Positions 1 to 35,720 of a DNA stretch of 35,720 nt are shown here, in pieces. The notes under the pieces were generated by a model, which saw only the letters and a program-made list of their open reading frames with translations, had not been told where the DNA came from and did not search any database. The stretch lies in NCBI RefSeq assembly GCF_006861775.1, contig NZ_VDGG01000026.1, positions 18,766-54,485 on the forward strand, in the 5' to 3' direction. A program made the translations under genes and the position numbers. This stretch comes from Psychrobacillus soli. Its GTDB lineage: Bacteria; Bacillota; Bacilli; Bacillales_A; Planococcaceae. The first letter of the stretch is position 1. The number at the start of each line of letters is the position of its first letter.

Positions 1-62
1 CAAATTGTTAGTGAAAGCAACCAATTCTTAAAATAACAAGTTTACTTGGAGTGAGACGACGA
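1..62 (+). repeat. Right end of a 21-bp periodic repeat array
   Basis: The window opens inside a repeat element. GAAAGCAACCAATTC (13-27) is the terminal unit of the array type seen at 3618-3722 and, inverted, at 16660-16752. About 45 bases from 13 onward, up to the GTGAGACGAC motif, recur almost unchanged in reverse at 16628-16672. The remainder of the element lies to the left of the window. No gene is visible here. Confidence 0.7.
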
Positions 63-237
63 TGAATACGAGGTGTCATACCAATAAATGGTTGTATGAA
101 ACGAACTTTATCCTAAGCAAATGCTCTACTTATTCGGAGAAAGCATTTTCTAATTAGCTTTAATAAATATTGCATAGTGAATCTGATCAATTTAAAGCTC
201 TGATAACAGTAGACGCAAAATTAGCAATAAATTCCTA

Positions 238-376
238 TTGATTGGAGCGGAAGCGCGGCGACTCCAGCGGGATGAGTGAGACAGATGAACCATCGCAGGC
301 GGACGCGCAGCTACGGTGATGGTTCATCGCTCACCCCGCGGAAAGCGTCCGCCCTGAAGCGGAAATCCTAGCGGTC
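238..376. repeat. Dispersed imperfect-palindrome repeat (GC-rich core)
   Basis: This stretch is much richer in GC than its surroundings and can fold into a long interrupted hairpin. GATGAACCATC (284-294) pairs perfectly with GATGGTTCATC (318-328), and the flanking GTGAG/CTCAC and GCGGG/CCCGC blocks extend the stem. Related but shorter or degraded cores occur at 3480-3520, 16846-16900 (inverted) and 35555-35640, all sharing GACCGCTATGATTTC-like and ACGCTTTCCGC-like blocks. It is non-coding. The sequence shows a repeat family; whether it is mobile or structural is unknown. Confidence 0.75.
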
Positions 377-397
377 ATTACGACGCATTATCCTCAA

Positions 398-427
398 AAA
401 GCGTCTCTACAATTGTAGAAACGCTTT
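398..427 (-). terminator. Intrinsic terminator of the first EamA gene
   Basis: AAAGCGT (398-404) pairs with ACGCTTT (421-427) around a TCTACAATTGTAGA inner palindrome. Read on the minus strand, the stem is followed by a T-run. It lies 13 bases past the stop of the exporter gene at 441. Confidence 0.8.
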
Positions 428-440
428 AATATCCAAAAAT

Positions 441-1322
441 CTATACAATTGATTTCATTTTATCCTTTTTCAAAAAACTAAACTTCGTCTCAGACAAAAT
501 GATCGCAAAAAGGATTATAACAGCACCAACAATCATTTTGAAAGTCATCACTTCACTTAAAATAATAACCGAGAACGCCATCCCCCAAAAAGATTCCGTC
601 GATAGTATAATGGCCGCTTTTGTTTCCGTTATGTACTTCTGTGCAACGGTTTGCATTAAATAAGCAATCGTTGTTGAAAAAACACCTAGATAAAGAAGGT
701 TTAGCACTCCTTCAGTCTCCATTGAAAAGGAAGTTTCTCCTTTGAATGCAACAACAATCCAACCAATAACTGCGGCAACAACCATTTGAATGATTGTGAT
801 AACAACTGGATCTTCCTCTTTAACAAATTTTGCCGTATAAAATATATGAAATGCAAATCCAACTGCACAGCAAAGTGTGAGCAAATCTCCGACATTGATC
901 TCCGAAGATAATTTAAGCGATAATACCGCCACACCAATTACTGCTAAAACTGCCCCACCCAACTCATACATATCCATTTTTCGTTTATATAATAAAAACC
1001 CGATAAAAGGAACGATGACTACATTTACTGCTGTTAAAAATGCATTTTTGGAAGGTGTCGTATATTGTAAGCCTACCGTTTGAAGAGCGAAAGCTACATA
1101 TAGGAAAATTCCTAAAACCGCCCCTCTAATTAACGTACCTTTTTTCATTTTTCTCAACTTTTTATGAAATACAACACTTAATATAATCGCACCTATTAAA
1201 AATCTTCCTGCCAAAATTTGATAGGGCGTATAATATTCAAGTGATACGGCACTAGCAACGAATCCACTTCCCCATATAATTGCCGTTGCTACAAGTAATA
1301 TTTCACCGATATATTTTTGCAC
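441..1322 (-). CDS. DMT-superfamily exporter (EamA family)
   Basis: This is a membrane transporter of the drug/metabolite superfamily. Its two EamA repeats give about ten transmembrane helices, and the N-terminal helix carries the family-typical IIWGSGFVA stretch. The substrate cannot be read from sequence; relatives export amino acids or small metabolites. I place the start at the GTG at 1322 (293 residues), preceded by GGTGG. A longer frame to 1364 would begin upstream of a TATACT -10-like box (1353-1358 on the minus strand) and abut the preceding gene's terminator. It follows a second EamA gene on the same strand, but the terminator at 1366-1412 separates their transcripts. Family call is firm, specificity unknown. 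Confidence 0.88.
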   Translation of the reverse strand: MQKYIGEILLVATAIIWGSGFVASAVSLEYYTPYQILAGRFLIGAIILSVVFHKKLRKMKKGTLIRGAVLGIFLYVAFALQTVGLQYTTPSKNAFLTAVNVVIVPFIGFLLYKRKMDMYELGGAVLAVIGVAVLSLKLSSEINVGDLLTLCCAVGFAFHIFYTAKFVKEEDPVVITIIQMVVAAVIGWIVVAFKGETSFSMETEGVLNLLYLGVFSTTIAYLMQTVAQKYITETKAAIILSTESFWGMAFSVIILSEVMTFKMIVGAVIILFAIILSETKFSFLKKDKMKSIV

Positions 1323-1365
1323 ATAAACCACCAACCTTTTTTCAATATTCCTAGTATAGCGCATA

Positions 1366-1412
1366 AAAGCGTCTGGCTTCTATAAAATTTCTTTCATAGA
1401 AGCAGACGCTTT
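1366..1412 (-). terminator. Terminator overlapping the 3' end of the upstream EamA gene
   Basis: A long stem forms between 1366-1383 and 1396-1412, with one bulged G, followed by TTTT on the minus strand. The 5' arm is made of the last codons of the gene at 1380-2360, and the stop codon lies at the loop side of the stem, so termination signal and coding sequence are fused. Confidence 0.75.
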
Positions 1413-2360
1413 AACTTTAGTGGTGGAAGCTTGTATATTGTTCTGCTGTTGCTTACGCAAAAACATGTTATTTGCGATTAATGAGAAAATAATAAACGTA
1501 ATTCCAATTAATTCAACATAATTTACTTGATTCCCTTGAGCAAGTGAAATAACTAACGTTGTAACAGGAACAAAATTAATAAATAGCAGACCGTTTAGTG
1601 GAGTCAGAATGCTAACACCGACATTCCAACCAATGAGTGCAATAAGCCCTGGGAAAATAATCATGAATAATAAGTGCGGACTGACAATCGTAATTGTTTC
1701 CATACTAGGTACACGTACATAACCAGTAAGGGTAAGTATTAAAACGATAACGCCTGCTGAAATCGTTCCAAGTAAACAGCTTAATGTAGAATATCGTAAC
1801 GCAGACCATCCGCGAAACTCACTTCCCCCCATTGTGTAAACTACCCATCCAATAACCGCGATCAAAATGAGAATGGAAGGAACAATATTATCGGTTGCGG
1901 ATAGAAAAGCACCAACATTTCCTTTTGTAATAACGAGCGCAGCACCAATAAATGCGATTAACACACATATTAATGTGAATGTATAAGGTCTACGTCTATA
2001 AAGCATCCATACAATCACAATCGATATCATTGGCATCAAAGATTCCATAATGGATGCGACCATTACCCCTGGCTCTCCTAATAGATCCTCTCCCCAGAAA
2101 ATAAGTAAATTATAAACGGTGAAAGCCATCGTACCGAAAAACCATAAAGAGAAACCTTTGCCTTCTAATTGAAATGCCTGTTTTCCTTCTTTCCAAAACA
2201 GAATTGCAACTAAAATGACCGTTACTGCGCCATAACGGATAATAGTAAAATAAAATGGATCTATATATTGAAAAGCATCATGCGCGACAGGAAACATTGC
2301 TCCCCACGACACACTTGCAATAAGACATAATATAGCACCTAATAGAACATTACTTTTCAC
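1380..2360 (-). CDS. DMT-superfamily exporter (EamA family)
   Basis: This is a second EamA-type transporter of 326 residues with about ten membrane helices in two repeats (roughly 8-145 and 165-305) and a short charged C-terminal tail. The first helix has the family-typical SWGAMFPV. It starts with GTG at 2360, about ten bases after AAGGAG. It is divergent from the LysR regulator at 2504, the classical arrangement of a LysR protein controlling a neighbouring exporter, and the 143-bp gap carries an operator-like dyad. Substrate is unknown. It differs clearly in sequence from the EamA gene just downstream, so this is not a recent duplication. Confidence 0.88.
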   Translation of the reverse strand: MKSNVLLGAILCLIASVSWGAMFPVAHDAFQYIDPFYFTIIRYGAVTVILVAILFWKEGKQAFQLEGKGFSLWFFGTMAFTVYNLLIFWGEDLLGEPGVMVASIMESLMPMISIVIVWMLYRRRPYTFTLICVLIAFIGAALVITKGNVGAFLSATDNIVPSILILIAVIGWVVYTMGGSEFRGWSALRYSTLSCLLGTISAGVIVLILTLTGYVRVPSMETITIVSPHLLFMIIFPGLIALIGWNVGVSILTPLNGLLFINFVPVTTLVISLAQGNQVNYVELIGITFIIFSLIANNMFLRKQQQNNIQASTTKVKASASMKEIL

Positions 2361-2432
2361 AACACATCTACTCCTTCACATAATTGCCATATTTATTAAA
2401 CCCCATTTTCAGCCATCATGTAAAACGAATAT

Positions 2433-2453
2433 TAATGATGATTCCTATCATTA
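2433..2453. promoter_or_regulatory. Candidate LysR operator in divergent promoter
   Basis: The dyad TAATGAT-N7-ATCATTA (2433-2439 and 2447-2453) sits between the divergent EamA and LysR genes. Such AT-rich interrupted dyads with T-N11-A spacing are typical LysR-family binding sites. Assignment rests on position and symmetry only. Confidence 0.45.
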
Positions 2454-2503
2454 TTAGTGATATCATAATAATTACATAGGAAGTGGCAGGGGAGTGGCGA
2501 AAA

Positions 2504-3391
2504 GTGGAATTTAAAGACTTAGAAATTTTTCAAATGGTTGCGGAAAAAGGAACCGTTACAGAAGCGGCAAAAGCATTGAGTTATGTACAATCGAATATTA
2601 CGTCGAGAATACATAAGCTTGAAACAGAGCTGAATACACCACTATTTAATCGACATAATCGTGGCATGAGTTTAACACCAGAAGGAAAAAAACTATTAGT
2701 CTATTGCGAGAAAATTTTAACACTTACGAATGAAATGAAAAAAGTCGTACAAAGTGGCGAGGATCCTTCCGGGAAGTTAGAAATAGGATCGGTAGAAACA
2801 GTCATCCAATTACCAACGATATTATCTACCTATACGAAGAAGTATAAAAACGTGGATTTGTCTCTATTAACTGGTGTAACAGACCAATTACAACAAGATG
2901 TGTTGAACCATCGTTTGGACGGTGCTTTTGTTACAGAAACAGATAGGCACCCTGATCTTATATCTCATGATGTCTTTGAAGAAGAGCTTGTCTTAATTTC
3001 GGACAATAGCACTACTTCGTTAGACCAATTAATTCATAAGCCCTTCCTTTGTTTTAGCAAAGGGTGTGGGTATCGTGCGAGACTAGAAGCATGGTACAAA
3101 GATCAAAATATTACTCCTCAGAAAGTGATGGAGTTTGGGACATTAGAAACCATTTTAAGCAGTGTTGTAATAGGACTTGGCATTACATTCGTTCCAAGAT
3201 CCGCTGTTTCCCATCTAGAAAAAAGAGGTCTTATCCAATGTCATATCCTTCCCGAAAAATATAGTAAAATCAAAACAATATTCATTAGACGTTCCAATGC
3301 TTATCTAACGTCCACTATCGAAAAGTTTATCGAAACGATTGAACATACAAATGAGGAACTGATAGAGCCACTATCTTTCATCAACAATTAA
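2504..3391 (+). CDS. LysR-family transcriptional regulator
   Basis: This DNA-binding regulator has an N-terminal winged helix-turn-helix (roughly residues 1-60: LEIFQMVAEKGTVTEAA, then the recognition part SYVQSNITSRIHKLE and LFNRHNRGMSLTPEG). A linker helix and a periplasmic-binding-protein-like co-inducer domain follow (about 85-285). The GTG at 2504 is preferred because AGGGGAG (2488-2494) lies nine bases upstream; the earlier GTG at 2483 has almost no spacer after its AGGA. This gives 295 residues, the usual family length. It is divergent from the EamA exporter at 1380-2360, its likely target. The inducer is unknown. Confidence 0.9.
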   Translation: MEFKDLEIFQMVAEKGTVTEAAKALSYVQSNITSRIHKLETELNTPLFNRHNRGMSLTPEGKKLLVYCEKILTLTNEMKKVVQSGEDPSGKLEIGSVETVIQLPTILSTYTKKYKNVDLSLLTGVTDQLQQDVLNHRLDGAFVTETDRHPDLISHDVFEEELVLISDNSTTSLDQLIHKPFLCFSKGCGYRARLEAWYKDQNITPQKVMEFGTLETILSSVVIGLGITFVPRSAVSHLEKRGLIQCHILPEKYSKIKTIFIRRSNAYLTSTIEKFIETIEHTNEELIEPLSFINN

Positions 3392-3455
3392 AAGCATCAA
3401 TCGAGCAATATCACGTTCTATTTTTCATTCATATTCCTAAAAAGCAAAAAACTAA

Positions 3456-3722
3456 CCTTATAAAGGATAGTACATCGTATTGACCGCTATGATTTTGCTG
3501 CATGGTGGACGCTTTCCGCCTGATGCAACAGAAATTGATCAATTTGCAGTGTAGGCTGGCTAAAAAACAAAATTCTAGTCAGTTTTCCAATTGCGTTTAT
3601 CCAGTAAATGGCTTAGGGCAACAAAACAATCAATGAAAGCAACTAGTTCTAGTCTGAAAGCAATTAAATTAGGCACGAGAGCAACTAAATTGCCCGCCAA
3701 AGCAACTAATAGAGTTTAGAGG
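3456..3722 (+). repeat. Composite dispersed repeat with five 21-bp units
   Basis: Gene-free DNA downstream of the LysR gene. It begins with CCTTATAAAGG, then a shortened copy of the palindromic core (about 3480-3520), then a linker ending in the leader CCAGTAAATGGCTTAG. GCAAC/GCAAT boxes follow at 3618, 3639, 3660, 3681 and 3702, exactly 21 bases apart; each unit resembles GCAACTAAATT-N6-GAAA. The same order (core, linker, leader, array) is found inverted at 16640-16905, and its beginning recurs at 35493-35720. No transposase or long reading frame is present. Confidence 0.8.
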
Positions 3723-3796
3723 ACAAAAAGTAGCATAACCGCTGTTGCTTATAGACAGTTGTCCACAATTTTTCTTCTATAACTTCCTAGACAACA

Positions 3797-3829
3797 AAAC
3801 CCAACCTCTCCGTTAGAAAGGTTGGGTTT
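3797..3829 (-). terminator. Terminator of the MFS/HpaI/cupin/DUF6282 operon
   Basis: AAACCCAACCT pairs with AGGTTGGGTTT around a short loop, 16 bases past the stop of the MFS gene at 3845. On the minus strand it ends in GGGTTTTG, a short T-run. Confidence 0.65.
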
Positions 3830-3844
3830 CATCAATATAGGAAA

Positions 3845-5173
3845 TTAAAAGTCTACATCTTTCGTTTCAGGACCAAGAAGCGCTCCAGCTGTAATACATA
3901 GTCCCCCAATTATTAAAATAACAATAGGCGTATATACATAAGGCATAAAATTCTGTAAGCCTAACATGATAAATGGAGTAAGTGCTGGAATAACTAATGC
4001 AAGACTATACCCAACTCCATAGCCTGAAGCTCTAACACTCGTGTCAAAACGTTCTGTAATATAAGAAGTTAGAACGCCGAACACTGGTATAACGAGTGCG
4101 TGCACAACAATTACAAGAATCATTAATTGCACTGGGTTTTGATAGCCACCCTTTAATAAAAAGAAGTAGATGACTGGTGCTATTGTAAAACTCAAAACAC
4201 CAAATATAGTCAACACTGATTTTCTACCAACTTTTTGACTAACAGCACCAGCTAATATAAAGAGAACGAACAGAACTATATTAGCAAAAAGCTGTGAGTA
4301 AGTAGAAGTTGTACTACTTACATTTAGCATTTTCAACATCCCTGGTAAAGAAGAGATAATGGCATTCGTTACAAACCAAACACCACTCATTAGTAAAAAT
4401 ACTTGTCCAAGTTGTCCAAAATGTTCTTTACTAAATAGTGCTTTTAATGGGTTGGTCGTTTTCTTAGAAGTCTTCCACACTTCCGATTCTGGTAATTCAA
4501 AATAAGAATAAATAAACAGTATTAATGAAAGTAAAGCACCTAATAGAAATGGTATTCTCCATCCCCAAACCGAATATGGAGCAGTAGCATCTCCAGCTGG
4601 CAATAAGCTTAACGTGATTAATGTTGATACGGATACAATAATTGTACCTAATGGGAAACCAGCATTTATAAGTCCCCCAAATAATCCCCTTTTACTTTTC
4701 GGACTCATTTCCATTGCTAGCGGGTTAGCGGACGTATACTCGCCTCCCATAAAGATTCCTGACAAGAACCTTAGAGCTGCAATTGCTATAATTCCTCCCA
4801 GTCCCCAAACACTATAACCAGGTAAAAGTGCTATCATAAAAGTTGTAACGGACAGCCCTAAAATAGCGATCAACGTAGTTTTTCTTCTACCAATTTTATC
4901 CCCAAGAAATCCAAATATGAAGGATCCTATCGGACGCCCAATAAGTGATAATACAAAAATTGTAAAGTATAACGTTGTAGCAATGGTTGGTGAAAGATTT
5001 GCCGGTTGGAAATAAATCATTGCTGGTGCTAATGCAATAATTGGTAAATATACATCGATCATGTCTACCGTGAACCCTAAAAATGCAGTTGTAACAGTCT
5101 TTTTACCATCTTTACTAAGCTTTTCATCACTCGTTTTTTTAGCTGAAACTGGATTACTCATAATTTCTACCAT
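3845..5173 (-). CDS. MFS metabolite:H+ symporter
   Basis: This is a secondary importer of 442 residues with twelve predicted membrane helices. The loop between helices 2 and 3 has the MFS signature GFLGDKIGRRK (about residues 87-97), and the central loop has ELPESEVW, both characteristic of the metabolite:H+ symporter subfamily that takes up organic acids and related solutes. The start is supported by GGGGTG six bases ahead of the ATG. It is the last gene of a minus-strand operon (DUF6282, cupin, HpaI-like aldolase, MFS), so it most likely imports the substrate those enzymes degrade. Its exact substrate is not readable. Confidence 0.87.
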   Translation of the reverse strand: MVEIMSNPVSAKKTSDEKLSKDGKKTVTTAFLGFTVDMIDVYLPIIALAPAMIYFQPANLSPTIATTLYFTIFVLSLIGRPIGSFIFGFLGDKIGRRKTTLIAILGLSVTTFMIALLPGYSVWGLGGIIAIAALRFLSGIFMGGEYTSANPLAMEMSPKSKRGLFGGLINAGFPLGTIIVSVSTLITLSLLPAGDATAPYSVWGWRIPFLLGALLSLILFIYSYFELPESEVWKTSKKTTNPLKALFSKEHFGQLGQVFLLMSGVWFVTNAIISSLPGMLKMLNVSSTTSTYSQLFANIVLFVLFILAGAVSQKVGRKSVLTIFGVLSFTIAPVIYFFLLKGGYQNPVQLMILVIVVHALVIPVFGVLTSYITERFDTSVRASGYGVGYSLALVIPALTPFIMLGLQNFMPYVYTPIVILIIGGLCITAGALLGPETKDVDF

Positions 5174-5206
5174 TTTTACACCCCTTTTTCCCCTTTGAAT
5201 TTTGTT

Positions 5207-5980
5207 CTATTTTACTAGTCGAACGACTGAATCAATCGCTTGTTTAAATAGTGCAACATCTGAAGACCATACAATATATGGAATATCATTTTTAATAGCA
5301 AACTGATACTGCTCTTCATTCGATACGGCAATTCCAGGAATTTTATTGTTTTCCCTACAAGCGTCTACAATTTTCATCACTGGCTCCGCAAGATTTCCAT
5401 CTATATAATTCGCGTCTAATCCTAATGAAACACTTAAATCTAAAGGACCAATAAATACCACATCTAATGCTTCCACTTCGCATATCTGTTCTACATTTTC
5501 AAAAGCACCTACTGTTTCTATATGAACAGCAATGGTAGTCGCCAAATTTTCTTCTTCCAAATAATTAGCTGGTGTGTTTCCGAATTTCGCAGCTCGATGG
5601 GCAAATGTTAGCCCCCTAGAACCTTGCGGATGATATTTTGATTTGTCCACAATTTCCTTTACCTCATCAGCATCCTCGATTTGGGGAACTTGAATACCTG
5701 TTGCTCCTAAGTCCAATGCCCGAAGAATACTACTTCGACTGGAATCAGGAAGGCGAATAATTGTACTCATCTTGTGTAAGTCCGCAACTCTTACCATTTG
5801 TTCCACCTGATGGAACGCAAGTGTCGTATGCTCCATATCAATGATGATAAAATCAAATCCGGCCATCCCTAATAGTTCAATCATTTCCGGAGAATTTATC
5901 TTAACAAATGTCCCTAATTGGGGCCGTCCCTTTTCTAAGCTAGTTTTAAATGATCGTTTTATATTTTCATTAAGCATCAT
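5207..5980 (-). CDS. HpcH/HpaI-family class II pyruvate aldolase
   Basis: This cytosolic metal-dependent aldolase is expected to cleave a 2-keto-4-hydroxy acid into pyruvate and an aldehyde. Family residues are all in place: the base His51 in DMEH, Arg76 in IIRLP, metal ligands Glu155 (HIE) and Asp181 (GPLDLS). These are shifted by a constant +6 relative to the positions I recall for E. coli HpaI. Length (257) is normal. Its start overlaps the end of the cupin gene (ATATGATGCTTAATG), so translation is probably coupled. It lies between cupin and MFS genes in one operon. The substrate is unlikely to be that of true HpaI, because no other homoprotocatechuate genes are nearby. Confidence 0.88.
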   Translation of the reverse strand: MMLNENIKRSFKTSLEKGRPQLGTFVKINSPEMIELLGMAGFDFIIIDMEHTTLAFHQVEQMVRVADLHKMSTIIRLPDSSRSSILRALDLGATGIQVPQIEDADEVKEIVDKSKYHPQGSRGLTFAHRAAKFGNTPANYLEEENLATTIAVHIETVGAFENVEQICEVEALDVVFIGPLDLSVSLGLDANYIDGNLAEPVMKIVDACRENNKIPGIAVSNEEQYQFAIKNDIPYIVWSSDVALFKQAIDSVVRLVK

Positions 5981-6314
5981 ATTCCGCTCTCTTCGGCGTG
6001 AAAATATCTAAATTATAAACAGGCTCATCCCCTACAACTTCTGCATAATGTTCTACATCTGGTGGGACAACCAAAAGACCGCCTTTTTCTAATACGACTA
6101 CTTCCTCACCAACATGGAAATTCACTTTTCCACCTAGTATATAAACAATTTGTTCATATGAATGACTATGTGGTTTTGGTTCATGATCTGGTTGCAAAAC
6201 ATGCAGTGCTAAAGTTGCTCCTTCTCCGCTGAATGCTTTACGTGTTACTCCCTCACGAACTAATACTTCTTCCATCAGGTCCCAGTTATTAGATTTCAAT
6301 TGTAATTTTTCCAT
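5970..6314 (-). CDS. Single-domain cupin protein
   Basis: This is a small beta-barrel metal-binding protein. Cupin motif 1 is visible as HSHSYEQIVYILGG and motif 2 as PPDVEH, giving the usual three-His/one-Glu metal site. I place the start at the ATG at 6314 because GGAGG lies five bases upstream, giving 114 residues, the typical length. The frame extends back to a TTG at 6371 immediately after the DUF6282 stop, but its AAGGA is only about three bases away. It lies between DUF6282 and the aldolase in the same operon, so an isomerase, lactonase or dioxygenase-like step in that pathway is possible. Function is unproven. Confidence 0.85.
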   Translation of the reverse strand: MEKLQLKSNNWDLMEEVLVREGVTRKAFSGEGATLALHVLQPDHEPKPHSHSYEQIVYILGGKVNFHVGEEVVVLEKGGLLVVPPDVEHYAEVVGDEPVYNLDIFTPKRAEYDA

Positions 6315-6371
6315 TTCTTCCTCCATTAATCGTTTTATGGCATCGCTTTCATTTTCATGTTTTATTGACAA

Positions 6372-7262
6372 TTATCCTTCTACTAAAAAGTTTGTGTTTG
6401 TTATTGTCATTGTTTTGATTTCCTCTCTCGAAAATCCATTCGCAAGTAAGTTATTTACAAATGTTAACATGCCCTCATCTGGATATGGATTATTTGTCTG
6501 TCCTAAATCACTTGATAAGAAACAATTTTCAGGTCCTACATACTTAATTGCTTCATACAGTCCTGGCCAATCAATACCATATACTGGGGTAATAACACCA
6601 AAACACTGTTCCATAAACGCACCAAGTTCTGTTAGTTCCTTCTGCTCCTTTTTTGAAAGATTGACAGATGAAAATGTCGGATGCGTTACTACTACTTTTT
6701 TAAGCTGCAGGTCTTTTGCTGCAGTAACTAATGCAAAGATTTCCTGCTTCCCTAAATGTCCCGTAGCTAATATTAAATCGTTTTGTTTTATAATTTCTAA
6801 TACTTCAAAAGTACTTTTAGTTAACTTGCCATCTTCAAGAATGGAAATACCAGCTTGTGTTTTACCTTGTTCTTTTAATTCATGTTGCACTTTTGCCCAA
6901 GGTGGCAGCTCTTCATAACTGCTTTGACTAAATGTGTACTCCAATTCATTTGTTGCATCAAATGTCGGCATCCAAACAATTTTGGCTCCGTCTCTTGCAG
7001 CCATCTCTACGGCAATCGGATTAATACCACCCGATGGATAATTTAAACAAATAGCGCCAATTGGATCGACTGCGGGATATAGTTTCTTCACTAGTCTTGC
7101 TCTCTCCGCTGTACAAAAATAGTGAGATTTAATACCGAACCCTTTCATCCCCATCTGCTGAACACGTTCTGCCATCTCTAAGTCATCAAGCTTTCTTTCA
7201 TTTACATCAGGACCCGTGTGCACATGAAGATCATAAGCACCTTCCAATAAATCTGTATTCAT
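6372..7262 (-). CDS. DUF6282 family metal-dependent hydrolase-like protein
   Basis: I recognise the uncharacterised DUF6282 family. The protein has 296 residues and amidohydrolase/PHP-like metal ligands: HVH (His13, His15), Lys45 and His47 in GIKSHYF, His169 in ATGHLG, His194 in VTHP and Asp252 in SSDLG. This is the pattern of a mono- or dinuclear TIM-barrel hydrolase such as a lactonase or cyclic amidase. It is the first gene of the operon that continues with cupin, HpaI-like aldolase and MFS symporter, and is divergent from a GntR/FCD regulator. I infer that it opens or hydrolyses the pathway substrate. Family call good, reaction unknown. Confidence 0.8.
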   Translation of the reverse strand: MNTDLLEGAYDLHVHTGPDVNERKLDDLEMAERVQQMGMKGFGIKSHYFCTAERARLVKKLYPAVDPIGAICLNYPSGGINPIAVEMAARDGAKIVWMPTFDATNELEYTFSQSSYEELPPWAKVQHELKEQGKTQAGISILEDGKLTKSTFEVLEIIKQNDLILATGHLGKQEIFALVTAAKDLQLKKVVVTHPTFSSVNLSKKEQKELTELGAFMEQCFGVITPVYGIDWPGLYEAIKYVGPENCFLSSDLGQTNNPYPDEGMLTFVNNLLANGFSREEIKTMTITNTNFLVEG

Positions 7263-7511
7263 AAAATCAGCTCCTTTTTATCAAATATAAAAGAGATATA
7301 ATCTTCATCAAATTATATATGATTTATATTAATTTATATATTATTCTAATAGTTCTACTTTTTCAAGCTTTTTTTTAAAAATTTTAAATGAAGTAAATGA
7401 ATGAATATCCTAAACTATTTTTTCCTTAAGTTGTATAAGTATCATATTTGAACTAAAATGATATTTAATTAGAAGAAAATTATATATGTATTACATAAAA
7501 GGAGAGATTCC
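7263..7511. promoter_or_regulatory. Divergent AT-rich promoter region of the DUF6282 operon and its GntR regulator
   Basis: This gap separates the operon start (7262, minus) from the regulator (7512, plus). It is very AT-rich. A TATAAT -10-like box lies at 7312-7317 on the minus strand. TTGTATAAGTATC (7431-7443) resembles half of a GntR-type TTGTATACAAGTAT operator, and a near-palindrome TATGTATTACATA lies close to 7486-7498. None of these is decisive. Confidence 0.4.
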
Positions 7512-8198
7512 ATGGTAAAGAAAATTGATACGCTCGAAGGGAAGACGAAATCTGAAAAAGTATACGAGTTCCTTCGTGCAAAAATACTTGCAGCAGAATA
7601 CAAACCGGGAGACCGTCTCATTATTAGAGAGATAGCAAGACAACTAGAGGTTAGCGACATTCCCGTGCGTGAAGCGATAAAAAAACTAACTGCGGACGGC
7701 TTATTGGAGATTAAATCACATAGCGGGGCTAGAATTGCACCATTTAATATAAAAAATTTAGAAGAAATGTTTCTTATTCGACTTGAGCTCGAACCGTTAG
7801 CCACTCGTTTAGCTGCAAAATCAGCGACAAGTGAAGAAATCATGCTGTTAGAAAATCTTGTTTTAGAGATGGAACAACATCTAAAGAATAATGACATTGA
7901 GGAATATACACATACCAATCGAGCATTTCACAAGCAATTATATCGTTCGTCACACGCACCAGTTTTAATAGAAATCATCGAAAATCTATATCTTAGAAGT
8001 GAAAATTCAAAGTCGATTTTCCAACATGATCCCGATCGATTATTAGCTTCCAATGAAGAGCACTTAGCTATAGTGAACGCATTAAAAAACAAAGACGAAG
8101 AAAACGCCTCTAAATTAATCTATGCACAAAAAGAACATGGGTTTAAAGTCGTACTAAATGCCTTAAAAGTTTCTAGCCAATTTTGGGGCGAAAACTAA
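7512..8198 (+). CDS. GntR-family regulator, FadR subfamily (FCD domain)
   Basis: This DNA-binding repressor of 228 residues has a winged helix (about 12-80: VYEFLRAKILAAEYKPGDRL, then VSDIPVREAIKKLTADGLLE) and an all-helical FCD ligand domain (about 85-215) with His-rich ligand positions (HTNRAFHKQL, EEHLAIVNAL). The start is set by AAGGAG seven to eight bases ahead. It is divergent from the DUF6282 operon, which it probably represses until a carboxylic acid intermediate binds. It is followed at once by a bidirectional terminator. It shares family but little detailed sequence with the second regulator at 13084, suggesting a different inducer. Confidence 0.9.
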   Translation: MVKKIDTLEGKTKSEKVYEFLRAKILAAEYKPGDRLIIREIARQLEVSDIPVREAIKKLTADGLLEIKSHSGARIAPFNIKNLEEMFLIRLELEPLATRLAAKSATSEEIMLLENLVLEMEQHLKNNDIEEYTHTNRAFHKQLYRSSHAPVLIEIIENLYLRSENSKSIFQHDPDRLLASNEEHLAIVNALKNKDEENASKLIYAQKEHGFKVVLNALKVSSQFWGEN

Positions 8199-8211
8199 TT
8201 CGAGAACATAA

Positions 8212-8259
8212 AAAAGCGTATTCATCTACAAAATTTCATCTGTAGAAGAATACGCTTTT
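8212..8259. terminator. Bidirectional terminator between GntR and gntP-like gene
   Basis: AAAAGCGTATTC (from 8212) pairs with GAATACGCTTTT (to 8259), with an inner CTACA/TGTAG stem. A-rich and T-rich flanks on both sides suit termination of the two convergent genes ending at 8198 and 8263. Confidence 0.8.
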
Positions 8260-8262
8260 CAT

Positions 8263-9585
8263 TTAAGAAATAATCATATTAATAAGTAACACGCCTGCTA
8301 GTCCAACTATCGAAAGAATCGTTACCATAACAGACCATGTTTTAATCGTTTGCCCAATAGTAAGATTGAAGTATTCTTTATAAATCCAGAAACCAGCATC
8401 ATTCACATGGGAGAACGTAATACTTCCGGCACCGGCAGCTAATACCATTAGCTCTGGGCTTATACCAGTAATCCCAACTAGAGGTGCTGCAATACCAGCT
8501 GCTGTCATACCAGCTACCGTAGCTGAACCTACAGCTACTCGTAAAATAGCGGCGATTAACCAAGTTAGAAGTAATGGTGAAAGTGTTGAGCTTGCCATAA
8601 TGTCTGCGATATATTGATCAATATGACTGTCGATTAATACTTGTTTAAATGCACCACCGGCAGCGATGATTAATAGAATCATTGCAATTCCACTAACCGC
8701 ATCTGTAACTGATTGCATAACTTCTTTCATTTTTCTACCGCGATTCAAGCCAAACGTAAAGAATGCGAAAATCACAGATAATAATAATGCGACGTTGGCA
8801 TTACCGATAAAATCAAAGAACGGCATAACAGCTGAATTTGGTGCAGCTATCACGACAATTACATGAGAAGCGATTAAGATAACCGGCATTAACGCTGTCA
8901 CAAGACTTGTTGTAAATCCAGGCATTTCTTCATCCGTAAATTCTTTTGGATTAAAAAGTCCTTTTGGAATTTCGATTTCTAAAGATTCCTTCTTGAAAAA
9001 CTTAGTAAATACTGGTCCACCAATAATGATCGCTGGAATCGCAATAATAATTCCATACACTAACGTTTTCCCAATATCTGCATTGAACACACTAGCAATA
9101 GCAGTCGGTCCTGGATGCGGAGGAACAAAACCATGCATCGTAATAAGTGCTGCGATTACCGGCATCCCAATATATAAAACTGGCACTCCAGCTGCAGTAG
9201 CAATTGTAAATACTAAAGGAATTAGTACAACAACTCCTGTTTCAAAAAACAATGCAATCCCAACGACAGATGCTGTCAAAACAGCTGCTAATTGAACTCT
9301 CTTTTTTCCAAACGCATGGATTAGTGTCATCGCAATACGTTGCGCTCCACCCGAGTCTGTCATTAACTTACCAAGGATTGCTCCAAAGATAATAATCATG
9401 GTTAGGCTTCCAAGGGTTCCACCTAAACCACCTTGAACAGATGACATTGCTTCAATTGGTGACATACCTTCTAAAATGCCTACTACAAGAGAAACTAGTA
9501 TAAGCGATATAAAAGCATTTAACTTAAATACAATCATTAATAGAAGTAAAAGTGCTACCCCTATACAAATGGATACTATTGGCAT
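8263..9585 (-). CDS. GntP-family gluconate/sugar-acid:H+ symporter
   Basis: This is a 440-residue membrane importer with about 12-14 hydrophobic helices. Family-typical stretches include GFVPPHPGPTAIA (around residue 150) and, near the C-terminus, SHVNDAGFW, both hallmarks of the gluconate permease family that also takes up threonate, erythronate and glycerate-like acids. GGGG lies ahead of the ATG. It is last in the minus-strand operon ltnD-like, DUF1537 kinase, class II aldolase, gntP-like, the same company kept by E. coli ygbN. It should import the acid sugar those enzymes degrade. A hairpin at 9613-9639 precedes it and could adjust its share of expression. Confidence 0.92.
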   Translation of the reverse strand: MPIVSICIGVALLLLLMIVFKLNAFISLILVSLVVGILEGMSPIEAMSSVQGGLGGTLGSLTMIIIFGAILGKLMTDSGGAQRIAMTLIHAFGKKRVQLAAVLTASVVGIALFFETGVVVLIPLVFTIATAAGVPVLYIGMPVIAALITMHGFVPPHPGPTAIASVFNADIGKTLVYGIIIAIPAIIIGGPVFTKFFKKESLEIEIPKGLFNPKEFTDEEMPGFTTSLVTALMPVILIASHVIVVIAAPNSAVMPFFDFIGNANVALLLSVIFAFFTFGLNRGRKMKEVMQSVTDAVSGIAMILLIIAAGGAFKQVLIDSHIDQYIADIMASSTLSPLLLTWLIAAILRVAVGSATVAGMTAAGIAAPLVGITGISPELMVLAAGAGSITFSHVNDAGFWIYKEYFNLTIGQTIKTWSVMVTILSIVGLAGVLLINMIIS

Positions 9586-9612
9586 TCGAATTCCCCATTT
9601 CGAGTTAGAAGT

Positions 9613-9639
9613 TTGTCCCCGTGTGTTTCACGGGGACAA
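9613..9639 (-). other. Intercistronic hairpin between aldolase and GntP genes
   Basis: TTGTCCCCGTG (9613-9623) and CACGGGGACAA (9629-9639) form a perfect 11-bp stem with a five-base loop, starting three bases after the aldolase stop. No T-run follows on the minus strand, so it is more likely a processing or stability element, or a weak attenuator, than a full terminator. Confidence 0.65.
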
Positions 9640-9642
9640 TTC

Positions 9643-10479
9643 TTATTTATTTGCATATAAACGTACAAATTTTGTCATAACGGATTCCATTGTTTGTTGC
9701 ATCTCTTCCATAACGATTGAAAGATGAGGCATTTGTTTATTCTCAAAAGCATTTTGTAAATAAGAAACAGCAGCCATGGATACTTCTGTATTGACATTCA
9801 CTTTACAAATACCAAGTTGTACTGCTTGCTGAACGATCGCGTCAGGTGTCCCTGATCCACCATGAAGCACAAGTGGTACATCAACAGCTTGCTCTATTCT
9901 TTCTAAAAGAGGTAAATCAATTTTAGGCTCGCCTTTATACATGCCGTGTACTGTTCCGATAGCAGCTGCCAAAAAGTCGACACCTGTTTGTGCAACAAAA
10001 TTCTTCGCAGATTCTGGATCTGTTAAAGTGCCATCTCCTTCTTCTTCATCGGAGAAATCTCCTTTTGCCAAAGAACCAATTTCTGCTTCTACAGATACAC
10101 CAGCCATATGCGCTATTTCTACAATTTCTTTCGTTCGACGAATATTTTCTTCTATTTCATAGGCAGACCCGTCAAACATAACAGATGTAAATCCAGAGCG
10201 GATCGCACGAATAATCGATTCTTTTTCATATGCATGATCTAGATGAAGAGCAATAGGAACCGGAGACTTCTCTGCGATTGCTTTTACAAGTGCAGCAAAA
10301 CCTTCTACATCCACTGTTGGAAAATAGCGTTCTCCTAATGCGATAATTACTGGTTGGTTTTCTCGTTCCGCCACACGAATGGCCGCTTGAACTGTTTCCA
10401 AACTGTATACGTTAAATGCTGCGACCGCATATTTACCGGCTTGCGCATTTGTTAATATTTCTTTTGTATTTACTAACAT
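9643..10479 (-). CDS. Class II (zinc) ketose-bisphosphate aldolase family protein
   Basis: This cytosolic TIM-barrel aldolase has 278 residues. The zinc and catalytic residues of the fructose/tagatose-bisphosphate aldolase family are present: Asp81-His82 in LHLDH, Glu133 in EAEIG, His178 in GTVHG and His206 in LHGGSG; NVNT (228-231) would bind the phosphate. It resembles the GatY/KbaY/FbaA branch. It sits 19 bases after the DUF1537 kinase gene. From this context I infer that it cleaves the phosphorylated 3-oxo-acid made by its neighbours, releasing a triose phosphate, rather than serving glycolysis. Ribosome site GGGAGAG is well placed. Family certain, substrate inferred. Confidence 0.9.
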   Translation of the reverse strand: MLVNTKEILTNAQAGKYAVAAFNVYSLETVQAAIRVAERENQPVIIALGERYFPTVDVEGFAALVKAIAEKSPVPIALHLDHAYEKESIIRAIRSGFTSVMFDGSAYEIEENIRRTKEIVEIAHMAGVSVEAEIGSLAKGDFSDEEEGDGTLTDPESAKNFVAQTGVDFLAAAIGTVHGMYKGEPKIDLPLLERIEQAVDVPLVLHGGSGTPDAIVQQAVQLGICKVNVNTEVSMAAVSYLQNAFENKQMPHLSIVMEEMQQTMESVMTKFVRLYANK

Positions 10480-10498
10480 GTAAGTCTCTCCCTGCTAA

Positions 10499-11944
10499 TT
10501 ACTTATTTAAGATTTCCACAGTATCTTTTAAGGTTGTAACTGCACCTACGTTACCTGGGAAAATAATGTACGCGATTCCAGGAAACTTACTTTCTTCCCC
10601 TGTATACCAGACAGGAATTCCAGGTTGAATTTGACCAGCTACCGTTGCACGTTTTACTTCTAGCCCTTTAGTTCCGATATCACTAGATGTGATGCCGCCT
10701 TTTGCAACAATATAATTTGGACGCACAGTTAGTCGCCCGACGATACTTGTAACTGCATCGGAGATTTTAACCGATAGTTTTAACTCTTCTTCATTTTTAC
10801 CTTCACCTAGATCGAGTCTTTCCCGATTTGTGTAAACAGTAACGGTTTTACCACTCTGAATTAAATCTTCCGTAGTTGAAATCACTCGATCTATTTCTAC
10901 TTGGAATTTTTCAGGTTGTAATACAAGATGCGTATTAAATTCAATGAATTCGATGAAATCACTTGTTTTCAATACTTCTAGCTGCTCCGTCGTTTTTTTA
11001 ACATGCGATCCAACTAGGATTAAACCACCATGATTCGTTTCTTCTTGAATTAACTCTTCTCTTGTTAAAAGTGCTTTATCACTTACTCCGCCAATTACTT
11101 TTGTCAGCGCAGCTGCACTTCGGAACATAAATTGTTTCCCAGATTTCATTGCTTTAGCAAGCGCAATGACAAAGATTTCTACATCGACATAATCGACTGC
11201 ATTCACAACTACTTTGTTGAAATCTGTTACTTGAAGCAATTGATTTGTAATTCCTTCTATATCAAGTGAGCGTAAGCTCTCCAGTGAAATATATGTAGCG
11301 TTTTCTGCTGTAAATCTTCCATCTGATTTTTCTTCTACATATTCACCTAAATGTGATTTTGTATAACCAAATGTTCTGTCTTTCGCAAATTCAGTCTCTC
11401 CAGCAGGTACTAAATACTCTTCGTATTGTACATAGTGGATATTATCCACTGTGAAGCGACCGCCTTCTTTGAAAAATGGAATAATTACTTCGCCGTCATA
11501 TTGAAGGTCCGAATGTCCTTCGATTGTATCTTTTAACACTTCTGTTTCCAGTGGGTAATGACCTCTTAAGGTAGAATCTCCACGACTAATGACAATAAAT
11601 TCTTTGTTTTGTTTTTTCGCCACTTCTGCAATATTAGTTGCAATATCTATATGTGCTTTTTTTGTTTCTGCAGCAGTAAATCCTCGAGAATTAGTCAGTA
11701 TAAAAAACATCGAATTTTCTTCTTGGAACCCTTTTTCGATACTATCTACTGACCAGTCTGTGTATACGGAAACACCATGTACTGTTTGAACACCTGTTGG
11801 ATCATCATCCAGCACGATGATTTTTTTATTTAAACTAGCTAATTCTTTTTCCAGCATATCTTTTACAGTTTGTGTATCTACTACCTGGATATTTCCTAAA
11901 ACTTCCTCAGCTAATCGCTTTTCTGTACTATTTATTGTCGTCAT
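10499..11944 (-). CDS. Four-carbon acid sugar kinase (DUF1537, OtnK-like)
   Basis: This is an ATP-dependent kinase of 481 residues in the family shown to phosphorylate 3-oxo-tetronates and D-threonate at C4. The substrate domain carries the diagnostic DDDPTG (46-51) followed by QT and later TLRGHYP; the C-terminal nucleotide domain has KGGITSSDIG and FPGNVG. Its ATG lies three bases after the dehydrogenase stop, with the ribosome site GGGAGAG inside that gene's last codons, so the two are translationally coupled. In known pathways the partner dehydrogenase (LtnD) oxidises L-threonate or D-erythronate first. The exact acid used here is unknown because the usual OtnC/OtnI partners are missing. 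Confidence 0.9.
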   Translation of the reverse strand: MTTINSTEKRLAEEVLGNIQVVDTQTVKDMLEKELASLNKKIIVLDDDPTGVQTVHGVSVYTDWSVDSIEKGFQEENSMFFILTNSRGFTAAETKKAHIDIATNIAEVAKKQNKEFIVISRGDSTLRGHYPLETEVLKDTIEGHSDLQYDGEVIIPFFKEGGRFTVDNIHYVQYEEYLVPAGETEFAKDRTFGYTKSHLGEYVEEKSDGRFTAENATYISLESLRSLDIEGITNQLLQVTDFNKVVVNAVDYVDVEIFVIALAKAMKSGKQFMFRSAAALTKVIGGVSDKALLTREELIQEETNHGGLILVGSHVKKTTEQLEVLKTSDFIEFIEFNTHLVLQPEKFQVEIDRVISTTEDLIQSGKTVTVYTNRERLDLGEGKNEEELKLSVKISDAVTSIVGRLTVRPNYIVAKGGITSSDIGTKGLEVKRATVAGQIQPGIPVWYTGEESKFPGIAYIIFPGNVGAVTTLKDTVEILNK

Positions 11945-11947
11945 GGC

Positions 11948-12841
11948 TTAAACTCTCCCAACTTCAACATTTGCAAGTTTTTCAAAGTATTGAACAATAC
12001 CACCGTGATCATCTGCCGCTTTCCCATCTACTTTTAATGCGTGGAAAATTTCTAAAAGTTGGCTAGATAATGGCATTGGTACACCAATACTATGCGCTGT
12101 ATCCATTACGTTTGTTATATCTTTTAAGTTAATATCAATTCTTCCACCAGCTACAAAATTACGATCTAAGATTAAAGGAACTTTCGCATCTAGTACGGCA
12201 CTTCCTGCAAGTCCACCGCGAATTGCTTGATACATTTTTTCCACATCGATACCAGCTTTTGCAGCTAATACTAATGCTTCTGACATAGCAGCGATATTTA
12301 AGTTGACGATTACTTGGTTAGCTAACTTCGCAGTAGTTCCGCTTCCATTTGCCCCAACTAACGTCACTTCTGCACCTACTGCATAAAGTACATCTTTCAC
12401 TTGTTCAAATACTTCTTCTTTACCACCGACCATGATCGCAAGCGTACCATCTATCGCTTTTGGCTCTCCACCACTAACAGGAGCATCAAGCATTTCTACT
12501 CCTTGTTTTTCAGCAGTCGCTGCAAGTTCTTTTGAAACAACTGGTGTAATCGAGCTCATATCGATAATGACTGCACCTTTTTTCGCTCCGCTAAGTACGC
12601 CATTCTCGCCTAGTACAACTTGTTGCACATGATGAGAAGCAGGAAGCATTGTAATAATTACGTCACTGTTTTCACCGATTATTTTTGCAGAATCGCCAGC
12701 TATTGCACCAGCATCTATTAAAGATTGAACTGCCTCTTTATTAAGGTCGTTCACCATTACTTCGTACCCTTTAGCTAGTAAATTCAATGCCATAGGTTTG
12801 CCCATAATTCCTAAACCGATAAAACCAATTTTTTTAGACAT
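11948..12841 (-). CDS. NAD(P)-dependent 3-hydroxyacid dehydrogenase (LtnD/GarR-like)
   Basis: This oxidoreductase of 297 residues belongs to the beta-hydroxyacid dehydrogenase family. The Rossmann motif GFIGLGIMGKPMA lies at 6-18, the substrate loop DAPVSGG at 119-125, and the catalytic Lys172 in AKLANQ. Family members include tartronate-semialdehyde reductase, 3-hydroxyisobutyrate dehydrogenase and the tetronate dehydrogenases LtnD/DenD. Being the first gene ahead of a DUF1537 kinase points to a 2-hydroxyl or 3-hydroxyl oxidation of an aldonate. GGAGG lies seven bases ahead of the ATG. The 242-bp upstream region shared with the GntR gene holds a cre site and three operator-like boxes. Confidence 0.9.
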   Translation of the reverse strand: MSKKIGFIGLGIMGKPMALNLLAKGYEVMVNDLNKEAVQSLIDAGAIAGDSAKIIGENSDVIITMLPASHHVQQVVLGENGVLSGAKKGAVIIDMSSITPVVSKELAATAEKQGVEMLDAPVSGGEPKAIDGTLAIMVGGKEEVFEQVKDVLYAVGAEVTLVGANGSGTTAKLANQVIVNLNIAAMSEALVLAAKAGIDVEKMYQAIRGGLAGSAVLDAKVPLILDRNFVAGGRIDINLKDITNVMDTAHSIGVPMPLSSQLLEIFHALKVDGKAADDHGGIVQYFEKLANVEVGRV

Positions 12842-12910
12842 AATTATTCCTCCTATTTATGTTAGTGTTCCTTATTTTAATGTGTACCATACGTTTTAAT
12901 AATATCTAGC

Positions 12911-12924
12911 TGAAACCGTTTACA
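12911..12924. promoter_or_regulatory. Catabolite-responsive element (cre) for CcpA
   Basis: TGAAACCGTTTACA matches the cre consensus TGWAANCGNTNWCA at every defined position. It lies about 70 bases upstream of the LtnD-like start, downstream of or overlapping the likely operon promoter, a position where CcpA usually represses. It implies that the acid-sugar operon is shut down when preferred sugars are present. Confidence 0.75.
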
Positions 12925-12943
12925 ATGTCTTTAACATTTTATA

Positions 12944-12995
12944 TTGTATACTTTTTTTATTATTTTGTACACAATTTTATTTGTTTCGTACACAA
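12944..12995. promoter_or_regulatory. Three operator-like boxes for the FadR-type GntR regulator, 21-bp phased
   Basis: TTGTATACTT (12944-12953), TTGTACACAA (12965-12974) and TCGTACACAA (12986-12995) repeat the theme TTGTAYACAA, the core I associate with GntR-family operators. Box starts are 21 bases apart twice, two turns of B-DNA, so bound dimers would face the same side. They lie between the divergent regulator and dehydrogenase genes and overlap candidate promoter elements on the minus strand. Confidence 0.65.
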
Positions 12996-13083
12996 AATAA
13001 ACACTTTTTTGATTTAGGCTTCCTTTCCCTTATTTTTTTTGATAAATTTGATAGTAATGAGATAGAAAATTGGAGTGAAAGCA

Positions 13084-13719
13084 ATGATTCAGAACGATAA
13101 AAATTCTCGCTCTGCTTCCAAACAAGCATATGAAGTGATTCGTGATCGAATTTTGAACGGAGATATGCCAGGTGGCACAAAAATTGTGGAAGAAAAATTG
13201 GCCACTGATTTAGGATTTAGCCGTACTCCTATTAGAGAATCACTGCGCCAATTAAGTCATGAAGGGCTTATCGTCAATAAAAAAGTGGTACAACCTACAG
13301 AAAAAGATCTTCGCAACTTATTTCAAGTTAGAAGTTTACTAGAGGGGTTCTCAGCGAAAGCAGCAGCAACCTATTTGCCCGAAGAAGATTTAAATGCTCT
13401 TTCTAATTGCATCAAAGTAGGAAGAGAAGGAAAAGTAGAAGAAATAATGGATGCAAATGAACGATTTCACGAAATTATCGTGCAAGCTAGCGGGAACGCT
13501 CTGATGATAGACACAATCGATCGTATGAAACCCATCATCTATCTGTTTCGCAAAACCGTAGTACTATACAATCGCCCTCGATTAATAGATGAGCATGAGG
13601 AAATTTATGAAGCGATAAAAGCAAGAGATGGTGAAACGGCGAAGAAGCTAATGGAAGACCATCTGAAAGAGGACTTGGATTTTTGCTTACAAATTTTAAA
13701 TAGTTCCAGAAACGAATAA
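13084..13719 (+). CDS. GntR-family regulator, FadR subfamily (FCD domain)
   Basis: This repressor of 211 residues has a winged helix (about 10-75: AYEVIRDRILNGDMPGGTKI, then FSRTPIRESLRQLSHEGLI) and a helical FCD domain (about 80-205) with the ligand/metal His pattern (NERFHEIIV, DEHEEIYEAI, MEDHLKED). The ATG at 13084 is preferred over the in-frame GTG at 13075 because TGGAG sits at proper spacing before it. It is divergent from the LtnD-like/DUF1537/aldolase/GntP operon, its probable target, and likely senses a pathway acid. It ends in a bidirectional terminator. Confidence 0.9.
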   Translation: MIQNDKNSRSASKQAYEVIRDRILNGDMPGGTKIVEEKLATDLGFSRTPIRESLRQLSHEGLIVNKKVVQPTEKDLRNLFQVRSLLEGFSAKAAATYLPEEDLNALSNCIKVGREGKVEEIMDANERFHEIIVQASGNALMIDTIDRMKPIIYLFRKTVVLYNRPRLIDEHEEIYEAIKARDGETAKKLMEDHLKEDLDFCLQILNSSRNE

Positions 13720-13723
13720 AAAG

Positions 13724-13768
13724 AAGGTAACAAATAAGCTAGTAGACCCGCTCATTTGTTACCTTTTT
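13724..13768. terminator. Bidirectional terminator
   Basis: AAGGTAACAAAT pairs with ATTTGTTACCTT, with an inner AAGC/GCT(C) extension, followed by TTTTTT on the plus strand and A-rich sequence on the other side. It serves the convergent GntR gene (ending 13719) and the small operon ending at 13774. Confidence 0.8.
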
Positions 13769-13773
13769 TCATT

Positions 13774-14055
13774 TTACAGCCTAATAAAAACTTCTGTACC
13801 ATCTTTTGCTTGAACGTCAACAATCTCTAACCCTCTATGTTTTTTTAGTTCACTTACGATTTTCCCAAGTTCCTTTTTATTTAGCTGTGGAATCGTAAAT
13901 GGCATCTCGTTTTCTTTCATGGATTCCTTTATCCATTTATTCACTTGTTTTTGCACAAATTCTGAAGTAAGTATAAAAATGCCTAGATTTAAGAACAAGT
14001 ATGGAACAGGAAGAGAAAACCGTACCCCTTTTGTTTTCACTTTTATGTTGATCAT
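13774..14055 (-). CDS. Small membrane-anchored protein of unknown function
   Basis: I do not recognise a named family. The protein has 93 residues: a short basic N-terminus (INIKVKTKG), one hydrophobic segment at about 12-32 (LPVPYLFLNLGIFILTSEF), then a charged region with a KKELGKIVSELKKHRGLEIVDVQ stretch and a C-terminal beta-like segment (DGTEVFIRL). It is the last gene of a three-gene minus-strand operon and starts nine bases after the stop of the SHOCT-like gene. That gene's C-terminus has a similar end (IVDVKSANGDAVSVTIE versus IVDVQAKDGTEVFIRL), so the two share a small domain. Context suggests an envelope-linked role. Confidence 0.75.
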   Translation of the reverse strand: MINIKVKTKGVRFSLPVPYLFLNLGIFILTSEFVQKQVNKWIKESMKENEMPFTIPQLNKKELGKIVSELKKHRGLEIVDVQAKDGTEVFIRL

Positions 14056-14064
14056 ATTATCGCT

Positions 14065-14445
14065 CTATTCAATCGTAACGGAAACTGCATCACCATTTGC
14101 AGATTTAACATCCACAATTTGTCCGTCTAATTCATTTTCAATTGCGTCTAGAATTAAGTTAATATCGATGTCTTTTACATACTTTTCCGACTGAGGAATA
14201 CTGGAGGCAATACTGTGTCCCGCTAGTAACACAACCTTCACTAGCTTGATTGGCAAATTGACGGTAACATTATCATTTTCTGCTGAAACCACTCGTACTT
14301 TCAATGTTTTATCTATATATGATTTGGGCGAAGGGGTGATACTAGTCTCTCTTTCCTTTAAAACTTGAATAAGCTCAGAGGCCTTAGCTGCATCGACTTT
14401 ACCTTCTTGTACCATTGTTAATACTTTTTGAATTTCTGCATCCAT
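14065..14445 (-). CDS. SHOCT-like domain protein (YvlB N-terminal type)
   Basis: The 126-residue protein begins with a helical motif IQKVLTMVQEGKVDAAKASELI (about 5-26), the SHOCT-like module found at the N-terminus of YvlB/LiaX proteins. It then has a beta-rich segment (KVRVVSAENDNVTVNLPIKLV, 49-69) and a second repeat ending DVKSANGDAVSVTIE. The beta-rich part resembles the start of a DUF4097-type adhesin domain, but the protein is far shorter than YvlB, so it may be a minimal form. It lies between the DUF2089 regulator-like gene and a small membrane protein. A cell-envelope stress function is inferred only from relatives. Confidence 0.75.
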   Translation of the reverse strand: MDAEIQKVLTMVQEGKVDAAKASELIQVLKERETSITPSPKSYIDKTLKVRVVSAENDNVTVNLPIKLVKVVLLAGHSIASSIPQSEKYVKDIDINLILDAIENELDGQIVDVKSANGDAVSVTIE

Positions 14446-14457
14446 CTTTCATTCCCC

Positions 14458-14823
14458 CTATTCATCTTTTAAAAGTTTAATCGCTTCTTCCGAAGTTATT
14501 TCTCCATTTTCTAGCATTGCAATTACCTTTTTCTCATCTACTCCACTTTTTTTCTTCGTTTCGTATCCTAGAGAGCTAACAACCTCATTCAATTTCCCAC
14601 GAACAGTCGGATAGGAAATTCCCATTTCTTTTTCCACTTCCTTAATATTCCCTCTACATGTTAGGAATACTTCAACAAATCGAAGTTGCTCACTCGATAA
14701 GGAAGCAAGTTTGGATAACTCAAACTCATTTTCAATTGTTGTGTGGCAGTGCGAGCAGTGCAGCTTCGTAATTTTTAATGTTTCATCACAGACAGGACAT
14801 TGACTAATAACTTGATAGGCCAT
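14458..14823 (-). CDS. DUF2089 zinc-ribbon/HTH protein
   Basis: This 121-residue protein has a four-Cys zinc ribbon (Cys9, Cys12, Cys23, Cys26), a predicted helix-turn-helix (about 45-92: SSEQLRFVEVFLTCRG, then GISYPTVRGKLNEVVSSLG) and a C-terminal helix pair KKVIAMLENGEITSEEAIKLL, which is the same SHOCT-like motif that begins the next protein. It is probably a DNA-binding regulator of its own operon. The start is supported by AGAGGAGGGAG upstream. A plausible promoter lies at 14858-14886. Confidence 0.85.
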   Translation of the reverse strand: MAYQVISQCPVCDETLKITKLHCSHCHTTIENEFELSKLASLSSEQLRFVEVFLTCRGNIKEVEKEMGISYPTVRGKLNEVVSSLGYETKKKSGVDEKKVIAMLENGEITSEEAIKLLKDE

Positions 14824-14857
14824 AATAGCTGTTCACTCCCTCCTCTCATTTGTATTC

Positions 14858-14886
14858 ATCATATAGTATTAAAACCACAAAATCAA
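14858..14886 (-). promoter_or_regulatory. Sigma-A-type promoter of the DUF2089 operon
   Basis: On the minus strand, TTGATT (14881-14886) and TATGAT (14858-14863) are separated by 17 bases, about 35 bases ahead of the DUF2089 start. This is a good match in spacing and a fair match in sequence. Confidence 0.55.
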
Positions 14887-14969
14887 TGTACAAATTAAAT
14901 AATTAAACAAAAACAATGCATATAATTAATAATATTAATTCGTAATTAAACATCAAGTGAAATATCTAC

Positions 14970-15017
14970 AAAAAAGCATCTTCTTCTATGAGTTATTTGT
15001 AGAAGAAGACGCTTTTT
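14970..15017 (-). terminator. Intrinsic terminator of fabZ
   Basis: AAAAAGCATCTTCTTCT pairs with AGAAGAAGACGCTTTTT across a short loop, with T-runs on both strands. It lies about 40 bases beyond the fabZ stop. Confidence 0.75.
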
Positions 15018-15054
15018 TATTTTCTAGCATTGAACAATAGTAATGCAATTAATA

Positions 15055-15480
15055 TCAATTACCAAATGCAAATATTAGTTCCGTTTCGCAAACTAATTCA
15101 CCATCTACCGTAGCGACACCTTTCCCCTTTCCAATTGGACCTTTTATACGAGTGATTTCCACTTCTAGACGAAGTTGATCACCTGGTTTTACTTGCCGCT
15201 TAAATCGACATTTATCTATTCCCGCTAATAGCCCTAACCGTCCTTGGTTACCTTCTTGCGTTAGCATCGCAACTGCACTTACTTGCGCTAACGCCTCCAC
15301 AATTAATACACCTGGCATAACTGGATAATTAGGAAAGTGTCCGTTAAAAAAGTCTTCATTTGCCGTCACATTTTTTATGCCAACTGCTCTTTTTCCCTCT
15401 TCTAATTCCAATATCCTATCTACTAAAAGAAATGGATAGCGATGTTTAATAATAGTTTTCAGTTCTTGCGTATCAAACAA
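15055..15480 (-). CDS. fabZ: 3-hydroxyacyl-ACP dehydratase FabZ
   Basis: FabZ removes water from 3-hydroxyacyl-ACP in the fatty-acid elongation cycle. The hot-dog fold signature is present: [11 protein letters not shown] near the N-terminus, the catalytic His in [21 protein letters not shown] and its partner Glu in VEAL. The start is decided by the ribosome site: GGAGGAG is followed at good spacing by TTG at 15480, giving [17 protein letters not shown]. An upstream in-frame ATG at 15495 would place the ribosome site inside its own codons. Length 141 is normal. It stands alone, away from other fatty-acid genes. Confidence 0.94.
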
Positions 15481-15584
15481 TATGAACTCCTCCATTCGTT
15501 ATGATTTTCGACTTAATTTTTCATCTTAAAATAAGCCCTAAATGAATAAGTGTTGCTGCAACTCTAGAAAAGTTTAAAGTATCT

Positions 15585-16085
15585 CTATTCACTAATTGTA
15601 AATGTTTGAATTAAGCACGGTTCATCATCGACCAATTCATGTTTTTCTTCAAATACTATATTTAATTGTGCATATACCTTCTTCCAAAATGCCACTGCTG
15701 GGAGATTTTCAACAAGTTCCATAACAAAATACTTCCCGGGTTTTTCTTCAAACAATTTTTCTAGCACTTCGCTACCTAATCCTTTACCTTTATATTTATT
15801 CAATATAAAAATATCATTTACGCTAAAATCATTTTCTTTTTTTAAGAAAGGTCGCTCTAAGAGTAGCAGAAAACCTATAATGTCATTATCATTTTTAATG
15901 AAATAGGGCGAGATTCCTTCCGTTTTCCAAAACAACTCTAGATCTTCATAAGGAAATAAACCATCTGCTCCAATATTAATATTGGGGGTAAATTTTGAAA
16001 GATCATGCAAATATAACGAATACATATTTAGCAATATAGGTGCTTCTGTTTCTAAAACTTCCTGAAGAGTGATGGTCAATTTCAT
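15585..16085 (-). CDS. GNAT-family N-acetyltransferase
   Basis: The 166-residue protein has the acetyl-CoA pyrophosphate loop pattern in NKYKGKGLGSEVLEKLFEE (about 95-113, Q/RxxGxG/A-like with KGKGLG), preceded by the beta strand VNDIFIL and followed by LVENLPAVAFWKKV, the usual late GNAT motif with an aromatic residue. The target substrate cannot be told. AAAGGGG lies just ahead of the ATG; an alternative TTG start six bases inside would have better spacing. It is a single-gene unit between fabZ and a gene-free repeat region. Confidence 0.82.
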   Translation of the reverse strand: MKLTITLQEVLETEAPILLNMYSLYLHDLSKFTPNINIGADGLFPYEDLELFWKTEGISPYFIKNDNDIIGFLLLLERPFLKKENDFSVNDIFILNKYKGKGLGSEVLEKLFEEKPGKYFVMELVENLPAVAFWKKVYAQLNIVFEEKHELVDDEPCLIQTFTISE

Positions 16086-16520
16086 TTCCCCTTTTTATGT
16101 ATAATTGCCTTTTCTTCACAACGATTCCCCTAAAAATAAACTCTCTCGTTAGACGAAGGATTTTCGCTTGTACTTTCTTCGTATTTTTGTATTCAGTATA
16201 ATTCATTTAAAATAAAACCATGAATCAAATAAACTAAAATTTAAAAAGCGAGAACAGCGGACATTTACATTGTAGCCAGAGTTATTTTCCCCTTCTTGGG
16301 CTCTCACATTCTATTCTACGTATTAATATAGTAATCTGTTTCATATTTTCGAACTTTGTGTAAATTGTTTTATTAGGCATGGAATGTTCAGAACAAAAAC
16401 GTTAAAGTGCCTGTCTGTGACCCGATATAGCAAATTGGGAAGTTTGAATGGAATGACGCACATAATAACGAAAATACGACATATGGCAAAGCATCCGCTC
16501 TTTTTAGATGGAGGTCGATT

Positions 16521-16605
16521 TATAAATGCGCAACATATCAAGCGGTACTCGCAACGTTCCCCTTCAAACGCGCAACATTATGGGTCATTTGCACAACGTT
16601 TACAA
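16521..16605 (+). repeat. Four 21-bp units with GCGCAACATT-like core
   Basis: CAAC cores occur at 16531, 16552, 16573 and 16594, each 21 bases apart, in the contexts GCGCAACATA, TCGCAACGTT, GCGCAACATT and GCACAACGTT. Weaker similar boxes may extend left to about 16456. This array has a different core from the AGCAACYAAATT array just to its right and runs toward it. No real gene is visible between 16086 and 16972; the rest of the gap (16086-16450) is plain AT-rich sequence in which I see nothing further. Confidence 0.7.
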
Positions 16606-16639
16606 ACCAAGTCATAGATATAGTCGTCTCACTCCAAGT

Positions 16640-16905
16640 AAACTTGTTATTTTAAGAATTAGTTGCTTTCACGAGTAATTTGATTGCTCTCCTGTTGATT
16701 TGGTTACTTTCAGACTAGATTTGATTGCTTTCAATGACCAATTGGTTGCTCTAAGCCATTTACTGGATGGCCGCAATTGGAAAATTGGATATAATCTTGG
16801 TTTATTGTGGGTCGGTACTAATAAGCAAGCAATTTTTATTGATTTTCGCTCACCCTACGGAAAGTGGTCGCCCTGAAGTAGAAATCATAGTGGTCACTAC
16901 GACAT
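16640..16905 (-). repeat. Composite dispersed repeat with inverted 21-bp array
   Basis: Read on the minus strand, this copy has the palindromic core (16846-16900), a linker, the leader CCAGTAAATGGCTTAG (16751-16766) and then AGCAAC/AGCAAT units. On the plus strand GTTGCT-type boxes start at 16662, 16683, 16703, 16724 and 16745: spacings 21, 20, 21, 21. The distal flank (16621-16672) matches bases 13-60 of the window in reverse. It is the same layout as 3456-3722. Confidence 0.78.
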
Positions 16906-16928
16906 ATTCTCCCTATATCCCGTACAAA

Positions 16929-16961
16929 ACAAAAAAAACAACCCCTTCATAAAAGGGATTG
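16929..16961 (-). terminator. Intrinsic terminator of the amino acid ABC operon
   Basis: On the minus strand, CAATCCCTT pairs with AAGGGGTTG and is followed by eight T residues, 12 bases beyond the ATPase stop. Confidence 0.85.
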
Positions 16962-16972
16962 CTCGCTATCTA

Positions 16973-17695
16973 CTATAAAACTTTCTCTAAAAACTCTTTT
17001 GCACGAGCCGATTTTGGCTCCGTAAAAAACTGTGCAGGTGGTGTATCTTCTACAAGCTGACCGCCATCAAGGAATAATATACGATCTGCTACTTCACGTG
17101 CAAAGTTCATTTCATGTGTTACGATGACCATCGTCATACCAGAATGTGCAAGAGTCTTCATAACTTCTAGCACTTCTTTGACCATTTCAGGATCAAGCGC
17201 AGAAGTCGGTTCATCAAAAAGCATAACAGATGGATTCATCGCTAGCGCACGTGCAATCGCCACACGCTGCTTTTGTCCACCAGACAAACGATTTGGATAC
17301 TCGCCTCGTTTTTCATAAAGTCCTACTTTATGTAATAACTCATCCGCTATCTCGATTGCCTGCTTCTTGGAAACGCCTTGTACATTCATTGGTGCATACG
17401 TTAAATTTTCAAGCACCGTTTTATGAGGGAACAAGTAGAAATGCTGAAATACCATTCCTACATTTTCACGTACTTTCATAATGTTTGTGCGCTTGTCCGT
17501 TACAACATCTTTACCAATTGTAATGATGCCACTTGTCGGCTCTTCCAATAAGTTTATACAGCGTAAAAATGTAGACTTACCCGAGCCGGATGGACCGATG
17601 ATCGCAATTACTTCTTTTTCTTTGATTTCAGTTGAAATGCCTTTTAACACTTCATTTTTACCGAAAGATTTATGCAAGTTCTCTACTTTAATCAC
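16973..17695 (-). CDS. Polar amino acid ABC transporter, ATP-binding protein
   Basis: This is the cytoplasmic ATPase of an amino acid importer (240 residues, GlnQ/HisP type). Walker [10 protein letters not shown] is at about 34-42, the signature [15 protein letters not shown] near 137-151, Walker [14 protein letters not shown] near 159-171, and the switch His in VTHEM. Its GTG start overlaps the permease gene by eight bases, so the two are coupled. It is the last gene in the operon aminotransferase, binding lipoprotein, permease, ATPase, and is followed by a strong terminator. Confidence 0.94.
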
Positions 17696-18344
17696 TTCTA
17701 CTCATCCTCTTTTCTAGCTTTTTGCCAAGGAATGTTAAAATGAGCGTCATAATATAATAAATCACACCGGCAACCATTAATGCCTCTAAATAATGATAAT
17801 TTGAACCACCAACAACATAAGCACGGCGCATAATATCTAAAGCACCTATTACCGTTACAATTGCAGACTCTTTATTTAATGTGATAAATTCGTTCATTAA
17901 TGATGGCATAATGTTTTTCATTGCCTGCGGTAAAATAATGTCTTTCATCATTTTTGCATATGGAATACCTAATGCAAGAGATGCCTCTTGCTGACCTTTA
18001 TCGACCGCATTAATACCACCACGAATAATTTCTGAAATATACGCACCAGAATTTAAACCAAATGCAAGAATAGCCGCTGGCATCGGGTCAATATTAATAT
18101 CAAAAAGCTGTGGAATTGCATAGTAAATAATCATTAATTGTAAAACAAGCGGAGTTCCACGGAAAATGGATGTATAAAAATCCGCTATTAATCGTAGAAC
18201 TTTAATTTTTCCAATCTTGCAAAGTGCCAGTAAAATACCAAGCACCATTCCTAGTATAGTTGCTCCAATAACGATTTGAAGCGTAACACCTATTCCCTTT
18301 AATATATAAGGAATAGAGGGAACGACTGCTTGAAAATCTAACAT
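17688..18344 (-). CDS. Polar amino acid ABC transporter, permease
   Basis: This membrane subunit has 218 residues and about five helices (HisM/GlnP type). The EAA loop that docks with the ATPase is visible as [25 protein letters not shown] (about 115-140). AAAGGAGGG lies eight bases ahead of the ATG. It overlaps the ATPase gene and is separated from the binding protein by a 270-bp gap filled by a hairpin and a dispersed repeat. It probably works as a homodimer, since only one permease gene is present. Confidence 0.93.
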
Positions 18345-18388
18345 ATCGTTGCCCTCCTTTCTATTCGAACTATATAAATGAATTGAAT

Positions 18389-18573
18389 CAAATTCGCCTT
18401 GGCGTATTTGCTCCTGCGCAAGCTCGTCGCAGAAAACATTGCGCCCAGATCAAGTAAGGAAGTTAGCCTAAGAACGTCGCATCCTTGCGACAACAGCTAA
18501 CTGACCTGCATCACGCAGGCCTGAGCTTTCTCGATAAATTCCTCTAAAAATCTGTGGCATCCGCCGGAGGCCT
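18389..18573 (-). repeat. Dispersed intergenic repeat inside the ABC operon
   Basis: The outer parts, CAAATTCGCCTTGGCGTATT with GCAAGCTCGTCGCAG on one side and AAATCTGTGGCATCCGCCGGAGGC on the other, recur in the same order and orientation at 25724-25858 within the sulfur operon. The middle of this copy adds a foldable block (GTTAGC...GCTAAC enclosing GTCGCA/TGCGAC, and CCTGC/GCAGG). No reading frame is visible. Its origin and effect are unknown. Confidence 0.72.
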
Positions 18574-18612
18574 CAATTTCATTCAGCAGTTATTTTTGCT
18601 GAATGAAATTGA
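18573..18612 (-). other. Perfect 16-bp hairpin after the binding-protein gene
   Basis: TCAATTTCATTCAGCA (18573-18588) and TGCTGAATGAAATTGA (18597-18612) are perfect complements with an eight-base loop, beginning two bases after the lipoprotein stop. No T-run follows on the minus strand. A 3'-protecting or partially terminating structure that raises binding protein over permease is the likeliest role. Confidence 0.75.
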
Positions 18613-18614
18613 AC

Positions 18615-19412
18615 TTATTCTGCTTCTACTACAAACCATTTTTCTCTTAATTCTTCGATTTTACCGCTATCCGTTAATTCTTGAATTGCTTGGTCAAATT
18701 GTGCTTTTAACTCGCTTCCTTCTGGGAATACAGCTGCTTTAAAGTCAGGATCATCAACAACTACCGGGAAATAAGTTAAGTCAGCATTACGCTCCACATA
18801 ATTTTCAGCTACGATATCTTCAATGATTGCAGCATCGAAGCGTTTTGTCATTAATTCTTGTACTACTTCTGGGATTAAGTTACGGCTTTCCACTTTCATA
18901 TCTACCGTTGTTGCTAATTCATTTGCAAGTTCTTCTTGAATCGAAGAAATTTGTGCACCTACTGTTTTACCAGCTAGATCCTCTACTTTTTCAATGCCAC
19001 TATCTTTTTTCGTAACAACCATTTGAACTGTTTCGTTATATGGATTCGAGAAATCTACTACTTTGTCACGATCTGGCGTTGGAGTCATACCTGCTAAAAC
19101 GAAATCTACTTTTCCTGCTTGTATTGCTGGGATTAAGCCGTTAAAGTCGATGTTTTCCACTTTCACTTCAAATCCTAATTTTTCACCGATTAAATTGGCA
19201 AGGTCGATATCAAATCCAATAATTTCTTCCCCTTTTGCTGTATCCACATACTCGAATGGTGGATAATCTGCAGATGTACCCATCACTAATACTTTTTTGT
19301 CCTCTGATGTTCCTTCACTACCGGATGATTTTTCGTTGTCTGACTTCGTACCACAAGCTGCTAATAAAGCGATTACTAGTACTAGCATTGCCATAAATAA
19401 TTTGTTTTTCAT
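18615..19412 (-). CDS. Polar amino acid ABC transporter, substrate-binding lipoprotein
   Basis: This extracellular receptor has 265 residues. The ATG at 19412 gives a proper lipoprotein signal: basic MKNK, hydrophobic core, lipobox LAAC with the lipidated Cys at about 20, then a Ser/Glu-rich linker. The mature part is a family-3 binding protein (ADYPPFEYVD, IGFDIDLANLIGEKLG, FNGLIPAIQAGKVDFVLAGMTPTPDR). It begins one base after the aminotransferase stop. The ligand is probably a polar or basic amino acid, not determinable here. Confidence 0.93.
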   Translation of the reverse strand: MKNKLFMAMLVLVIALLAACGTKSDNEKSSGSEGTSEDKKVLVMGTSADYPPFEYVDTAKGEEIIGFDIDLANLIGEKLGFEVKVENIDFNGLIPAIQAGKVDFVLAGMTPTPDRDKVVDFSNPYNETVQMVVTKKDSGIEKVEDLAGKTVGAQISSIQEELANELATTVDMKVESRNLIPEVVQELMTKRFDAAIIEDIVAENYVERNADLTYFPVVVDDPDFKAAVFPEGSELKAQFDQAIQELTDSGKIEELREKWFVVEAE

Positions 19413-19413
19413 T

Positions 19414-20721
19414 TTATTTTTTCCCTTCCATATAACGATTAATTGCCTTTTCAAGCATTTCTAAACCGTCGTCGATTTGTTCTTTTGTTATGGTTAAAGG
19501 AGGAATCATTCGAATAACTTCCCCTTCGTTTCCACATAAATAGAAAAGTACACCTTCTTCTAACGCATAGTCCAGAATTTCCATCACTGCTTGTCCATCA
19601 ACCTTACCCGTTTCAGGATTGGAAATTTCGATTCCTATCATTAATCCAACTGAGCGGATATCGCTTATAATTGGATATTTTGCTTGAAGTTTTTTTAACT
19701 GCTCCGTTGCGTATGCCCCAACCATTTTTGAGTTTTCCACGAGATTTTCTTCGTGCAATATTTCTAAAGTTGTTAAAGCAACTGAACATGCAATTGGATT
19801 TCCACCGAATGTAGTACCATGCATGCCGAGTGGCCATTTTTTCATTAATTCTTTCGAAGCGACAGTTGCACTTAATGGAAGACCAGATGCAATGCCTTTT
19901 GCGATTGCCATAATGTCTGGTGTCACGCCAAAGTATTGTGCTGCAAACCATTCACCAGTACGACCGAAGCCCGTTTGCACTTCATCGAAAATTAATAAAA
20001 TGCCATGCTCATCACAAATCTCTCGAATTTTCTTCACCCATGCCTTCGGAGGAATAATATATCCACCTTCTCCAAGCACTGGCTCTAAAATGACACAAGC
20101 CACTTCTTCAGGCGTTACTTGGTGCTTAAAGAGACGTGTAAAATCCTTCTCTAGCTGTTCTACGCAGTAAATCTCAGGATCAACTCCAGCAGGGCAACCT
20201 TTTACGTCTGCATATGGAATTTGATAAGACAAATGTGATGGCTGTAAAAACTTACGATATTTACTCTTCGATGTTGTCACACCTAACGCCCCAAGGGAAC
20301 GACCATGAAAACAACCAGTAAATGATATAACATACGGGCGCTCTGTCACGAATTTCGCAAGTTTTAATGCACCTTCAATTGCCTCTGTTCCGCTATTCGC
20401 AAAGAAAAAGCAATCTAAATCTCCTGGTAATACATGCCCTAGATTTTTGGAGAGCTTTAAAATAGATTCGTACATAATAACGCCAGATGGACCATGTACA
20501 AGTTGATCCGCCGCGTCCTTAATACTTTGGACAACTTTTGGATGACGATGCCCAGTATTCGCTACCGCAATTCCCGATGTAAAATCCAAATACGTTTTGC
20601 CATCTACTCCGTAATAGTAGCATCCCTCTTCCTTCACAATAGGAATATTTGGGTGATCTTTTGCCATACTTGGCGCTAAATAATCTCCCATATTATCATA
20701 TAATTCTAACCAGTTACTCAA
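19414..20721 (-). CDS. Class III aminotransferase (GABA/ornithine type)
   Basis: This cytosolic PLP enzyme has about 435 residues. Landmarks in order are [53 protein letters not shown] and the PLP lysine in [13 protein letters not shown]. Such enzymes transfer the omega-amino group of GABA, beta-alanine, ornithine or a relative to 2-oxoglutarate or pyruvate. I favour the TTG at 20721, preceded by AGGTGA at five bases, over the GTG at 20736. It is first in the operon with an amino acid ABC importer, so it probably degrades the imported amino acid. No semialdehyde dehydrogenase lies next to it. Confidence 0.88.
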
Positions 20722-20736
20722 ACTGCTCACCTTCAC

Positions 20737-21020
20737 TTTTCCATAAGTTATTCACTTTTATAACATAGAGCCAACTATTTATATTATTAGCATGAAATGT
20801 CTTATTCATCCTTAACTACTTTTTTTGACATGTATACAATATATGCCCTTGTGTATAAATATTCAACAAGTTTTTTCGTGAATCTAAAAGTTTAAATTGG
20901 TCAAATTTTCGGAAATACATTTTTCTTTTTTCTTATAATTTTCATCTAATCTCCCCATACAGCTCCGCCGCGAACGACAAGCATACTATATGTGTATTAT
21001 TAAAAAAGGAGAGATTTTCA
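20737..21020. promoter_or_regulatory. Divergent gap between aminotransferase operon and methyltransferase gene
   Basis: The gap contains the palindrome TGTATACA (20831-20838), directly after TTGACA (20825-20830). It resembles the TTGTATAC boxes at 12944 and could be an operator, but no regulator gene is adjacent. I found no convincing complete promoter on either strand. Confidence 0.3.
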
Positions 21021-21731
21021 GTGGCTAATATGTATTTAGATTTATTGGCTTATTTTGGAGTCGGTAGTGCGCATCCAGGGGGATTTCGTTTAACCCAATC
21101 TATACTGGAAAATGAAAAAATTCTTCCGGTAGAAACTGTTCTAGATGTAGGTTGTGGGACAGGGCAGACCGCTGCTTTCTTAGCAAAAAAGTTTCACTGC
21201 CAAGTAACTGCGATAGATAAACACCCCATTATGGTTGAAAAGGCAGAAGAAAGATTTAAAAATAATAATCCTCCTATCAAGGTGATAGAAGGAGACGCAG
21301 AAAATTTAAGTTTTGCAGATGATTCTTTTGATTTCGCTATTGCCGAATCAGTGATCGTCTTTACTAATATTTCGAAAACATTAGATGAACTTGCCCGAGT
21401 ATTAAAAAATACCGGTAGAATGATTATCATCGAAATGGTAGTGGAACCAAATTTACCAATAGATTTACAAAAGGAAATACAGAATCTATATGGAATATGC
21501 GAAGTTTTAAGGGAAGAAGAGTGGATATCCAGACTTCACCAAGCCGGATTCACTAAAATTGAAATGATAAAAACACCATCCACACTATCACCAAGTGAAC
21601 TTCAAGACGTCAATCAATCGGAAAACATCCAGTCGAAATTCTACGATCTATGGGAGATACATCATCAATTCATCGTTCAAAATCATCACTTCATTGGCTA
21701 TCGGGTATTTAAATGTCATCTGTCTTCATAG
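21021..21731 (+). CDS. SAM-dependent methyltransferase (class I)
   Basis: This 236-residue enzyme has SAM motif I VLDVGCGTGQTAAFLA (about 40-55), the acidic end of strand 2 (VTAIDKH), ADDSFDFAIAE as motif II/post-II, and a Methyltransf_11 layout. The acceptor is unknown; a C-terminal FIVQNHHFIGYRVFKC segment resembles small-molecule methyltransferases. It starts with GTG at 21021 behind AAGGAGAG. Its last 23 bases overlap, tail to tail, the YjaZ-like gene on the other strand. Confidence 0.85.
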   Translation: MANMYLDLLAYFGVGSAHPGGFRLTQSILENEKILPVETVLDVGCGTGQTAAFLAKKFHCQVTAIDKHPIMVEKAEERFKNNNPPIKVIEGDAENLSFADDSFDFAIAESVIVFTNISKTLDELARVLKNTGRMIIIEMVVEPNLPIDLQKEIQNLYGICEVLREEEWISRLHQAGFTKIEMIKTPSTLSPSELQDVNQSENIQSKFYDLWEIHHQFIVQNHHFIGYRVFKCHLSS

Positions 21732-22563
21732 GAAAATCAGAACTTGCAATTATTTCTTCGGAGGATTTTCTATATAATTCGTTATTTGGAAAGGGTCCAT
21801 GCTTCTTTTGAAAACTATCTACAATTTGAAAACCTATATGATAACCAATCCATTTCGGAAAACGACTTCCAGCTTTACCAAATAAAAAAAGATGATGATT
21901 TTTAACTCCTGCAACATCTAACGAAGGTACAAAGTGCTTTTTCCATATGGGAAGAGCTTCTTCCAATGAATAAAGATTTATCCAAGGCGCTAACCACTTT
22001 TCACCGTATACATCCTTTACCGCATATTCCCCAAGTCCTTCAATAATTAGCGAATCCTTTAAAGAAATCTTATTTGGAGCTATATTCAAATACTCTAATC
22101 GGCATGCATGATTATACTCATGTGCAAAGAGAGCCTTTATTTCTTCCGTATGGAGATCAGGAGATAGAAATAAAAATAATGCTCCTCTATACGCTATACC
22201 ATTTTTTTTAGGTGTTTCCTTTCTTGTTTTTGCAGTTGCATTTTTTATTGGGAAAATATAGATGGAAACTTTCGGGCCATTCCACCGTTTTCTTAACATT
22301 TTATATTCTTGTTTTACGATTTGCCATACATTTTGAGCTTCCATTCGTTGGACAATATCTTTTATGTTCCGCCACTCCCCCGGCTGAAATAAACCATTTC
22401 TTAGTAGTTCATACTGGACTACCTCTGGATCTACTGTGGGAAATAATTTCATAAGTGGTCCACCTAATATCTCGGAATGCTTGGTAGTTGCTCCTCTTCC
22501 TGATTGCTCTTCACATAGTTCAACAAACTTATAAAGCAGATTTTGCGTTTGAATTACTGGCAT
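21709..22563 (-). CDS. DUF2268 putative zinc metalloprotease (YjaZ-like)
   Basis: The protein has the zinc-binding HEYNHACR motif (HExxH) about residue 145, and a downstream IIEGLGEY with the likely third ligand Glu, as in the DUF2268 family to which B. subtilis YjaZ belongs. The ATG at 22563 (284 residues, MPVIQTQNLLYKF) is preferred because GGAAGAG precedes it; the frame extends to 22641 but without a ribosome site. The substrate is unknown. Convergent with, and overlapping by 23 bases, the methyltransferase gene. Confidence 0.85.
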   Translation of the reverse strand: MPVIQTQNLLYKFVELCEEQSGRGATTKHSEILGGPLMKLFPTVDPEVVQYELLRNGLFQPGEWRNIKDIVQRMEAQNVWQIVKQEYKMLRKRWNGPKVSIYIFPIKNATAKTRKETPKKNGIAYRGALFLFLSPDLHTEEIKALFAHEYNHACRLEYLNIAPNKISLKDSLIIEGLGEYAVKDVYGEKWLAPWINLYSLEEALPIWKKHFVPSLDVAGVKNHHLFLFGKAGSRFPKWIGYHIGFQIVDSFQKKHGPFPNNELYRKSSEEIIASSDFPMKTDDI

Positions 22564-22701
22564 ACATCTCTTCCTTTTTCCTTTTACTTTTATCATATGT
22601 TTATATTTCAAATTATTTATGAAACTTGATATTTTTAGCAATCCATCATTCAGTAGACGATTGTCTTTCGTGCCATATTCTGAAGCGCATATGTTAATAG
22701 G

Positions 22702-22715
22702 ACATACATGTATGT
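22702..22715. promoter_or_regulatory. Perfect 14-bp palindrome ahead of a small gene
   Basis: ACATACATGTATGT is identical on both strands and lies 25 bases upstream of the start at 22741, just before the ribosome site. It could be an operator, but palindromes of this size also arise by chance in AT-rich DNA. Confidence 0.35.
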
Positions 22716-22740
22716 AAATTATCGTGAGAGGAGGATGAAA

Positions 22741-22989
22741 ATGAATCGATCTAATTTATATAATCAATGTTGTAATTATCATGGACAACGAGTGAGAATA
22801 ACTTGTCGTGGTGGGAGAGTTTATGTAGGTGAAATTACAAGAGTTAGCAGAAATACTGTTTGGATTCGACCAGATAATGAATTTGGTGGATATGGTTTAG
22901 GTTTCTTTGGTGAAGGATTTGGAATTGGCTTTGGTATTGCCCTCGGTGCTATTACCGGAATCGTTCTGGCTTCCGCTTTTTTATGGTAA
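22741..22989 (+). CDS. Small Gly-rich membrane protein with Sm/KOW-like N-terminus
   Basis: I do not recognise a named family. The 82-residue protein begins MNRSNLYNQCCNYHGQ, with a paired Cys, then a short beta-barrel-like stretch VRITCRGGRVYVGEITRV (about 17-34) resembling Sm- or KOW-type small barrels, then a Gly/Phe-rich hydrophobic tail (GYGLGFFGEGFGIGFG, then ALGAITGIVLASAFLW) that could form one membrane helix. The ATG at 22741 is six bases after AGAGGAGG. It stands alone, followed by a strong terminator. Spore-former small proteins often look like this, but I infer no function. Confidence 0.75.
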   Translation: MNRSNLYNQCCNYHGQRVRITCRGGRVYVGEITRVSRNTVWIRPDNEFGGYGLGFFGEGFGIGFGIALGAITGIVLASAFLW

Positions 22990-23035
22990 AACATATCCTA
23001 TTCTATTCGAATACATTCCATAATGCTTATCTGTA

Positions 23036-23080
23036 GAAAAAAAGAAAGGGAATTAGCATTTTTCCTTTCTTTTTTTCTAG
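23036..23080 (+). terminator. Intrinsic terminator of the small Gly-rich gene
   Basis: AAAAAAAGAAAGG pairs with CCTTTCTTTTTTT across a loop of about 13 bases and ends in a T-run, 47 bases past the stop. Confidence 0.75.
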
Positions 23081-23163
23081 TTTTTTTTTTACGTTATTTT
23101 CTAACACAGTGTTCGTAAAACCTCCTTCCAAATCAAATCTTCCAAACTAGTAGAAAGACTGTG

Positions 23164-23169
23164 TATAAT
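23164..23169 (+). promoter_or_regulatory. -10 box of the MFS exporter gene
   Basis: TATAAT lies about 50 bases upstream of the ATG at 23218. No good -35 is seen at 17 bases. It overlaps an upstream in-frame GTG at 23161, which argues against that longer start. Confidence 0.45.
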
Positions 23170-23217
23170 GAAATTAGAGTTCATAATATGAATTATTCAA
23201 AAAAGGAGTACTACATA

Positions 23218-24525
23218 ATGCCGGATCAAGAAACCGAGTCAACACCTTTAGAGAATCAGCCAACTTGGCTACAAAGTTACATCGATTCTCCTGAAAAGCA
23301 ACAACAGTTATATAGAAGGACATTGATCATCGTTGTCATTTCACAAATATTCGGTGGAGCAGGGCTTGCAGCAGGGGTAACCGTAGGAGCACTTCTAGCA
23401 AAAGACATGCTAGGTACAGACAGTTTTGCAGGAATTCCGGTTGCATTGATCACTTTGGGTTCTGCTGTAGCGGCGCTACTTGTAGGACGATTATCTCAAC
23501 GTTTCGGGCGACGTTTTGGACTAGCAACAGGATTCTTGACTGGTGGGATTGGTGCGATTGGGGTAGTGATATCAGCAGCTACCAATAATATTCTTCTTCT
23601 ATTTGCATCTCTGTTAATCTATGGGGCAGGTACTGCTACAAATTTACAAGCCCGATATGCAGGTACAGATCTAGCAATGCCAAAACAACGAGCAACAGCA
23701 ATAAGTATTGCAATGGTATCAACCACTTTCGGGGCTGTTGCAGGTCCAAACTTAGTCGAAGTAATGGGAGAATTTGCTGCATCAATTGGGGTTCCCGCCC
23801 TTGCAGGTCCATTCATTTTATCTGCGGCAGCCTTTATACTTGCCGGTTTAGTTCTTCTTATCTTGCTTCGCCCTGATCCTTTTAATGTTGCGAAAGCTAT
23901 TGCTGAAGGAAAGGCCGCGAACAATAGTAAACATTCAGATACTGAATCTACTATAATAGCAAATAACAAACCATTAATTATCGTTGGTGCTACGGTAATG
24001 GTTTTAACACAAATTGTCATGGTTGCAATTATGACAATGACTCCTATTCATATGGGGCATCATGGACATAGTTTAAAAGAGGTCGGTCTAGTTATCGGCT
24101 TCCATATAGGTGGGATGTACCTACCATCTCTTGTAACGGGAATACTCGTCGACAAGGTTGGACGAACGGCAATGGCTATTGCTGCCGGGGCTACTTTACT
24201 TCTAGCTGGTGTTATCGCTGCTATAGCACCTACCGATTCAATCCCAGTACTAATCATCGCTCTCACTCTACTTGGTATTGGTTGGAACTTTGGATTAATA
24301 AGTGGTACGACACTTATCGTAGATGCTACTAATCCGTATACTCGAGCAAAAACACAAGGATCTGTTGATGTATTGATCGCTTTGGTAGGGGCATCTGGCG
24401 GAGCACTGTCTGGCATGGTGTTAGCTCATTCTAGTTATACAACTCTTTCACTTACCGGAGGGATCCTTTCATTATTGCTTATCCCAGTAGTTGTTTGGTC
24501 ACGTAGCAAACAAAGTAATTCTTAA
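23218..24525 (+). CDS. MFS transporter (drug-efflux type)
   Basis: This 435-residue membrane protein has twelve predicted helices and the MFS motif A GRLSQRFGRRFG (about residues 82-93) between helices 2 and 3, with a second, GILVDKVGRTAMA, between helices 8 and 9. A hydrophilic N-terminus of about 30 residues (DQETESTPLENQ) precedes helix 1. The ATG at 23218 follows AAAGGAG at nine bases. It most resembles multidrug-type exporters, but the substrate is unknown. Transcribed alone, convergent with mccB. Confidence 0.87.
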   Translation: MPDQETESTPLENQPTWLQSYIDSPEKQQQLYRRTLIIVVISQIFGGAGLAAGVTVGALLAKDMLGTDSFAGIPVALITLGSAVAALLVGRLSQRFGRRFGLATGFLTGGIGAIGVVISAATNNILLLFASLLIYGAGTATNLQARYAGTDLAMPKQRATAISIAMVSTTFGAVAGPNLVEVMGEFAASIGVPALAGPFILSAAAFILAGLVLLILLRPDPFNVAKAIAEGKAANNSKHSDTESTIIANNKPLIIVGATVMVLTQIVMVAIMTMTPIHMGHHGHSLKEVGLVIGFHIGGMYLPSLVTGILVDKVGRTAMAIAAGATLLLAGVIAAIAPTDSIPVLIIALTLLGIGWNFGLISGTTLIVDATNPYTRAKTQGSVDVLIALVGASGGALSGMVLAHSSYTTLSLTGGILSLLLIPVVVWSRSKQSNS

Positions 24526-24537
24526 ACTTACATTAAT

Positions 24538-24567
24538 GGGTACCAAGTCATCAATGAATTGGTACCC
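24538..24567. terminator. Shared terminator between MFS gene and mccB
   Basis: GGGTACCAA (24538-24546) and TTGGTACCC (24559-24567) form a nine-bp stem between two convergent genes. T-runs are short, so efficiency is uncertain. Confidence 0.6.
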
Positions 24568-24572
24568 CTAAA

Positions 24573-25706
<1,134 letters not shown>

Positions 25707-25723
25707 TTACTTTTCCTCCATTT

Positions 25724-25858
25724 CAAATTCGCCTTGGCATATGTGCTCCTGCGCAAGCTCGTCGCAGGGAAAACAATGCTCCTGCTCGTCGCAGAAAACA
25801 GTGCATTCCGATTTTAATCAACCTTGCTCCATAAAAATCTGTGACTTCTACCGGAGGC
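25724..25858 (-). repeat. Dispersed intergenic repeat inside the sulfur operon
   Basis: This is the second copy of the element at 18389-18573. Both begin CAAATTCGCCTTGGC, share CTCCTGCGCAAGCTCGTCGC and end AAATCTGTG...CCGGAGGC, in the same orientation relative to the host operon. This copy lacks the foldable middle block and instead repeats the CTCGTCGCAG motif. It ends only 18 bases before the mccB start codon. Confidence 0.72.
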
Positions 25859-25866
25859 TTTCATGT

Positions 25867-25897
25867 AACTTAGCCGGGTTTAATCCTCGGCTAAGTT
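25867..25897 (-). other. Hairpin spanning the mccA stop codon
   Basis: AACTTAGCCG (25867-25876) and CGGCTAAGTT (25888-25897) form a perfect ten-bp stem. One arm encodes the last residues of MccA, and the stop codon (25880-25882) lies in the loop. No T-run follows on the minus strand. Confidence 0.7.
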
Positions 25898-26815
25898 GAA
25901 TAGATCATACACTTTTTGACTTAAATAACGTTCGCTTGAGTCCGGAAAAATAGTGACGATATGGCTTCCATCTTTTGCAATTTCAGCTTCTTTCAGAGCA
26001 GCAAAAAAAGCTGCTCCAGATGAACTCCCAACAAGTAATCCTTCTTTTTTTGATAGTGCTCGTAGTTGTGCAAAGGCATCTTCATCACGTACAGTATGAA
26101 TTGCATCAAAAAAAGAACTGTCCATAAATGCAGGTAGAAACTCCATTCCGATTCCTTCCGTCACATGCGAACCTGCAGTTCCACCATTCAAAATAGATCC
26201 AACTGGTTCTACTATTACTGTTTTCACATTAGCATTTCGCTCTTTCAAAAATGTAGATGTCCCCATAAATGTCCCACCAGAGCCGGCTCCTGCAACAAAC
26301 ACATCAATTTGTCCGTCTAAATCTCTCCAAATTTCCGGTCCTAGTGTTTTTTCATAAGTAGCCGGATTCGCTGGATTGGAAAATTGGGATGGTGAAAAAG
26401 CATTTGGAATGGTGGCAACTAGTTCACGTGCTTTATCAATCGCCCCTTGCATCCCAAGAGAAGTCTCTGTATTGACGATTTCTGCTCCCAAAGCGCGCAT
26501 CAACGTTTGTTTTTCCACACTAAACTTTTGTGGGACGACGAATATCACTTTGTACCCTTTCCCAATTGCAGCAAGTGCAATACCTATTCCGGTATTTCCA
26601 GCGGTCGGCTCAATAATCGTACCACCAGGCTTTAGCTTTCCAGATTCCTCTGCATCTTTTATTAAAGATAAACCGAGCCGGTCCTTCACGCTGCCCCCTG
26701 GATTTAAATATTCCAACTTTGCAAAAATCCTGCAATTATTTGGGATAGTAATATGCGTAATTTCCACGATAGGCGTTCTTCCTATTAATTCCTGGACACT
26801 ACGAAAATAGTTCAT
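25880..26815 (-). CDS. mccA: O-acetylserine-dependent cystathionine beta-synthase (MccA-like)
   Basis: This cytosolic PLP enzyme of the CysK/CBS fold (311 residues) has the PLP lysine Lys44 in NPGGSVKDR, the substrate loop EPTAGNTGIG and the phosphate-binding GAGSGGT. It lacks the CBS-pair regulatory domain. In this operon it should make cystathionine from O-acetylserine and homocysteine; plain cysteine synthase is the alternative. The ATG at 26815 shares one base with the luxS stop (TAATG), with AGAGGAAG ahead, so the longer in-frame start at 26845 is rejected. Confidence 0.88.
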   Translation of the reverse strand: MNYFRSVQELIGRTPIVEITHITIPNNCRIFAKLEYLNPGGSVKDRLGLSLIKDAEESGKLKPGGTIIEPTAGNTGIGIALAAIGKGYKVIFVVPQKFSVEKQTLMRALGAEIVNTETSLGMQGAIDKARELVATIPNAFSPSQFSNPANPATYEKTLGPEIWRDLDGQIDVFVAGAGSGGTFMGTSTFLKERNANVKTVIVEPVGSILNGGTAGSHVTEGIGMEFLPAFMDSSFFDAIHTVRDEDAFAQLRALSKKEGLLVGSSSGAAFFAALKEAEIAKDGSHIVTIFPDSSERYLSQKVYDLFNLAED

Positions 26816-27285
26816 TATGCTTCCTCTTGATAGATTTGGCGCCATTCATCTTTTTTAGCGAGCATTTCCGATGCAATTTCTTTTGCACCTTCTAAGCTGT
26901 GACTTGCCGCCCATCCACATTGCACTTCATTGCAAGCTGGCACTTCCGTTGCTTTTAGCACATCTTCTAATGTTTTTTCTAAAATCTCTAAAATTTCATC
27001 ATAGTTTTCATGATTAATAACCGATAAATAAAATCCAGTTTGGCATCCCATTGGACTAAGATCTACTACTTGATCCGAATGATTACGAATATTTTCTGCC
27101 ATTAAATGCTCTAATGAATGCAGAGCTGGCATTTTCATATGTTCTTTATTTGGCTGCTTAAAACGAATATCGTATTTATAAATTTCATCTCCACGAATTC
27201 CTTCTTTTGTGCCTGCTAAACGGACAAATGGTGCTGCTACCTTTGTGTGATCTAAGTTAAAACTTTCTACATTCATTTTTTGCAT
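26815..27285 (-). CDS. luxS: S-ribosylhomocysteine lyase LuxS
   Basis: LuxS splits S-ribosylhomocysteine into homocysteine and the autoinducer-2 precursor DPD. All key residues are visible in 156 residues: metal ligands His56 and His60 in HSLEH with catalytic Glu59, the third ligand Cys123 in QCGWA, and catalytic Cys81 in MGCQTG. AGGAG lies eight bases ahead of the ATG. It is placed between yrrT and mccA, where B. subtilis has the nucleosidase mtnN, and hands homocysteine straight to MccA. Confidence 0.96.
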
Positions 27286-27296
27286 TTTTATCGCTC

Positions 27297-27935
27297 CTAT
27301 AATTTATTCGCTTCCATTAACCAAACAAAATCATTCATTCTCGTAAAATGTACTTGAAAACCCGCTTCGTCGAACAATTTTGTTAAGATTGGGATCGTCG
27401 TATAATATTCTCTTTCTAGATCGTCTGCTACATGATGAAATCCACGTGCTCTTTCTTTTGCAATTCGCTCTTGTTTTGCCTCTTCAGATATAAAAGCAGT
27501 ATCTGCAAACACCACTTTCCCGTTTGTCGGTAGAAGTGCTGCATACTTTAGTAATGCCTCTCTTTTTTCTTCATCAGTCAAATGATGAAATACATACGTA
27601 CTGACAAATGCATTGATACTTTCAGTTCCTACTTCAAACTGTATCAAATCCCCATCGATTACTTTAATAGAAGGAAAGCGTATAGCTGTCGCATGACGCA
27701 TCTTTGTATTAGGTTCGATACCAATGACAGAAAAACCTGCTTCTACTAACTTAGCAGTTAAATTTCCGGTTCCAGTTCCAAATTCAATGACCTTGCCAGA
27801 AACACTGGATGCAACTGCATTTAATATATTATCGTATCCTTCAAATACATCTCGGTACTCCGGATCTTCTCCAGCAACCGAAGCCTCATAAGAATCAGCC
27901 CACTCATCAAAAATATCAACAAACTCTCTGCCCAT
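27297..27935 (-). CDS. yrrT: YrrT-like SAM-dependent methyltransferase
   Basis: This 212-residue class I methyltransferase has the SAM loop [19 protein letters not shown] (about 49-67), followed by VIGIEPN. The N-terminus [23 protein letters not shown] matches YrrT, the first gene of the Bacillus homocysteine-to-cysteine operon. Its acceptor is not established. AAGGGG lies seven bases ahead of the ATG. A strong promoter is found at 28002-28029. Confidence 0.86.
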
Positions 27936-28001
27936 CTATTAACCCCTTTTTAAAACTAGATTATTCCTAGTCGATTACTTTGGTTAGGCGTAATATAAAT
28001 A

Positions 28002-28029
28002 GTTATATCATAATTGGCAAAATTGTCAA
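28002..28029 (-). promoter_or_regulatory. Sigma-A promoter of yrrT-luxS-mccA-mccB
   Basis: On the minus strand, a perfect TTGACA (28024-28029) and TATAAC (28002-28007) are 16 bases apart. The roughly 65-base leader contains the dyad CTAG-GAATAAT-CTAG (near 27957-27971), a possible site for a cysteine regulator such as CymR; I cannot confirm the match. Confidence 0.75.
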
Positions 28030-28031
28030 AC

Positions 28032-28066
28032 AAAAAAAGGTCTCTCTACAATTAGAGAAACCCTTT
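28032..28066 (-). terminator. Intrinsic terminator of the SLC13 gene
   Basis: AAGGGTTTCTCTA pairs with TAGAGAGACCTTT, allowing G-U pairs, followed by seven T residues on the minus strand. It ends just before the -35 box of the yrrT operon. Confidence 0.85.
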
Positions 28067-28072
28067 TCAACA

Positions 28073-29923
28073 TTACAAAGGAAAAAATAGCGGGATAACA
28101 ACCATCATGACGAGGAACATAACAATTTGTAACGGAATTCCCGCTTTCATAAAATCGAAAAACTTATATCCACCCGCTGTCATCACTAATGCATTTGTTG
28201 GTGATGCAACTGGTGTTGCAAAAGCCATACTTGACGAAACTGCGATTGCTATTAAAAACGTATACGGATTTGCCCCCATGCTTATTGCAGCACTCATCGC
28301 AATTGGTGCAAACAAAACAGCCGTAGCCGTATTACTTATAAATTGTCCAAACACCATCGTAATAAAATAGATACCTATAAGTACGCCCATCGCCCCGAAG
28401 CCGCCGAGTAGATTAATAATTCCCTTCGAAAGAATGACCATTCCGCCCGTTTTCTCTAGAGCTGTAGCCATAGGAAGCATCGCTGCTATTAATACAATAC
28501 TCTCCCAGTTCATCTTTCCATATGCATCATCCATATTTCGCAAGCACCCTGTAACAATCATTAACACTGCCCCAATTAAAACAGATATGACAGCGGGAAA
28601 AACCTCAGAAATCATCAGAATAATCATAAATAACATAATTGCCCCTGCAATGGGTGCTTTTCCACTAGCTGCGGCAATACTTGCATGTTCTTTCGGCTGT
28701 CCAACAACGACGACATCTTGCATCGCTTTCGACAGCATTTCTATTTCATCCCATGCTCCTTGCACTAAAAGCGCATCCCCAAAACGAAGCCGTACATCTG
28801 CCATTTCGCTTAGTACATAATCCCCTTTACGATTTACACCTAGTATATTCAAATTATACTTTTCCCGAAAACCAATACTACCAACCGTTTCATTTATTAA
28901 GCTTGAATGTGGAGTTAAAAGCACTTCAGCAATACCTAACTGTTTCGATACAAGCACGTCTGCTTCCGATTCTTCCTGATCTATTTCTAATGAAAAATCC
29001 TTCGCAAATTGTTCCATACTACTAAATGCACCTTGCACAAATAATATATCCTTCGCATGAATAATACTAGTTGGTCCAGCCATTTCCTGATACGTAATCG
29101 GTAACAGATTTATGCCTTCTATCGATTTACGATCTATTTTTAAAATAGCTAAATGATACTTAGCCGGAAGCTTCAATTCAGCCAGTTGCTTTCCTATTAT
29201 CAGTGAATGCTCTGGAACGATAAGCTTGTGTAAGCTCCCGCCAAGTTCATAGTCGATTGCCAATTGTTTAGGCGAGAGCTTATGCCCCTCTTTTAATGCG
29301 TTTTTATTTTTCGCATTTGGTAATACAACATTTCGAGCTACAACGAAATAAAGGATACCAACAAATATAGCAATAACCCCAACTGGTGTAATTTCAAAAA
29401 AACCAAGCTTTTTATAGCCGTTATCTACCAATACTTGGCTAACAATTAAATTAGCCGGTGTTGCAATTAGCGTCAAAAGCCCAGACAAACTACTGATATA
29501 CGATAGCGGTATTAAATACTTCGACGGACTACTATTAATACTGATCGCAATACTTATAACAATCGGTAGCATTAATGCAACTGTCCCTGTGTTACTCATA
29601 AATGCCCCAACTATACCGGTAATAACGAGTAATAAAATAAATAATCTATTTTCACTTTTTCCAGACCATTTAAGAAGTAAATTGCCAGCCGTCTGTGCAA
29701 GGCCTGTACGCACGATCCCCGCACCTACAACAAACAGTCCCGCAATCATGATTACGACAGAATTCGAAAAACCTGCTAGCGCTTCTGTTGGTTCTAAAAC
29801 TCCCGTAATAACAAATGCCAATAATGCCAAAACAGCAACCAAATCTGCTCGCACTCGGTTGCTAATAAATAACACAATACTTATTGCTAAAATACTAAAC
29901 GTAATAACAAGCTGCATAACCAC
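28073..29923 (-). CDS. SLC13-family permease with two TrkA-C domains
   Basis: This membrane carrier of about 616 residues has an N-terminal helix bundle, two cytoplasmic TrkA-C (RCK-C-like) domains in the middle (roughly 225-305 and 315-400, each with a VxxxSxLxGKxLxEL-like pattern) and a C-terminal bundle. NTGTVALMLPI and NTATAVLFAPIA are the two ion-binding repeats. Relatives carry sulfate, dicarboxylates or phosphate with sodium. Being upstream of a cysteine operon makes sulfate tempting but unproven. A TATAAT (29953-29958) lies three bases from the ATG at 29950, so I prefer GTG 29923 (GGAAAGG ahead) or ATG 29917. Confidence 0.86.
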   Translation of the reverse strand: MVMQLVITFSILAISIVLFISNRVRADLVAVLALLAFVITGVLEPTEALAGFSNSVVIMIAGLFVVGAGIVRTGLAQTAGNLLLKWSGKSENRLFILLLVITGIVGAFMSNTGTVALMLPIVISIAISINSSPSKYLIPLSYISSLSGLLTLIATPANLIVSQVLVDNGYKKLGFFEITPVGVIAIFVGILYFVVARNVVLPNAKNKNALKEGHKLSPKQLAIDYELGGSLHKLIVPEHSLIIGKQLAELKLPAKYHLAILKIDRKSIEGINLLPITYQEMAGPTSIIHAKDILFVQGAFSSMEQFAKDFSLEIDQEESEADVLVSKQLGIAEVLLTPHSSLINETVGSIGFREKYNLNILGVNRKGDYVLSEMADVRLRFGDALLVQGAWDEIEMLSKAMQDVVVVGQPKEHASIAAASGKAPIAGAIMLFMIILMISEVFPAVISVLIGAVLMIVTGCLRNMDDAYGKMNWESIVLIAAMLPMATALEKTGGMVILSKGIINLLGGFGAMGVLIGIYFITMVFGQFISNTATAVLFAPIAMSAAISMGANPYTFLIAIAVSSSMAFATPVASPTNALVMTAGGYKFFDFMKAGIPLQIVMFLVMMVVIPLFFPL

Positions 29924-29952
29924 ATGCGCCCTTTCCGTCAGATAATACATCT

Positions 29953-29958
29953 ATTATA
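29953..29958 (-). promoter_or_regulatory. -10 box of the SLC13 gene
   Basis: TATAAT on the minus strand, 30 bases upstream of the preferred GTG start. No clear -35 is seen at 17 bases. Confidence 0.45.
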
Positions 29959-30050
29959 TAAGAAGTCGGGGGTAAGTGCTTCATCCCAACTATCGCTTCA
30001 ATAAGTGTTTCACAAAGTGCCACATATTTTTCACAAAAGTATTTTTCATT

Positions 30051-30089
30051 AAAAATGCAGTGAGCTATTCAATACTCACTGCATTTTTT
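30051..30089 (-). terminator. Intrinsic terminator of the NUDIX gene
   Basis: AAAAATGCAGTGAG (30051-30064) pairs perfectly with CTCACTGCATTTTT (30075-30088), with T-runs on both strands. It is 17 bases past the NUDIX stop. Confidence 0.88.
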
Positions 30090-30105
30090 CATATTCGAAT
30101 GGAAT

Positions 30106-30867
30106 TTATTTCTCTACGTATTTTCGCAAAATAGGTTCTAAATAGTCTTCTTTGAAAAATGTACTATTCGCCAAAAATGCTTCTACGCTCTCTTTTTCTA
30201 ACTGCAGAAAGACAAATTCATCGAATTCTGGTTGTTCTCCTTTTTCAATTAGACGCTGATTGTGTTTTTCGAATAATACTTGAAGTTCATTTGAAGTATC
30301 GTTTACTTGAAGTTCAAACATTACTGCCCAAAAATCATATGTCCCTTTACTTTTCAAAAACCTAGGAGCAAATGATTTCACATAAGGAGACTCGATAAGT
30401 AAACCCATTTCCTCTTCTAATTCTTTTCCAATACTTTTCTCCAAATTAAAAATAAAGCCATCCAAATCGGTCTCGTCTAAACCTCCACCAGTAAATTGCA
30501 TTCTACCAGGTGTCGAAGTATGTTCATTCATCTTGCCGAAAGCAATATAATTGTCGATCGTAATAACGGCTACACATGTGAATATGACTTTACAAGGAAA
30601 TGCGCAACCTTCGTGACGGATTGTGTAAAGATAGTGTTTATAATCTGTTTTTGCTACTGTCACTTGAAGTTCTTTCGGTGTATTATTAATTTGGGTAATC
30701 GTAAATACTTCTCCATTGCGCAAATGAGGATTAATTTTTATCTGGTTGTCCCAATATTTTTCATGCTGCTTCTTTATACTTACTGGCAAATCGTATGATT
30801 CCGGATCATACTTAACGGTAACTTTGGCAGGTGTTTCTTCGATTAATATCGGTTCTATTTTATTCAC
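30106..30867 (-). CDS. NUDIX hydrolase
   Basis: This pyrophosphohydrolase has 253 residues. The NUDIX box is recognisable in the middle as GGGLDETD, then KSIGKELEEEMGLL (about 140-172), with the REUxEExGU core written as KELEEEMGL; the first part of the box carries a few extra residues compared with the standard 23-residue form. The N-terminal 85 residues are not typical and may form a substrate or partner domain. The GTG start at 30867 lies inside the last codons of the broken fetB, so the two were once, and may still be, cotranscribed. Substrate unknown. Confidence 0.85.
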   Translation of the reverse strand: MNKIEPILIEETPAKVTVKYDPESYDLPVSIKKQHEKYWDNQIKINPHLRNGEVFTITQINNTPKELQVTVAKTDYKHYLYTIRHEGCAFPCKVIFTCVAVITIDNYIAFGKMNEHTSTPGRMQFTGGGLDETDLDGFIFNLEKSIGKELEEEMGLLIESPYVKSFAPRFLKSKGTYDFWAVMFELQVNDTSNELQVLFEKHNQRLIEKGEQPEFDEFVFLQLEKESVEAFLANSTFFKEDYLEPILRKYVEK

Positions 30868-31255
30868 TCCACTTCTTCAACTGCAAATCCTTCGTAAATA
30901 AGTTTTTATAACAAAGCACACTCAACATCATACTCGTAATGGCAGACGAATTAGTAAACACGAAAATGATTAATCATTGATAGCGAACAGCTTCTACTGG
31001 GTCCGCTCCGGCAATAATCATTCCGGTCATCATATCTGGGAGTTGCATTAGTCCTACTGTTTTCATTGCATCAATGGCCGGAATCATTCTAAACTTCACC
31101 GATCGTTTGAGTACATCTTGTACTGCCTGTCTACTCGTTGCGCCAAGCGCAAGTAATGTCTCAATTTCTCCTTTAGAGCTTTCCGTTTCGCGTTTTAATT
31201 GCGTTAAAAATAAACCACAAGCAACCATCGCATTGTTTGTTCTGCTGTATGCCAA
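30860..31255 (-). pseudogene. fetB: Remnant of iron-export ABC permease FetB (UPF0014)
   Basis: The readable frame (31255 down to 30974) encodes NNAMVACGLFL, LGATSRQAV, FRMIPAIDAMKTVGLMQLP and MMTGMIIAGADPVEAVRYQ, the second half of FetB. A TGA at 30974-30976 interrupts it, yet the same frame continues with LIIFVFTNSSAITSMM and YKNLFTKDLQL, the normal FetB C-terminus, to a stop at 30860. About the first 120 residues are gone; an acetyltransferase gene lies where they should be, and no fetA ATPase is present. So it is a decayed gene: N-terminal deletion plus nonsense codon. Confidence 0.88.
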
Positions 31256-31292
31256 TAATTTTTCGTTAAGCCTTTCATTTCACATAAAGCTG

Positions 31293-31826
31293 TCATTCAT
31301 TCTCTTCCCACTCTTCTCTTAATAAACCCATTCGAATAGAATCATAATAAACGCCGTCATAATAACGGCATTTTCGAAGGCGTGCTTCCATCGTCATCCC
31401 TAACTTTTCACCGACTTTGATCATGCGCTCGTTGCCAGACCAAGTTGTATAGCCTACGCGTACAAGTGGTAATTCTTTAAATAAATGCGTAATCCACATG
31501 CGAAGTGCCTTTGTTCCAATTCCGCCACTCCAATACTGGGGTTCATAAATAACGATGCCCATCTCTAACCAGAGCGACTCTTCGTGCTCCCAATAATAAC
31601 AAAGTGATCCTACTAATTCGTTATCTACGTAAATACCCCACATATCTTCTTGGTTAATCAGCTGATCCTTTTTCTCTAGAAATTGCTCTAATGTTTTCGG
31701 CTGGTACGGAAAATAAGGTGCGTCCCACTTTTTCCACTCTGGCGATGCTTCTTTTGCACTCAATTTCCAAAGTCTTACAATTTCTTTTTCTACTATAGGT
31801 CTTATCATAATATGTTGCATTTTCAT
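31293..31826 (-). CDS. GNAT-family acetyltransferase (RimJ/RimL type)
   Basis: The 177-residue enzyme has the layout of ribosomal-protein or small-molecule N-acetyltransferases: IRPIVEKEIVRLWKLS at the start, LEMGIVIYEPQYWSGGIGTKALRMW as the acetyl-CoA strand and loop (about 90-114), and VRVGYTTWSGNERMIKVGEKLGM with the usual Asn-x-x-x-Ile late motif. The target is unknown. It stops 38 bases before the fetB remnant and ends the transcript's healthy part, so it may read through into the remnant and the NUDIX gene. Confidence 0.88.
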   Translation of the reverse strand: MKMQHIMIRPIVEKEIVRLWKLSAKEASPEWKKWDAPYFPYQPKTLEQFLEKKDQLINQEDMWGIYVDNELVGSLCYYWEHEESLWLEMGIVIYEPQYWSGGIGTKALRMWITHLFKELPLVRVGYTTWSGNERMIKVGEKLGMTMEARLRKCRYYDGVYYDSIRMGLLREEWEENE

Positions 31827-31955
31827 GACCCCCGTCCTACTTGCATATCCATAATATTATCATAATTTCGTTCATATGACCGTATGCACCAAGCACTTCG
31901 TTGTGTTAAAGTGTTATATAACAAAAATATTATTAGAAAAAGGAGTGACACAACT

Positions 31956-33311
31956 TTGGGTGGAAATCAGCAATTACAACGAGGACTCGAACAACGGCAT
32001 ATCACCCTCATGTCTTTAGGTGCAGCAATTGGAGTCGGACTATTTTTAGGCTCTGCAACGGCAATTCGGCTAGCTGGACCTGCAATTCTTATTTCATACA
32101 TAATTGGTGGATTAGTTATATTAATAATTATGCGTGCACTTGGAGAAATGGCGGTACATAATCCCGTTTCAGGTTCATTTAGTAGATATGCACAGGATTA
32201 CTTAGGACCACTTGCAGGTTACATCACCGGTTGGAATTATTGGTTTTTATGGGTTGTTACATGTATGGCTGAAATTACAGCTGTAGGTGTTTATATGCAA
32301 ATGTGGTACCCTGATACACCTGCATGGATTTGGGCATTATCAGCACTTGTTATAATGACATTAGTAAACTTAATCGCAGTGAAGGCTTATGGTGAATTCG
32401 AATTTTGGTTTGCTCTAATAAAAATTATCGCAATTGTAGCAATGATTTTCGTTGGATTTGGAGTAATCATTTTTGGTATTGGGAATAACGGAATAGCTGT
32501 TGGAATTAGCAACTTATGGTCGAATGGTGGATTTGCACCAAATGGAGTTACGGGAATTTTAATGTCGCTACAAATGGTCATGTTCGCTTATTTAGGAGTA
32601 GAAATGATTGGTGTAACAGCAGGAGAAGCAAAAAATCCAAAAACCGTTATTCCTCGCGCAATCGACACTGTTTTCTGGCGTATTCTTATTTTCTATGTTG
32701 GGGCTCTTTTCGTCATTATGTCCATTTATCCATGGAATGAAATCGGTCAAAATGGAAGTCCATTCGTTTTAATGTTTGAAAAAATCGGCATCGGACCAGC
32801 TGCTGGCATTATTAACTTCGTCGTATTAACGGCAGCACTTTCTAGCTGTAACAGTGGTATTTTCAGTACTGGTCGTATGTTATTTAACTTAGCTGAACAA
32901 AAGCAAGCTTCTCCTAATTTCAAGCGAATTAATGGAGCTGGCGTACCTGCTAGAGCAATACTATTTTCTGCCGTTTTACTATTAGTCGGTGTTTTATTGA
33001 ATTATCTTGTTCCGGAAAAAGTATTTATATGGGTAACGAGTATTTCAACTTTTGGGGCGGTTTGGACTTGGGGAATTATTTTGTTGTCTCAGTTAAAATT
33101 CCGTAAGACCCTTTCTAAAGGGCAAGTTTCTAAATTATCATACAAAGCTTTGTTCTATCCGTTTGGGTCGTATTTAGCCCTTGCCTTCTTACTATTAGTA
33201 CTTGGGCTCATGGCCTATTTCCCTGACACACGCATTGCGTTAATCGTAGGACCAATTTGGATAATCTTCCTAGTATTTATGTATTTTAATAAAGGTTTGC
33301 ATAAGAAATGA
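31956..33311 (+). CDS. APC-family amino acid permease
   Basis: This amino acid:H+ symporter of 451 residues has twelve predicted helices. The family opening QRGLEQRHITLMSLGAAIGVGLFLGSA is intact, along with GPAILISYIIGG, GEMAVHNPVSGSF and TAGEAKNPKTVIPRAI, placing it in the AAT group with proline-, alanine- and aromatic-specific permeases. The start is the TTG at 31956, ten bases after AAGGAG; the frame runs back to 31884 without a ribosome site. Monocistronic, ending in a strong terminator. Substrate not resolved. Confidence 0.9.
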   Translation: MGGNQQLQRGLEQRHITLMSLGAAIGVGLFLGSATAIRLAGPAILISYIIGGLVILIIMRALGEMAVHNPVSGSFSRYAQDYLGPLAGYITGWNYWFLWVVTCMAEITAVGVYMQMWYPDTPAWIWALSALVIMTLVNLIAVKAYGEFEFWFALIKIIAIVAMIFVGFGVIIFGIGNNGIAVGISNLWSNGGFAPNGVTGILMSLQMVMFAYLGVEMIGVTAGEAKNPKTVIPRAIDTVFWRILIFYVGALFVIMSIYPWNEIGQNGSPFVLMFEKIGIGPAAGIINFVVLTAALSSCNSGIFSTGRMLFNLAEQKQASPNFKRINGAGVPARAILFSAVLLLVGVLLNYLVPEKVFIWVTSISTFGAVWTWGIILLSQLKFRKTLSKGQVSKLSYKALFYPFGSYLALAFLLLVLGLMAYFPDTRIALIVGPIWIIFLVFMYFNKGLHKK

Positions 33312-33364
33312 CTTAATCGAGCGAGAGTTCGATCGATTGTGTCATAAGATTGATCGATTCACCT

Positions 33365-33403
33365 AGAACCCCCTTCAATATAGAAATGAAGGGGGTTCTT
33401 TTT
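33365..33403. terminator. Intrinsic terminator between permease and S9 peptidase genes
   Basis: AGAACCCCCTTCA (33365-33377) pairs perfectly with TGAAGGGGGTTCT (33387-33399), followed by TTTTT on the plus strand. It sits between two convergent genes. Confidence 0.9.
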
Positions 33404-33406
33404 CCA

Positions 33407-35383
33407 TTAAATATATTTCTCAAACCAACTTGTAATTTGATCTAATCTAGTTTGTCGTAAATTTGGTAATCCAACTCGAGATAAATTATGATCCGCTTGA
33501 GGGAAACGAACAAAACTCGTTTCTTTTCCCATTGCTTTTAACGTTATATACAATTGTTGTCCTTGTTCAATCGGACAACGGTAATCATTTTCACTATGCA
33601 ATATGAGTAGTGGCGTTTCTACATTCGATGCATATTTCAATGGAGAAGCATCCCACAGTTTCGTTATATCAGACATATCTGCACCGATTTGCCATTCAGT
33701 AAAATAATAGCCAATATCCGAAACACCGTAAAAACTAATCCAGTTCGAAATAGATCGTTGTGTAACCGCGGCCTTAAATCGATTTGTATGACCAACAATC
33801 CAGTTTGTCATAAATCCTCCGTAACTACCACCAGTTACGCCAAGTCTCGAATCGTCAATCCAGTCATTTTCAGCCAGTACATAATCGAGTCCTGCCATTA
33901 TATCCTCATAGTCCCCACCTCCATAATCACCACGCACTGCATCAACAAATTGTTGACTATATGAATGACTACCGCGCGGATTTACATATAATACACCGTA
34001 TCCTTTTGCAGCTAGCAATTGAAGTTCATGGAAAAAAGTGTTGGCATACATCGTATGCGGCCCACCATGAATTTCTACGATAAGTGGATACTTTTTCCCT
34101 TTTTCATAGCCTACTGGCTTCATTAGCCAACCATGAACGTCCCAATCTTTAGCACCTTTATAAACAATTGCTTCTGGTTCCGAGAGCTCTAGTTCATTTA
34201 ATAATGCCTCATTAAAGTTTGTTAGCTGTATTCTTTCACCAGTCGCTAAATTTTGCTTAAATAATTCCCCGGGAAATATTGCGTTACTTATTGTCGCAAG
34301 GGAAAATGTACCTGTCGCATCTATATCATAACCATATATATGTTCATTTTCCGCTGTTGCCGGATACACCGCTCCATCTAATGAAGCAAAATAAAGTCGA
34401 ACGTCTCCCATTGTAGACAATTGAAAGTACAAATGATTGCCGTCTGTCCATACTATATCTGGTGCACTAGCACCTTGCTGAATATCTCCACCAGAATAAT
34501 CTCCTACCGGCGCGTCAATTCCTTCCGTTAGCACTTGACGAGATCCTGTACTCACTTCATAAACGAATACTTCCGCATGCGATGCATTTTGATACTGTCG
34601 ATTGCTGCCAGTAAAGGCAATGTACTTGTCATCTTTTGAAAAAGCCGCTCCCCCGTAATAGCCTTCTTCATCCGTTAATACGGTTTCTTCTTTTGACTCT
34701 ATATCAACTAATAATAACGGTTGGCGGAATGAGAAGTCTTGATTTTTCTCCCTGTTAACCCCCATCACTAGCTTCTTTCCATCATGCGAAATAGCTTGTA
34801 AGTTATAATTGTAGGATCCTTCTGTAAACTGCGTTATTTCTACTGTAGCGATATCTATATATCCAATTTGTTTATATGTATCTTTTGGTAGCAAGCCAAC
34901 ACCATCTGCATGATACTTCATTTTGTCTACAATATAAGCTTCCGGCAATTTATTTTCTTCTTTTTCCGCTTCATCATTCCATGTTTTCCCTTCTTTTAAT
35001 GGGGCAACAAACCATATTTTTTGCCCACATGGTGACCAACTAAAGCTAGAAATACCTTTTTCCACTTTTGTTAATTTCTTTGCTTCTCCGCCACTTGTTG
35101 AAAGGACGTATACTTGATTGTCCTCTTCTCGGTTCGATAAGAATGCAATGTATTTTCCGTCTGTGGACCATTGCGGTGAGGATATACGTTCTTTCTTATG
35201 CGTCCACTGTGTTACCTCTTTTGTTTCCACATTTACATGATATAAGTACGCATAATATGTATTATCTTTTTCATCCATTTCCGAACGAATAAATATTGCT
35301 TCTTTTCCATTCGGTGCAATAACCGGGTTTGTAACGGAATGCAAGTTAAATAAATCCTTTGCCTCTAAGTTTCTCTTCGTCAC
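33407..35383 (-). CDS. S9-family prolyl oligopeptidase / acylaminoacyl-peptidase (YuxL-like)
   Basis: This serine peptidase has about 658 residues: an N-terminal beta-propeller (residues ~15-390) with repeated PQWSTDGKYIAF- and SWSPCGQKIWF-type blades, and a C-terminal alpha/beta hydrolase domain. The triad is visible: Ser520 in GGSYGG, Asp600 in SENDYR and His632 in QADHNL (numbers from the chosen start). It likely trims short peptides in the cytosol, since no signal sequence is seen. The GTG at 35383 follows GAGGA at eight bases; a TTG at 35404 with GGAAG is possible. Confidence 0.9.
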   Translation of the reverse strand: MTKRNLEAKDLFNLHSVTNPVIAPNGKEAIFIRSEMDEKDNTYYAYLYHVNVETKEVTQWTHKKERISSPQWSTDGKYIAFLSNREEDNQVYVLSTSGGEAKKLTKVEKGISSFSWSPCGQKIWFVAPLKEGKTWNDEAEKEENKLPEAYIVDKMKYHADGVGLLPKDTYKQIGYIDIATVEITQFTEGSYNYNLQAISHDGKKLVMGVNREKNQDFSFRQPLLLVDIESKEETVLTDEEGYYGGAAFSKDDKYIAFTGSNRQYQNASHAEVFVYEVSTGSRQVLTEGIDAPVGDYSGGDIQQGASAPDIVWTDGNHLYFQLSTMGDVRLYFASLDGAVYPATAENEHIYGYDIDATGTFSLATISNAIFPGELFKQNLATGERIQLTNFNEALLNELELSEPEAIVYKGAKDWDVHGWLMKPVGYEKGKKYPLIVEIHGGPHTMYANTFFHELQLLAAKGYGVLYVNPRGSHSYSQQFVDAVRGDYGGGDYEDIMAGLDYVLAENDWIDDSRLGVTGGSYGGFMTNWIVGHTNRFKAAVTQRSISNWISFYGVSDIGYYFTEWQIGADMSDITKLWDASPLKYASNVETPLLILHSENDYRCPIEQGQQLYITLKAMGKETSFVRFPQADHNLSRVGLPNLRQTRLDQITSWFEKYI

Positions 35384-35492
35384 TTTTCTATTCCTCACTT
35401 TCAAAATGCATCTTCCATGTATTTCGACACTCGAAACCTTTTTCCTGCTTTATTATAAAACTTAAAGATTGAACATGAAAAACAAATAGCTA

Positions 35493-35720
35493 CCTTTATA
35501 AAGGATAGTTCGCGCAATATAGGGATACTGCGTGGTAGTGCGTCAACTAGTGACCGCTATGATTTCCGCTGCAGTCGAACGCTTTCCGCCGGGTGAGCGA
35601 TGAGCCATCCGGCAGGAGTCGTCGACTGTAGCGAAAATCAACGGAAATGGCTTACTTATCAGCTTCGGCTCGTAAAAAAACAAAATTTTATACAGTTTTT
35701 TCGAATGTGTAAATCCAGTA
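35493..35720 (+). repeat. Composite dispersed repeat (left part, cut by the window end)
   Basis: It opens with the perfect palindrome CCTTTATAAAGG (35493-35504) followed by GATAGT, as at 3456. Then come the palindromic core (35555-35640, arms GCTGCAGTCGA and TCGACTGTAGC), a linker AAAAACAAAATTTTATACAG and the start of the leader, CCAGTA, at the last bases. The 21-bp array should therefore begin just beyond the window. No gene is seen between 35405 and the end. Confidence 0.78.

What the first reader, a model, noticed from the sequence alone, without database searches (positions are those of the whole stretch)
9643..12841. Acid-sugar operon with class II bisphosphate aldolase in place of OtnC and OtnI
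The characterised tetronate pathways pair LtnD/DenD and the DUF1537 kinase OtnK with OtnC (decarboxylating, AraD-like) and OtnI. Here neither is present; a zinc ketose-bisphosphate aldolase follows the kinase instead. From memory, plants have a large fused protein (Arabidopsis At1g18270) with dehydrogenase, DUF1537 and class II aldolase domains in this same order. The operon would thus be the unfused version of that chain: oxidation, phosphorylation, aldol cleavage of a longer or different aldonate.
Basis: partly seen in the sequence, partly recalled or inferred. Interest (0 to 1): 0.7.

Follow-up and report, generated by a model that had tools for sequence, protein, structure and literature searches.

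The report
Sugar-acid operon with optional aldolase
A Psychrobacillus-like bacterium carries a small operon that probably breaks down a sugar acid into a glycolysis intermediate; it is a variant of a recently published pathway, with a different dehydrogenase and an aldolase that many relatives lack.

Summary
The genes are as described: minus strand, tightly packed, with a GntP permease downstream and a divergent GntR regulator. No OtnI hit in the genome; the only OtnC relative is MtnB. But the first gene is not LtnD/DenD: it passes both GarR (tartronate semialdehyde reductase) models and fails LtnD. DUF1537 kinase plus class II aldolase is already published as a three-step L-threonate pathway (Guo et al. 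2024, seen only through PMC12540250), and the plant fusion At1g18270 is needed for L-threonate metabolism. New here: in Bacillota the conserved core is GarR-type dehydrogenase + kinase + GntP, fused once; the aldolase is an accessory, with 15 presence changes on one kinase tree and no close orthologue elsewhere in 41 of 42 operon genomes lacking it. Best reading: a C4 aldonate is oxidised and phosphorylated and loses CO2 to give DHAP, the aldolase helping. Main rival: a 5-keto-hexonate phosphate is cleaved to DHAP plus tartronate semialdehyde, which the GarR-type enzyme reduces. Substrate undetermined.

The parts
11948..12841 (-). GarR-type beta-hydroxyacid dehydrogenase (tartronate semialdehyde reductase subfamily), 297 aa
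   Evidence: NCBIfam NF008592 465.5>397 and TIGR01505 369.8>340.75; LtnD NF043037 199.3<350; best PDB 1vpd E 1e-105
10499..11944 (-). DUF1537 family kinase, 481 aa, of the LDDDPTG / DSTLRGHYPLE subgroup that also holds the Arthrobacter, Rhodococcus and Deinococcus kinases found near class II aldolases
   Evidence: Pfam SBD_N + NBD_C; model pLDDT 88, only DUF1537 structures match at E<=0.001; 34% to Arthrobacter, 20-22% to YgbK and the own D-threonate-type kinase
9643..10479 (-). class II (F_bP_aldolase) aldolase, 278 aa, keeping the family's conserved LDH, GTVHG, LHGGSG and NVNTE segments (their roles recalled); accessory part
   Evidence: Pfam E 7e-94; below every equivalog cutoff listed, above the cutoff of one broad subfamily, TIGR00167; alignment
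8263..9585 (-). GntP-family permease, nearest to NF011560 (a gluconate transporter model; GntT by recalled gene name)
   Evidence: Pfam E 3e-158; NF011560 595.7 (cutoff 744), TIGR00791 549.4 (cutoff 292.75)
13075..13719 (+). divergent GntR/FCD regulator
   Evidence: Pfam GntR + FCD; similar regulator beside the dehydrogenase in most of the loci listed
12944..12995 (-). three TTGTATACAA-like repeats 21 bp apart (12995-12986, 12974-12965, 12953-12944; 2, 1 and 2 mismatches): candidate operator of the GntR/FCD regulator
   Evidence: TTGTATACAA with at most 1 mismatch upstream of the dehydrogenase in 50 of 58 order loci and 48 of 75 named-genome loci, against 31 of 1160 random pieces
12911..12924 (-). 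TGTAAACGGTTTCA, cre-like catabolite-repression site (consensus recalled)
   Evidence: strict pattern upstream in 9 of 58 order loci and 7 of 75 named-genome loci, 8 of 1160 random pieces
9613..9639 (.). 11-pair perfect hairpin between aldolase and permease (possible attenuator or processing signal)
   Evidence: the region had 4 terminator-like sites against 2.8 expected, so not significant as a count; sequence

Best explanation
A catabolite-repressed, GntR-controlled operon for an external four-carbon aldonic acid, most likely one with R configuration at C2 (L-threonate and/or D-erythronate). The GntP permease takes it up. The GarR-type dehydrogenase oxidises the carbon next to C2 (the beta position, as GarR does with glycerate/tartronate semialdehyde), and the DUF1537 kinase phosphorylates the terminal CH2OH; which comes first is not shown. 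The resulting keto-acid phosphate loses CO2 to give DHAP. The class II aldolase, whose normal product is the DHAP enediolate, speeds that last step with CO2 in place of an aldehyde; operons without it rely on spontaneous beta-keto-acid decarboxylation or another enzyme. Shown: gene content, families, conservation, absence of the aldolase from many operons, conserved operator-like and cre-like sites. Inferred: substrate, order of steps, decarboxylation, regulation.
For: Core of dehydrogenase + kinase + GntP in 58 of 58 order loci; an aldolase within 6 kb in 36 of 58 (35 of 37 when kinase identity is >=66%; below that 1 of 21, L052, whose 43% hit belongs to an inositol-type cluster). In named genomes 78 of 80 loci were scored: DH 73, GntP 68, ALD 40 by a loose 6 kb rule. 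No close aldolase orthologue elsewhere: 22 of 23 aldolase-less order genomes have none at E<=1e-60; 19 of 19 named ones show only 36-46% relatives. 12 of 23 have one F_bP_aldolase gene and 10 of 19 one relative at E<=1e-30. Presence changes 15 times on the kinase tree (10 forced by well-supported branches), so the core seems to work either way, which fits a product that can break down without a dedicated lyase. DH-KIN gap <=10 nt or overlapping in 116 of 132 pairs, fused once: suggests consecutive steps. Loci near other C4-acid-sugar genes: D-threonate-kinase-like (272.5, cutoff 450) + PdxA (548, cutoff 470) in L073; OtnK-like (323, cutoff 350) + OtnC-like (169, cutoff 250) in L097, the same by similarity in L098 of the same species; an OtnK-like gene (266) in L132. 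The own genome has a separate DUF1537 + PdxA-like + GntP-like cluster. The same kinase subgroup and an aldolase occur in an Arthrobacter locus whose permease passes NF007332 (669 against 524) and whose dehydrogenase scores best with the LtnD model, below its cutoff: the gene set of the published three-step pathway. D-glycerate, L-threonate and D-erythronate share 2R (recalled).
Against: The dehydrogenase is a GarR, 56% to GarR and 42% to GlxR, both tartronate semialdehyde reductases by annotation, and only 30-32% to LtnD-type enzymes, so its natural substrate may really be tartronate semialdehyde. The window permease is nearest a gluconate transporter model, not the YgbN-type one. The window aldolase is 30% identical to the Arthrobacter one and does not group with it. 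Clostridial operon aldolases are themselves only 38-47% identical to the window's, so in the 11 of 23 and 9 of 19 aldolase-less genomes with further class II aldolases an unlinked substitute is not excluded. Glycerate kinase genes lie in the fetched stretch of 2 of 136 scored loci (L040, L123) and of one distant one (L155). No substrate was tested.
Confidence: 0.45

Rival explanations
1. A hexonate route built like myo-inositol catabolism (IolC/IolJ, recalled): the kinase phosphorylates C6 of a 5-keto-hexonate (5-ketogluconate, fructuronate or tagaturonate type), the class II aldolase splits it into DHAP and tartronate semialdehyde, and the GarR-type enzyme reduces the latter to D-glycerate, which an unlinked glycerate kinase uses. 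The dehydrogenase would be the last step, not the first.
For: Dehydrogenase passes both GarR models (relatives); permease is nearest a gluconate transporter model; aldolase keeps the family's conserved segments; glycerate kinase in 57 of 58 operon genomes against 173 of 203 others (my count from its list), next to the regulator in L040 and near in L123; one aldolase-less operon (L052) lies beside an inositol-type cluster with IolD (960.6, cutoff 715) and an aldolase passing NF005288 (459.8, cutoff 396).
Against: The aldolase would be essential, yet is missing from about half of the operons, and 12 of 23 and 10 of 19 such genomes have only one class II aldolase; dehydrogenase and kinase would not be consecutive although coupled and once fused; glycerate kinase is near universal in the order (230 of 261), so its presence says little.
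Confidence: 0.27
2. The three-step L-threonate pathway exactly as published: the dehydrogenase makes 2-oxo-L-threonate, the kinase is 2-OtnK and the aldolase 2-OtnC.
For: Same enzyme classes and kinase subgroup; same set in an Arthrobacter plasmid locus.
Against: LtnD model not met, 199 against cutoff 350; permease not YgbN-type; aldolase 30% identical to the Arthrobacter one and in another group; aldolase absent from many operons.
Confidence: 0.13
3. The aldolase is an ordinary fructose/tagatose-bisphosphate aldolase that merely sits in the operon.
For: Repeatedly gained or lost; in G112 it is the only F_bP_aldolase hit of the genome.
Against: The own genome has another class II aldolase that passes the fructose-bisphosphate models; the operon enzyme falls below the fructose- and tagatose-bisphosphate equivalog cutoffs; other class II aldolases (38-47% identity) hold the same slot in Clostridia and Negativicutes.
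Confidence: 0.07

Closest known systems
Three-step L-threonate pathway (LtnD, 2-OtnK, 2-OtnC; Guo et al. 2024, known here only through PMC12540250)
   Same: beta-hydroxyacid dehydrogenase, DUF1537 kinase, class II aldolase, no OtnI
   Different: GarR-type instead of LtnD-type dehydrogenase; gluconate-type instead of YgbN-type permease (compared with the Arthrobacter StoSoilB13 locus, not with ZBG10); aldolase of another group and missing in many relatives
Plant LTD protein (At1g18270)
   Same: order dehydrogenase - DUF1537 - class II aldolase
   Different: fused, with two dehydrogenase units; no plant sequence was held here, so no alignment was made
E. coli ygbJKLM (annotated LtnD, OtnK, OtnC, OtnI)
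   Same: dehydrogenase superfamily, DUF1537 kinase, GntP-family permease
   Different: kinase 20% identical, dehydrogenase 32%; no OtnC, no OtnI
E. coli garPLRK
   Same: dehydrogenase 56% identical to GarR
   Different: no GarL, no glycerate kinase and no GarP in the operon
myo-inositol IolC/IolJ (recalled)
   Same: kinase plus class II aldolase giving DHAP and a semialdehyde acid would be the same logic as the hexonate rival
   Different: kinase of another family (recalled); the window aldolase fails NF005288, the model that the L052 inositol-cluster aldolase passes

Membership tests
GarR tartronate semialdehyde reductase (NCBIfam equivalogs NF008592, TIGR01505) | score above curated cutoffs | tested here: met
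   465.5>397 and 369.8>340.75
GarR tartronate semialdehyde reductase (NCBIfam equivalogs NF008592, TIGR01505) | reduces tartronate semialdehyde | not testable with these tools
   needs enzyme assay; PMC12506659 (passages) lists E. coli LtnD as mispredicted to be this enzyme
DUF1537 kinase family | SBD_N + NBD_C domains and fold | tested here: met
Three-step L-threonate pathway | LtnD-type dehydrogenase | tested here: not met
   199.3 against cutoff 350; tree
Three-step L-threonate pathway | DUF1537 kinase of the 2-OtnK kind | tested here: inconclusive
Three-step L-threonate pathway | F_bP_aldolase-type 2-OtnC, no OtnI | tested here: met
   by domain and absence only
Three-step L-threonate pathway | L-threonate to DHAP | not testable with these tools
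   no assay
Four-step OtnI/OtnC tetronate pathway | OtnC and OtnI present | tested here: not met
Plant LTD architecture | dehydrogenase - DUF1537 - class II aldolase order | tested here: met
   window order against the description in PMC12540250
Plant LTD architecture | sequence relationship to the plant domains | not tested
   no plant sequence in the collections used

The most novel reading that the evidence does not exclude
An undescribed pathway: a 5-keto-hexonate is phosphorylated by a DUF1537 kinase and cut by a class II aldolase into DHAP and tartronate semialdehyde, which the co-encoded GarR-type enzyme reduces to glycerate; or, equally new, a two-enzyme core (GarR-type dehydrogenase + DUF1537 kinase, even fused) that alone turns a tetronate into DHAP by a 6-phosphogluconate-dehydrogenase-like oxidation and CO2 loss, the aldolase being a repeatedly recruited helper.
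Probability: 0.4. Interest if true: 0.6.

Novelty: new variant of a known kind. Interest (0 to 1): 0.4.

Why it matters
The module is annotated piecemeal where annotation was seen here (garR, 'four-carbon acid sugar kinase family protein', 'gluconate:H+ symporter' on a Ligilactobacillus and a Priestia plasmid), and my searches found no assigned substrate. Settling it would name the substrate of a DUF1537 subgroup whose domain set is shared with a land-plant protein of ascorbate breakdown, and would show whether the class II aldolase acts as decarboxylase or lyase. The optional aldolase and the dehydrogenase-kinase fusion make the question directly testable.

Tried and rejected
Glycerate kinase co-occurrence as a test of the hexonate route: uninformative, because the gene is near universal. 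Neighbour genes as a clue to the substrate: in the stretch of up to five ORFs before and six after the kinase the recurrent clusters were ABC-transporter ATPases, RpiR-type regulators, a HAD phosphatase (five loci), DeoR-type regulators and clusters shared by close kin; no recurrent sugar-acid enzyme (identities partly recalled, RpiR and HAD checked). Sequence search of solved structures with the kinase: nothing relevant; fold search finds only DUF1537 structures at 14-17% identity, and no coordinates were available, so no pocket comparison. DUF1537 as the glycerate kinase of the operon: considered, judged unlikely because glycerate kinases are present anyway (inference). The HpcH/HpaI operon next door: beside this operon in the window and in L100/L170 (one strain) and, as a different HpcH/HpaI gene, in the distant L154; taken as separate.

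Literature: ten searches listed no paper that by title or abstract start describes this gene set; PMC5470051 (wheat aldolases, holding DUF1537 and 3-hydroxyisobutyrate dehydrogenase) was seen as a listing only. Guo et al. 2024 and Zhang et al. 2016 were not held. Of PMC4921024, PMC10971088 and PMC12506659 only passages were seen.

Limits: neighbour genes were called by a greedy longest-ORF script, poor in high-GC loci (L135 was re-read). The ALD count of 40 is by best BLAST match within 6 kb and may include aldolases not of the operon (L112 has one on the other strand). ALD labels use a stricter identity and distance rule; six contig-edge rows were set aside. L126 and L131 gave no kinase ORF and were dropped. 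Eighteen identical kinase rows were dropped (136 to 118). The kinase tree is a quick one; the dehydrogenase and aldolase trees carry long-branch warnings.
Full report
Observation. The window (Psychrobacillus-like: the nearest named relatives of the kinase are in Psychrobacillus) holds on its minus strand a dehydrogenase (12841-11948), a DUF1537 kinase (11944-10499), a class II aldolase (10479-9643) and a GntP permease (9585-8263), gaps 3, 19 and 57 nt, with a divergent GntR/FCD regulator at 13075-13719. The name of the first gene is not: it passes two curated GarR models and fails the LtnD model, and its best solved relative is 1vpd, a tartronate semialdehyde reductase.

What the literature already has. 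PMC12540250 (abstract, introduction, one results section, discussion and passages seen) reports that Guo et al. 2024 described a three-step L-threonate pathway with LtnD, a DUF1537 2-OtnK and a 2-OtnC that has an F_bP_aldolase domain, from Arthrobacter sp. ZBG10, without OtnI, and that Arabidopsis LTD (At1g18270), with the fused domains, is needed for L-threonate metabolism. So the kinase/class II aldolase pairing and its link to the plant protein are in print. I could not read Guo et al. itself.

How this operon differs. An Arthrobacter plasmid locus (L135) has a regulator, kinase, dehydrogenase, GntP and aldolase. Its dehydrogenase scores best with the LtnD model, though below the cutoff (245 against 350), and groups with E. 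coli LtnD (100/99, long branches); its permease passes NF007332 (669 against 524), the YgbN type (recalled). The window dehydrogenase is 56% identical to E. coli GarR, 42% to GlxR, 32% to LtnD and 30% to the Arthrobacter enzyme; the window kinase is 34% and the aldolase 30% identical to the Arthrobacter ones. The window permease is nearest a gluconate transporter model.

Conservation. The kinase occurs in 58 of 261 genomes of the order. All 58 loci have a dehydrogenase of this family and a GntP permease within 6 kb; 36 have an aldolase hit, of which the one in L052 belongs to an inositol-type cluster. In a phylum sample 12 of 398 genomes match the kinase profile at E<=1e-30, the own genome among them. 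In 80 named-genome loci, 78 scored, the counts are DH 73, GntP 68, ALD 40. Permease and regulator types vary (GntR/FCD or RpiR) while dehydrogenase and kinase stay. Of the relatives' dehydrogenases scanned, L045, L066, L132 and the L119 fusion pass both GarR models and L128 passes one. In distant kinase loci the GarR-type gene is absent: of 17 further loci only 7 have a dehydrogenase of this family within 6 kb.

The aldolase is an accessory. On a quick tree of 118 distinct kinases (58 with, 60 without aldolase) presence changes at least 17 times, 10 forced by well-supported branches, and 15 times when six contig-edge rows are left out. In aldolase-less operon genomes no close orthologue is found elsewhere in 22 of 23 order genomes (E<=1e-60; G197 has one about 40 kb away) or in 19 of 19 named ones (only 36-46% relatives). 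12 of 23 have a single F_bP_aldolase gene and 10 of 19 a single relative at E<=1e-30; in the rest an unlinked substitute is not excluded, because operon aldolases of Clostridia and Negativicutes are themselves only 38-47% identical to the window's. The aldolase therefore seems to help the pathway but not to define it.

Coupling of dehydrogenase and kinase. Of 132 pairs, 116 are overlapping or within 10 nt, 3 within 60, 12 further apart, and one is a single 776-residue protein in Shouchella shacheensis. This favours consecutive steps.

Regulation. TTGTATACAA (at most one mismatch) lies upstream of the dehydrogenase in 50 of 58 order loci, 48 of 75 named loci and 31 of 1160 random pieces; the window has three copies with one or two mismatches at exact 21 bp steps, plus a cre-like site. 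The strict cre pattern is found in a minority (9 of 58, 7 of 75; 8 of 1160 random). This is what a substrate-induced, catabolite-repressed carbon-source operon should look like (inference).

Mechanism. The chemistry below is established knowledge or inference, not a tool result. Class II aldolases make the DHAP enediolate. With a C4 keto-acid phosphate the leaving group would be CO2, with C5 glyoxylate, with C6 tartronate semialdehyde. GarR works at the beta carbon of a 2R hydroxy acid; L-threonate and D-erythronate are 2R. Oxidation at C3 and phosphorylation at C4 would give a beta-keto acid that can lose CO2 unaided, which would explain why the aldolase can be missing. The C6 version explains the GarR identity best but needs a lyase that many genomes seem not to have. 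Association evidence leans to C4: loci near a D-threonate-kinase-like gene + PdxA (L073), OtnK-like + OtnC-like genes (L097, L098) and an OtnK-like gene (L132), the kinase and OtnC matches all below their cutoffs. Against it, glycerate kinase sits next to the regulator in L040 and near the operon in L123, the L052 operon lies beside an inositol-type cluster, and the more distant kinase subgroup has D-2-hydroxyacid dehydrogenases and once a glycerate kinase as neighbours. I put 0.45 on C4, 0.27 on C6, 0.13 on the published route unchanged.

Caution on names. PMC12506659 (passages) lists E. coli LtnD as wrongly predicted to be 2-hydroxy-3-oxopropionate reductase, so a GarR label in this superfamily is not proof of substrate; here, however, the protein is far nearer GarR than LtnD.

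Structure. The kinase model (mean pLDDT 88.1, pTM 0.87) matches only DUF1537 structures at E<=0.001 (7 chains, 14-17% identity; the 3dqq chains carry another title in the list, and their DUF1537 identity is recalled). The second-look aligner was not available.

Noticed in passing
window 3845-8198: Separate operon with its own GntR/FCD regulator: MFS transporter, HpcH/HpaI-type aldolase, cupin and DUF6282 protein; seen beside the kinase operon also in L100/L170 (Psychrobacillus sp. OK032).
   Followed up: partly
L119 7080-9410: Shouchella shacheensis has the GarR-type dehydrogenase and the DUF1537 kinase fused in one 776-residue protein; only one aldolase relative (43%) was found in its genome.
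   Followed up: yes
L003 7622-12148: The own genome has a second DUF1537 kinase with PdxA-like dehydrogenase, GntP-like permease and DeoR-like regulator (names from sequence look, no family scan), a D-threonate-type cluster.
   Followed up: partly
L152 2443-8601: A distant kinase relative lies with a beta-keto acid cleavage enzyme (BKACE), an Asp/Glu racemase-family protein and a probable TRAP transporter.
   Followed up: partly
L155 5566-9395, L157 3504-9756, L153 3855-6500: Distant kinase relatives sit beside D-2-hydroxyacid dehydrogenases, in L155 also a glycerate kinase (54% to GarK); function of that subgroup is unclear.
   Followed up: partly
L136 5272-9243, L137 4854-7859, L128 6442-10239: An Asp/Glu racemase-family protein recurs beside the kinase and class II aldolase in Deinococcus, Rhodococcus and Youngiibacter.
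   Followed up: no
G112 (L041 7513-8349): The operon aldolase is the only F_bP_aldolase hit in this genome, so it may also serve glycolysis there or another kind of enzyme does.
   Followed up: no
L052 92-6739: A dehydrogenase-kinase-GntP operon without its own aldolase lies beside an inositol-type cluster (IolD, IolB-like, MMSDH and a class II aldolase passing NF005288).
   Followed up: partly
window 9613-9639: Perfect 11-pair hairpin in the aldolase-permease gap.
   Followed up: no
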